Shown one piece after another: positions 1 to 64,000 of a stretch of DNA of 64,000 nt (position 1 is its first letter; every line of letters starts with the position of its first letter). Origin of the DNA: Thereva unica. Taxonomy: Eukaryota; Arthropoda; Insecta; Diptera; Therevidae. The stretch lies in NCBI GenBank assembly GCA_949987705.1, contig OX465281.1, positions 194,605,112 to 194,669,111 on the forward strand, given 5' to 3'. Under the pieces are notes generated by a model. The model saw nothing but the letters and a program-made list of their open reading frames with translations, searched no databases and had not been told where the DNA came from. Position numbers and translations under genes: made by a program.

Positions 1-2430
1 AAAAATCTAGCTAAACTCACTGCAAAAAACTCTAGGAACTGACTTTTAATTTGTACTCCTTAAAAACTCACTGACTGACTACTAAAATTTTTTTCTTTTT
101 CCTTTTTGTTTTCTTTTCTACGCCTACTTGTTTTCTTTTCTACGCCTACCGAGCAACTTCTCGATTTCATTCCCGACAGTGATTTTGAGTCAAGTAGTTA
201 TTTAGGCATTTCGTGCAAAACTGACCGTTACACACCGCCATTTAACAAGGAGCAATGGTACCCAAAACCTCTATTACAAATCCCCCGCAATACAAGGTAT
301 TTTATAGGTGTTTTATGCACTTTATAGTTCACATACATCTGGTGACTTGACTTCTGAAAAATACACGAATTTAAAGTAGACTCAAGGTGACGAGCAGTGG
401 TAGGCATCATCGACCATTTGAAAAGTCAAAGCTTTCTCAAAAATTACAAAATAAAAGAACACACCGAAGCTATAAAAATCCCATTCATTTGATCAGAAAA
501 GTTAATAGCCTTGAACAGGAAAGCCAGTGACTACAAAAACTAACAATTTCATTTAAATGCAGCAATTTTATTGAGTAGCTCACCTTTTATGCAAAATCCG
601 TTAACATTTGCATTTTTGAAATAAAAGGAAAACCAATAAATCTTTTTCATCAGGTAAGTCCCAAATTTTTATGGTTAAGCCCCACTTAAATACACGAAAC
701 ATAACAGAACACATTCCGTAACATTTCCCGGGCATAAAAAATTCCCCAACCGTAAACACTAAACCATAAAAACTTATGAAGATCCAAGGAAGAGTTCGGT
801 GCTCGTTAGTTTCCTGAAATCGTCTCCTAGTTTCCATAAAGTTATATTATTGGGGAGTACAAGGATACGTTTTATAGCGGCTATAAAGGCAAGTAGACGG
901 CAAATAGAAAAGGTCCTTTTGATTTATAAGTCTTGCAAATTTTGTGACAAAAGTGAATGATGTAGTCTTTAAAAGTTTCCCGGGGTATGCGTCTTTGCCG
1001 CCTTCAATGTCTGCAGCATTAATTTAAGTTCACCAAAAGCACTTAACTCTTTCAAAGGCAACGAGAAGACACCACTTCTTTACAGCTCGGTATGGCAACG
1101 GCCATTCGTCCTGCCACCATCGTCCTGTTCCTCAATGTATCAACTATGTCGGAATGCCAGTGTACGTAGGACTGGTTACTTGTGTGTATGGTGCAGCAAG
1201 AGAGGTGGTGCTCGACTTTCATTATCAAGTCCGCAATTCAATTTCTAGGCTCACTAAATTTTACGATAGCGCCCAGAACTGAAAGAACTTCTGGCAATTT
1301 ACTTTAATCAAAAGTTCTCCCTTTTATATTCGCTAGCCACTAGCCGGAGTGCAAAGAACTAGAGGCAATTTTGTAGCCACAGTCAAGCCGCATTAACCCC
1401 CGTTCGTGAAAAGGACTAAAGGAACGATTTCCCCAAGCGAAATTTAGAGCGGAAGGTGCGGTGTCCTTGTGACGGGATTCGCGTTTGTTTGAAAATTTAT
1501 TGCCAGGGATTAAACGTATCGATTTGAAGTTGATTGCAATAAGAGCATCAGGGGCCAGCAGCAACAAGCTGTAAGTGAACTCTAGACAATTAAACTTAAA
1601 TGGTGCTACTATGTAACAAATCATCATCGCTTGAAGCCCTGATAGATATTATGAGCACTTTCTCTGCAACTAGGTTCGTGGGAGTAGTCGCTGCAGCAGT
1701 CGTTTATGTCAATCTGCATTTGAACGACCAGGAAGTAAACTTAAATGACAATATATGTATGCAACACAATCACCAATAATCTTCCACGCTTTCAAAGTGA
1801 CAACAAAATTTAAAAACTTAAAATTAAGAAAGTCTCTTTTTCAGGAATGGATACATTCTTTAATGGTATAACTGCCTTTTTTATGTAAAAATCTAAACTC
1901 ATTGCCATAGCACGAGCCCCGCTCGAAGGATAGATTAACGAGAGGATAGGTTAAGTACAGTCTAGCAAATGCTTGAGGAGGAGGAAATGATGCCTGCATT
2001 TGAGCTCTTGCATGTTGTATGACTTTCGACATATTGACTGTGGAAATGCATCATCGACGTTCAAGGACTCAACCTACAAGGCAGTGGAATTAGCCATTCA
2101 AGCTGTTAAAATGCAGTGCATCACACATAGTAAATAATCCAACCACCATTGCCCTATAAAACATGCTCAGGCATACGTGGATATGATATTTTAAAACTAT
2201 TAGCAGTTGGGCAGCTATAGAGGAGGAGAAGGAAGTCTGTCCTATCTGGCCAGCCTAGTCTATCTGATCCGCCTGGTCTATATGACTGTAGATATGTATA
2301 GTTGTATATCAGTGTACCTGCAACCGTTAATTTAGCAACAAAGATGCAAAATTGTGGAAGGATATTAATATACATACCTATGAGATAGCGAAAAAGTATT
2401 TAAAAGTTGAAATAAATCTACCCTGCGATT
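1..2430. other. Intergenic, no supportable feature
   Basis: No reading frame here shows a recognisable protein motif, and the open frames are all short. I see no tRNA-like fold, tandem array or paired inverted ends. It is ordinary AT-rich sequence, perhaps containing repeats too decayed to recognise without a library. Confidence 0.6.
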
Positions 2431-2800
2431 TCTTGACGCTATAATTAAAAAAAATCGTAGGAAAGCAATGAATGTGTTTTAGATAAAATTGGTCCAGAAG
2501 AACAGGTGGTAAAAAGCTAATAATAGTAGCGAAAACACTATGTTTCACGTTTTGGGTACGAAAAAAATGTTGTTTTGGAATACAAAAAATACTGCATATT
2601 AGTGCTTAAAAAGACGAAAATTAGAGAGTTTTGGACCATTGAAATCGGTCAACAGGTTTTTGTGGGAAAAATCAAAAACCATTTTTTGACATTTAACTAT
2701 AGGGAGTGTAATTATCGTAGAACCTTGTGCCAGGGCTTGTGGCCACTGATGGTGCCTACCTACAATAAAAATTTCATGAAAAAATAATGGTGACTTTTCG
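2431..2800. repeat. Unclassified AT-rich dispersed repeat, copy 1
   Basis: Two blocks recur elsewhere in the window. The stretch around 2436-2530 (containing AAATCGTAGGAA and then GATAAAATTGG) is similar to 6941-7030, and the stretch around 2752-2790 (GGTGCCTACCT, then AAAATTTCATGAA) recurs at 7850-7885. A further block at about 2970-3040 matches 7380-7465 in reverse orientation. No coding capacity or terminal repeat is visible, so the superfamily is open. The later copy appears to have been opened by inserted DNA between about 7031 and 7840. Confidence 0.55.
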
Positions 2801-3053
2801 AGTAAATTTCAAAAATGTAAAAACACCTGTTTCACAAAAAAAGGTTGAACAAGGCCCACAATGGTCTTAGACATTTTTCGATGAGCCTAATTTATTACTA
2901 AAGAGTTTCTCTACAACCCCATTTTCATGAAATGTATATAAGGTTTGATTTAACACCTTAAAAACTCGCTTGAAAACCACCCTTTTTTCGAATTTTTTGC
3001 ATTAAAAGCTCTTCTTTTGAGTTTTCTTCGTGAGCTCTTTGAGGTTTTTCTTA

Positions 3054-3570
3054 ATAGTCCAGTAAATAGGTACTTTTTCTTTGCGAAAAATACCGCATGC
3101 GATTTTTTTTACGAAATGTTTTTACATATTTTTATGAGCTTAAATTCAAAATGGCGTCATCCCCACCCTTATGCTTCACTTACAATGAAGGGAAACGCGT
3201 TTAATTCTATATCTCAGAAACTATGCGTTTTACGACAAAAATGTATATAATCTTTTTTGTAGATAAATAAGTGATTTAACTTTTTTGTTCAGAATTTTTT
3301 TTTGTAAAGTCAATATGTTCGAAGTTATAGTGCTTCAAACTTTATACATTAGAGATTATTAGATTATATACATTTTTGTCGTAAAACGCATAGTTTCTGA
3401 GATATAGAATTAAACGCGTTTCCCTTCATTGTAAGTGAAGCATAAGGGTGGGGATGACGCCATTTTGAATTTAAGCTCATAAAAATATGTAAAAACATTT
3501 CGTAAAAAAAATCGCGTGCGGTATTTTTCGCATTACGAAGGCCTTTTTTTCGACCTATTTACTGGACTAT
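3054..3570. mobile_element. Palindromic (foldback) element, 517 bp
   Basis: The left arm (3054 to about 3253) and the right arm (about 3361 to 3570) are near-perfect reverse complements of roughly 200 bases, separated by a loop of about 107 bases. The outer ends are ATAGTCCAGTAAATAGG and its complement. Both arms contain the same block with AAATGGCGTCATCCCCACCC followed by AACGCGTTT. No transposase is present. This is the structure of a non-autonomous foldback or MITE element. I could not find an unambiguous target-site duplication, so the superfamily is not assigned. The open frames inside it are a by-product of the palindrome. Confidence 0.8.
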
Positions 3571-4001
3571 AAAAACAAAAAAAAAAAAGACGGGAAGTGC
3601 CATGGCTTCTCGATGGCACAGTAGACATGAATATGTCTTATCCCTGGGGTCTATTTGTTTCTTGTTCTTATTGGAAATCACCTTCTTGTTCTTATTGGAA
3701 AGAACCCCTTGAGGGGGTCGAAAGGAATGCACACAACAATATATATCTGTCTCGCTTCAATACATACCCTTCAACCACATTATCCTTTTTCCACAATGTA
3801 ACAGAATACAAACACACGAAACGAAATCGTTCAAAATAAAAAAATTGTGCTTTTGCAAAAATTCTAAACGCACCGCGACCGCAACATACTCAATTCACAA
3901 ACTGCGTAGTAAGAAAATTCCCTGATATCGACTCTGATTCCGCCCCGCTTAGAAAACACAAAAATATCGCGCGACAGTCGACTCAAGCACACCTTTTCTA
4001 A
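3571..4001. other. Non-coding spacer with a short inverted-copy block
   Basis: No gene is seen. At 3625-3660 there is a block (GACATGAATATGTCTTATCC) whose reverse complement recurs at 6893-6930, on the far side of the Harbinger/RTE composite. A short direct duplication of CTTGTTCTTATTGGAAA lies at about 3662-3702. Confidence 0.5.
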
Positions 4002-4369
4002 TGGGGCACATCCACAGGCCAACTAGTTGTCCAAACTGAGTTGCGTTGTCACTGAATCGCATCATGTGTGGGCAGTTGGCAAACTGATTTAACAGTTGAG
4101 GTTTCAGTTGGGATAAATCAAAATCTTTTAATTTTATGGGGGCGGGGCCTAGAGTTTGGGCAACTACTTACACTGTGTGTATTGCAGTTTGGCAAACAAC
4201 TTGGATGAATTAAGCCTGAATTCGAAGAATATATTTTTTTTGCAAGTTTATTTTGCATTATTTTTAATTTAAATTATGAAAGTTAACATAATATTATATT
4301 ATTTTCATAATTAATACTTTTAGAATTTAATTTATATTTTAAAAAATATAAATATTCATATTAATAATT

Positions 4370-6483
4370 AATTAATCAGAAACGTACAACGCGATGCTAT
4401 AAACCGTAGACGGTTCAACGTAGACCTTCTGCGGGAGAGCGGTAAAAAGCGGGAATTTGCTGGAAACCTACAGCAAATATTAAACCAGCACAACGTTTCT
4501 TTCGACACAAATATTGAAGAGCTGTGGAGTAGGACAAAGGGCGCAATATTGACGGCTGCGGAAATGAGCATCGGTTATGTCCCAAGGAACCAGCAACACT
4601 GGATCTCAGACACAACCTGGCAAAAATAGAACGCAGGAGAGCCCTAAAAAATAACGTAAACTCTACAAGCGATCCCGAAAGACGTTACCAACTGGAACGG
4701 GAGTACTCCCAATTACACCGGGAGGTAAAGAGAAGTGTCCGGCGTGATAAAAGGCAGCAGATAAATGAGCTCGCAGAAAAAGCGGAAAACGCGGCAAACA
4801 CAGGCAACAGTAAGGTGCTGTACCAAGTTACTAAACAGCTCACGGGAAAGCACTCTACTAAAAAGCATGCCGTTAAGAGTACGGATGGAAGGCTGCTGTG
4901 CAACGACGAGGAGCAACTCCAAAGATGGAGAGATTACTTCTTCGCCGCCCTGAATGGTTCATTTACACAGGAACCTCAGGAAACCAGCAACAATGCACAG
5001 CCAATAAGAATCACCACACGGGCCCCATCCAAGACGGAAATAGTAACCACAATTCATGTGATGGCCAATGGCAAAGCAGCTGGAAAAGATGGCATCCCGC
5101 CAGAATTGTTGAAAGCCGATTCAAGCCTAATAGCAGATAGTCAAAATACCAAAAAAGGGGGACCTATCAATATGCGACAACTGGAGAGGCATCTGTTTAC
5201 TATCTACAGTCCGCAAAATTTTGTCCCATATATTACTATCTAGGATAAGTGAGGCAGTAGACCGAACGCTTAGGAGGCAGCAGGCCGGATTCAGGAAGGG
5301 CCGCTCATGTATTGATCATATCAACGCCTTACGAATAATAGTGAAGCAGTCTACTGAATTCCGATCCCCCCCTTTACCTTGCTTTCGTAGATTATGAGAA
5401 AGCGTTCGACTCGGTCAATAGGAGCTTTATATGGCAGGCACTACGGCGACGGGGACTGCCTGATAAAATAATAGAATTGATAAAAGCCCTATATAACAAT
5501 TCCAAATGCAGAGTTCTCCATAATGGAAAATTATCCGACAGCTTCGAGGTGAGCTCAGGAGTACGACAAGGATGCCTACTCTCGCCTTTACTATTTCTTA
5601 TAGTAATAAATGACATCCTTGTCGGCGCTCTAGATAGTAGAACAGGCGGCATACAATGGGGTTTGTTAGACCGCCTTAAGGATCTCGACTACGTAGATGA
5701 TATCTGTTTGCTCGCCCACAGACACCAGGACCTCAAAAACATGATTAACAATTTGGCAACAGAAAGTAGTCCAGCAGGCTAAATCCAACTAAAACTAAAG
5801 AAATGCGGATAAATGCAAACACCATTGAACGGACTGCGCTGAATAACCGTGACGTGGAACTGGTCGATAAATTCTGCTACCTCGGTAGTATTATTACCGA
5901 AAATGGCGGTGCAGAAGAAGATGTCAGTTCCAGAATAAATAAAGCACGAGGCGCATATGCATGCCTGTCCCGCGTATGGAGGTCAACGGAGATCTCAACT
6001 AACACCAAATTGCGGCTGTTCAACTCCAACGTGAAGGCAGTACTTTTGTACGGTTGCGAAACATGGAAAGTCACCCAATTCATCACAGGGCGCCTACAAG
6101 TCTTCGTCAACAGATGCCTGCGTCGTATCCTAAAAATCCGCTGGCAGGATAGAATTTCAAACGAAGAACTATGGCGCCGTGCCGGCCAAGAAAGGATATA
6201 CGACCAAATCAGACGAAGGAAATGGAATTGGGTTGGCCACACCTTGCGACGCGAAAACGAAAATCTAGCCAAACAGGCCCTCGACTGGAATCCGCAAGGA
6301 TCCCGTCGAGTTGGAAGACCTAGGACAACGTGGAGGAGAACCCTACTAGCAGAAGCCGCAACAACTGGGAGATCCTGGTCGGAGCTGAGAGCTGTCGCGC
6401 AAAACAGAGTCCGCTGGAGGGCAACTGTTTCCGCCCTATGTCCCATGAGGGATTAAAGGAGCACAATGATGATGATGATGATG
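4370..6483 (+). mobile_element. RTE-type LINE, 5'-truncated, inserted in the MITE
   Basis: The insertion is bounded by a 12-bp direct repeat, ATATTAATAATT, at 4358-4369 and 6484-6495; the uninterrupted sequence appears once in the sister MITE copy near 35480. The 3' end is a (GATGAT)n tail at about 6466-6483, as expected for RTE-clade elements, and the 5' end lacks the endonuclease, as expected from incomplete reverse transcription. The element is therefore younger than the MITE it entered. Confidence 0.82.
4382..6457 (+). pseudogene. RTE-type reverse transcriptase, broken
   Basis: Coding sequence for the ORF2 of an RTE-like LINE, which copies its own RNA at a nicked target. The linker before RT runs from about 4390, the RT fingers motif NGKAAGKDGIPPELL is at about 5065-5110, an AFVDYEKAFDSVNR palm motif is at about 5385-5425, GVRQGCLLSPLLF at about 5560-5597 and the catalytic YVDD at about 5689-5700. 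The C-terminal thumb and tail (YLGSIIT, LLYGCETWK, RKWNWVGHTLRR) is one open frame from 5803 to 6456. Frame breaks lie near 4627, 5130-5240 and 5360, and a stop lies near 5780. The endonuclease is absent because of 5' truncation. Product is non-functional. RTE assignment is from the C-terminal signature and tail type. Confidence 0.85.
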
Positions 6484-6714
6484 ATATTAATAATTTAAAA
6501 AAAATTATAATTAATCTAAAAAATCATCTTTCTCCAATTTTTATTATTATAAAACTTAGTCGCCGATTTTATACTATTTCATTTAACTTTCAAATTGCCT
6601 ATAAAATATCGAATTGACAGTTGAAATATCAACTCAGTTGAAGCGTTTGTGGCAAAACAACAACTTTTTACACAACTCAGTTTGGGCAACTAGTTGGCCC
6701 GTGGATGGGCTGTT

Positions 6715-7033
6715 TAAAAAATCTCACACAAAGTAAAAAATCCTCGACACTTTTTCTCACTCTTGGAACAAGAACTCGCAGCGAGTGAACAAAAAAAAGT
6801 CCATCCAATGACGACGAAACAATAAACAAAGCAAAACAAAAACAAAATGAGTCAAGGAATGTGACGATTTCCGTTCCGCACATTCTTTTGCATAGACTCC
6901 AGGGATAAGACATATTCATGTCAAAACTGCTATTTTTCAACACTATAATTAAGAGAAAAATCGTAGGAATTATATGAATATGTTTCGAATAAAATTGGAC
7001 ATGTAGAACAGGTAAAAAACAAACTAATAAAAC
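6715..7033. repeat. Second copy of the 2431 repeat family (partial)
   Basis: About 6941-7030 repeats the 2436-2530 block (ATCGTAGGAA, then ATAAAATTGG and AACAGG). Upstream, 6893-6930 is the reverse complement of 3625-3660. No coding potential. Confidence 0.5.
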
Positions 7034-7320
7034 TGTTGTGGGGTTTTAAGTGCCCACGCAGTTTAATTAAGAATAACAGTGGTGGTTTGCTTAATACTAT
7101 TTTTATTGTAAATTACTTTCACAGGCTGAGTGATACTTAATATTGCTTGTTGTACGGTAGTGACCAACTACGAGGTTTTGCTCGACACTATCACCCAGAG
7201 ACTAAATTCTAAATTTCTTCTTTGATCTTGTGATCCTCTGTTCCAAAAGCTTTCTTCGGTCGGGAGACGATCTAGGCGATCGTCTCTACTTCGGTATCCT
7301 TTGTATGGCGAGGCGATAAA
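7034..7320 (-). other. Possible solo-LTR-like sequence (weak)
   Basis: Read on the minus strand, this stretch contains an AATAAA signal (near 7100) and ends in CCCCACAACA at 7034, which resembles the 3' end of an LTR. It sits where the surrounding dispersed repeat is interrupted. The opposite LTR end and a target-site duplication could not be found, so this is only a suggestion. Confidence 0.2.
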
Positions 7321-7374
7321 TGCTTTTCAGCATAAGAGCTTTTTTGATCGTGTTGCCAATTGCGAGCGATATCA

Positions 7375-7470
7375 CTACAACTGTCGAAAAACGATTTTCA
7401 AGAAAACTTCAAAAGAAAAGCTTTTAATTAAAAAAAAACTGGAAAAAGGGTGGTTTATCTTATGTACTAA
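7375..7470. repeat. Inverted copy of the 2970-3040 repeat block
   Basis: The reverse complement of this segment (ACCACCCTTTTTCC, then TTAAAAGCTTTTCTTTTGA) matches 2970-3040 with moderate divergence. It shows that the unclassified repeat family occurs in both orientations within 5 kb. Confidence 0.5.
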
Positions 7471-7483
7471 ATTGGGGGCCTCG

Positions 7484-7690
7484 GTAGTCTACGGGTAAGG
7501 CGCCTGGCTGCTATCCCAGAGGTTCCGGGTTCGAATCCTAGCGGCGCCACGGTCCTTCGCCTTTCGCACTTTCCCACCTACATAACTTTCCTTCTTTCTT
7601 CTTCCCTCTTTACATTCCTGATTCCTCCTGTCATAGCCTTTCCTAGCCCCTCCCCGCTCCACCAAGCGCATGCCTTCGGTTAAAGATAAC
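7484..7690 (+). mobile_element. tRNA-derived SINE, 3'-truncated copy
   Basis: The segment opens with a tRNA-like head: a box-A-like stretch beginning CCTCGGTAGTCTACGGGTAA and a box B GGTTCGAATCC near 7528-7538. The body, rich in CTTTCC and CTTCTT, ends in TCCACCAAGCGCATG. It matches the SINE at 51477-51937 but diverges after about 7680, so it lacks the 3' half and poly(A). The head provides an internal RNA polymerase III promoter in this kind of element. It is not a true tRNA gene because the acceptor stem does not close. Confidence 0.75.
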
Positions 7691-7849
7691 AATTTCAGTT
7701 ACTCCTCTAGGTGAGGGTTCCTTCCAGATCATCATCACGGCGGTTGTGGGCTTTGGGGATCTTAGTAAGTTGTTGCTTGAATTTCATTGTCCGTTTAGTT
7801 CAGATTTTCCTTCTAGGGTCCTCTCGACACGAAACAGTACCTTATAGGG

Positions 7850-7890
7850 GTGCCTACCTGCAATTAAAATTTCATGAACAAATTTGTTTC
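7850..7890. repeat. Short tail block of the 2431 repeat family
   Basis: GGTGCCTACCTGCAATTAAA followed by TTTCATGAACAAA closely matches 2752-2790. It seems to be the continuation of the copy that starts at 6941, separated from it by inserted DNA including the SINE. Confidence 0.45.
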
Positions 7891-8112
7891 CTTTAAAGTC
7901 GGTATACGGGCGAAGTTTTTACGTGACAACGTCTTTTTTGTGTTATGTTTTTTGGAACAAAGGATTAAATGAAGATTACATTTTTAAATTCATAAATCAC
8001 TGACATATTTTATTATTATTTAGTTTTTCAGTTTTATTTACACGTTTGTTTACAAACTTTTCGCATGCATTTCAGTTCATACATACCTACATAGATTTTT
8101 TTTTGTTTTTTT

Positions 8113-8560
8113 AACTTCCCAGTAAAGGAAGTTATTGTAATCGGTCCGAAAATCGAAATCGAAATTTTCGACGTAATTTCATCTTTCAAGGTCCCAGGAG
8201 CACTTTAAGCAAAAAATTGGGACGAAGTACATATGTGTGTGTGTTGTGCGTACGAATGTGGTCATTTTTTCCTGCACGATACAGCGCGAACCAAAAAAGA
8301 TATCGACTTCGTTGAGGTGTCGTTCGAAGCGTATTAACCGAAATATGATCTGAAAAGATTTTCATAAAATTCGGTCGAACCGTTTTTTTGTTTAAACGAC
8401 GTTTATGATTTTTGTACCTGCACGATACCGCGCGAACTAAAAACTATATCGACTTCATTGAGGTGCCGAAAAAAGAATATTAACGAAGAAATGCTCTGAA
8501 AAAAATTTCATCATGTTCGGTCGGGTCTTTTTTGTTTAAATAGAAAAACTTCGGCTAATT
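8113..8560. mobile_element. AACTTCC-ended repeat with internal tandem units, copy 1
   Basis: It starts with a small hairpin, AACTTCCC...GGAAGTT, and is similar over most of its length to 32890-33594. Internal units of roughly 140 bp recur, each marked by a TGCACGATAC-CGCGCGAAC stretch followed by ATCGACTTC. No open frame is meaningful. The right inverted end is not recognisable here. The class is uncertain: a MITE, or a Helentron-like non-autonomous element because of the terminal hairpin and internal repeats. Confidence 0.6.
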
Positions 8561-9461
8561 GTCGACAGATAAGTTTTGCTAGTATCTAATAAACTCGATG
8601 GAATGAGACGCATTTTAAACGAAGTGATCTTTTTTGGGTTCTGCACAGCGATAGCCTTCGAACAAAACATCACTTGTCAAAATCCGACAAACTTTTAAGA
8701 TCGTGAAAAATTTCGTTACCCTTTACAAACAGCGCGAATTTTTCAAACCTTGGATTAGCACTTTTTGACGGGTAATTGTTTTCTGCGCGTGATACAGTTT
8801 CAGGATATTGCGGTTCATCCCGTGATTTCCAGTAGTTACCGCAAAATTTGTTCTTTTTGGTCAAGTCTGACAAGTACTTAACAGTTACAGTTTTGCTAAT
8901 ATCTCCGGAGAGCTTTGGAATTCCCAAATGAATTCATTCGCTTCTCACTTTGTCAACGGCGCTTCAGCCGAATTTGAACACTCGCTTTAGTGCAGCGAAC
9001 TAAATACGGAGGAAATGTTTGTTTGCTAACGTTCAGGAAATCCAAATTCTCAGAAAAATCTTGTGGATTTACTACTATTATAGTTATTTGAACTAACTTC
9101 TCTCGGGATTGCTTTGCCATCAGTTCAGGGCCGGTTTGGATTTTTGCTACGACGGGCGCAGTATGCCATATTGCGCGTTCATTTGTTGGTCGCAGTGAAG
9201 GACAATGGACAGAAGCACAAACACTTAAATGTTCATTTTTATTTCATTCATTCACGTACAGAACATTTTATCGGGACAATAAATCGAAAAAAAAATCGTG
9301 ATAATAAAAATGAATTCTGAAATGAAATCACGAGAATTTTTTTTTTTTTTTCAAAGTTTTAATTTTTTATAAGTTTAATTTCTGAAATTGCGCCCCTGTC
9401 AAATTGCGCCCGATGCAAATGCACCATTTGCACCTATGAAAGCGCCGCTTCTGCCTATCGC
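8561..9461. other. No supportable feature
   Basis: AT-rich sequence with a poly(T) tract near 9339-9352. No protein motif, RNA fold or paired repeat is recognised. Confidence 0.5.
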
Positions 9462-9890
9462 TTACAACTTCCGCACTTCCATATTACGCGTCGTTTTATA
9501 TAGATGATACAGGAAGTCCCTTTTAGTTGTTGAGATATGCACTTTCCGTGTTAGCCAAGGACACCGACGTGGATAAGCCCTTATTAACTTTACAGGAACA
9601 GACATTTCATATAACGGTCTAAAATGAGTCATAAAATGCTTGGAGTTTTTCATTTATATTATTGGTTGAGTAGACAGGGACCCAAAATAATTCTCGACAT
9701 GCAATCTTAAATTGAGGCAAATTAATGCGTTTGAAGTCACGGAATGATAATATTTGAAACTGAGGAGTAGGCCGAAGGTGCATGTTGAAGGACAAGAAAA
9801 GAAAATCATAGTCAAAATTACTGGTTGGTCTAATTTGGTTATGAAACATCGACCAGAAAATAATCTAGCTGCGAAGGAACCGTTGCATTA
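9462..9890 (-). pseudogene. LINE ORF2 fragment (end of endonuclease and linker)
   Basis: The minus-strand translation reads as the end of a LINE endonuclease. A SQLDYFLVDVS-like opening lies near 9885, followed by RPTPQFQILSFRDFKRINLP and the linker PRRCPWLTRKVHISTTKRDF. A frameshift near 9620-9650 separates two open pieces. The motif pattern (aromatic-rich FRDFKRI, then PWLT..) resembles the end of EN in CR1/jockey-group LINEs in this window, such as the element at 22795-28691. No RT follows, so this is an isolated relic. Confidence 0.6.
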
Positions 9891-11374
9891 AAGTAGGTAG
9901 GTAAGCTTTTAACGATTCCCACATTAAGCGGAGATGGACCGTAGTTCGAGAAAATATTATGGAGATGCCGGAAATTGGCTAGATCAGTGAAGTTCGCGTT
10001 CAGGGATCGAGGGTGCGCTCAAGCCGATCGTTTTGATTGTGCCGAAAGTTGTTGTGTGGCATTGGGTAAAGTTAAGTAATTAACGTTAGCGTAGCGTTAA
10101 CGGAATGTTACTAAGCTTCGCTGTCGCGGACACAACCGAATGTTTTCGTTCCGGAGGTTCGGTTAGGGCTACTGGCACGTAGGCATCCTTTTGGACGGAC
10201 AGTTCTACGGCTCTTTTAAAATACATAAATGCCCATAAATCCATTGTAAGCATATTTTAAAAAGTGTGAACGTGCCAACAAAAACCAACTCATCGTTAGT
10301 CATCGTAAGGCCTAATTGATTACGTTTAAATTATTCCGTCCCCTGCCGAAAGCAACTTGCAAATTAAATAATCAAGTGCTACCGTCCGAACTGACAATTT
10401 CAGAAAGATTTTAAAAAAATAATTCTTATTTTCTAAGGAATAAAGCACAATCTCCTTGCCACAATATTAATGAAGTCATTACTCTATAGGAAAAGCTAAG
10501 TATCCTGGAGCCGGGGGAAAATGAACAATAAAATCGGCCAAGTTTTCTTATTACTGAACAACGAGCAGGTGGTCATTAAACCAACGAGCAATTCAGGATA
10601 AACGAAGAAAACTTTGAGCAAATTTACAGGGCGAACGATGTTAACAGGCAATGGCGGTTCCGTAAGGACTCGGTTTGGTGGCTCTGTGATGGGCTCCGTA
10701 TATTGTTTGTCTGGAAGATTCTAATGGAGCCGTAAACCTCTTGAAAAACAGTGAACGAAAGGTAGCTATGAATTTATTTAAGTTCGTTGAATTTATATCT
10801 CTCCATTTTCGGCACAATAAGGAAAATGAAAGGAAATTTTTAATCTTTCGCAATTTTCTGTGTATTTAAGTAATTTGCTCGATATTAAAATTTTTGTTGC
10901 GACTTTTTTTTAGCTGGGTTGGGGTGGGAAATTTTCTGTATCCTTTTTCTAATATTTAAAAATTTTGAGTAGGAATCTTTGTTGGGCTTATTTCAATAGA
11001 TGAAACGATGCACAAGGGTGAGGAAAAGTTGAAGCATTCTTATTAAACACAAGACTATTGTGGACTGTTGTCTGGAAATATTTTCCATCTTTTATCCCCG
11101 TACCTATGGGTTAGAGAGGTTAAAACTTAAGTGACCCTCTTTATACCTCTGCAACAATGTAGAAGTTGCGCCAGAGAGTAATTCTGGCATTAATCTAAAA
11201 AGGCTAAGTCCGAGAGAATACAGGTCCGAGTGCGAGAGAGAGTCCGAAAGAAGACGATTTCCCTAGTTTCGTTCAAAAATATATTACTACTAGCTGGGAC
11301 CCGGTACCCCTCGCTGCACCCATAAGCCAATAGTAGCCAATAAAACCCTTCCATTGACTTGGTATTTTTCGGGA
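9891..11374. other. No supportable feature
   Basis: No recognisable coding motif on either strand, and no terminal repeats. Composition is mixed, with a slightly more GC-balanced stretch around 9950-10200. Confidence 0.5.
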
Positions 11375-11690
11375 TATGAATTTTACACAGATTCGGCCTC
11401 TTCTCGAATACGACTCCCTCTTTTGGGACGGCGCTCCAATAACCACCTTGGCATGCTTAGATAAGGTCCAAAAAGGGCTTGCTCTACCATCGACCCCCTG
11501 AGCTACCGTAGGAATGTAGCAGCACTGACAAGATTTTATCGCTACTATCATAGCATAGTGACTGTTCCTCCGAGATACGCGCTTTTCTGCCTCCACGGAG
11601 ATCTTATACCCCTAACACCAGATTAGCCACTCGTCTCATTCCCTCCACTTCAACTCTATTATCTATTCCCTCCACTATAACTCTATTATC
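11375..11690 (+). pseudogene. Decayed LINE RT C-terminus, family of 18636-20346
   Basis: Translation in plus frames gives EYDSLFWDGAPITTLACLDK near 11402, matching the C-terminal part of the 546-aa ORF at 18706-20346 (EYNSLVWGGAPITT...). The nucleotide match continues past stops through the region encoding DPLSYRRNVAAL and RNTRLATRL. Several stops and frameshifts are present. It is a short dead copy of the same LINE family as 31845-32880. Confidence 0.7.
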
Positions 11691-11739
11691 GTCCCCACAA
11701 AAACCAACTTCTGCATACCCGAGATTACCTTCACAAGCA

Positions 11740-12185
11740 ACTACGGAGTCCACATTCCTTCACGTCGTGAATGGAGAAATAGACCACACGGTTTTCAAGG
11801 TACCATAAAGTTCTTTACTGATGGCTCTAAGCTCGGGGGTCGGGTAGAAGGAGGAGTCTTTTCCTCTGAGCTTGGGAATGAAGTCTCCTTCCCGATCCTA
11901 CTACCCGATCACTGCAGTGTATACCAAGCGGAGGTTCTAGCCATACATGAAGCTGTTCTACGAATCAATCAGCAAGGCGATAGGAGTCGGACTATCTACA
12001 TCTTCTCAGATAGTCGGGCGGCTCCGAAAGCCTTGCGTTCTTGCACAAACAGCTTTAGAACTACCTCTTGATGAGATGACTCAACAGTTCAAGACCCCTT
12101 CGTTTGGGTGCGCGGTCACCGAAATATAAAGGGAAATTGTCAAGATGACGAACTGACTAGAAAAGGCACGACCGCCACTTTCCTT
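11740..12185 (+). pseudogene. LINE RNase H domain fragment
   Basis: One frame from 11811 reads FFTDGSKLGG, then YQAEVLAIHEAV and IYIFSDSRAAPKAL. These are the first three acidic positions (D, E, D) of the RNase HI fold as found at the C-terminus of I/R1/LOA-type LINEs. A tandem stop (TGATGA) lies near 12069. After it, another frame gives VWVRGHRNIKGNCQDDELTR, with the His and last Asp. All catalytic residues are visible but the frame is broken. The upstream RT is absent, and it is unclear whether it belonged to the same copy as the fragment at 11375-11690. Confidence 0.75.
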
Positions 12186-12260
12186 CCTAAAATTACAATA
12201 TATATTAAATGTAACATATAACATAAAATTTATACAAAAATATTAAATTGAAGTAGACGA

Positions 12261-12660
12261 CTAAAGCAAGCTAATAAGATGACATAAGTCCGACTTGAAT
12301 GCTACTCTATCAGCAGTTAAATCAAGCATGGCATAAATTTCATTAAACAGGCTAGAGCAATACGTTATTGGTTCATGCTGACCGTAAACGGTCCTATGCG
12401 GGGAATCAAACAATAGAGGTCTAGATCTCAAGGTTACGCCAGGCGCATAAATGTTAAACATAATACTCGCAATATTTTTTCTAGTCTATTATTTCTGAAG
12501 TTCCAGAAGCAAACATCCAGAATTTTAAAAAGGGATAGAATTCTGCCAATTGATCTTACCGAAAAGAAAACCGAGTAAAGGATTTCTGAACGGAATCAAT
12601 ACGACAGTGGAGAGAAGTATATAGTCCAATCAATCTACGGAAATTCTCCAAACAATTGAA
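12261..12660 (-). pseudogene. LINE RT C-terminal tail, decayed
   Basis: Minus-strand frames give RIDSVQKSFTRFSFRKINWQ near 12555-12625, then SRPLLFDSPHRTVYGQHEPI and YCSSLFNEIYAMLD with LCHLI at 12265-12440. IESVQ+RF+RF followed by P...R and SLFNEI is a standard C-terminal signature of jockey/CR1-group LINE RTs and parallels the intact stretch at 17302-17823. Frameshift(s) lie between the two parts. Confidence 0.6.
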
Positions 12661-13375
12661 GGCAGGAAAAAAAATATGGGCGTGTAGAACACTTAATTTG
12701 AAGAATGATAGCGTTTTTTTTTTACGGAACTGCATTGGCGAACTTAACCTAAAAAATTCGCAAAAGTAAAAAAACCGGTTTTTTGCCAATAAAACAAAAA
12801 GTTGAGCTCGGATCCGAAAAAGTTAAATTATAAAGTTATAGGTATTAAAATTATCTTTCAATTGATGTGGTACAAAATATTGGTTAGTGTCTTATACATG
12901 GAGAAAAATGCTAAAAACCGCTAAAAATCGCTTCTTTTTCATTTATTTTTTTCTTTTTATTGATGCGACCTAGAAACTTTTTATTTGGTAAAAATGTTGC
13001 TTTTGGCAATCTGAAAACTCATTATTTTTTTTTGGCTCAAAATTTTGCAAAATATGGGAGAAATTTCGATTTATGTAAAAAAAGGCGTTTTCGTAAAATC
13101 CTTCGTCTACAGCTCCTCGATCTCGTAGGACATTTTTTCGAAGCTCTTTTTCTTCGTTAAGAGTTGGACTATCATGCACTATAAGTTAAAATTGGAGTTT
13201 TTCAATTTTATGTACAAAAAACTCCACCGCAAAAAAGACAAGTTTTTGTACTGCAAGTTTTTTATTTCATTATTTTTCGACTCTAAACTACTATTTAATA
13301 AAAGTTTATATTCTTTTTACTAATTTTAAAATAAAATAAATTAACCGTACGACCGTCAACAGCGAAGACATTTCT
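12661..13375. other. AT-rich, no supportable gene
   Basis: Low-complexity AT sequence. The part around 13020-13180 (CATTATTTTTTTTTGGC, GAAGCTCTTTTTCTTCG) faintly resembles 2990-3050 and may be another distant copy of that repeat family. Confidence 0.4.
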
Positions 13376-15873
13376 TTAAATAACGGAGCCTTTTTCCTTC
13401 GTAATTATAATTGTTTTGTACATGAGTGTTTTTGTTCTACTATAAAGCGCTTTTGATTTAAGGAGCGGTCTTAGAGCAGCAGTAGCCTGCCTCATTTGTA
13501 TCAGCTTTTGTCTTACATGAGGGTTCCATTTTAGACGATGATGGAATAATAGTCCAAGATACTTGATTGTCTCCCTTGGGGCTAATGTATGTTCGTTAAC
13601 TTGTAGTTTTAATAATTTGGATTCTTCAGATGCATTTTTAGGGCGTTTGCCTGCAGGATTTCTTACACATTTTAATTGGCACTTTCTATTATTTACTTCA
13701 ATATTCCAATCTTTGAAGTAACTCAATATTGAGTTTAGTAAACTGTTTACGTGCAATTGCAAACATTCTGTAGCAACTATAGAGGATTTATCTGTTGCCC
13801 AGACCAACGTATCGTCAGCATACTGTATGCATTTAGAACCAATACTATATACGTGTGGAAAGTCATGAAGTGAGATATTAAACAATTTTGGTCCTAATAT
13901 TGGACCACTCCCATCCTATCTGAAAGAAAACTATGTTGTATAATTTTTGTTAGGTGGGGCGGGCAATCCAAGTTATTCAGTTTATAAATTAAACCGTCGT
14001 GCCATACCCGATCAAAAGCCTTTTTTAGATCAAGCGCACGTAACACTGAACATTTACCAATCCTTAAATTCGTAATTATTTCATTTTGAAGGTATAATAA
14101 CGCGTGTTCTGTGGAGTGACCTTTTTCGAAACCAAATTGGTATTGTAATACTATATTATTTGTTATACAAAATAACTCTAATTTTCTAAGTATAAGTTTT
14201 TCCAACATCTTACCTATATTAGAAAGTAATGAGATTGGTCTATAGTCTTCAACTTGCGCTGCAGATCCTTGTTTTGGAATAGGTAGGATCTTTGCGACTT
14301 TCCAGGCAGTAGGAAAGTAACTATTGTTTAAACAGTTATTAAATAAAGATGCAAGAAAAGTGTCTATGCCTTTTATAACTTTTCTAATGACAAAGTTAGG
14401 AATTTTGTCAATACCTGAGGATTTTTTATTTTTTAGCTCTTTACTAAGCTGTATTATCTCCTTGGGATTTGTGAAATATCTGTCTGAGGGCAAAGAGGCT
14501 CTATTATTGGTAACGAATTGGGTAATGGTGGGGAGCATTGTTGAACTAAATGTGGATATTACTTCTTCAACTGTGTTTTTATGGGGATTATTGTCGTCTA
14601 TTATTGTGTTAAAAGACTGCTCATAGTGAATTTTAAATATTCTTAGCTTTTCTTCTAGATCACTATAGCATTGACCGTTCATATACACATCGTTTATGGC
14701 TGGATTCCGTCTAATGTGCTTTCTACCTGTAAGCCTATCGATTGCAGCGAATGCGTTGGGAGAGGGTTTAATTTTTAGTAGCTCCCGGATGTACCAGTTA
14801 TTAGCCTCAATTCTGATTCTGTCCCTTATTTTTTTAGATAAACACGAAATTCTTGAATGAAGCTGTGTGTATTCGGTATTCATTCTATTTCCCGTTCAAT
14901 GGAAAATTCTTTTAAGTGCCTGATTCCATTGTCGTCTGGTTCGGAATAGACTCAAGGTGCGTGAGGAGATAAAATTGTACTTGAAATTTTTTTTAGAGAA
15001 GTATTGGAATGCATGTACATGCATTCCGTGAGAACTGAAGTAAATTTTGAGATCAATTGATCAATTTCTTGGTTAGTTAAATTTGAAGTTTGGTTTAATA
15101 TTACATCCTCCTGAAGCTTTACCTTTATATGTTGGATAAAATCTTTTCAGTCAGTGTTCCTGTAAGAAGTGATCCAAGTCTGTTTTACTGTAAGTTCGAA
15201 ATTTCCTATTCGAATTCCTAGGAGCACACCATAGTGATCAGACGGGAATGGGAAAGTTGTACATGTTGTACCGTTGTACGTTAGGCTAGACGATATCCAA
15301 AAAAGATCAAGATAAGAAGACCCCCTGGGGAATGTAGGAGAATTAGGGTAAATAAGTTCTGAGTACATGAATGCTGAGGATTGAAACCAGTTATATAAAG
15401 TATTACCATTTGTATTATTTACAGAGTCACCCAAGTTCCTATGCCTAGAGTTTAGGTCTCCTCCAATAATGAAATGGTCGTAGGCTCTAACCAGACATTC
15501 GATTCTATCAAGTTCAAGGTTCCATCCATGCCTATTATTACAAGGTACGTATACTGCCCCAATTAGAATTTTTTTTATTAACACCATTTGCTTTTACGTG
15601 CCAGCAGATCATGCTTATAGAAAATTGATTTGTGTCAAATGAGACTTGATCAAATGTGAGATTCTCTCTTATGGCAACAGCGGTGCCTCTACCATAGTCA
15701 TTTCTAATTAATTTATACCCAGAGACGGTGGGTTTGTATTTTTTATTTAACCTCGTTTCAGTAATTAATGCTACATGAGGCCTCAGTCTTTGTAGTTCAT
15801 ATGATAGGGAAAATGCCTTGTCTTTAGAACAAAGCGAGTTTACGTTAGTATTTACAACTCTTATTTGGAGCAT
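13376..15873 (-). pseudogene. Jockey-group LINE ORF2: endonuclease + reverse transcriptase, 3'-truncated
   Basis: The ATG at 15873 overlaps the end of ORF1 (ORF1 stop at 15861), a typical LINE arrangement. An APE-type endonuclease occupies 15873 to about 15150: VNTNVNSL, LITETRLNKKY, GGDLNSRHRNLGDS, SDHYGVLLGI. After frame breaks near 15550 and 15150-14900, the RT starts at 14883. It has SSGIDKIPNFVIRKV, ILPIPKQG, DYRPISLLSNIGKMLEKLI, LDLKKAFDRVWHDGL near 14010, then a break at about 13890 and the catalytic QYADDTLVWATD at about 13790. The RT is cut off around residue TKTLMYKTII, so the thumb end and 3' UTR are missing. Non-functional. Confidence 0.85.
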
Positions 15874-16997
15874 TTCAGATTAGCAACGAAATTTAGATGT
15901 TCATCAGCCTTATTGCTTTCATTCATCATTGTGTATTTCGGACAGAAATCTGACAGTTTCTGTAAGAGAACCCCCAGTGAGACTCCAAACAGCCTATTCG
16001 CTTCAGCAGTGAATTCCCCAATAGCGTTTTCTTCTCTTCTTTTCTGATAAGCCAGAAAATTAGGACAGCCCTTAATGTTGGCTGTGTGATTGCCACCGCA
16101 ATTTGCACATTTGGGTGAACTTTGATTATTTTCCTCTTTTCTAGGGCAAAGATCTTTACAATCATTGCCACATCTGACGCACTTCGGGTTGTTTGCACAA
16201 TTAGCGCTAATGTGTCCGAAGGCCTGACATCTATAACATGTACAAAATTTCTCTTATGTGGTCTCTCAAATGTAACTACATGGTATAATACCGTCCTGAT
16301 TTTAAGCAATTCTTTAGCAGGAGTCGTTGGTTCCAGTTTTATTATAAAAGAGCCAAGGTTCACCCCTTTTAAGTGAGGCTTTTTAGACACTAATGGTTTA
16401 ATCCATTGAATTTTAAGATTATCATTTTGACTTGTGAGATCATTATGCACCTCTGAATCAGTTACGCCTTTGGATAAACCTTTCATTACGAAAGTTTCCC
16501 CTTTCTCCCCCTTCGGGGTAAAGGAGAAAGCCTCCGCTTGTGAGTTTCTTATTGTGTCCAGAATGAAGGTGTGTAGTCTGGGATTGTCAATAAATATTTT
16601 ACTCCTTGAGTAATTGATTCTCTGGACTTTGAAATTAAATTCTTCCTTTTGCTTCGAGCACATTTCGAACAATAGTGTTGGTCTCACGTTGTTTATGAAA
16701 ATCAGTGGGCACCAACTAATTTTGGGTTTACTATTACTGGTTGTGTTACTTTTTGTGTTAGTAGGGGAGTCAGAGTTAGAGTCAATCTTAAGCCTCGGCC
16801 ACGATACGAGCGGCCAGCGGCGGGCGGTGAGCGGTGAGCGGCGAGCGGCAGAGCGGCGGCCAGGATACGAGCGGCGATTCGACTTGTTCAGTAGTAGAAA
16901 AGCTATCTCCGGAAGATATGCTAAAAGTATGAAGTTTAAGTGATAATTTCAGCAAGAGTTAACCCTTCTAGCACAGAAGGCGCACTTTTCAGCTAAG

Positions 16998-17094
16998 CAT
17001 GAAAATCTATATATGCATACATATACATATATATATACTCATATATACATATATACATATATATATACTCATATATATATACATATATAGAGTT
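16998..17094. repeat. TA/CA-rich microsatellite
   Basis: Interrupted (TA)n and (CATA)n with a recurring ATATATACTC word over about 95 bp. Any translation of it is meaningless. Confidence 0.85.
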
Positions 17095-17301
17095 TCCCTT
17101 CTAACACAGAAGGCACACTTCCCAGCAGGGCTGAGAAATATTTACCACTGCCGTGGCTCAGCTGAGACATGCAAACATAAAATATTAGTAACATGTAAAT
17201 AGAACACAAATCCTATCTCTAAAAAGAGATTGAACATAAATTAAAATAAAAAGTAAGGGCATCCAACATGTAACCCACCAAACAACATAAAATGTAAGCA
17301 A

Positions 17302-17823
17302 TCACGTGAGATTAAAAAGACTCCTTTTAAGGACATCTTTACCAATACTCACGTTAAACACATTAATATTGTTGTTCACGTTAATGAACATGCGATTGAC
17401 AGGTTCGAATCTGCCGTAATTCGTATTAGAAGAGTTGATTTGTAAGAGAGGTGGTCCTCTTAGATTGTAACGACTCACTCTAAACGATGCACGGTGACCT
17501 AGAAAACCTGAGTCAACCTTTCCTTTAAGGAGCTGATGAACAAAAACAACATCGGCCACCTCACGGCGCTTGTGAAGAGAGCTTAAGTTAAGTAACTTAA
17601 GCCGAGATTCATAAGATGGAAGAACTAATGGGTTTTCCCAAGGAAGATGATTCAGTGCGAATCGAACGAACCTTCGTTGGACCGATTCAATAGTTCTAAC
17701 ATGCACAGAGTAGTGAGGAGACCAAACCTGGGACGTATATTCGAGTAATGGTCTGACAAGAGAAATATAAAGGTGTTTAGTAATCAAGGGGTTGTTAAAT
17801 TCTTTGAAAAGGCGTATTCTCAA
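17302..17823 (-). pseudogene. LINE RT C-terminal part, open but truncated
   Basis: 173 codons without a stop: LYISLVRPLLEYTSQVWSPH, then TIESVQRRFVRFALNHLPW, LPSYESRLKLLNLSSLHKRR and PVNRMFINVNN. This is the thumb and tail region of a jockey/CR1-group RT, which anchors template RNA. The catalytic palm is missing through 5' truncation. The open frame suggests a fairly recent insertion. The natural stop follows KRSLFNLT near 17302. Confidence 0.75.
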
Positions 17824-18010
17824 TAAATTAATTTATAATAGGAAATATGGAGTTCATCCCATTAACGAGCGAAGAAGAAGGTTTGGTGAATACCACCATC
17901 CATCTTTCGGGTTAAGAAAAGATAAAATTCGTGTTTTCGAATACACGAGAATGTCAATTGAAACCTTTAATTTCATTCTGGGCAAGATAAGCCATCTTTT
18001 ACAATATTTT
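17824..18010 (+). pseudogene. PIF/Harbinger transposase N-terminus (HARBI1-like fragment)
   Basis: Plus-strand frame reads YGVHPINERRRRFGEYHHPS, then GLRKDKIRVFEYTRMSIETF and ILGKISHLL. The order HPIN..R...GE(F/Y)H..., L+.D...F..Y.RMS..TF..(L/I)L is the conserved N-terminal block of insect Harbinger nucleases, before the DDE domain. The DDE catalytic part is absent; the frame runs into AT-rich sequence and then the right TIR. It sits inside an element with Harbinger-type TIRs and TSD, so the identity is mutually supported. Confidence 0.75.
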
Positions 18011-18635
18011 TTTACACTTTTTTTCCATTGCTACAACAAAATAATAACAGAGCGGCGAGCGGCACCAAACAAATTTAATGTCTCGGATTAGCGGCGAGCG
18101 GCACTTCAGTATTGCCGCTCTGCCGCTCACCGCTCGCCGCCCGTGTATCGTGGCCGGATTCAAGCGTTTTCCATATAAAACTATACAAACATAAAGCTCA
18201 GAATCGCCGCTGTGCCGCTCTGCCGCTCACCGCTAGCCGCTCGCCGCTAGTATCGTGGCCGAGGCTTTACGTGTGTCTGGGGATTCTTCAGTCTTACCTT
18301 ACAGGCTGTATTTATTTTCATTGTTAACTTCATTTTTTTTTTTGTATTATGGTTATGAGGACGTGCTCCATTCTTAACTACTTGAAAGCCCCCCCTTGAA
18401 AGTTCGCTATCTATAACTTCATGATTATTATAATTATTCCTATTATTGTTATTTTCTAAATTTTCGACATTCTTAACTACTAGGTTATTTTCACAGTGCT
18501 TAATTCTAACGTCGGAAATTATTGTGATTCTTCTGGGATCTGCTGCTGCCTCATCGTCGTTGCATGTATCCATACTATCATCTGCATGTTCCATTTTTCT
18601 ATTTGCATCTACCGTTGCTGCAGCTTTATCGAGAC

Positions 18636-20410
18636 AATGTGACCCTTTGTACTACTAGTCCGTCATGTCATTTTTCACATCATGGTGCAATGTCTAGCAG
18701 TAAGCTTAGTACGGGGGAGGGATGAGGGGGGGGGGGTATAGGTTAAGGATTAAAAGGTACGGGGGGGGGTATTGAAGAAGGTGGTGATGAACCCTGCGTT
18801 TGAACTCTTGGATGTTGTAGGAGTTCGGAAATACTGACTGCGAGAGATTATTCCACAGCCGAGTTGTTCTATTAACAAACGAATTCATATCTTGTTGAGT
18901 TCGTGAAAGGGGTAGCTGCAGGTGAAGGGAATGAGACGAGTGGGCTAATCTGGTGTTGCGGGTATAAGATTGCCGTGGAGGCAGGAGAGCGTTTAACTCG
19001 GAGGAACAGTCACTATGATAGTAGCGATAAAATTTTGTCAGTGCTGCTACATTCCTACGGTGGCTTAAGGGGTCGATGGTGGAGCAGGCGGTGTCGTCAT
19101 CAATTAACTTGAGCGCCCTTTTTTGCACCTTATCTAACCATGCCAAGGTGGTTATTGGGGCGCCGCCCCAAACGAGAGAGTTATATTCGAGAAGAGGCCG
19201 AATGTAGGATTTATAAATAACAGCACGGGCCGATGGCTGGAGGAGGAACTTGCACCTCTTAAGAAAACCCAAGCACTGGGATGCTTGCTTGGCGATTTGG
19301 AATATGTGGTCATTCCATCGCAAGTCTTTGGCTAATGTCACGCCTAAGATGTGTAAGGATGGGTCGGCCATTAGTTGAACTCCATCCACTCTCAAGGGTG
19401 GAGAGGTGTTGAACTTCTTTTTGGAGATAAGACAGTACTTGGTTTTGTCGGAGTTGAATTCAACACGATTCTTCTTTCCCCACTCTAGAATGAGTTTAAT
19501 GTCGTTATTAATCGACTTGTACATTAGTTCGCGATCATCAAGACAGGATCTGGCATAAGTCTGTCTTGTATCGAAGCTGTACGAGTAACGTAGAGTACCG
19601 TCGTCAGCGAAGCTGAGAAGTGGGTTGGAGGGGATTGAAAGAAGGTCATTTATAAATATGAGAAATAGGGCCGGTGATAAAATTGACCCCTGGGGTACCC
19701 CCGCAGAGATCGGGTGGGATGCGGATTTGACGCCATCCAATACCACTTTGATTGAACGGCCAGAAAGGAAACTCTCAATCCACTTTTGTAGAAGTGAGTC
19801 AACTCCAATAGCTTTGAGTTTAGCTAACAGAGCTGAGTGCCAAACTCTATCGAAAGGCTTGGAGATATCCAGAGCAACCAGACTAGACTCACCGAATCCA
19901 TGCAGACTACGGCTGAGGTGTTCTGTAAGACAGACTAAAAGATCGCCAGTGGATCTTTTTTGTCGGAAGCCATACTGTCTGTCGTTTATGAGTAGTGTGC
20001 TTTGTGTAGAGTCTGTGGTGCTTTGTGTAGAGTTTTTTTTTCGCTCTACTTCTTTGTTAGAATTGTCGTCGCTGGGGCCCATGCGTTCCCCTTTTTGTGT
20101 CCAGTCATCGAGAGTTTTTAACAAAAAATTTTTATCTTTGGCTAGTGCCTTCAGATTTACCTTAGTTTCTTCCGTGATTATGTTCTTTTTGCCACCCTTC
20201 AGATTTTTTATAGTTTCTTCAGAAGTTGGCTTCTTTCTACTTCCTCTCATATTTTTGGTTTTTTTTTTGCGATGGACCCGGGGGGCGTCCCCGCCTTCGT
20301 TCATTATTTTCAATACTCTTTTGGGTGACAATATATCACCTTTCAAATTATTTAACTATGTTTCCAACCTTCACTTTAAAATTGTCACACTAGTTAGCTG
20401 CTAGAGCTTT
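18636..20410 (-). mobile_element. LINE (family D), short form with single ORF
   Basis: The 3' UTR at about 18636-18705 (rc: AAGCTTACTGCTAGACATTG ... GTAGTACAAAGGGTCAC) matches the 3' end of the plus-strand copy at 32800-32870, defining the family's 3' terminus. It abuts the 5' part of the jockey-type LINE ORF1 region at about 18600. The 5' end is not resolved but lies beyond 20346. The body is a single long ORF lacking an endonuclease. Confidence 0.7.
18706..20346 (-). CDS. Uninterrupted 546-aa LINE ORF: Lys-rich N-terminus fused to reverse transcriptase
   Basis: Residues 1 to about 118 are Lys/Ser-rich and low in hydrophobics (KKKTKNMRGSRKKPTSEET, LLKTLDDWTQKGERMG) and look like a piece of ORF1. 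RT starts near residue 120 at DRQYGFRQKRSTGDLL. Further motifs are LVALDISKPFDRVWHSALL (first palm Asp), AGVPQGSILSPALFLIFIND, catalytic LSFADDGTLRYSY, LGVTLAKDLRW and the tail PLLEYNSLVWGGAPITTL ... RRNVAALTKFYRYYHSD. No APE endonuclease and no RT motifs 0-1 are present, so I infer an internal deletion that fused ORF1 to RT in frame. There is not one stop or frameshift, unlike almost every other coding stretch here. Proline-rich PPP..PPP at the extreme C-terminus comes from a C/G-rich tract. Start is the first ATG of the open frame. Confidence 0.75.
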   Translation of the reverse strand: MKGDILSPKRVLKIMNEGGDAPRVHRKKKTKNMRGSRKKPTSEETIKNLKGGKKNIITEETKVNLKALAKDKNFLLKTLDDWTQKGERMGPSDDNSNKEVERKKNSTQSTTDSTQSTLLINDRQYGFRQKRSTGDLLVCLTEHLSRSLHGFGESSLVALDISKPFDRVWHSALLAKLKAIGVDSLLQKWIESFLSGRSIKVVLDGVKSASHPISAGVPQGSILSPALFLIFINDLLSIPSNPLLSFADDGTLRYSYSFDTRQTYARSCLDDRELMYKSINNDIKLILEWGKKNRVEFNSDKTKYCLISKKKFNTSPPLRVDGVQLMADPSLHILGVTLAKDLRWNDHIFQIAKQASQCLGFLKRCKFLLQPSARAVIYKSYIRPLLEYNSLVWGGAPITTLAWLDKVQKRALKLIDDDTACSTIDPLSHRRNVAALTKFYRYYHSDCSSELNALLPPRQSYTRNTRLAHSSHSLHLQLPLSRTQQDMNSFVNRTTRLWNNLSQSVFPNSYNIQEFKRRVHHHLLQYPPPYLLILNLYPPPLIPPPY

Positions 20411-22780
20411 ACAAGAGAAAAAATCGATTTTTGTTTCACAAAGAACTCGTTGTTTTTCACTGATCAGACAACCGTACTGGTCGGAGGACGTGAGAGGACC
20501 AAGAAACGTGAATATTATTGAGTTATATATTAATTAATGCCCTTGTCCAAATTTACCAGACCCTCTTATGATCACAGGTGGGCTCAGCCATATCTAGCCT
20601 TACCTTAACTCATCGTCATTATTTCAAATTTTTCAATAAAAATACATAATAAAATTTATGCTAGCCATAAAGCAAGCTGCAATGCAATGAAATTTTCTTA
20701 AAAATCGGCTTAAATGTACGACATTTCACTCCTACCCTCCGCCTATTTACAATCCGGTGAAAAAAGTGAATTCCACAATTAAAAATTGTATAAAATACAA
20801 AAGACTTGAAATTCACATAAAAAATTATTTAAAATAAGTGGCAATTAAGAGAGATTTGAAAATCTCAAAGAAAATTAAATTATATTTTCTTAACAGAGCT
20901 CTGTGAACGTCTCCCTTTTCACTTCGTCCACCATTTCAACATAAGTCTCACTCCAAAGGATGCATAATCCTTAAGCTTTTCGTGTTGTATTTTGATGAGA
21001 TGAAAATAAGGAGGTTTTCCATTCAACAAAAAAAACTGTTTTTTGACAACTGAGAGAAGCGAAAATTCTGGCCTGGTTCGTACAATTGACCCAAATCTGA
21101 GCCGCTTATGTAACTTTGTACATTTTCAATTCCATTTATTAACGAAGAATCCTATTATCTTGGCGCAGAATTCCTATTGGTTGGCAAATTTGATTAAAAA
21201 TAGACTTTGTGAAAAGCAGCTAGTGACAAACAGCCAACCATCCCCCAATATTCTTATGAATTTCTTCTTGCTAATTCCGACGGGGCTGAGTTATTGAGGA
21301 ATTTTGCAGAGATTGTATAAAGAACCCAAGGAGCTCTCCGTAATACCTAAAAGAACTTTGCTGAGTCGAGAACAATGTCCTTGGATGAATGCATTTAGCA
21401 CCAATACAGCACCATAGCCATAGTTGTGGAAATTTTCAATATCTTCCTGCAAAACCAAGAATCCTTTTATGTGCCTTAACACTATACACCAACCAACTAC
21501 CAATTTCGCCTTTGCTGTTGGTCCTCCAGCCAAAGGGCTTTGAGATGAAGTCAAGCCCCAAGCATGAATTGAGACTGCGGGTGGTTTTTCCATTTACTGC
21601 AAAATATTGTTTATTTATGGCAGTTTTCGCAAAATTTATTTTACTAATAAAGCAAAACTCTTTATAATTCCAGACTTAGCAATATTTTGTATTCGTGTGC
21701 GCGCCTTTCGGAAGTATACATAGTACATGCCCGTGCACATTCCGACAAACGAGGATAACTTTTGAAACATCTTGCAGTTATATTAGAGGTAATTCCGGGC
21801 ATGTTATGTACAGATATGAAATGAATAGCATAAGGATATACTCCACTGGCTCCATGGCAACTGGGGAAGGAAACTTTTCGATGCTCCCACTGCTCTCTTT
21901 TAAATGAAATCCTATTAGCGTAGATTCTTGAAAATTCTCGTCGTCGGCGGGCGGGCGTGCTGTGCGATATATACATATACGGAGATTGCTTTTTCATTAC
22001 TCCCCAATGTGTTCTTGTTATGAATGGATTTCAAATTTTAATTAACTTTTAGAACAAAATTTTATTCCCTTATGTAATAAATTGTCAGCTTGACAAGACA
22101 GCTTCAAGAGTGTTGTTTTATTATTGAAAATTGTTCGAAAATCTTTTGATAAAATCTAAAAATGATTTTTAATCGTTTCCTAAACTTCGCCTTAACTCTT
22201 TAAAACTTCGCCTTAACGCAATCAATACCGACAAGCATTTGTTTAAAACACGCCCTATGTATAGATCATAAGTGACTTTTGTAATGCGGAGTACTAGGCG
22301 CAACCCCAATGGAAGCCTTGCTAGCTTGAACTTGGTGAACATTTCAAGGCCCTTCAAATTTTTGCATATGAAAGCTGTGCTTTAGCCGCTTCAGCATTTG
22401 GTTTCGCCCCATAACAAGGCATTGTTTTATTTGATATGTATATCAAAGCAAAGCGTAGCAATAGCGTACATTGCGCCTTGACCTTAACGCTTACAGGCGG
22501 CGGTAGAAGAAAAGGCAGGAAGTTTGGCAAAAAGCGAAGACAACAAAAAAGTAACGTAATGCAGATAAAAGTAATGGAAAAACAATGGACCATAACGCAG
22601 AGTGGTTTAAAACCACAAACTCATGGGATGGTATTCGGTCGCCTTCGCCCCTTTTTGCGTTTTTTGTTGCCGTGGTCGTCTTCGTTTTTTTGTACCCGAG
22701 GAATGTTGCTCGCTAATATCATTATAAAGTTTTTTCCAGGTGATCATCATCAATCATCAGTTATTCAGACTACTCTCTTC
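20411..22780. other. No supportable feature
   Basis: No conserved motif on either strand, and no terminal repeats or tRNA-like fold found. A small direct duplication (AAACTTCGCCTTAAC, at about 22183 and 22203) is present. Confidence 0.5.
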
Positions 22781-23051
22781 CGAGTAAGGTTTTTTATTAT
22801 TATTATTATTATTTATTTTCATGAGTATGTACAAAGATAGGATCTTATTAAAGTACATTCATTATAAAGGCAACAAAAATTATACAAAACAAAATTATAT
22901 AGAAAAATAAAAATAAGAGAAAGAGAGAAAGAAAAAAAAAGAATAAATAAAATAGTAAAATATAAAATATAAAAAAAGAAAGTTATATATATATATAAAA
23001 AAGAAGTAAGCTATATAATAAAAAGAAAGAAGAAAGTTATATATTCATGCT

Positions 23052-23836
23052 TTAATCAATTCTATTAGAAATGAATTCGAAGAGTCGCTTCCTGAAGATG
23101 TTCACAGAATCAATACGTTGCAAATCGACTGGGAGTGAATTCCATAAAACAGCCGCGATGACAAAGAAAGAACGCCGGCCAATTAACGTGCGGAAACGCG
23201 GAATAATTAAATTATTATTTCTAAGGGATTGTGAGAACTGAACGAACTCATTAAGGTATGCGGGCTTGCGTTGGGGCAGAATATCGTGGAATAGACGCAA
23301 AAGCCTAAATTTGCGATAATCATTAAGAGAGCAGCCCAAAACCGAATTCAAGTAGGGTGAAATATGGTCAAAGCGGCGTAACTTATAAACAAAAAGACCA
23401 CAATCGTTAAAGGCTACTTCGAGCTTTCTAACGCAAGAACAATCAAGAGAGGGGAAAATAGAAAGGCCATGCATTAGAAGAGGTAGAAATAAGGCTTTCA
23501 CTAAATTCAAACGGACAGCCCTTTTAAGCAACCCACAGTGATATCTGAGTTTGGACAGGAGTCCATATGTTTTTCCAATTACGAAATTGACGTGGTCGCA
23601 GCAGGTCATACTACTATTCAGAACAATCCCTAGATTTCTTACTTTACAAACGCGAACGAGAGGAACTCCATTTAAGAAAATTACTGGAAGGTCAGTTTGA
23701 GAGATGGAAGAGTGTGAGAAGAAAATACATGAGACTTCGATGGGTTTAGCCAAGACCCTCTCAACTACAGGCCTCGTAGATGAATTTTTCGTGGTGTTGG
23801 TAATAGGCCCAAAAGTCACCGCACACCGGAGTAACA
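23052..23836 (-). pseudogene. LINE B ORF2, C-terminal part (thumb and tail)
   Basis: 261 open codons. VRVCKVRNLGIVLNSSMTCC is the post-palm segment, then YGLLSKLRYHCGLLKRAVR, LMHGLSIFPSLDCS, YRKFRLLRLFHDIL, RSFFVIAAVLWNSLPVDLQR and FRKRLFEFISN with the stop at 23052. The catalytic palm (YxDD) that should precede VRVCKVRNLG is missing. Upstream sequence is the palindromic MITE starting at 23837, so the first codons of the long open frame belong to that boundary. The counterpart is at 33848-34467. Confidence 0.8.
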
Positions 23837-24529
23837 TGGCGCGGAAGCCGTACGCGCAGAATTTTTGTGTTTATTTTTGCAGTAAAAAGTGATAAAATAT
23901 TGTATTTTAACACTTTTAACTGCACTTGGATTTATCAGTGAATAGTTTTTTAGTGATTTCATTAAAAAAATAAAACAAATTTGGTGATTAAGTGTGTTTA
24001 AGTGTTCAAATTGTTAAGGCGATCAACTTTTTTTTCACATTCACGGTGTTTTTTCATGTTTATTTACAAAAAAAAATGTTGAATATTTAATGTTTTGTGT
24101 AGTTATGGAATTAAAAGTGATTTTTAAGTGATTAATACATATATTATGATATTATTATTAAAAATATAGGTGCCGAAAAACACTTCTCTTATTCACTTTT
24201 GCATTCGCACTTTTCTGTACTTATATGTTTAGTAATAATTGCAAAATAAATTAATTAATGACTTTAAAATCACTTTTAATTAAATATTCAGCATATTTTC
24301 CCTTAATATACACGAAAAAAACACCGCGAATGTAAAATAAATTTATCACCTTAACAATTAAGACACCAAAAATACACTAAATCACTATTTTTTTATATAT
24401 TTTTTTATTAAATCACTAAAGAAATAATCACTGATAATCCTTGTATGGTTTAAAGCGATAAATTTCAATAATTTACCACTTTTTACCACAAAACTATAAC
24501 GAAAACACTCCCGAACGTACTCTGCGCCA
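23837..24529. mobile_element. Palindromic MITE, 693 bp, in LINE B
   Basis: The ends are TGGCGCGGAAGCCGTACGCG and TACTCTGCGCCA. Two long imperfect arms follow: AGTAAAAAGTGATAAA (about 23880) pairs with TTTACCACTTTTTACCAC (about 24472), and TTGTTAAGGCGAT..CATTCACGGTGTTTTTT pairs with a block at about 24310-24365. It interrupts LINE B ORF2 at exactly the place where the palm is missing. No ORF. A TAA/TTA-like flank is possible (TAACA on the left, TTAAA on the right), so a Harbinger relation is conceivable but unproven. Confidence 0.7.
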
Positions 24530-24544
24530 TTAAATTCTTAGCAA

Positions 24545-24848
24545 CTGTCAAATTTTGGGACCATTCTCAGCTATGGTTGAGTTGAGAGGGTCTTGGTTTA
24601 GCTGTAGCAAGTTCAGTGCTGTGCAGTGGTTGGATATAAAGTATTGATTAAGACTCTCGGGACTTAGGTTGCTAGCAGCAGCTTCATTTTTAGAGTGGAC
24701 ACCCAAAATGCGCAGATTTTTCCATACAGTTTTCACGGATTGGGATGGGTCAAGCTTTCGGGAGTAAAAATCGCGTTTGGCTTCTTTAATTTTTGCTACA
24801 ATCAAATTACGAAGGCGTTTAAAAGATCTTTTTGCTGTATCAGTTTTT
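24545..24848 (-). pseudogene. LINE B ORF2, pre-RT linker
   Basis: 85-codon minus-strand piece with AKIKEAKRDFYSRKLDPSQS, VWKNLRILGVHSKNEAAASN and NQYFISNHCTALN. It is the linker between endonuclease and RT seen in CR1/jockey-type LINEs. The piece is bounded by the palindromic MITE at its 3' side and by the RTE insertion at its 5' side (24858); the linker resumes at 25787. Confidence 0.7.
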
Positions 24849-24857
24849 ACTTTTTTG

Positions 24858-25777
24858 CGTGAAGCATTCGATGGACGACTCGGAGTTCAATACGACGACA
24901 ACAACTTCGTAACAGACTTAATGTTCGCCGACGATAGCGCTGTTTTCGCCGACACGGATGCCGAAGCAACGGACATCTTATACGATATTTCCCGCATCGC
25001 CCAATCATACGGGTTAAAAATCAATGCGGAAAAGACCAAAGTGCTCACAACGGATGGATCAAGAGCCAGTGTTCACCTCGATGGAACCCAAATCGAACAG
25101 GTTCCAAGGTTCAAATATTTGGGATCATTGGTTGAGGAAACGAAAGTGGCATCGACGGCCGACGTTCACAGCCGTATCGGCCAGGCAACAGCAACATTCG
25201 CGTCGCTCAAGTGGTGCATATGGAAACGAACAAATATCTCCATCAAAACAAAACTACGTCTTTACCGAACGTTGATTCTTCCGATTCTTCTTTATGGATC
25301 TGAAACGTGGACACTGCTCAAACCGGACGTTAAGAAGCTCGAGGTCTTCCAAATGCGATGTTTGAGGCAGATCCTCCGTGTCTCACTCCGTGATCGCCTT
25401 CGAAACGAGGTTGTCAGACAAAGATGCGATCAGCAAACACTGATCGAAGAAGAAATGCAAAAACGTCGACTACGGTGGTTTGGACATGTTTGCCGAATGG
25501 ATGATAACCGCTTGCCACGTAAACTTCTCTGGCGAGACCGTCCTGCAGACTGGAGAATACAGCGATCGGCACCGAAGAAAACCTGGTTGAAGAATATCGA
25601 GGGTGACTTAAAGAATCAACGATTATCAGTTACCGAGGCTCGAGACACCGCCAAAAACCGAGAAGAATGGAAGCGAATCGTGAATAGAGTTTGGGACCCA
25701 GCGGCACCGACAGCAGCGTATCCGTTGCGGGGACGTCCCGCTCGGACCGCCAGCTAACGGATCAAAGAAGAAGAAAG
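24858..25777 (+). mobile_element. RTE-type LINE, 5'-truncated, antisense within LINE B
   Basis: Bounded by the direct repeat ACTTTTTTG at 24849-24857 and 25778-25786. The homologous uninterrupted region lies at about 34830 in the second copy of LINE B. The tail is (GAA)n-like (CAAAGAAGAAGAAAG). 5' truncation removes the endonuclease and most of RT. Confidence 0.8.
24861..25757 (+). pseudogene. RTE-type RT, palm to C-terminus
   Basis: About 298 open codons from EAFDGRLGVQYDDNNF. The catalytic box is DLMFADDSAVFAD (FADD) near 24927, then GLKINAEKTKVLTTDG, VPRFKYLGSLVEE, ILLYGSETWTLLKPD, LRNEVVRQRCDQQTL, RRLRWFGHVCRMDDNRLPRK and a final RVWDPAAPTA. This is the same type as the element at 4370-6483 but clearly another family. 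The open frame extends upstream to 24777 only by chance, through antisense LINE B sequence. No stop inside suggests recent insertion. Without EN and the N-terminal RT it cannot mobilise itself. Confidence 0.85.
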
Positions 25778-25786
25778 ACTTTTTTG

Positions 25787-26785
25787 AACCAACGATAGAC
25801 GAACTCCCTTTCAATAATAAGCGATTTAATTTCCGCAGTGAACCAAGGTTTAGATTTAGCTGATAAAGATTTACTTTTTAGGGGCAAAAATTCATCGTAA
25901 AGATCAAGGAATATCCTGTTAAACTAATCTATTTTTTCATCTACCTCAGCCAATGTGAAGATATTGGTCCAGGGTAGGTAAAGGCATCTTTGGCTAAGAA
26001 GTTCCTGATCAATATTAGAGAAGTCACGATAAGTAATTGTTTTCATAGAAGGAGGATCGACATTAAAGCTATAGCATGCGAATATAATATCATGATCCAA
26101 ATAACTAGGTGGAGAGATTTGGTTTTGAAAAAGAATAGAGCTAGTGTCGTTTGCTAAAAACATATCAAGCAAAGAGGGTATTCTACAATTAAAATATGTG
26201 GGGAGCACGTTAATTACCTCCAAAACAAGAGAATGCATGGTGTACCGAAATGAGCTTTGTAAGGTTGACTGTTTCAATAGATTAACATTAAAGTCACCTC
26301 CAACCAATATGTTCTTATACACACTGGAGAGGTGCTCAAGACATTCGACAAGTTCGTGAGCATTAGCAGGGTTAAACAGGCCCGGAGGAGAATAAACGCA
26401 GAAAAGAAGGAGTTTATCAGCACCATTAGAAATTTCAACACATAAAAATTCAATCCCCGGTTGCTTTTAGACAATCCGACAATTTTAGATATTAAGTTTT
26501 CACGTAAGTATATAGCAACTCCCTCGCCGACGCGCCCTTGCCTATCATTACAGAATAATTTGTAACCGCCAATGGATACGATGGAGGAGGGAATAAAAGA
26601 GTTAAGCCAACTTTCACATATAAATATAGCGTGCACACCAGAATTTATGAAAGTTTCATTCAGCTCACCAATTTTCGGACGAATGCTTCGCGAATTTAGA
26701 AGAAGGTATTAAAACCTGTGCATTTCGAGCTAAAAATGTTGACTAATGTTCTCACCCCGTCCTCGCAACTAAAATTATATGACAT
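25787..26785 (-). pseudogene. LINE B ORF2, endonuclease
   Basis: The start ATG is at 26785 (MSYNF-SCEDGVRTLV; the sister copy starts MSFSLGCEDRVRTLI). APE-type endonuclease motifs: GVHAIFICESWLNSFIPSSI, YKLFCNDRQGRVGEGVAIYL, NILVGGDFNVNLLKQST (catalytic GDFN), LLDMFLANDTSS and YLDHDIIFACYSF (catalytic D/H). It then passes to KSKPWFTAEIKSLI near 25830. It nicks target DNA in functional members. Frame breaks lie near 26690 and 26450 and around 25920. Confidence 0.8.
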
Positions 26786-27253
26786 TTAATAACAGATTAA
26801 CAAGACGAAACCATAAACACCAACAAGAAGCGACAGTCGACAACGAAAAAACAGCATTTAACCGGGAAAGAGCATGAATATATAACGAACAATAAAGAGT
26901 AATAGAAAATTTAAACTACTGGGAAGCATTAAACTGTATACAATATATAAAATAAATGGAAATAATTAATATAAGATAAAACAAAAATAAAACAAAAATA
27001 GATAAAAATCGATAAATGCAAAAAAATAAAATCAAAACTAAAAACAAAAATATCATTAAACGCTTACAGCGCGTGACTCCAGAGCTTCCACCGACGGGCA
27101 TTGCAATTGGGAGACGTCTCGTACTACAACAAAGCGCTCCTCTTGCTTACTTTTAACACGCACCAGGCCATCCCTAGTGGAGACGGAATATACCAATCCC
27201 AGCTTTCGTAAATTTAAGGCCTCGCGCAATAAATTGCTGTTGGTAGGTGTAAG

Positions 27254-28133
27254 CATGGTACAAATACTACAAGGTATGCTCTTACGGAGAGCTTTTATGG
27301 TGTGACGTCACTCGTAGCCAATTTATGAAATTTCATTAGGAAATAAATTGTTTTTAATTTTTAACGTAAAAACTACTGCACCGAGTTCATTGCAATTTTG
27401 CATGGTGTTAGATGGTAGACCGGGTAAGAATATATGATACCAATAATTTTAACTATTCAAAGCATTCAACAGATATAATAATTTTTAATTAAATAAAAAA
27501 TGAAAAGTCTCTGATATTAAGTAACAATCTTCTTTAATTTTCTTTTTTTGCTTATAGAATATTTTTCTTTATTTGCCAGAACATTTAAATTTTTAATTCT
27601 AAAGTAAATGCGGCATCGGACAAATATGTAGTTCCTTACATTTTAGAGGAAGTTCGATATTCTCTGCAGCTTTAGTCATATATTTCAAAAACTTATCTTT
27701 TATTAATATTTTCTCGCCATTAATTTTTAGGAAAATATTCTCCAATTGTTTTATTTTGGCTAAGAAAGTCCTGGATGGCTTGACCAAACCCCCTTCGGAT
27801 AACTGGTTTACCCACGACCAAGAATTCGAGCTATCCCTAACTGTTGCATCTAGTGTGTTTGACTTACTCAGCCGTTTAATGATGTATCCAGCTAAATTTT
27901 CCAGGGCATCTTCCTGTAATTCCTCGAATTGGACACTTTTCGTTTTTACAAAAAATAACTAATTGCACAGTTTTCACAATAAGCACGAAAAACTATATTG
28001 TTTACAAACAACTCACTGTTTTGGTATGGAGAGAACTTTAACAGCAGAAACGCTGGCTACGAGTGACGTCACAACAACAAAACATGGCGAAAAAGCTTTC
28101 CGTAAGAGCATACCTTGTAGTATTTGTACCATG
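27254..28133 (-). mobile_element. Defective P-superfamily transposon, 880 bp
   Basis: Terminal inverted repeats begin CATGGTACAAATACTACAAG and extend about 38 bp with one or two mismatches, continuing into an inverted ACGTCACTCGTAGCC block. A perfect 8-bp duplication, GGTGTAAG, flanks it at 27246-27253 and 28134-28141, as in P elements. It disrupts LINE B ORF1 within the VNESLTP motif. The inside encodes a transposase C-terminal fragment, so three independent lines (TIR starting CATG, 8-bp TSD, protein) agree. Confidence 0.88.
27590..27942 (-). pseudogene. P-element/THAP9-type transposase C-terminal fragment
   Basis: The minus-strand frame has FEELQEDALENLAGYIIKRL, then SWSWVNQLSEGGLVKPSRTF and LAKIKQLENIFLKING. 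Members of the P/THAP9 family carry a late (A/G)GY(V/I)(A/I)+(K/R)L motif and a following W...LS.GGL..PS..F......E..F block, which this matches. The DDE core and THAP DNA-binding domain are missing through internal deletion. About 117 codons are open; the stop is after PMPHLL near 27600. It cannot act as a transposase. Confidence 0.75.
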
Positions 28134-28474
28134 GGTGTAAGGCTCTCATTTACATAAACTGGGGTATCGGCAGAGAAACCACCCAGCTCACAAAGTTTGA
28201 ATCTTTGCTTCCGATTTACCTTTAAAGCCTGCAAAAACGCCTTCGCTTCACGCTGTCCAGAGAATTTCACAATTATGGGCCCACTCCTTTTGCGCATGCC
28301 AGATCGCAGCCGATGATGGAACTGCAGAATTCATTAATTTGTGCCTCTGCATTGCGGAAGATCGCAGAAATTTCATCGATCTTTTTCGAAAAGCGCGATT
28401 CCAAGTCCACAAGTAATTCTTCAACGGATTTTTCTCCCTGACAACTTTCCGAAGTCGCTCGTACAGAACCCTTA

Positions 28475-28605
28475 GGCTGGTCGTCCACTGGAAGCGTATT
28501 CGAGCGGCTTCGCGCTTCGGCCATACAAATGAGTCGCTTGTAGCCGCTCATATGTATGGCCGTAGCGCGAAGCCGCTCGAATACGCTTCCAGTGGACGAC
28601 CAGCC
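28475..28605. mobile_element. 131-bp palindromic MITE with TTA duplication
   Basis: TTA lies at 28472-28474 and 28606-28608. Arms of about 58 bases (GGCTGGTCGTCCACTGGAAG onward) are almost perfectly complementary around a loop with two CTCAT-like repeats. It interrupts LINE B ORF1 in its N-terminal region; removing it restores the frame. TTA plus this size fits a PIF/Harbinger-type MITE. RNA from it would form a long hairpin. Confidence 0.85.
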
Positions 28606-28904
28606 TTAGTCATTACAGGCGACGGGTTACACAAGGGTGTTTGTTTCCTTGATTGCACTTTCCCGGTCACAGTTTTGGTTTTATCGGCCATTTTAATATT
28701 ATTTATGTTAAAAATAATTAATAATTAACCGGAGAAACACTGTGCGAGAATATCGAAAGTTTTATATAGTGAATAAAACTGTGGTGTAATAAAAAATCGG
28801 TTTTTTGCACGGAGCACGAGAATTCGCGTCTTCTTCGCTCATAGTATGAGCACACGGTTTGCGTGAGGCAAATAACTTACGGAACGAGCAACATGTCTCG
28901 GATA

Positions 28905-29095
28905 CACGGAAAAACGACGGCGACCCCGACAACAAAAAAGGCAAAATGATTTAAGAATTTTCACATGGAATGTTCGAACTCTGTACAGAACTCGAGCCAG
29001 TGGCGAATACAAGGAGGAAATGAGGGACATCCCCCCCGAAAAGCTCCATGATTTATGGAGTACTTTAGCTCTGAAAAACACAGAGGCAGTACATT
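28905..29095 (+). pseudogene. RTE-type LINE endonuclease N-terminal fragment
   Basis: Plus frame: RRRPRQQKRQNDLRIFTWNV, then RTLYRTRASGEYKEE. LRIFTWNVRTLYR is the first conserved block of the APE-like endonuclease in RTE-type LINEs, including the catalytic Asn. The following IPPEKLHDLWSTLALKNTEA does not continue the endonuclease, so the piece is joined to other DNA by deletion. Confidence 0.65.
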
Positions 29096-31347
29096 TGTCC
29101 CTTACACGAAGGTAAATCGTACTGAGTCGTCAACTAAAATGTCTTACTACTCTTAGTATGCACGTATAAACGTGCACCATCGCCCGCCCAAACCCCGAAT
29201 CTCATGGAACACATTCATTTTAACCCATGCAGAGCATTTGTTGCATTGATGAAACAACTCTCGTTACATTGATACCGGAAGGGTTAGATAGTCATACTAT
29301 ACTCAGATCTAAAACTTCGTGTACACCGTTTTTTTAATACCCAGTCAAAATATGTAGTCATTGAACTGCAGCATAAATCGAGAATAGCTAAAAATTGAAA
29401 CAGCCCTTAAAAACATAAATGAAATGTCGAATTTCTCCAAAGGTAGGTAGGAGCAAAAACGTATTCAAATAGGTCAAAAAATCTGTTTGCAAATATGTAT
29501 CTCTTAAACGCTCATAAAATAATTTTTATAATTTCGGTGGTTTTGGGATTATTCCCGTACGAATTGCCATTCAAGAGATATCGCCGTTTTTAGGGTGCTT
29601 AGGATTCCGCTTAGGTCTGGTATTCATCTCGTTCACCGGCCAGTTTGGGTCTGCCTGCGTCACAGCCTTTGTTGGCTGGATAACGGGATTACTTGTTTTA
29701 GAAGGCATAACAAGACCCACACAGCACCTGGCGTGGCCTTGGACTGAAATATGTTTGGGGGTCCCTTCAGAATATTGAAATTCTAAAAAATCGTTATAGA
29801 TACTGAACGATCGGTTCTTTATTCGCGAATGAAGCTAAAGTTACTTAGTGTAGCCTAGAATGGAAAAAGTCTTATGTAGACCAGCCCTTGTGCTTACTCT
29901 GGGCTCAGCACTCATTTTTCTTTTGACAGAATCAATGCAGAAGCTATCCCAGCGGAAAAATCGAAGCGCTACTAAGAGGAGCTTTGGAACGCTGTTAATA
30001 ATCTCGGGTTGGAGCTTTAAGGAATTGTATGGGGCGAAGAAAACGAACAAACGTAGACCCGTGCTCGTTCGATACGGTGGTCAAGCAGCATATTGGACGT
30101 GCTGGTACTTAGTTGGGGGACCGCTCGGTAAATAAAACTGCTGTAGACATTCTTGCTTAGAAGGTCGAAAAGGCAATTGCAAAAGGTGAACAAAAATTAA
30201 AAATGATAAAAAATTATCTAAGATCATGTATGGGTCACGTTTAAATTATTTCATGATATTATCAATAGAACGAGAGCTGGCAGAAAATATCTACTGTGAT
30301 GATGTCATTTACGACTTTGTGGAAATGGAAGAAAGAAAAATAGTGTTTACTATAAAAATGTGATGAGAACAGGGTTTTTGGGTTTCAAGTTAGTTACGGG
30401 GCCCATAGGCGATTGGTACCCAGGGATGTAAGGCTTTCACCTTTTGAGTTTCACTCTACTCTCGGGGACCCTTCTGGCCTGGGGCCCAGAGAAAGACATC
30501 CCCTTTGTGGCGGGCCTGGGCATATCACTCATCTATCTCAGCTATTTTGTTATTTATTTAGATATTTTGGGAATCGTCATAAATGTCGCCCATCACTATT
30601 TTCGTGTCTATTACGAACTTTCAAAGAGCAGCAATCAGCTCAATTTCATGAATATCATTAATCTCAGAACATTTGTTATATCCTATGTTGAGGAGAATAA
30701 TACATAATTCTGAGTTCTCCGATTGCGCTCTCGTCTGTTGTTTTAAATAGCGTTTTTCAATCTGTCCTTAAATGAGTGATAATGCCCGAAATCAATGCCA
30801 ATAAAACAACTACTCGCCAAAATAATTGGGTTTTAACTTCTTAAATCTTGTATTGTTCTGTTACCGGTTTCAATATCGTCCGCCATTTTGTAGTGACCGC
30901 CGTCACAAATGACGTCACACTGCTTAATGCACTATAATCGTCATACACTTTCTTCGACGTTAGCTCACCCCTTGGCAACTCGGAACACAAACTACTCAGT
31001 CCTAATTTCCCATATCCAACCTCTAACCAAACGTCCCTAAAAGAACTGACTGGCTCTATGGGAAAGCAAACTGGTTGAGACATGTTCGCTTTTTCCAAGC
31101 CACTAACTGGGATTTGTGCTTCCGAGGTGGCAGTGCGAACTATGCCGCGCACTGTATTACTAATATAATACGGTCAGCAATGTGTTTGTTCATTCCTCAT
31201 TCTATTCTCGAGCGGTATTATGGCCAAATAGATGGTTTAATGGGGAGCCTATGAACGCAATTTAAGCTAAGGAAGCCGCCTATAGAGCGTACGAATGTTT
31301 CTCAAACGAGTGACTTCGGCGTGAGTATATCAAATCGATAAACTCGT
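29096..31347. other. No supportable feature
   Basis: No recognised motif, fold or terminal repeat on either strand. Short open frames (for example at 29860-30135 and 30444-30707) have no family signature I can name. Confidence 0.45.
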
Positions 31348-31722
31348 GGGGGGTTATCCTGGAATGAGATTCGAAAGTGAGACGCAAACGGAAGCCAGTT
31401 GCGATGCGATTTAGTTTTTGTATCGCTGAATGCGATCGCATCGTATTGAAATTATTGTCTGATAAATATTCGAAACGAAATTACAACTTCATTTATCAAC
31501 TTAATTAGGCATTTTAATGCGAACAATTGTTTCAGGAATATTTACAGAGTTTTTAAAATATTTTAAAACGAACAAATAAATTGAAGGCATCCGTCAATGG
31601 CATTACTCACGGGCTGAAATCCGATGACTGACGGACAAATTTAATTCGAATTCGCATTGGGGGTACCATTTTCTTATTTTCGATTTTAATGACTTTCGAT
31701 TCGCATTCCAGGATAACCCCCC
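31348..31722. mobile_element. 375-bp MITE with GGGGGGTTATCCTGGAATG ends
   Basis: About 30-bp inverted ends: GGGGGGTTATCCTGGAATGA at 31348 and CATTCCAGGATAACCCCCC ending at 31722, continued inward by ATTCGAAAGT and its complement. The interior is AT-rich with reiterated GCGATGCGAT and GCGATCGCATCG words near 31400-31440. No ORF. A target-site duplication is not clear. Confidence 0.65.
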
Positions 31723-31844
31723 TGTATTTCCATTATCAAGAAGGTCAAAGCGACGACAAGTTGAGAAGTAAGATCCTCAACACTCGCATGGCTTTTTGTA
31801 ACTTCCATCAAGAAGAATTTTACTAAATAATATAAATGTGTCAA

Positions 31845-32880
31845 AAAGCTCGACGTCAATAAATCCACTGGCCCAGACAATATTCCCCCTATGATACTCA
31901 AGAAATGTGCCTCACCTTTGGCTAAAGCTCTGCGCAAACTTTTCGCCCTGTCGTACTTCTCCAGAGTTTATCCCAATTCTTGGAAACTAGTTCATGTTCA
32001 GCCCATTCCCAAAAAAAAGTGAAGCCAGCGACTCTTTAAACTACTAGGAATTACTTCTGTTCTCTCCAAAATCATGGATACAATAATCAATAGAAGGCTG
32101 ATGAAATATCTAATATCCAACCCCCGTCCCCCTATCTCACTGGGCAAAAATAATGTAATGGCTGACCCATCTCTTAAAATCCTAGGCGTAACCTTAACTT
32201 CAGATCTGCTATGGAATAATCACATGGTGCAAATCGCCAAACAAGCTTACCAATGCCTGGGACTGCTCAAGAGATGCAAGTTCCTCCTTCAGCCAACTGC
32301 CCTGGCAACAATCTACAAGTCCTACATTCGGCACCGCCTTGAATACAACTCGTACATCAGGACGGGCGCCCCAAAAACCAACTTGGCTTGGCTGGACAAG
32401 GTGCAAAACCGCGCCTTCAAACTAATTGGCGATAGCACCCTTTGCTCTTCCATCGACCCTTTAAGCCACTGTAGGAATGTAGCAGTCCTTTGCAAGTTTT
32501 ACCGATATTACCATAGCGACTTTTCCACTGAAATCAAAAACCTCCTGCCTACGCGGTCCCTAATTTCCCGCAACACAAGACTAGCCAACTCAGCTCACCC
32601 CCACACGCTACAGCCCTCCTATTCACGCACATTACGTTTTAGTAGTTCGTTTATAAATATAACAACTCGACTGTGAAACTGTCTTCCACAGTCGATGTTT
32701 CCGTACTCCTACAACATCTCAGGGTTCAAACGCAAGGTTCATCGACATCTGCTAACCCACCCCCCAGACCCCTAACCTATCCTTTCTCCTCTATCCTTCA
32801 AAACAAGCTTACTACTAGACACTGACCATGACTTGAACAACATGACAGACTAGTGGTACAAAAGGTGATTCCTAAGCTTG
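31845..32880 (+). pseudogene. LINE family D copy with deleted RT palm
   Basis: Plus strand: LDVNKSTGPDNIPPMILKKC, RVYPNSWKLVHVQPIPKK, a frame change near 32020, then ITSVLSKIMDTIINRRLMKY. The sequence then passes directly in frame to NNVMADPSLKILGVTLTSDL, skipping the motifs that hold the catalytic aspartates. The tail from there to 32676 is a 200-codon open frame (AYQCLGLLKRCKFLLQPTAL, RRxNVAVL-type block, ISRNTRLANSAHP), with a stop in the last conserved block (TTRL). The 3' end (CTTACTACTAGACACTGACC ... GTGGTACAAAAGG) defines the family terminus shared with 18636. EN is absent. Confidence 0.8.
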
Positions 32881-32889
32881 ACGTTTATT

Positions 32890-33594
32890 AACTTCCCAGT
32901 ATAGGAAGTTATTGTAATCGGTCCGAAAATCGAAATCGAAAATTTCAACGTATTTTCATCTTTCAAGGTCCCAGGAGCATTTTAAGCAAAAAAGTGTGAG
33001 GAAGTATCTGTGTGTGTGTATGTGCGTACGATGTGGCACATTTTTCCCTGCACGATATCGCGCGAACCAAAACTAATATCGACTTCGTTGAGGTGTTGTT
33101 CGAAGCGTATTAACCGAAATATGATCTGAAAAGAATTTCATGAAATTCGGTCCAGCCGTTTTTTTGTTTAAGCGGCGTAAGTGATTTTTGTACCTGTACG
33201 ATATGGTCCGAACCACAAAAGATATTGACTTACTTGAGGTGCCGTACGAAGCGTATTAGCGACAATATAATCTGAAAATATTTTTATAATATTCGGTCCA
33301 GCGCGTTTTTGATTTAAATGACTTAAGTGATTTTTGTACCTGCACGATACCGCGCGAACTAAAAACTATATCGTCTTCATTGAGGTGCCGAAAAACACTA
33401 ATACATCAATTTTATATACATTTTCGTCATCCTAATCTTGTAAGTACGCACATTTAGTTTGACATTTTAGCGAAAATATTGATAAACAATTGTGACAAAT
33501 TCTCGTTATTATGCATATATTCTATATTGCCTATTGTTCATTTATTATTAAAATATCCAATCATAATATTCAACATCCATCATACTGGGAAGTT
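32890..33594. mobile_element. AACTTCC-ended element with internal tandem units, copy 2
   Basis: It starts AACTTCCCAGTATAGGAAGT (a terminal hairpin) and ends TACTGGGAAGTT, inverse of the start, giving a 705-bp unit. Three internal units of about 140-145 bp start near 33045, 33190 and 33335 (each TGCACGATA/TGTACGATA, GCGAAC, ATATCGACTT). Similarity to 8113-8560 is high over the first 400 bases. It lies between two LINE 3' ends. Class unresolved. Confidence 0.7.
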
Positions 33595-33847
33595 GGTCGT
33601 GTGGACCGAAAGGGTCGAACCCACATCCCATCTAGTTTATTTATTTATTTATTTATTTTAATTATTGGGACATGTACAAAGATTAAAATCCTAAATTACA
33701 GTACATTAATTAGAAATTTGGAGAACTTAAGAGGAAGAAATAAAAGGAGAAAAAAAAATATTGTAGAAAGAATTGACAGAGGGAAAGTAGAATAAAATAA
33801 AAATATAAGAATTATATTATATATAATTAAAGTATTGTTTTCATGCT

Positions 33848-34693
33848 CTAAACAGACCTATTAGATATTAAATCAAAAAGATACTTCCTGAAAATGCCCA
33901 TTGAATCAGCACGTTGTAGTTCAACAGGGAGAGAATTCCATAGCAAAGCTGCGTGGACGAAGAAAGATCGCTGACCAATTAACGTATGAAAAAGCGGAAT
34001 AATCACACTGTTATTTCGAAGTGATCTTGTGAACTGCACAAATTGGTTGAGGTAAGATGATTTACGATGATGGAGGATATCGTGAAACAGACGCAGAAGT
34101 CGATACTCCCGGTAGTCACTAAAAGAACAGCCCATAATGGAATTAGAATAAGATGAGATGTGGTCAGAACGGCGTAACTTGTAAATGAAACTAACAAAGT
34201 CGTTAAAAGCAATTTAAGTTTACGAGCGCAGGAGGCATCAAGAGCAGGAAAAATAGACAGACCATGCATGAGAAGGGCTAAAATTAGTGCCTTCACTAAG
34301 TACATACGGACAGTGCTAGTGAGAAAACCGCAATGGAACCTAAGTTTCGACAGTTGCCCGTATGTTTTACGAGTGATGAGCGTCGAGAGAGTTTCGGATA
34401 TCAGTTGTAACTTTGAGGAGCGCAGTTTCGTAGCTATGATGCTTGCGAAATCCCGATTGCCAAACATTTATGAGTCGAAGACGATCACAATACTCAAGGA
34501 TCTGAGTTGTTATCAACTTTTCGAGAACCTTAGCCAGAAATGGAAGAATACTAATAGGCCGAAAATCAGAAGGAGAGGCAGGGGATGGGCATTTGGGTAT
34601 AGGTATAATAACGGCAAGTTTCCAAGAAGAGGGAAATTTAGAATTTAGATTAGGCAGGAGTTGAAAATGTGAGTTAAGACGGGCAGCAGACAA
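33848..34693 (-). pseudogene. LINE B copy 2: RT N-terminus joined to thumb/tail, palm deleted
   Basis: LNSKFPSSWKLAVIIPIPKC, DFRPISILPFLAKVLEKLIT and SGFRKHHSYETALLKVTTDI (34693 to about 34380) are followed at once by RKTYGQLSKLRFHCGFL in another frame. The region that should hold the first catalytic Asp, the PQGSxLSP block and YxDD is gone. The C-terminal part continues with LLMHGLSIFPALDAS, a further frameshift near 34205, then YREYRLLRLFHDILHHRKS and VHAALLWNSLPVELQR, to the stop at 33848. Confidence 0.8.
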
Positions 34694-35259
34694 GGAATGA
34701 GCATATTTAGAAACCTAGGCGAGACGTTATCACTACCAGTCGCTTAAGATTTAATAGAAATTACGGCAGCGTGGACTTCAAGGGAGTCCACACAGCTTAA
34801 AAGATCTTCTAGCAGAATCACTGTTGACTTTTTGTGCCCAGCGGAAAACAAACTCTCTTTCAACAATCAGCGATTTAATTTCAGCGGTAAACCAAGGCTT
34901 CGACCTTGCCGATAATGTTTTACTTCTCAGCGGTACACACTCATCAAACAGATCAAGGAACATGCTGTTAAATGAAGCGACATCAGTCTTAGTAAAAATG
35001 TTAGCCCAAGGCAGATTAAGGCATTTTTGGACGAGTCGGTCTCGGTCGATACTGGAGAAATCACGATAGCTGAGAGTAACCGGGGTAGGAGGGTCAACAC
35101 TGAAGCGATGACAAACGAAGAAAATATCGTGGTCTAGGTAACTCGGGGAGAGATCTGGTTTTGAAAGGTGATAGAATTGATATCATTTGTGAGAAACACG
35201 TCGAGTAAGGAGGGTTTATTACAATTAAAGTAGGTTGGGAGAACATTGGTAACATCTAA

Positions 35260-35856
35260 TGGGGCCCATCCACAGGCCAACTGGTTGCCCAAACTGAGTT
35301 GTGCAAAGAGTTGGTGTTTTGCCACAAACGCTTCAACTGAGTTGATACTTCAACTGTCAATTCAGTATTTTATAGGCAATTTGAACGTTAAATAAAATTG
35401 TAGAAAACCTGCGATTAAGTTTTATGATTATAAAAAATGGGTAGTAATGATTTTTTATGTTAATTATAAATTTTTTAATTATTAATATAAATATTTGTAT
35501 GTTTTTAAAATATAAATTAAATCCTAAACATATAAATTATGAAAATAATTTAATATTATGTGAACTTTCATAATTTAAATTAAAAATTATGCAATACAAT
35601 GAAAATATAAACTTGCAAAAAAATATAATTTTTGAATTCAGGCTTAATTAATGCAAGTAGTTTGCCAAACTGCAACATACACAGCGCGACTAGTTGCCCA
35701 AACTCTAGGCCCCGCCCCCATAAAATTCAAAGATTTTGATTTATCCCAACTGCAACCCCAACTGTCAAATCAGTTTGCCAACTGCCCCATACACGCTGCG
35801 ATTCAGTGCCAACACAACTCAGTTTGGGCAACCAGTTGGCCTGTGGGTGGGCCCCA
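35260..35856. mobile_element. PIF/Harbinger-type MITE, 597 bp, clean copy
   Basis: TGGGGCCCATCCACAGGCCA at the left is matched by TGGCCTGTGGGTGGGCCCCA at the right; a subterminal CCAAACTGAGTTG pairs with CAACTCAGTTTGG. TAA lies at 35257-35259 and 35857-35859. The central 200 bases are almost pure AT. It sits in LINE B ORF2 in reverse orientation to the copy at 4002-6714, and shows the uninterrupted site for the RTE insertion in that copy. Confidence 0.88.
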
Positions 35857-36009
35857 TAAGCCCAGAGAGTGAAAAGTGTGCACAAAACAATTTAGAAGAC
35901 TTGATTCCTTTAATAGATTGACGTTGAAGTCACCACCTACCAGGATGTATTTATACTCACTGGGGAGGTGCTCAAGAGCTTCGCTAAGCTCTTCTGCATT
36001 AATAGCCCA

Positions 36010-36655
36010 GTAGGACCGGTAAGCTTACAGAAGTACTGAAATCAGCACTTACTGGTAAGGGGTAGGCCTTACCACTCCCTTTTACAGAAGTGCTTACTTT
36101 TACACACGATGTCATAGGGGGTAAGGCCTTACTATGGTACTTACCTTAGAGTACTTATAGAACTGCTCATCTGTAAGGGGTATAGTAAGGCAGCAAATGG
36201 AACATTGCGAAAAGAGATATTCATGGGCGCCTGTGGATATGTGATCCGGTGTCGAAATGCTTTTATTTTTTTCATCTTTTACAAATGCCTTTTTTTCCAA
36301 GCCCGAGAGTGGCTTTACCTAAGCAGTCCCCCAACTAAATTCTCCACTTCTCCAAAGCTGCTGGTCCTCCGTATCGAATGAGAGCCGCGCTATTGAGTAT
36401 GCTAACGTCGCATTTTATGTCGACGAATATAATTGCCCGTTTTCTTTTTTTCTATAAAATTTATGAAAGCTCCAGGAAAGCTCCATTGAGTCATCGGGCA
36501 GATTCTCACTTGTTTGGGTATAATTCTGGACTACACCTTACCATCTGCCTTCTCTTGTAATGGGGTTTGTAAGGGCTCATCTAGCACCAAGAAAATAAGG
36601 GGTACCCCTTACCAGATGAGTACTTATTTCATTGCTCCATCGGTAAGGCCTTCCT
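36010..36655. mobile_element. Unclassified ~650-bp insertion in LINE B copy 2
   Basis: Comparison with the first LINE B copy (26370-26440) shows that this block is foreign to the endonuclease reading frame. Near both ends it carries versions of GGTAAG/GTAAGGCCTTAC words (36060-36190 and 36590-36655), giving a reiterated, partly inverted structure. The exact ends and TSD are not resolved. No ORF. Confidence 0.6.
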
Positions 36656-37041
36656 AGAATTCCTACTGGGTTATCAGAAGCGCTAGAAATTTCAACACAT
36701 ATAAATTCAATTCCAGGGAGTTTGGAGAATCCGACGGCTTTAGATTTAAGATGTTCACGCAAATAAATGGCGCCTCCACCACCAACACGTCCCTGCCGAT
36801 CGTTTCGAAATAACTTATACCCCTCAATGGTAACGACAGAGGAGGGGATGGAATCGTTGAGCCAACTTTCACTAACGAAAAGCGCATGGACACCGGAATT
36901 AATAAAGAGCTCATTTATTTCGCCAATTTTGGATCGAATACTACGCGAATTTAAAAGGCAAGCGTTAAAACCCTGATGTTTCGAGCTAAGAATTTTGATC
37001 AGCGTTCTCACCCGGTCCTCGCAGCCGAGACTAAAAGACAT

Positions 37042-38974
37042 AAATTAAGTGCAACGAAACAACGAACATTATCAAGAAGCAAAAGCATGAACAAGTCTTA
37101 AGAAATTTAGCAGGGTTAGAGCATAAAACGTTACCACATAAAAAAATAAAAAAATAACATAAAATGGTAAACCGCCATCTTGTATTGGCCGCCATTTTGA
37201 TTTGGAATGATGCCACTCAGCTAATAATATTCTAGCTATCATATTCTTTCGTTTGATACCCATACCGAGTGGGCTGTAAATAAAAAGTTAGTCCCCCATC
37301 GGACTTCGTCGTCGGCGCCATTTTGAAATACAGACATACAAACATATTGACATACAGCCATATAGACAGACAAGAAGATAGCACATGTTATTCCCTTATT
37401 CCGTTGATACTGACCACCACTTGAGGGTGTAAAATTGTTTTTGTGAACTTGCTTCTATTGTTTTACAGAAAATTGATTCTCAGAACCCTAATAAAAATTA
37501 TATTGACACTTTTGACAATTCGTATGTACCATACAGATAAAGGGCGCTTGCGGTGGATTTCATCTGCTTTCCTTATTGCGGCCGCGAGGCTATTAAATAT
37601 TGCATTCACGTAGTGTGAACATCCTCCAATTACAGAATATTACTAGCCGCGGCGTTATTTATTGGATTCAGCCCAAAACCGTCACCAGACATCTAAAGGA
37701 TGGTGCCAATCATCCCATCTGAATTGGTGAGATGCACCGATGCAACATTTCCCCTTCCGTAATGTTTTGACTGGCACGGGCAAAAATTCCGCATTAATCC
37801 CGGATGCCAGAAAATCAGGATATTTCCATTCAACCATTGATCGTCGATTTATTGGAGTTCTTTCAGAAAATTTAAGCTGCCGCAAATTTATACATACACG
37901 TAATTTTTTATCGGTAAACTCCGGTAACCACGAATAATTTCATATTTAAAGTTAAGTAGCCACCCGCTGACCGCCATAACGAGCCCCCTGTTGTTATGCC
38001 ATTGGCACATCGCCGGGAATCCCCGCGGGCATCAGCAACACCGTTTCCTGCTTTGATTTGATTTTCGAAAACAATTTTCATTGCAAATAAATAAATGAAT
38101 TATAGATAGATTATATCGAATTGAATAACGTTGCATTAACCGGAATAAAATTTCACGTTGAAATTTCGCTAACAAGGAAAATTGTTTTGGGAGCTTCATC
38201 CCCAGCTTGCGGCTATCGGGCAAAATTAACACGCACACAACAGCAACTAGATTAGGCGGCATTGGAAGTTACTGTCCTAGAAGTGGCTTTTGTACGTGCA
38301 ATATATTTCTGATATAAACTTATACTAGCTTTCGCGCTGCTGGGTTTTTGGTAGGCTCCATGCCATTAACGGACATTAACGAATTCATTCATATGGAAAT
38401 CAGGACAAGATAATCGAGCCGCCTAAAATTTTGGAATATTTTACCGGCAGATCTGGGCTTTCATCTAATATTAATTATTTCATATCGCTGCATAGGCCCA
38501 TGACTTTTTGGCTTTAGTATTTTTATAGCAAATATGGTACAGGATGAAACTTAACCTTTTTTTAGTGAAGGGCAATTTTTTTTAAAGTCTCTTTCTCCCG
38601 TCACAATGCGTGGCCAAACAAGCTCCACTTCCTTTGATTAATTTCGTCGCCTATTAGTCCAGTCAAATTAAAGGTTTGACTGGAAGATAATTCGGAAGTT
38701 GCTGAAAATTGGTACAGTCCTTAAAATCAAGCTGTAGAGACTGCCACGCGATTGGACGACTGCAAACTTTTTTATTCAAGGTCAAAAGGTCAAAATATCA
38801 GTTTTTTGCAAATATATGCTAAACCGTACGTCTTATCAGAAAATTGTGTTTACAAAGTTTGTAGATTAGGCGATTATCTACAAAATAATATATTATACAT
38901 TTTCTCGTAGGAATTGCCATTTCTGATATATCGTCGTTTTAATAAGTAAAAATACTCATATTCTATCATTCCCG
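37042..38974. other. No supportable feature
   Basis: The first 150 bases may be leader of the LINE B copy. The rest shows no motif. A short run with repeated ACATAC/ACATA words lies at about 37325-37365. Confidence 0.45.
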
Positions 38975-39125
38975 ACTTGTAAAGGTCATCAGAAGTTTAA
39001 TAAATCCTTTGTTGGAGTACGCGGCTAATATTTTCAGGGGTGATTACTGGATGTCTTTGGAGAAAAAAATTGTTCTACAGAGGGTGGCTTTCCACTATCC
39101 ACTAAGATACAGGGTGATTAGGGAA
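38975..39125 (+). pseudogene. Possible LINE RT C-terminal scrap
   Basis: A plus frame reads RSLINPLLEYAANIFRGDYW and then KIVLQRVAFHYPLRY. The PLLEYAA.IF....W....K+..+QR pattern resembles the RT tail of CR1/jockey-type LINEs (compare PLLEYTSQVWSPH at 17302-17823). Only about 45 codons are recognisable, so the call is tentative. Confidence 0.4.
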
Positions 39126-39789
39126 AAAAATTGTTTTTTTTTTTTTGAATTTACTGAAATTGGAATAACTCCTAAAGTAATTATCATAAAGTAACCTAAT
39201 TAGGCTCATCTTTTAGGTAAATGTGTATTCTTTTATTTGGTATAGAGCACAGAACCTGAGTGACTCCGTTCAAAAAATATGTATGCTCAAACCAATGCTT
39301 TGCATCTAGACCTGGCAGATTTCTTCGATTTTCTAAGAAAATGCGCTACTAACAGTACATTTTTTTTTGCTTTTCTGATGCACCAAACTATTACCTACAA
39401 TCTTTTCATACACAATAAGTGTTTATTTTGGGTAGTTTTGTAGGTAGTAGTAGTAGTAATAGTTTTATCGTGAACAATTAAAAAGTTACTCGTCTTTCAA
39501 CTGCGGCATAGTTCTGTCGTGCAAGTCACACAAAATCTATATATCCAATTTTTTGCTTATACAGCGTACTTGGCAAGTGCCTTATCCTTTTGACGAATGT
39601 GGCGCCACTCCATTTTTAGCAACCATACAAAAGAGCTGGTTTGAAGATGCACAGCCACAATTAAATTTTAGTTAAAATCACCGTTGATCTTCGAGAGACC
39701 GGCATCAATCTGTGCTTCTTGCTGTATTTATTCGAGAACTGATGTCATCTTCTACCCATTTATTTTGAATAATAATGCTATAGAGATAA
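39126..39789. other. No supportable feature
   Basis: AT-rich; a short (TAG)n run at about 39447-39458. Nothing recognised. Confidence 0.45.
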
Positions 39790-40182
39790 CATAATTATTC
39801 TTCTCGACGGCTCTACGGCCCAGTTCGAGCCTTGGCGTATATCAGCTTCTTCCTCCAAACGTCTCTCTGTCCACAGCTTGTCTCCAGTTTCTTGAATTGA
39901 GCAGTCTTTCCATTAATGATGTGCCGATTCGATTATTATACTAATCGATTATGGCGATAATCGTAATCGATCAATAATCGAGTATAATCGATTATGGTCG
40001 ATTTTTACCTATTTTATACAGAAAGTTTATTTATGGTTTAAGATTGATTCTATAATATTATAAAAGGTACTTAAGTAGATAATGAAAATGCAATAATAAT
40101 AAGAAAGTATTTTAATAAAACATTTGAAAATAAAATAAAAGTCAATTCAACAAGAAGATACAAAAAAACGAGAATCTGTGTG

Positions 40183-42011
40183 TTATTCTTTTGCAAGCAA
40201 CTTCCAATTAGCATTAAAAAATATTATACAATCAAGATGTTTTGGGAGAAGCCGATTCCTTCTCAAATTAGCCATCATACCAGTTTTCGAAAAAATTCTC
40301 TCGGAGGGAAGCGAAGTGGCTGGTACACATGAGTATTTCAAATGTAGTTGATATAATTCAGGATTATTCGTTTTCATACTCTTCCAATATACGAAAGAAT
40401 TGCTCTTTCTGTCAAGCAGAGGCAATTCTAAAAATTGTCTCAAAGATATTATATTCTCCGTTGTACTTGTAGATGTAGCAAGATAATTGGCCTTTTTTGC
40501 TCAAAATGATCCCATATTGATGTTGGTTTTGCTGCGCCTTGATCAGGTGCCAGTGTCAGTTCTTGTTCACTCGTCGTCGGGTTGTTCTGCCTAATTAACG
40601 ATAGTTCTTCTAAGCCACGCTCACCGTATTCAGAAACAAGGTAATGTAAAAGACTGTATACCGTATACGGTATTTTAGTGCTGATGTCACGTGGGGGACA
40701 CTTGCCATATAAAATCGACGGTTCTGTTGTTGTTTCAGCATTACGGCTGACGTCACCAGGCGCCCATTTTTTACGGTATTCGAAGCTGCCGTCGCTTTTA
40801 CATTACCTTCGTTTTCTGTATACCGTGATCCATCGTGGGGTATTTTTCTCCAGATAGCTGTTCCGTAATTTCCTCAATATACTTCAAAAGCGCTACACAG
40901 TCCACTAATGTTTTCCATTCGGTATTTTCAAGGGGTGCAGGTGCATTATCAATTTCAGTTAATGCTACTGTAAGGGGTGCTTTGACTTCACATAGCCTTG
41001 CGAACATTATATTCACGCTGTTCCACCTCGTCTCTATATCTTGTTTCAATTTAAACAGGCATATTCATCTGTTTTTGTTTTTCTACCAGAATTTCTGAAC
41101 TTTGGCACTATGGCGGAAGTGACCAACAATTTTCCTGCATTTTTGAACAATAATTTGAAGGTTCTTGGTTTCCATTAATTGTGTCTTTGACACTTGAGTT
41201 AAGAGTATGTGCAATGCAGGGATGATAATTTCTTTGCAATTGCTAGTTAATCGCCTTCTTCACATTCTGTGCATTGTCTGAGACTATTGTTACTATTTTC
41301 TGCAAGATGTCAAATTCTTCAAAAATATGCTGTAATGTCTCCGCTATGTGTTCACCAGTATGCGTAAGCCCGCGTTCTCTAGTCGCAAGATCGAATGACT
41401 GTAATGCGTCATTATACACGCAGTGGCAAGTGACTGTGATGTATGATTTATTAGAATCGGATGTCCATATATCTGTTGTAGCAGCAGAATAAACGACATC
41501 ATTTAAAATCTCTTTTAGACGTGCAGTGGCTTGTTCGTAGTGATTAAATAATATACATAGTTTGAGTAAGCACTTTTCTGCTAAGTGGTACATAAACTGT
41601 ATCACTACCACAGATTTCTTTTTGTAAAGTTTTAATAAAGTTCAAAAATCTACTATTTTCAACTACTTGCAATGGTTGGTAATCTACGCAAATCATTTGT
41701 AAAAGTGCAGTGTCAATATTTTTTCTTTTTTGCTGATTCAGTACTTTTGTCACTACGGTGGAAGACAAAGCCATTTGTTTAAATCTTTTTTCAGCGGGCC
41801 CACTTGCCGTTGAAGAACCTGCCTCCATCGTGGTTGAACTTTGGTTCTGCTTCTGTTCAATGATGCAATGAATCCTTCTCAAGTGTTCGCGTAGATTCGT
41901 TGTATTCCCACAAAGTTTATTTTTTTTAGAACACAGCTTACACACTGCATCTCGATCCGTTTTATCAAAATGCGTCCATAAATAACTTTCTCTACGCTTC
42001 ATTTTAATCAA
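40183..42011 (-). pseudogene. hAT transposase (BED zinc finger, ZBED-like), broken
   Basis: It starts MIKMKRRESYLWTHFDKTDR at 42011. The BED finger is VCKLCSKKNKLCGNTTNLRE followed by HLRRIHC. The linker and early hAT block (LLQMICVDYQPLQVVENSRF) follow. After a break near 41580 come ATTDIWTSDSNKSYITVTCH (first Asp of the DDE core) and IVTIVSDNAQNVKKAIN (second Asp). More breaks lie around 41240-41090; then DIETRWNSVNIMFARLCEVK at about 41040 (the conserved RW). A 172-bp MITE interrupts at 40638-40809. The C-terminal hAT dimerisation block YSCVPATSLPSERIFSKTGM and NRLLPKHLDCIIFFNANW ends at 40183. Length and order fit a complete Zaphod/ZBED-like hAT transposase that has decayed. Confidence 0.85.
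40638..40809. mobile_element. 172-bp MITE inside the hAT transposase
   Basis: Perfect 15-bp inverted ends AAGGTAATGTAAAAG / CTTTTACATTACCTT. Inside, a shorter inverted GTATACGGTAT/TTACGGTATTC-like pair and a TGACGTCA-like word are visible. It separates two hAT coding blocks that are adjacent in the family. A duplication outside the TIR is not evident. Confidence 0.65.
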
Positions 42012-42842
42012 ACTAACGTATTTTACTTTAAAAAAACAATGCAGTTAAGTCACTACCGTCTAGTACTGTGAATTTGCAATCGTTAAATGAAAATTTTCCC
42101 TTGAAAAGCTTAGATTCCATCCGTTCATTCATTCGTTGGAAGTTCCGCTACTATGTCAGGGAATCCCCTTTTCGAATTATTGGGCTGCCATAATAAAATA
42201 TAGAAAATCCGCCGTGTTGTGGGAAATAATCGATGATTTTCGATTATAAAATCATAATCAATCGCAACCGATTATTTGAAAAATCGATTAATCGATTATT
42301 GATAATCGATTCCGCACATCATTACTTTCCATCTTGACCGTGGTTTGCCAACTGGTCTTTTGCCATCTGGTGCAGGGCTTTTTTTGATATTCTTGAGTCG
42401 TCCATTCTTTGAACATGACCGGCCCAAAGTAAACGCAGTAGCTTGGCATGTGTCGAGAGTTTACACTCTTTGTATAGATGGTACAATTCGCGATTGTAGC
42501 GTTTTCTCCATGCATTGTCTTCATTGATTGGGCCGTAAATCCTTCGGAGAACCTTCCTCTCAAATATATCCATCTTGTCCGCGGTTTTTGGGAGATGCTT
42601 CACGCCCATAAGTAGCTACTGTACGTGTAATAGTTTGGTAGACTCTTATTTTGGTTTGTATGTGGATGTCTCTGGATTTCATCACTGGCAGTAATGAGAA
42701 GTATGTTCTGTTTGCGGCGTTTATTCTTCGTTGTATGTCTGTCGGTTCATCGTTGTCTTCGCTGACTGTGGACCCCAGGTTTTTTTTATTGTGATAGACA
42801 AGAGGCTTAGGGAAAGCTCCTTTGTACTGATCGATAAATCTA

Positions 42843-43258
42843 TTTTTTTTTTTGTTTTTTTTTTTTTTCGTATAGAGTGTAATGTCGACCAGCAGCTCTA
42901 GTCTGAAGAGAAAGAGAAGAAGGAGCTGCCACCGCCTAGCCGCGATTTTTTATTCCACCTACTCCCAACCATTTCGCGACTCTGACATCGGGGCATCGAG
43001 AAACAACTAGCGGGAGTGTTGTGCCTCCGGAAACGAGTTGAGTCTCATCAACCAACCGATGACATGCGCTTGGTGGAGCGGGGAAAGACTAGCGACAGCT
43101 ATGACGGGAGGAATCAGGAATGTAAAGAGGGGAGAAGAAAGAAGGAAAGTTATGTGGGCGGGAAAGTGAAAAAGGCGAAGGACCGTGGGGCTGGCCGGGA
43201 CTCGAACCCGGGACCTCCTGGATAGTAGTCACGCACCTTACCTCTAGACTAACAAGGT
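42843..43258 (-). mobile_element. tRNA-derived SINE, near full length, minus strand
   Basis: Poly(T) at 42843-42869 is the poly(A) tail in reverse. The body matches 51477-51937 (GCTCCACCAAGCGCATGTC, GGAGGCACAACACTCC-type stretch, CGACATTACACTCTATACGA). The head at 43190-43258 contains box B (rc GGTTCGAGTCCC) and box A (rc TAGTCTAGAGGTAAGGTGCG). It lies inside the RTE relic. Confidence 0.82.
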
Positions 43259-43650
43259 TCGAAGTTATGTTCCCCCAGGCGGTGTTGTGGTTTCTTCCTC
43301 TTCTTCTTCTCTTCTGGACTGAATTAGAATTTTACTTTTGGCTACATTTATTTGTAGCCCTATATGTTTGGTTCCATCTTCTACTTCCGTGAATATTTCT
43401 CCAAGGTTTGACAGCGATCTTGATAGGCAAGGTAATTGTTGAGGAATTGTCTTTTCTTCTTCCTCAGATGTTTTTTGCGGTTTTTCTTGTTTCCTCGTAT
43501 TTCAATTTCTTTCTCCTTGTCGGTCTTTCTATGTATATTTTCCTATTTCTATTTTTGGCTTCTATAGCTGTTTTAGATTCCTCGTTGTACCACTCACTGA
43601 ATCTGGCTGTGCGTTTGTAGCCTACAGTTATATTTTCGCGCTTGGGATGT

Positions 43651-44889
43651 TTACTACTGCATAATTTTTGAATGGAAACTGAAGTGAAGGCTTGAGCTTA
43701 ATTGATGGGTAAGGGATCGCAATCTTGTCGTAATAAATCGAGAATTTAACAGATTTTCTTACACAATCCCATTGAAAATGTGAAAACATTCATTGTCATT
43801 ACTGCTATAAAAATATTGGATTGAGTGGCTAGCGTGAAAATATGGGCGAGATACGCCTCTTATTTCTGTTAAGAAGAATTAAATTTTAACTATGATATCC
43901 CCAGCAGCGGCACCTTAATTTAGCTTTTTCCAACTCAACAACGATGTATGTACCTTTCAAAAAAAGGGGAGCCTAAATCTGTCACTACCTCCCAGTCTAT
44001 AAATTTATTTTATATCTGCTCACTTCGTCTAATAGTGACTTACCGTTTTTCCTGTCCGTTCCGAGACTTTGCTTCGGGTTTCTTAACTGATGTGTTTTTA
44101 CAGGGTATGGTAGACAGCCCAACGCCCAACATCGGATAAGATGGCCCAGCTATACCGCCGGGCACTGGGTACATCCGTCAGTCGGTTGGTTATCCAGGAG
44201 GCTCCAGCGAGGTGGTGAAGGAACGCTGTTGCCCCCCAATTTGAATTCTACCAATTCCATTTCGCAGTTATTCAGCGCTGTGCGTTCAATATGGTTTACA
44301 TTCATCTGTATTTCTTTGGACTTCTGGATTCCTGTACGCCAGCAAGCAATAGAATGCTATTAACAAAGTCCAAGTGGGACTGTAGTGCTTCTTGGTCCAG
44401 TGGGGCTTCCTACCAGTAACGTAGGGTAGTAAGGGCGGCAAAATTTCACAATAAATAATAATCATAGCTTGTAAATATTTGAACTACCTATATCATATTT
44501 TTGTCGTACATACGATTCGAACCGAATACCAGTTCCCTCATCTGTTATAGCATCTGTCTAATCTTCTGGCCATCCCAGCAGAGGTCACTAGAGTTTCTGT
44601 AACCTCTCTTACTATGATATGCGGAGGGGAGAAAAGGTGATTGGTGTACACATTTACTGCGAAGTTACATCCATTACACTACTACTATGCCTAATATTAA
44701 ATATTTGCATGTTGTCTACCTTCGAGCTAAGCTTACTGCTAGGGATTTCTAGGGATCACCTGATCAGCCGGAATTTTCAGCTAAAATCTATGTCGTTTTG
44801 TGATCCAGAGTCCTAGGGTCAGCTGCTTCAACTTGTTATAAAAACAGGTAATAATTATGCCTTAGTTCAAAGTTTATACTATTAAGTGC
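43651..44889. other. No supportable feature
   Basis: No motif or paired repeat recognised. Short open frames without family signatures. Confidence 0.45.
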
Positions 44890-45797
44890 AGCTCTAACTA
44901 TGGTTGCGCAGCTTATCTTCGAAGTACTTCTGAGACGCAGTTAGTAGCAGTACGATTTTTGTGCGCTAAAAGTCGAGTTTCACCTCTAAAAGAAGATGGA
45001 CCCACAGATGTTACGATTCCCAGATTGGAATTGACAGCAGCGCTTATTGCTGCTAGATTATGTGAGTATTTACGCAGTAAATTAAAAATGAATTTCCCTA
45101 CATATCTTTGGACGGACTCCAAAATCACCCTGTATTGGATTCGAGGTAAGGCTGAAAAGTGGAAGCAGTATGTGACTAACAGAGTTAGAGAGATTCAAAG
45201 TCTTGCAAGGATTGATCAATGGCGATACTGCCCTGGCAACGAAAACCCAGCCGACTTGATAACAAGAGGATTAACTGGTAAGCAATTAACGAAGAACACA
45301 TTGTGGCTGAACGGACCAGAGTGGCTGCAAGAGCCCTCAAATAATTGGCCTCTACAAGATTTTGAGTGCGAGAATTTGATATTGGTAAACCAAGTAGAAG
45401 CCGAACCGCAAGTTTCGGAAACTAACAATGTTATAGAATCTTTATTATCACTTGTAGATTATAGCGACTGGAAGAAACTTTTAAGAGTTACAGCATACGC
45501 TTTGCGTTTTATAGACCACATGAAAACGAGAAAGAGAAGGGAGTCGATACATCTAATGACGGAAGAATTGGAAAACGCAGAGTGCTATTGGATTAAGTAT
45601 GTTCAACGGGAGATTTATTACGAAGAATTGCAAGCTCTTTCAAGCGGCCAAAGTTTAAAAACTTCTTCTAACATTCTTACTTTGTCGCCCTATATAGACA
45701 GTGAGGGCCTATTACGAGTAGGCAGCCGACTGCGCTTTGCTTCGGAGGATATTAATATTCACAGCCCAATCATCCTTCCAAAATGTTTATTCCTAGT
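44890..45797 (+). pseudogene. BEL/Pao retrotransposon: RNase H and start of integrase
   Basis: SSNYGCAAYLRSTSETQLVA at about 44893, LCAKSRVSPLKEDGPTDVTI, PRLELTAALIAARLCEYLRS (catalytic Glu) and YLWTDSKITLYWIRG (catalytic Asp) form the Pao-type RNase H, followed by FVTNRV-like VTNRVREIQSL and RYCPGNENPADLITRG. Next is the BEL linker (WLNGPEWLQEP) and the integrase N-terminal region (LTEELENAECYWIKYVQREI-like, GLLRVGSRLRFA). It breaks off in the integrase at PIILPKCLF, where foreign BEL sequence is joined. No upstream RT is in place. Confidence 0.85.
45655..45797 (+). repeat. 143-bp exact direct repeat, copy 1 (BEL integrase)
   Basis: From TTAAAAACTTCTTCTAACAT to TTTATTCCTAGT, identical by eye to 46317-46459. 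It encodes SNILTLSPYIDSEGLLRVGS and onward. The repeat marks both breakpoints of the shuffled BEL element. Confidence 0.9.
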
Positions 45798-46316
45798 TTG
45801 TGGAATCGGAATCGTGCGCAATCCTTCGTGAATGTTTCTATGTTGATGATTTAGTGGCTAGCGTGGATGATGAAGCTGCTTGCGAAAGATTGTGTAAACA
45901 AGGAGGATGAGGTGGCGGACGATTTCACAACAAAATTTAAAGAGAAGTCCATCCATCTACGCAAAGATCGATACGAGGTTAACTTACCGTGGAGATCGTC
46001 AATTGAACGGTTTGATAACAATAGACATGGTGCACGGATGAGGCTTCAGTATTTATTACGAAAATTAAGTAAGGAACCAATAAGACTGCTCGAGTATGAC
46101 GCTGCTATGCGAGAATATATTGATACTGAAGTAGCGGAGAAAGTAGAAGAGCATACATCTTCTCAAAAGGAATATTACATGCCACACAGGCCGGTATACA
46201 GGGATGACAAAATAACTACCAAATTGAGGATTGTGTTTGACGCTTCGGCACACGAAAATGAAGCTTTATCGCTAAATGATCAACTAGAGAAAGGCTCCAA
46301 TTTGTTACCTGATTTA
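45798..46316 (+). pseudogene. BEL/Pao reverse transcriptase pieces in swapped order
   Basis: First piece (about 45809-45907): ESCAILRECFYVDDLVASVD, with the catalytic YVDD, and DEAACERLCKQ. Second piece (about 45910-46316, other frame): IHLRKDRYEVNLPWRSSIER, RLQYLLRKLSKEPIRLLEYD, SSQKEYYMPHRPVYRDD, LRIVFDASAHENEALSLNDQ and LEKGSNLLPDLL. In BEL elements the second piece lies N-terminal to YVDD. Here it follows it, so the order is reversed. About 100 residues between them are missing. Confidence 0.82.
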
Positions 46317-46459
46317 TTAAAAACTTCTTCTAACATTCTTACTTTGTCGCCCTATATAGACAGTGAGGGCCTATTACGAGTAGGCAGCCGACTGCGCTTT
46401 GCTTCGGAGGATATTAATATTCACAGCCCAATCATCCTTCCAAAATGTTTATTCCTAGT
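46317..46459 (+). repeat. 143-bp exact direct repeat, copy 2 (BEL integrase)
   Basis: Identical by eye to 45655-45797. It directly follows the RT N-terminal block and directly precedes the inverted gag-protease block, so it joins three non-collinear BEL parts. Confidence 0.9.
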
Positions 46460-46462
46460 GCT

Positions 46463-48411
46463 TCTAATCTCCAAAAATTCCTAAAATCGAAATCATTAAT
46501 AAAACTCATATGCATAATTACTGCAGACGATAAGTTAGAACTGTAGCTTTCTGCGGGGCCTTGCAGCGTCCATCCAAACTCCGTATTAATAGCGGTCAAA
46601 TTTTCCGATATGCGCTTAATTTCACCCGTTGCGAACTTCCAATATTGATCTGCTCCAATCAGGATACTAATTCCCTGCTCCAAGTGCGAGTTTTGCACTC
46701 GAAAGTCGGCCAAAGTTAATTCACTCAGGTTACTATTTTGAAGGTTAGGAACAGCTAAGACATCAATGCAGATTTCTGGCACAACAACAGCTTCCAACGA
46801 CAGAACTTTGTCACTAAATTGCCCTTTCAAAAATATTCGCACTCTTTCATATTTCTTCATTGGAGGCTTGCTATTTTTACCAAATGGAATAACACTCATT
46901 CGTTGAAAACCTACTACAGGTAATTTCAATGCTCTCGCGATATTTTCACGCATAAAAGATAATTGGCTTCCACCATCTAATATTAAACGCACAAACAACT
47001 CTGAATGCAATTTGGTTGCTGATGCGTACACACAGGCCGTTTGTAAGTAAACCTTCATTTGCCGCGGCTCGAAATTTGCCGCATACAAGTTCAAAGCCGA
47101 CGGCTGTTGTTTGTTTACTTTAGTTTCGACAGAAAATCCTGATTTTTTGAATGTTGGATCACACATAGAGGTCAGGTGTCTTCCTTTACAATTTTTGCAC
47201 TTCAGGTTAATTTTACAGAATTTTGTAAGATGTCCTCGTCTAGCACAGCGAAAACACCTTCCTTCTTTCAGCAACATTTGTTTTCTTTCGCCAATAGAAG
47301 CAGCAGCATCACAACCATCTGTAGGATGACAGGAGGATTTACAAAAAAAGCACGGCTCTTTGACAGCGGTTGTAAACAAATTAGCTGCTGTGCTAAATGA
47401 CTTTGAATGTGAACTTCCCGTCTGCCCCCTTATCTCGACCGATCTTTCCAAGGAACTTACTTCTTTTTTCAGAAATTTTAGAAGAGCTTTTGTTTGCTTG
47501 TCTCCTTCAAATTCTATAGAGCTTGCAGAATCGTTCAAGGTTACTTCGGGTTCATCTTCACCGGCTTCCAGTTGCTTCAGATCGCTAGAATAATATCGGT
47601 GGAATTCGACTCGAAGGTCATTTGGGAGACATCGTAGAAGAATAGTTTTGAGCATGATGTAGTAATGACTGGACGGAATGCCTAACGCTGTAAGCGAACG
47701 TGTGCCAGCCATCACGGAGTTGTAGAGGTCTCGTAAGCCCTTCGCGTCGTTTTTTGATATTACTGGTTTCAGGGACATCAATTGTTGCATGGTTCCATCG
47801 ATGATTTTATCCCGATCACCGTACTCTTCTGCCAACAATGCTATTGCACTTTCATAGCAACCTTGTGTTGGTGTGAATCCTGCTACTACATTTGCAGCTT
47901 TTCCTGTTAATACCGACAAAAGATAATTGAATTTGTCTACGGTGCTCAGCGTGGTATTATCATGAACTGCCGCCTTAAATTGCTCCCAAAAAGGTAGCCA
48001 GTCTCTAAGGTCACCTGAAAATTTTCGCAATTGTAATTTTGGTAGCTTTATGACATTCTGTTTTTCTGCATGTGGTGCTGCTGCCTGTTCTACAGGCTCT
48101 TGCAAGCGAGTAACTTTAGATAACCGGACTTTCAGACGCGCCATTGCATTAACGGCGTTATCCTCATACTCTGTTATTTTTTCAAATTCAGACCTGGCTT
48201 CTTCGGGCTTCATTAGGACTTTCATCTCTTCATTTGCCCGTCTTAAATTTTCTTGTGCCAGCTTCAACCGTTCCATGTAGGATGTTAATTCTTCCTCAAT
48301 GCTGTCGAGCTCATCCTTATTTTTATCCGGCTTCGATTCGTCGGACTGCAAATATTCATTTATTGCTTTCACCAAACGCGTAACTTGTCCACGATATGCC
48401 GCACGCTCCAT
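46463..48411 (-). CDS. BEL/Pao gag-protease, open frame, inverted relative to the pol pieces
   Basis: About 650 codons without a stop from MERAAYRGQVTRLVKAINEY (48411). Residues 1-110 are a coiled-coil-like gag N-terminus (LDSIEEELTSYMERLKLAQE). The DUF1759-type gag core follows: LPKLQLRKFSGDLRDWLPFW, FNYLLSVLTGKAANVVAGF, LKTILLRCLPNDLRVEF. Zinc knuckles are CFFCKSSCHPTDGC, CFRCARRGHLTKFC and CKNCKGRHLTSMC. The aspartic protease active site is VRLILDGGSQLSFMRENIAR (DGGS), then LIGADQYWKFATG. The frame runs off the element after FNDFDF-like NDFDFRNFWRLEAL into the 143-bp repeat, ending at 46432. Start is supported by the PBS and LTR just upstream. Confidence 0.88.
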
Positions 48412-48505
48412 GATAAAATATCAGTCCTTTTGTTTTTAATTCGGTTTAATTTTTTTTTTTTTTTAAATTATGCGTTTTCGTTTCCTTCGTTCCACGGTTT
48501 AGTCG

Positions 48506-48523
48506 TCCCGGGTTTCGGCACCA
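48506..48523 (-). promoter_or_regulatory. BEL/Pao primer-binding site
   Basis: On the minus strand, TGGTGCCGAAACCCGGGA is an 18-nt match to the 3' end expected of a tRNA (complement ending in CCA). It lies just inside the presumed LTR and about 95 bases before the gag ATG. This is the usual location for priming minus-strand cDNA. Confidence 0.75.
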
Positions 48524-48525
48524 AA

Positions 48526-48745
48526 TATTAAAAAACTTTCGTTCGAATAAAAACAACAATTTTATTTTAGGTAATTTAACATATGTATGATAAACGCATT
48601 CATTCACGGTCACTTATAGACTGAAAGTAGTGTTTCAGGCAGGCTGCGACGAGTAGAGAGGAAAGTAGAGAAAGTCTACGACACATAGATAATAATAAGT
48701 GCGATGATGCTAGTCGCCAGTCGATGCTCGTTGTAATTTTTAACA
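48526..48745 (-). repeat. BEL/Pao 5' LTR (single)
   Basis: Minus strand, from TGTTAAAAATTACAACGAGC at 48745 to the bases just before the primer-binding site. It contains CTATAAGTGACC and an AAAATAAAATTG polyadenylation-type signal near 48560. No matching second LTR is found near 44890, in keeping with the scrambled, 3'-defective structure. Ends are approximate. Confidence 0.6.
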
Positions 48746-48769
48746 CTAACGGTAGTTTTTTAACGAAGA

Positions 48770-48945
48770 GACTTATGAAAGACCATATTTGGCATTGTTT
48801 ACTTTACGAATTAAATAAAGACCACTACCTGCTAATGCAGTATATGGAGAAGGAAAATGAATTATGGTGTCAATGGTGGTTTAAGGATTTCCGCGCCGGA
48901 AACTACAGATTACAAAATATGCCTCGTCCTGGAATCCGGCGATTC
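48770..48945 (+). pseudogene. Mariner transposase N-terminal fragment
   Basis: MKDHIWHCLLYELNKDH followed by WCQWWFKDFRAGNYRLQNMP and RPG. Compare the mariner HTH pattern H(I)RH.LLYEF.KG......I...YG......Q.WF.+FR.G...LE..PR.GRP. The middle is degraded and there is no DDD domain. It begins within about 25 bases of the BEL LTR. TIRs were not found. Confidence 0.6.
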
Positions 48946-49313
48946 GGTGCACCCCTCGAAATCACTCACTACACTCGAAAAAAGGGACAACACTACTCAT
49001 TGAGGTGAAGTCCTATCCTTTTTGTCTTACTTAGCATTCGTACGGCAATTAAATCTGACTTGCAATGCCTACCGACAGAGCTCGTCTGTGGCCAGAATCT
49101 GAGTTTGCCCCATTCAATTTCCATCCCGTTGGCTAAAAACCCAATCGAGCACCCAAAATTTCCCATTCGCCTTCGCTCGACAACCCAGTCAGATTTTTAT
49201 GTGCCCTGACTCTTGGTGGGCCCCGACTATGTTTTCGTGCGCAACGACCGGGTATGAAACCTGTTTGATCCCCCGTCTTTATGTTTGATCCCCCGTCTTT
49301 AGGACCGTACAAG

Positions 49314-51078
49314 CACAGAGTACTTAATATACAGAGGGAACAACGAAGAACAAAATGTGTTATCAAATTATTTTGAAGTAAAGCTTTTGGCAAGCTTTTG
49401 TGAGAGACAATATCAAATTTGAAGAGATAAAATTCTGTCCAATTTAACTTTTTCTCACGACTTCGTTGGCGCAGCAACAAGCGCCGGGCAGAGGGTCTTA
49501 CCTTACACACATACATATAAATAATGTGCCAGCATATTATTATGGAGAAAGTTGATAGGAGCATTCCGGTGCGGTAAGGGGAATTCGAAAGGGGGGAGGG
49601 TTTTTCTAGTCCCAAACATCTGCTATGAGTGTTTTTTTTTTTTTCATTTATGCACGTACGAAGAAAAAAACAAGTTTTCTGCCCATGAACAAAATTAAAT
49701 TTTGGTGGATAGCATAAGAAATCTACCTTTCTGGTTTAACCAAGGAATATTCTCGGGGATATTGGCTTTTTATTGTTATTATTGTAAAATGTGAGAGTAC
49801 TTAGTTTGTTTTATTTATAACTGATAAAGAAGAATTGTTGTGGGCATCTTTGTTATGATGTACGACAGGCTATGCAATGTAAATTTCACCTGGTGTGGTT
49901 TTTTAGGGGGGTTAAAAGGGATAAAATTTAGTTTTTCATGATTAGCTCGAAAACTATTGATTTTTGAGATATATAATTTTTATAAAAATTAAACTTCATT
50001 AAATGTTCACAAGAAATGGAAGGAAACTATTGTAGCATACATTTTTAACCGTCAAAGACCTACAATTATATGGTGCGGATTTTTAAAACCAGGGCTAAAG
50101 ATGACTAACTAACTTACTATCAAACCTAATTGCAAAAATTGCGATACCAGTTTTATTATTTGATGAATACCATCAGCTGACCAACCAGCAACGATGATTC
50201 ATACAAAGTAAGTTGTTTTCTTGTTTGGAGACAGCGCTCGCCATCCCGGCACTGAAGTGGTCGTTAGGTCAGGTTAAAATGGCTGCCCACTTAAGCCCGA
50301 CATTGGGCACATTGTGATGCCATCCTATGTAGTGTTGGAACAAAGTTCAGGCCATTTTAAGCCATTTTGAGCTTTTGATAAAGCGACAGAGATTAGGAGC
50401 ACCATTATTTTGCAGCTCGCTTAATCCATTAAGGAAGGGTGAGCCAAGGAAGGTCCTCTTTTTCTTCCGAGGGCGGGACATGTACAGAGAATATGGGAGA
50501 CAGTTTCTTCTTCTTATTCATTACCACAACTTCTTCATAAGTCGTTGTGGGGAAGTTCTAATCTTTCGGCGTGCGGGGCAAAGGTACAGTCACCGGTCAG
50601 CACCTTTACTATATGGCTTACCTCATTTTTGGTTCAACTGAACAAGAGATGTTGAACGCTTTGCGTCCAAAGTTGGCCACATTGCATGAAGAGTGCGGCA
50701 CACCGTTGCTGTGATCCAACTCAACCCAGCTCGAGCCAAGCTGATTTTCCTCACAGCTTGTTTGTAGGAGGCAAGGGCATTCCCATCCGGGTTAAGTGGG
50801 GTGTGCTTTCCACTTCGTTTCCCTGTCTGCAAGCTCATCAGCAGCAGGTCGTTACCAAAACATTTTTGATTTGATATGGTCCTGTAAATTGAATTGGTTG
50901 AAGCTTATGACTTTCTCTGGTAGATGGTCGTTCATATATGGTTAATACGAGGTCGTTAAGTGAATACGGTTTATGCGATGTATGCATCCATCCATTAATG
51001 ACTTCTTCTTATTTAACGGCTCTACAATCGCTTTACCGTCCCGCCCTCTCGTAACTATTCTCGCCACCAATCCCGATT
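49314..51078. other. E1 left part, non-coding
   Basis: Shared with 57577-59328 at very high identity. Only short open frames occur; they are present in both copies because of the duplication, not because of evident selection. No motif recognised. Confidence 0.5.
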
Positions 51079-52640
51079 CTATCCAGCCATCCTTCCAGCG
51101 AACGTTGGGTTTCCCTCGCTATCGCCCTCATAGATGTTACCGTAGAGAACTTTCCGATCCTGTCCATCTTCACTCATAAGAGCTAGATACCCTGTCCACC
51201 GGGACCTACCGCGCTTTGATTTCTCCACAACATCTATGTCGCTATAACGCTCGTAGATCTCGTCGTTGTAAAATTTTCGGAATTGTCCTTTATCTCCATC
51301 ATCATTGGCACTACAGCCGTCTGTGAGCCTAGGCCTCCTCAAGAACTTTCGTTCAATGATCTTGGTCCTGTATCTCTGTGTTCTGGTTGGTAACCCAATT
51401 GTAAGTTCATTTTTTTGTCACCTTTATATCTCTTCCTAGGTCTTGTAACCCTAATCGCTCTGGCCTTTGGAGGAACCTCGGTAGTCTAGAGGTAAGGCGC
51501 CTGACTGCTATCCCCAGAGGTCCCGGGTTCGAATCCCGGCGGTGCCACGGTCCTTCGCCTTTCCCACCTAACTTTCCTTCTTTCTTCTTCCCTCTTTACA
51601 TTCCTGATCCCCCTGTCATAGCCTTCCCTAGTCCTTCCCCGCTCCACCAAGCGCATGTCGTCGTTGGTTGATGAGATTCAACTCGTTTCAGGAGGCATAA
51701 CACTCCAGCGAGTTGTTCTCGACGCCCCGATGTCAGAGTCGCGAAATGGTTGTGAGTAGGTGGAATAAAAATATCGCGGCTAGGTTGTGACAGTTACTTC
51801 CTTCTCTTCTCTCTATCTTCCGGCTAGAGCTGCTGTTCGACATTCACTCTATACGAAAAAATAGATTGTCGACAGTACAAAGGGACTTTCCCCTAAGCCT
51901 CTAGTCTGTCACATAAAAAAAAAAAAAAAAAAAAAAACAGGAAGTTTGGGGCACTTCTGCAGGCATTCCCATTACATGACCTATCTAATGTAGGCGTGAC
52001 ATATCTATGGTTGTGGCAGGTTCTTTATATATTTAGTACAATTTGGGGTTGTATCTTCTTCACAACAATTTTCCGAAGGAAGTGACTGTCGAACAAGGTT
52101 AAGAGGTTAGAGTGCTTGGATTTGAAGTGTCTTGACACACTGCAGTAGGTTTTGTTGGCTTTTAGAAGCCGTGCGCGTATTTCTAGTACCATGCTATAGT
52201 GGGCTGCTACTATTGACTCAAGGTAGGTAAATACTTTTACCACTTCAAAATCGTATTCCTCTACCTTGATTGTGGGACCAATGTTAGGTGTTCTTGCAGA
52301 CGAGGCCACCATATATGTACTTTGATTTCGTGCCGCCGGTTCAATCTGGGTGAAAGCTACTTGTACTGTTCTTGATGGTCTTCCGATGATGTCAGTGTCA
52401 TAAGCCATCAGTATTTGTGGAGGATTCTGCCCTTTAATGTCACCCCTGGATTATTTTCTCCAACACTAAGTTGAAAAGGACAAGCCGGTCGGAGTCCATT
52501 ATAGACCAGACCTATAGGGACAGTGGTCCGGACGTTTAAATCCTTATCGCAGATAATATCATTTAAAATTTTCCAGCCGAATGACATGCAATGAAGATGA
52601 AGATTTTACTTTGTTAGATGCTGTGAATTATAATCAATGT
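51079..52640 (-). pseudogene. RTE-type LINE relic inside E1, split by the SINE
   Basis: Minus strand, reading from 52600: NGLRPACPFQLSVGENNPGV then KGRILHKY, followed by MAYDTDIIGRPSRTVQVAFT (a decayed A-Y-A-D-D-type catalytic box: AYDTD), STYMVASSARTPNIGPTIKV, FEVVKVFTYLESIVAAHYSM, YCSVSRHFKSKHSNLLTLFD (to about 52025). After a gap that includes the SINE come RKFYNDEIYERYSDIDVVEK, SRWTGYLALMSEDGQ down to 51079. The second catalytic Asp is replaced and stops are present, so it is long dead. The same relic in E2 lies at 59329-60420, which shows that it predates the E1/E2 duplication. Confidence 0.75.
51477..51937 (+). mobile_element. tRNA-derived SINE, full length, with empty site in E2
   Basis: Head: CCTCGGTAGTCTAGAGGTAA (box A) and GGGTTCGAATCC (box B at about 51525). 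Body: about 310 bp. Tail: (A)23 at 51915-51937. E2 reads TTTGGAAGAACAGGAAGTTT across the site (about 59717-59736), so this copy entered E1 after the two copies separated. The target duplication is at most AAC and is masked by the poly(A). Three copies (7484, 42843, 51477) define the family. Confidence 0.9.
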
Positions 52641-54501
52641 TAAACAAACGTAGGGGGTGTTCTTGTCAAGGACTTACTTTCTTTGTAAGTCGATAATGAA
52701 AATTTTAATGAAAGTACTGGTATTTAGAAAAGGCACTTGATACCGTTGTTTAAGCACTATTTCTACCAAGAGGTGTCGAAAAACACTTTTCAAAGTATGC
52801 GTGTGGATAATGCTTAGTAGAGAAACCATTGATTTGTAAAAACTGTGATATTAAATAAGGAAAAAGTTTCATTACAGTGCTGTTTTTATGATTACTGTTT
52901 TTTCTTGTTACAAAGATTGAAAAGACACCGTTTGGTCAAAATAGGTACACACAAAATCGTGGTAGAAATAGTGTTAAAAAACAATTTCTCAGATGAGGCT
53001 TCTATAAACTAATATATATTCAAAACAAAGGTTGAACATTGTAATAATTGCAAGAATATTTATTAAAACAAGGAGAATGGCTTGGACTTAAAAATGAGTC
53101 CCTTTTAAATAGTAAAAATTACATAAACAGTACTAATCCGGGGTCTTACATTCGCCTTGACAACTTCTTTTTGATTTGGGTAAAGCTCATATCAAAATTT
53201 TTGGGAAGGGGTTTAGTGAACGGTCGCAAGAAATTCCATTAAATCAAAACCTATGCAAAAGTGCTATACCAGAAAAGACAGAAACATTGCTAATAACGAT
53301 TAATAAATAGCTTGGTGTACTGTATGCCCTCCATATTTCCCTCTTATCCTCTTTGTTCTTGCCGTATATGCAAATATAGTTGCGCTTGTTTGATCACAAC
53401 AAATCGTGGGTTGTGCCTACGTTTTAAAATGCGCCTACGGTGGTGTTATATACTATGCAAAATATAAACTCGCAAAATACAAATTCGAAGGAGTATATAC
53501 TATCGTTTGTGAAAAAATTGCATGATCTACAGTTGTTATTGTAATTATTTTTGCGATAAAACCTACCATTTAAGAGATATTTGTTTTTGAATGTTGGATC
53601 TTGGAAAATTTTGTAAAGTAAGTTCGATAGATTGGACTAGATGTATTTTTGTTCCAGTAAGCACTTTGGGAACGAGTCCCCCAAATTTTGACAGCAAGTG
53701 GTGTCACGGCTCCCAAGTTGTGTTCAAAACATCAGGCCAGTTCAAAGAAAAGTGTGTTTAAAATACATGAATACGATGCAACTAACAAAAATGTCAAATA
53801 TTCCAAGTAACTCCCAAAAAAAATGAAAAATTAGCAGTTTCAAACAAAGTGGAAACATACATATTTGTTTTTGATATAACGTGTAAATTTAATAAATAAA
53901 CCACCTGGTTCCACTATTAGAGCAGGCAGCAAAGGAACTTTCGACCGCGTCATCGCGTCACAGGATAAATTTTCTATATATTAGGATAGAATTTTTATAA
54001 TTGTGTTAGGAAACGTTGAGTTGCCAAGGTATATCGGAGACGGATTTAGAACTAGAAATGTAATATAACTTTTTTTCGTAAAGTTAATAATTTAAATACA
54101 CATTAATCTTTAAAAATTAAAAATTTTCCAATCATTTTACAATTCTTAATTTTTTATATCATCTAAACTCCCAAAAAATCTTATTAGCAATTTTAATATT
54201 TTAATTTTTTTTTATATTTTTAGTGCGCCAGCCTAATCGTTCGTTTACGAAAAAAAGTTAGTTAAAAACAATAAAGACCCATTTCATTTTATTATCACAA
54301 TCGCAGGTAGAAAAATATTCTTTTCCTTTCCAAAGATTCTATTTCAGTTCATTACTATACAACCACACCAAAAAGTTATTGCGCACACACATCCTGCTTA
54401 GCAGTGAAAAACTTGAAGAGAGAGTCATGATGAGTTTCGCTCTCAAAGAAAACAAAAAGCTCGGATGGGTTACGACTTGTGACCCATTTTGGACGTCGTA
54501 A
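52641..54501. other. E1 right-centre part, non-coding
   Basis: Shared with E2 60421-62362 apart from a small block present only in E2 near 61818-61905. No motif. A hairpin-forming GGTTACGAC...GTCGTAACC pair at about 54470-54503 marks the insertion site of the inner element. Confidence 0.5.
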
Positions 54502-54937
54502 CCAAAGCCTTCTACATTTACAAGCCATGCACAACAAAATTTCACACTCACATTCAAAGGTGCATGGGACTTCAATTTTGCTGTCAGACTTCGAAGTGGC
54601 AAGTGCGGTTATGTTTATTTTATTGTGCGGTTCGGGTGGTTTTTTATTATGCATATTTTATGTGTAAATAAATCTAAGGCCGGGTAATTATATTATTTAT
54701 TTTAAACCGAAGATAATGTATAAAGTGTTTTAATTTTTAGGAGTATTCCTTTTTAACTGCAAACGGCACTGCAGAAGCTCCAGCAACACCGGAAGCCGGG
54801 ACTAAAAAACAGAAGTCAAAAAAGACTCCTCAACCATCTTTTTCTGTTCAAGAAGCCCCGGAATTCAATGAAGAAAAATTCAACGAGGTCATCCACACAG
54901 GAAAATGCTGAGACAGTAATCACGGCTCTCAAGAAGC

Positions 54938-55180
54938 AAGTTTCTAAACAAATTACTAACATGAAGAATCAAGTGTTTTCTGTGGTTTTCTGACTACAAG
55001 TATCTTATAAATGTCATCTTCCTCAGTTTCTAAACTAATTACTAACATGAAGAATCAAGTGTTTTCTGACTACAAGTATCTTATAAATGTCATCTTCTTC
55101 AGTTTCTAAACAAATTACTAACATGAAGAATCCAGTGTTTTCTGACAAAAATATCTTATAAATGTCGCCTGCTTCAAGAT
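54938..55180 (+). repeat. Three-fold tandem duplication within captured exon
   Basis: Units of about 75-86 bp beginning GTTTCTAAACAAATTACTAA and ending TTATAAATGTC, at about 54939, 55026 and 55105. The first has an extra TGGTTTTCTG; the third has small changes. This expansion lies in the middle of the L1-domain exon and breaks its frame. Confidence 0.8.
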
Positions 55181-55210
55181 CCCCAATTGCCCCAAAAGGA
55201 TCGTCAGACT

Positions 55211-55267
55211 GTAAGTGTAAATCTTGATATATTATCTTACTTTCATAAAACAAATTATTTCTTCTAG
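55211..55267 (+). other. Retained intron 1 of the captured L1-domain gene
   Basis: 57 bp, from GTAAGT to TTCTTCTAG. Removing it keeps the L1-domain frame (..KRIVRL / TLKNPLVAADG..). Its presence shows capture from genomic DNA and not from mRNA. Confidence 0.7.
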
Positions 55268-55542
55268 GACCTTAAAAAATCCATTGGTTGCCGCCGACGG
55301 AAAAGTTTGTCGAATTGTAAAAGATTTGCAGAAAGGCTTAAAGGTAGACTATGAGCCTACAATCCAGCACTACGAGGATCTCTTAAAGAAGAAGGGCGTG
55401 AAGGGTATAAAGACAATTATTCCGTTCAATCAGATAAAAACCGAGTACAGAAGCTATGAAATGAAGGATAAACTCAAATTTATACGACTGTTACCTTGTC
55501 GACGGTGCAATATCGAAACATGTTGGCGCCTTTTTGGGAAGG

Positions 55543-55605
55543 GTAAGAAAATATTATAAAATGTTAAGATAATAAACTTACAAAATAAAATTTTAACCCC
55601 TTTAG
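55543..55605 (+). other. Retained intron 2 of the captured L1-domain gene
   Basis: 63 bp, from GTAAGA to ACCCCTTTAG. Splicing joins GAFLG(K/R) to KFQRTKCTLYPVRMEEE, in the order expected of the L1 fold (G..(H)F..+RK.P...). Confidence 0.7.
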
Positions 55606-56014
55606 AAATTCCAACGGACAAAGTGTACTCTTTATCCCGTTCGCATGGAGGAGGAGAATCTTGCTCAAGAAATTAAAAAGGCGTCGACAGAGATCAGTTT
55701 CAGACAGCTGGAGAAGGGACCTATGATCTCAATTCCGGTAGGAATTGACAAGCACACTCCTAAACAAGTGGCGGAAAATATTTTAGAAGTTGTTAAGCAA
55801 CTAAAGAAGGTCTATCCTGGTGGTCTGGCAAACATAAGAAACATCTACGCCAGGACAAACTTAAAAGGCACATCTTCCTTCCCTCTATACGTAAACATGG
55901 GTAGCCCACCAGCGGTTACGCCATATGTTTGGTGCAAAGCCTAAACCGAAGATAATGTATAAAGTGTATTCATCTCTTTTAATTTTTAGGAGTACGTTAT
56001 GATATATGTATATA

Positions 56015-56625
56015 TACTTTCAAATCCGGAATTTTAGCTGAAGGATCTGCCATTGAAGACTTATTGAATGCCGATCGGGTTTTGATTGACGGGGAAGAAA
56101 CTACAGAACGGAATATAGCTGTTGACTCTTTCTTGGATTTATCAACATTGGATTCCAAAACTATATATTAAAAACTAATATTTGGAGCTCGGAGCTTGCG
56201 AAACTAGTAGATTAGAGTATGCGACGCAACTGGGGCTGATGTATATGAAGTAGCTAGAGCAGTAGGTCTTGACTCGCGAATTGGATCCAAATTTTTGCAA
56301 GCCTGTAGGATTTGGTGGCAGTTGCATCCAAAAAGACATCTTGAATTTGGTTTATATTTGTGAAGGTTGGAACTTACCAGAAGTAGCTGCATATTGGCAA
56401 CAAGTAATTAATATGAATATCAGAAAAATCGTTTTTATCTAAAGGTATTATTTTATACGTTAAAAAAATTATCAATCCATAATGTATTTTAATATTTAAC
56501 AAAATACAGATTATTGAAAGTCTATTTAACACGGTATCAGACAAAAGAATCTCAATATTTAATTTTGCATTTAAAAAGAATACCGGCGATACCAGAGAAA
56601 CGCCAACCATAACCGGAAATGTATA
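56015..56625 (+). pseudogene. Captured UDP-glucose 6-dehydrogenase gene fragment
   Basis: SNPEFLAEGSAIEDLLNADR and VLIDGEETTERNIAVDS, then (frame changes) LKTNIWSSELAKLV, a deletion, [20 protein letters not shown] and IGSKFLQA, the active-site-type block [36 protein letters not shown], a 65-bp intron (56445-56509), then [20 protein letters not shown] and [15 protein letters not shown]. These are unmistakable UGDH blocks (sugarless in flies). The catalytic Cys of GGSC is kept. The enzyme oxidises UDP-glucose to UDP-glucuronate for glycosaminoglycans. Only the middle part is present, with stops and a deletion, so it is a dead fragment. Confidence 0.85.
56445..56509 (+). other. Retained intron of the captured UGDH fragment
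   Basis: 65 bp from GTATTATTTT to AAAATACAG, placed between the NRF...K and IIESLFN blocks, which adjoin in UGDH. Conventional splice borders are intact. Confidence 0.7.
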
Positions 56626-57491
56626 AATATAACATCAACTCTGAAAATAGAAAAAGCGACTTTCCACACCACCTCTAGAGGTATCGCAGTAGGGCGCGTT
56701 AACCAATTATTTTTAATGACTGGTTTCCCCAATAGGCCTATTACCATTTTTTCCCGGGGGACATGAAATTAAAAAAAATACACAGTGTAGAATTATGTAA
56801 TAAAAATATAAATATAAAAAATAAATTCTATCTAATATATATTGCAATGTTTTTTTATTATGCATATTTGTTTATTATAATTCCCCAGGTAATCCGGGCA
56901 GGTGAAAATCGAAACACCCGGGTATTGTAATTTTCCATTAATCAAACGGGCTCAAGAAAAAAATGCACAATTACTCTTTAAATGTTGCAACCGCCACAAA
57001 ATATGTTGATATTACCAATTAAAACAATAAAAGAAATGTTTATACTTTTTCGTAAACACTCCAATAAGAAAAAGAATAAATTTCTTTTATTGCAACTAGG
57101 TAAATTTAAGGGCGATTGCAACTAATACAAAATTACTTACAGGTACGATGCGATAATTCTTTCTATTTCCTATCCTGTAGCTCACTCACTTTATATTATT
57201 TTAAAACGTTTTTTAAACTTATTTTTGAAACATAACCACAATAACTTGAAATCATAACCACAATAACTTTTTAACTTTATGTTATATTTCACGAAAATGA
57301 ACTTATACTGGCATATTTCCAACTTTTTTATATTTTTTTATGCCACAAATTATTATTTTTTATATTTTATTTATGCCACAAATCACCTAAATCGTTTTTA
57401 ATCGCGCACTTTTAACTTTCTTGCTGCTTCCATTTTAAAATCACTTTGACATTTCGTTGGGACTTCATACAACGACATACACACACCTGCA
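56626..57491. other. Inner element right part, AT-rich, no gene
   Basis: AT-rich, with duplicated short blocks (ATTTTTTATGCCACAAATTA at about 57334 and 57360). No motif. This sequence is unique to E1 within the window. Confidence 0.5.
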
Positions 57492-57576
57492 GCATGGCTT
57501 GTAAATGTAGAAGGCTTTGGTCGTAACCCATTGTTCCTGTTGTTCCCTCTGTATGTTAAGTACTCTGTGGTACAAG

Positions 57577-60500
57577 CACAGAGTACTTAATATACAGAGG
57601 GAACAACGAAGAACAAAATGTGTTATCAAATTATTTTGAAGTAAAGCTTTTGGCAAGCTTTTGTGAGAGACAATATCAAATTTGAAGAGATAAAATTCTG
57701 TCCAATTTAACTTTTTCTCACGACTTCGTTGGCGCAGCAACAAGCGCCGGGCAGAGGGTCTTACCTTACACACATACATATAAATAATGTGCCAGCATAT
57801 TATTATGGAGAAAGTTGATAGGAGCATTCCGGTGCGGTAAGGGGAATTCGAAAGGGGGGGAGGTTTTTTCTAGTCCCAAACATCTGCTATGAGTGTTTTT
57901 TTTTTCATTTATGCACGTACGAAGAAAAAAACAAAGTTTTCTGCCCAAAATTTTGGTGGATAGCATAAGAAATCTACCTTTCTGGTTTAACCAAGGAATA
58001 TTCTCGGGGATATTGGCTTTTTATTGTTATTATTGTAAAATGTGAGAGTACTTAGTTTGTTTTATTTATAACTGATAAAGAAGAATTGTTGTGGGCATCT
58101 TTGTTATGATGTACGACAGGCTATGTAATGTAAATTTCACCTGGTGTGGTTTTTTAGGGGGGTTAAAAGGGATAAAATTTAGTTTTTCATGATTAGCTCG
58201 AAAACTATTGATTTTTGAGATATATAATTTTTATAAAAATTAAACTTCATTAAATGTTCACAAGAAATGGAAGGAAACTATTGTAGCATACATTTTTAAC
58301 CGACAAAGACCTACAATTATATGGTGCGGATTTTTAAAACCAGGGCTAAAGATGACTAACTAACTTACTATCAAACCTAATTGCAAAAATTGCGATACCA
58401 GTTTTATTATTTGATGAATCCCATCAGCTGACCAACCAGCAACGATGATCATACAAAGTAAGTTGTCTTCTTGTTTGGAGACAGCGCTCGCCATCCCGGC
58501 ACTGAAGTGCTCGTTAGGTCAGGTTAAAATGGCTGCCCACTTAAGCCCGACATTGGGCACATTGTGATGCCATCCTATGTAGTGTTGGAACAAAGTTCAG
58601 GCCATTTTAAGCCATTTTGAGCTTTTGATAAAGCGACAGAGGTTAGGAGCACCAATATTTTGCAGCTCGCTTAATCCATCAAGGAAGGGTGAGCCAAGGA
58701 AGGTCCTCTTTTTCTTCCGAGGGCGGGACATGTACAGAGAATATGGGAGACCGTTTCTTCTTCTTATTCATTACCACAACTTCTTCATAAGTCGTTGTGG
58801 GGAAGTTCTAATCTTTCGGCGTGCGGGGCAAAGGTACAGTTACCGGTTAGCACCTTTACTATATGGCTTACCTCCTTTTTGGTTCAACTGAACAAGAGAT
58901 GTTGAACGCTTTGCGTCCAAAGTTGGCCACATTGCATGAAGAGTGCGGCACACCGTTGCTGTGATCCAACTCAACCCAGCTCGAGCCAAGCTGATTTTCC
59001 TCACAGCTTGTTTGTAGGAGGCAAGGGCATTCCCATCCGTGTTAAGTGAGGTGTGCTTTCCACTTCGTTTCCCTGTCTGCAAGCTCATCAGCAGCAGGTC
59101 GTTACCAAAACATTTTTGATTTGATATGGTCCTGTAAATTGAATTGGTTGAAGCATATGACTTTCTCTGGTAGATGGTCGTTCATATGTGGTTAATACGA
59201 GGTCGTTAAGTGAATACGGTTTATGCGATGTATGCATCCATCCATTAATGACTTCTTCTTATTTAACGGCTCTACAATCGCTTTACCGTCCCGCCCTCTC
59301 GCAACTATTCTCGCCACCAATCCCGATTCTATTCAGCCATCCTTCCAGCGAACGTTGGGTTCCGCTCGCTATCGCCCTCATAGATGTTACCGTAGAGAAC
59401 TTTCCGATCCTGTCCATCTTCACTCATAAGAGCTAGATACCCTGGCCACCGGGACCTACCGCGCTTTGATTTCTCCACAACATCTATGTCGCTATAACGC
59501 TCGTAGATCTCGTCGTTGTAAAATTTTCGGAATTGTCTTTTATCTCCATCATCATTGGCACTACAGCCGTCTGTGAGCGTAGGCCTCCTCAAGAACTTTC
59601 GTTCAATGATCTTGGTCCTGTATCTCTGTGTTGTGGTTGGTAACCCAATTGTAAGTTCATTTTTATGTCACCTTTATATCTCTTCCTAGGTCTTGTAACC
59701 CTAATCGCTCTGGCCTTTGGAAGAACAGGAAGTTTGGGGCACTTCTGCAGGCATTCCCATTACATGTCCTATCTAATGTAGGCAAGATATATCTATTTAG
59801 TACAATTTGGGGTTGTATCTTCTTCACAACAATTTTCCGAAGGAAGTTACTGTCGAACAAGGTTAAGAGGTTAGAGTGCTTGGATTTGAAGTGTCTTGAC
59901 ACACTGCAGTAGGTTTTGTTGGCTTTTAGAAGGCGTGCGCGTATTTCTAGTACCATGCTATAGTGGGCTGCTACTATTGACTCAAGGTAGGTAAATACTT
60001 TTACCACTTCAAAATCGTATTCCTCTACCTTGATTGTGGGACCAATGTTAGGTGTTCTTGCAGACGAGGCCACCATATATGTACTTTGTTTAGCTTTCGT
60101 TGATTTGCAGTCCCAGCTTTCGTGCCGCCGGTTCAATCTGGGTGAAAGCTACTTGTACTGTTCTTGATGGTCTTCCGATGATGTCAGTGTCATAAGCCAT
60201 CAGTATTTGTGGAGGATTCTGCCCTTTAATGTCACCCCTGGATTATTTTCTCCAACACTAAGTTGAAAAGGACAAGCCGGTCGGAGTCCATTATAGACCA
60301 GACCTATAAGGACAGTGGTCCGGACGTTTAAATCCTTATCGCAGATAATGTCATTTAAAATTTTCCAGCCGAATGACAGCAATGAAGATGAAGATTTTAC
60401 TTTGTTAGATGCTGTGAATTATAATCAATGTTAAACAAACGTAGGGGGTGTTCTTGTCAAGGACTTACTTTCTTTGTAAGTCGATAATGAAAATTTTAAT

Positions 60501-62405
60501 GAAAGTACTGGTATTTAGAAGAGGCACTTGATACCGTTGTTTAAGCACTATTTCTACCAAGAGGTGTCGAAAGACACTTTTCAAAGTATGCGTGTGGAAA
60601 ATGCTTAGTAGAGAAACCATTGATTTGTAAAAACTGTGATATTAAATAAGGAAAAAGTTTCATTACAGTGCTGTTTTTATGATTACTGTTTTTTCTTGTT
60701 ACAAAGATTGAAAAGACACCGTTTGGTCAAAATAGGTACACACAAAATCGTGGTAGAAATAGTGTTAAAAAATAATTTCTCAGATGAGGCTTCTATAAAC
60801 TAATATACATATATTCAAAACAAAGGTTGAACATTGTAATAATTGCAAGAATATTTATTAAAACAAGGAGAATGGCTTGGACTTAAAAATGAGTCCCTTT
60901 TAAATAGTAAAAATTACATAAACAGTACTAATCCGGGGTCTTACATTCGCCTTGACAACTTCTTTTTGATTTGGGTAAAGCTCATATCAAAATTTTTGGG
61001 AAGGGGTTTAGTGAACGGTCGCAAGAAATTCCATTAAATCAAAACCTATGCAAAAGTGCTAGAAAAGACAGAAACATTGCTAATAACGATTAATAAATAG
61101 CTTGGTGTACTGTATGCCCTCCATATTTCCCTCTTATCCTCTTTGTTCTTCCCGTATATGCAAATATAGTTGTGCTTGTTTGATCACAACAAATCGAGGG
61201 TTGCGCCTACGTTTTAAAATGCGCATACGGTGGTGTTATATATTATGCAAAATATAAACTCGCAAAATATAAATTCGAAGGAGTATATACTATCGTTTGT
61301 GAAAAAATTGCATGATCTACAGTTGTTATTGTAATTATTTTTGCGATAAAACCTACCATTTAAGAGATATTTGTTTTTGAATGTTGGATCTTGGAAAATT
61401 TTGTAAAGTAAGTTCGATAGATTGGACTAGATGTATTTTTGTTCCAGTAAGCACTTTGGGAACGAGTCCCCCAAATTTTGACAGCAAGTGGTGTCACGGC
61501 TCCCAAGTTGTGTTCAAAACATCAGGCCAGTTCAAAGAAAAATTAGTTTAAAATGCATGAATACGATGCAACTAACAAAAATGTCAAATATTCCAAGTAA
61601 CTCCCAAAAAAAATGAAAAATTAGGAGTTTCAAACAAAGTGGAAACATATTTTTTTTTTTGATATAACGTGTAAATTTAATAAATAAACCACCTGGTTCC
61701 ACTATTAGAGCAGGCAGCAAAGGAACTTTCGACCGAGTCATCGCGTCACAGGATACATTTTCTATATTAGGATAGTATTTTTATAATTGTGTTAGGAAAC
61801 GTTGAGTTGCCAAGGTATCTCCCGGTACCATAAGGGATATATTATTATAAACAGTTATTTTATAACAAAACGAAAATTAAAATTGTAACAATTTTGTAAT
61901 ATTTTTGGACGGATTTAGAACTAGAAATGTAATATAACTTTTTTTCGTAAAGTTGATAATTTAAATACACATTAATCTTTAAAAATTAAAAATTTTCCAA
62001 TCATTTTACAATTCTTAATTTTTTATATCATCTAAACTCCCAAAAAATCTTATTAGCAATTTTAATATTTTACTTGTTTTTTATATTTTTAGTGCGCCAG
62101 CCTAATCGTTCGTTTACGAAAAAAAGTTAGTTAAAAACAATATAAGACCCATTTCATTTTATTATCACAATCGCAGGTAGAAAAATATTCTTTTCCTTTC
62201 CAAAGATTCTATTTCAGTTACTACCACACCAAAAAGTTATTGCGCACACACATCCTGCTTAGCAGTGAAAAACTTGAAGAGAGAGTCATGATGAGTTTCG
62301 CTCTCAAAGAAAACAAAAAGCTCGGATGGGTTACGACTTGTGACCCATTTTGGACGTCGTAACCCATTGTTCCTGTTGTTCCCTCTGTATGTTAAGTACT
62401 CTGTG
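57577..62405. mobile_element. Large TIR element E2 (4,829 bp), tandem with E1
   Basis: Same TIRs as E1 (CACAGAGTACTTAATATACA ... inverse ending CTCTGTG at 62405). GTACAAG at 57570-57576 and 62406-62412. Very similar to E1 along its whole length by eye, with scattered substitutions and small indels. Lacks the SINE and the inner Pack-type element, so it preserves both empty sites. It contains an ~85-bp block at about 61818-61905 not in E1. Confidence 0.85.
59329..60420 (-). pseudogene. RTE-type LINE relic inside E2
   Basis: Same relic as 51079-52640 without the SINE: RKFYNDEIYERYSDIDVVEK at 59400-59520, FEVVKVFTYLESIVAAHYSM at about 59990 and NGLRPACPFQLSVGENNPG at about 60240. An extra ~27-bp stretch near 60090-60120 separates the catalytic-box region from STYMVASSART compared with E1. 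Dead. Confidence 0.75.
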
Positions 62406-62412
62406 GTACAAG

Positions 62413-63610
62413 CCACATCGAAGAATAATTTTCCGTTAACGCTACGCTGGAGTATGCAGTTCTACACGGTCACTAAAAAGTGCTCTGTGCAGAACGGTCC
62501 ATAGTTTTACTTGAAGCGGTGAGGGAATGCCCATTCCTCTCTTACTGTTCTACAGTTCCTACATATGCATGTCGTCTTTGACGTGCCATGATTATATTTC
62601 AATGTGCTCACATTGAATATATCAGAAACGGCGCACAATTCAACTCCTTTGCGTACTCTTGAAATATTACTAATTTCATTGCCAACGAAACTCATCCAAA
62701 TGGCGAAATATTTCCTCCCAGAAAGGGTATTTTTATGGTAAAGAAAGCAGATTTTTGCCTACTTTTTTATCCAAACGAGATTGCACCGCAGTTCATCCAA
62801 CTTAATCTAAAGTACCTCCTGCACCTCTTCAGACTTCAGCACTTAACGAACAATGAGATTTAGGACAAACCACGAAGAGCTTGCCACGAAGTCACAAAGT
62901 GCTCGGAAGGCACAATTTTTTTACCTCATTGCAATTAAGAGCCTACGCACACGGTATTCTGGCTGGAAAATACTCACATTTACTAATAGAAAGGTGAACC
63001 CAGACTTAATTGCACAAAAGGTGCTCACAAGTGTGCAAATGAAAAAAAAATGTGCGGACTACATTCGTTTCGAGTTGATGTTAAAATTTTAGTAAAGGTG
63101 CAAAAAGTTTTCAAACAGTTTCACCGAAGCTTAAGTGCTTTCCGCGGGAAATTACATATCGTCCCGTGTTAAATTCACCTTTAGTGGTGCAGACTGAGTG
63201 AGGACTGGAAAGCTATGTTATTGCCTTTTACTACAACAACACAGAAAATATAATAGCAACAAAAAAAAACGTTAAAGGCTTACTTGCTTTGACTGGCAAT
63301 GAATGCACAAAAACTTCAAAGAGCTCCGATATGCCTAGTTGGTGCTGTTTCAGCCCTTTTAGTTTTTAACTATTGTGGAGCACTATTTTGAAGGGTTTTG
63401 TGGTACTACTGCAAAGCCTTAAAATGCCCTCTTTTAAAAAATAATAACGTTGTTTAAGTGGCACACCCACACAATTTTAGTGGCTGCAGCTTAAGTCTCA
63501 AATCTTAGACGAGTTATTCTACTTAAATAATAAACCCAGAACTTTGGCCGACTTTTAGATTAATTTGTTAGGCGTCCATCAATTACGTGAGGTGTTTGGG
63601 TACGATTGCG
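62413..63610. other. No supportable feature
   Basis: Outside the E1/E2 array. No motif, fold or paired repeat recognised. Confidence 0.45.
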
Positions 63611-63614
63611 GTAA

Positions 63615-63810
63615 GACCTGAGGTGCGACAGCGGGGGAGACTCAAGCTTCGTCGCTGGAAGGAGGGCGTAGACCAGGACGCTCAGAGCTTAGGGATGCCA
63701 AACTGAATGACCTGCCCAGAATCGGGACCGGTGGATCGAACGCATTTGCGAGAGGCCAGGACCGGATCCCGATCGTAGAGGTGTTAAAGAAGAAGTTTAC
63801 GGGATAGAGG
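63615..63810 (+). pseudogene. RTE-type LINE C-terminal scrap
   Basis: GRLKLRRWKEGVDQDAQSLG in one frame and AQNRDRWIERICERPGPDPD in another, after a stop near 63702. The GRP..RW.+GV..D...LG...W..A.NR..W...+.EA pattern is the conserved C-terminus of RTE-type elements (compare 25560-25690). Only the last about 60 codons are recognisable. Confidence 0.55.
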
Positions 63811-64000
63811 GGGTCGACCCGAATCTCACCCAATCTCAGGGGTCTCGGAAAATATCACGTAATTTTTTCTGCAAGAAAGTGTAAAAAAACTGTATGTGAA
63901 GAAAACCAAGATTAAGAGTCATCCTTTATACTAACCAGTTAAGGTCATGGTGCAATACAAGGTTGGTTTGAAAAGAGAATAAGTAAGGATAAAAGAGGTT
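63811..64000. other. Window end, nothing recognised
   Basis: AT-rich sequence, possibly the 3' flank of the RTE scrap. No tail repeat identified. Confidence 0.4.

Follow-up and report, generated by a model that had tools for sequence, protein, structure and literature searches.

A candidate gene-capturing transposon in a fly with an RSL1D1-like gene fragment nested in a UGDH gene fragment

How did pieces of two unrelated host genes come to lie, with their introns, between the inverted ends of one 3-kb unit in the genome of the fly Thereva unica? The unit is located in a stretch of 64,000 nucleotides (the window), for which an earlier note had proposed a Pack-type transposon that fused fragments of an L1-domain protein gene and of the gene of UDP-glucose 6-dehydrogenase (UGDH).

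The unit is 3,019 bp long (54502-57520), with 2,961 nt between its arms. The left terminal inverted repeat (29 bp, 54502..54530, plus strand) begins CCAAAGCC and is identical at 29/29 positions to the inverted sequence of the right one (29 bp, 57492..57520, minus strand), a match that was obtained in 0/100 shuffles. When up to three mismatches were allowed, no further copies of the 29-bp ends were found in the window besides the two ends of the element. Other element sequence found no match in the window either (blastn, E 0.01, low-complexity filter on), and similarity between the left and the right subterminal flanks was at chance level (51/200 shuffles were as good). Comparison of the ends with viral_contigs (29 nt) and of 26 nt of the ends with prokaryotic genome_contigs yielded 0 exact matches in both cases, which says little for an insect element.

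Copies of TCGTAA adjoin the unit on its left (54496..54501) and right side (57521..57526), and both the sequence and the empty site described below identify them as a 6-bp target-site duplication. Because TCGTAA starts with T and ends with A, an alternative parse, in which the ends are 30 bp long with an initial A and the duplication is the 4-bp CGTA (left copy at 54497-54500), fits equally well; it moves the termini of the element from CC..GG to AC..GT.

The insertion is held by a host repeat element designated E1 (49314..57569, plus strand), which was delimited by its 31-bp inverted ends. A sister element, E2 (57577..62405, plus strand), lies in tandem with E1, and both represent the same larger element, bounded by inverted ends of 31 bp. 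When the flanks of the unit were joined with a single TCGTAA, the resulting 104 nt recurred exactly in E2 from position 62302, thus E2 carries the empty site (62357-62362). The perfect ends, the TCGTAA repeats and the empty site claimed in the earlier note were thereby all verified, with the reservation that the 4-bp CGTA parse fits too. E1 and E2 show 66 differences in 4,711 aligned positions, and over the same positions 17 indels accumulated in both lineages together, 13 of them frame-breaking. A kinship between the ends of the unit and those of E1/E2 was considered and rejected, the similarity being limited to a 7-column match (ATTTACA/ATATACA).

One part of the cargo derives from a gene for an RSL1D1/CG13096-like L1-domain protein (54746..55945, plus strand). 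As judged from Pfam and homologue matches, this fragment consists of three exon pieces and two introns. The last exon piece (55606-55941) matched the Ribosomal_L1 family PF00687 with an E-value of 1.2e-11, above the cut-off, and the preceding piece gave a weak match to the same family (0.034) that was below it. Eight homologues were found with the spliced read-through; the one that is named is a CG13096-like L1-domain protein of Rhagoletis pomonella. These homologues agree with the domain match, and the L1-domain protein exons can be regarded as established. The introns (55211..55267, 57 bp and 55543..55605, 63 bp, plus strand) were recognized by their GT..AG borders and by the contiguity of the homologues across them. 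The first exon piece contains a 76-bp tandem repeat in 2.4 copies (54985..55166, plus strand). In the conserved part of the fragment two frameshifts and no stops were counted over 191 codons relative to homologue P0001. Alignment to homologue P0007, which covers the first exon and the tandem array, required five frameshifts and one stop over 221 codons. The final bases of the fragment overlap the second copy of a direct repeat that is described below.

The other part derives from a UGDH gene and comprises, on the plus strand, a decayed exon fragment (55990..56444), a 65-bp intron (56445..56509) and a second exon fragment (56510..56614). The exons were identified by protein matches, the intron by its GT..AG borders and by homologue contiguity. 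When a single frame was compared with PDB chains of UDP-glucose 6-dehydrogenase the E-value was 1.7e-4, and the read-through gave 9.5e-69, in an alignment to chain 5w4x, a human protein, that covers its residues 162-222 and 236-351. The UGDH exons reported previously are thus confirmed. Tblastn of one UGDH protein (P0013) against the raw element detected both exon pieces in single frames (6.5e-24 and 4.1e-16), and the match of the first exon has stops in its path. Over 180 aligned codons the UGDH piece contains seven frameshifts and a gap of approximately 15 codons; like the other frameshift counts given here, this number varies with the penalties of the aligner used. The piece shares 155/180 residues with each of the three closest among six UGDH proteins, which are 89-95% identical to one another.

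Among the matches listed, the named UGDH relatives closest by identity were flies, in agreement with the view that this is an animal example. Of 7,999 scored and 120 listed, the best by identity (74-77%) included Condylostylus, Ceratitis, Rhagoletis, Eupeodes, Scaptodrosophila and Drosophila guanche. Two records with higher scores, labelled cotton and dragonfly, reached just 60 and 68% identity, respectively. Of the 14 relatives of a neighbouring Pao-like ORF (46432-48408), flies account for 10 (five from Eupeodes, four from Hermetia and one from Rhagoletis), a beetle for 1 and corals for 2. Taken together, the homologues make a brachyceran fly the probable host.

A further short segment near the left end of the unit (54637..54683, plus strand) is likely to be the 3' end of the preceding UGDH exon, as suggested by a weak match. 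Positions 54646-54683 translate as IMHIL..N..PG and are followed by a phase-1 donor (G/GTAATT), as would be expected for that exon. A match as good was obtained in 1/60 shuffles and at 4 of the 1,200 GGT sites sampled from 1,368 (best score 31 versus 25), a sample that possibly contains the tested site itself. The match is suggestive only. The adjoining 57 bp (54684..54740, plus strand) would then be a UGDH intron, whose donor depends on this weakly matching exon.

Three GT..AG introns (57, 63 and 65 bp) break stretches that are contiguous in the homologous proteins. Because introns persist where these proteins run without interruption, the cargo was copied from genomic DNA, and since both cargo genes keep introns, an origin from mRNA is ruled out. 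In these respects the earlier description proved correct: the unit contains fragments of two unrelated intron-bearing genes in the same orientation, and the retained introns exclude an mRNA route. The cargo is broken in both genes, and a protein product is not predicted.

The two fragments do not lie side by side. The RSL1D1 piece sits inside the UGDH piece, where a UGDH intron/exon border, repeated in direct orientation, flanks it on both sides. The first copy of this inner repeat (54703..54745, plus strand) consists of UGDH intron tail followed by AG/GAGTA, with RSL1D1 sequence directly after it. In the second copy (55942..55994, plus strand) GAGTA continues in phase into UGDH (AG/GA GTA CGT TAT GAT ATA, encoding GVRYDI), therefore the repeat represents the tail of a UGDH intron and the start of the next exon. 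Because RSL1D1 abuts the first copy and UGDH continues from the second, the RSL1D1 piece must lie within the UGDH piece. The two copies (TAAACC...TTTTTAGGAGTA = TAAACCGAAGATAATGTATAAAGTG..TTTTAATTTTTAGGAGTA) are identical at 43/43 aligned bases, with a 10-bp gap that corresponds to extra bases in copy 2. The alignment score was 75.5, whereas none of 200 shuffles exceeded 26.5. A serial fusion of two genes can be ruled out by the presence of the UGDH intron/exon border on both sides of RSL1D1. Of the proposal that gene fragments had been fused, the part stating that one unit holds two gene pieces was upheld, and the part placing them next to each other was not.

The UGDH stretch is bracketed by a second, diverged direct repeat, detected by alignment of a left (54637..54688) and a right copy (56848..56893). 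The copies are identical at 39/45 positions, with 8 gap columns, and their score of 39.5 was reached by 0/200 shuffles, the best of which gave 37.5. This outer repeat may be either a scar like the inner one, but older, or a re-copied bit of UGDH. The repetition of the putative upstream UGDH exon sequence at 56848-56893 is left unexplained by a simple two-step story of capture.

The nested arrangement suggests capture at a staggered break. We propose, with a probability of about 0.55, that the unit is a non-autonomous fly DNA transposon of the Pack-TIR type, which captured first UGDH and then RSL1D1 by break repair and moved into E1 with its cargo. In a first step a break within a TIR transposon would have been filled from genomic UGDH DNA, introns included. 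In a second step, to which the inner repeat of 43/53 bp points, the UGDH piece would have suffered a staggered break, which was filled in, with a genomic copy of RSL1D1 joined between the two filled ends. The third step can be read directly from the DNA, as the unit, flanked by its target duplication, is present in E1 and absent from E2. Finally, as the indel counts considered below suggest, the cargo-bearing element would have transposed using a transposase encoded elsewhere in the genome. In mouse ES cells, paired-nick breaks with 43-bp overhangs gave rise to tandem duplications, so a repeat of 43-53 bp is plausible as a repair scar (PMC8355091); the same paper cites work in rice on the patch-mediated repair of breaks.

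The nested geometry is likewise expected if a single repair excursion took place, in which the polymerase copied UGDH, switched to RSL1D1 and returned to UGDH approximately 50 bp upstream (template switching, FoSTeS-like): the left UGDH part would end at GAGTA, and the right part would resume upstream with the intron tail. Template switching is also the mechanism preferred by Tan et al. (PMC8277862). In keeping with such a scheme, decay reveals no clear age gap between the two pieces. The frameshift density is lower in the conserved part of RSL1D1 (2/191 codons) than in UGDH (7/180), which would speak against a single excursion, but the difference is not significant (Fisher P = 0.096), and none of the observations speaks directly against it. 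We consider a single excursion possible, as a minority view. Ordering the captures by decay was dropped for the same statistical reason, and the first RSL1D1 exon is decayed as well. It is solely the nesting that bears on the order of capture, and it makes UGDH first and RSL1D1 second the likely sequence of events.

Nesting and decay of the UGDH piece could also have arisen with no transposon present, if an RSL1D1 fragment entered a chromosomal UGDH copy and the composite was captured by a transposon later. This would require two events at a single locus, an independent insertion and a capture, and we regard it as improbable.

Break-repair capture followed by movement implies that the cargo was already in the element when it reached E1. 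The duplicated target and the empty site would look alike if a cargo-less transposon had entered E1 and the gene pieces were added afterwards by gap repair, so that the cargo never moved; taken alone, these two features cannot exclude such filling in place. It is the usual mode for single-copy Pack-TIRs, and single-copy, transposition-independent cases dominate in animals (Tan et al., PMC8277862). To weigh this alternative, frame-breaking indels between E1 and E2 were converted into the number expected in the UGDH piece since the copies parted. Seven UGDH frameshifts were observed, about nine times more than the 0.77 expected for one lineage (P = 1.7e-5), and even if the whole two-lineage divergence was allowed, P was 0.001. 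One of the 13 frame-breaking E1/E2 indels is an artefact of the position where E1 was cut, which renders the test conservative. Since the insertion is younger than the parting of E1 and E2 and the frameshifts exceed the expectation, the UGDH piece probably decayed before its arrival. It is therefore likely, from this comparison of sequences, that the cargo decayed before landing in E1 and travelled with the element. Gene conversion between the tandem copies E1 and E2 could lead to an underestimate of the age of the insertion, and the UGDH template could already have been a pseudogene; either would weaken the decay argument. Barring homogenisation of E1/E2 or a pseudogene template, the excess of indels stands against filling in place, which we consider quite improbable, and it supports the 'mobile unit' of the earlier note. 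That the unit is no transposon at all, being genomic DNA surrounded by chance short repeats or an assembly artefact, is scarcely credible: one copy is known and no transposase was found among the 15 ORF proteins scanned, but against this stand the 29-bp perfect ends, the 6-bp duplication and the 104-nt letter-perfect empty site in E2.

With regard to known systems, the closest parallel to the proposed transposon is offered by the animal Pack-TIRs. Tan et al. (2021, PMC8277862) described 370 Pack-TIRs in 100 animal genomes. None were found in insect reference genomes or in birds, and one family, Ssk-FB4, was found in D. melanogaster populations. The majority (323/370) were hAT or Tc/mariner elements, there was no Pack-MULE, and capture was attributed to template switching during break repair. 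Like these elements, the unit studied here has genomic, intron-retaining gene pieces between TIR ends and a target duplication; unlike them, it draws on two parental genes, with the piece of one nested in that of the other, and has a fly host (PMC8277862). The structural tests for a Pack-TIR gave the following picture: the same TIR element at both flanks (29/29), 2,961 nt of internal sequence for an allowed range of 100-5000 bp, and introns of the multi-exon parents kept (57, 63 and 65 bp). On this structural basis the element would work like a Pack-TIR. A Pfam scan covered 15 proteins (8 inside the element, 3 straddling its ends and 4 outside). In the first two groups the L1 domain was the only one to reach the cut-off, and a decayed transposase could escape such a scan. 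In the main text of Tan et al. 2021 (PMC8277862) a search for terms denoting nested or multi-source cargo found none, and among the matches listed in a search of the literature since 2021, Pack-TIR appeared only in Tan et al. The criteria of that study include a unique parental copy elsewhere in the genome, free of flanking TEs, and its filter retained inserts with 80-120% of the length of the parental copy (PMC8277862). This length filter favours one source and would likely miss a two-source element.

Non-autonomous DNA transposons that carry host coding DNA are also known from plants as Pack-MULE or Pack-TYPE elements (PMC8903248), and in this the unit resembles them. It differs from them in its fly host and its 29-bp ends. 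Some of the plant elements carry pieces of several genes.

Assignment to a superfamily was attempted by comparing the ends and the target duplication. In complete dipteran MULEs the terminal inverted repeats measure 72-431 bp (PMC13359780); the ends of 29 bp argue against a dipteran MULE. IS3EU and GingerRoot elements generate 6-bp target duplications, as does the unit (TCGTAA) barring the 4-bp parse, but their termini are TA..TA, occasionally TG..CA in GingerRoot (PMC10045372, PMC3706591), instead of CC..GG, and this candidate was rejected. Dada elements have 6-7 bp target duplications and small RNA genes as targets, and Dada-U6 and Dada-U1 are without terminal inverted repeats (PMC10045372, PMC3706591). 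The unit has 29-bp inverted ends and is inserted in the E1 transposon, which disagrees with Dada. An Rfam scan of the window gave no match at the gathering score. With piggyBac the unit shares CC..GG termini. The target duplication of piggyBac is 4 bp, TTAA, and the TCGTAA (or CGTA with AC..GT ends) observed here removes it from the candidates. The hAT and P superfamilies were rejected by their target duplications of about 8 bp versus 6 (or 4) bp here. A more speculative reading, which we hold to be rather unlikely, is that the unit represents an undescribed insect superfamily (CC..GG, 6-bp duplication) that stacks fragments one inside another as staggered breaks are filled again and again. 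Every round would leave a direct repeat of about 50 bp, fresh in the inner and diverged in the outer case, and the order of capture would be recorded in these repeats.

What is new is likely the two-source, nested and dipteran form of a Pack-TIR-like gene capture. For plants there is ample evidence of gene capture by DNA transposons, but the record is thin in animals, with 370 cases in 100 genomes and 0 in insect reference genomes in the one large survey found (PMC8277862). Elements of this kind are likely overlooked by single-parent filters. If the proposed origin is true, exon shuffling by TIR transposons occurs in insects too, cargo can accumulate stepwise, and the bracketing direct repeats would provide a readable order of events.

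The repeat element E1, which hosts the 3,019-bp probable transposon carrying an RSL1D1-like fragment nested in a UGDH fragment, and its sister copy E2 are arranged head to tail (49307-62412). The 7-mer GTACAAG occurs at three places, preceding E1, at the E1/E2 junction and following E2, and the two elements are a tandem pair with one target duplication in common. Their 31-bp inverted ends are 97% complementary at the junction. The elements may be kin to P-like elements with a 31-bp/7-bp signature (1360/ProtoP).

Alignment of E1 with E2 revealed an 83-bp stretch (about 61822-61904) present only in E2 and a 462-bp insertion (about 51471-51932) present only in E1. Judged by eye, the insertion looks like a tRNA-derived SINE, with a tRNA-like start (GGTTCGAATCCCGG) and poly-A at the other end; ARAGORN called no tRNA in it. 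Inside the 3,019-bp unit there is a diverged direct repeat (54637-54688 and 56848-56893), which is not fully accounted for by the two-step model of UGDH capture followed by acquisition of RSL1D1 through break repair.

Elsewhere, ARAGORN reported a tRNA-like match with a four-base anticodon at 7477-7550, perhaps a portion of a repeat. The inverted repeat 3082-3253/3361-3532 (172-nt arms, 99% complementary, 107-nt spacer) forms a large hairpin and is perhaps a foldback element. Two identical copies of a 143-nt direct repeat (45655-45797 and 46317-46459) are placed between two coding stretches in facing orientation, 44866-45831 (plus strand) and 46432-48420 (minus strand). The latter contains a match to DUF1759 (3.5e-32), a domain presumably associated with Pao/BEL retrotransposons.
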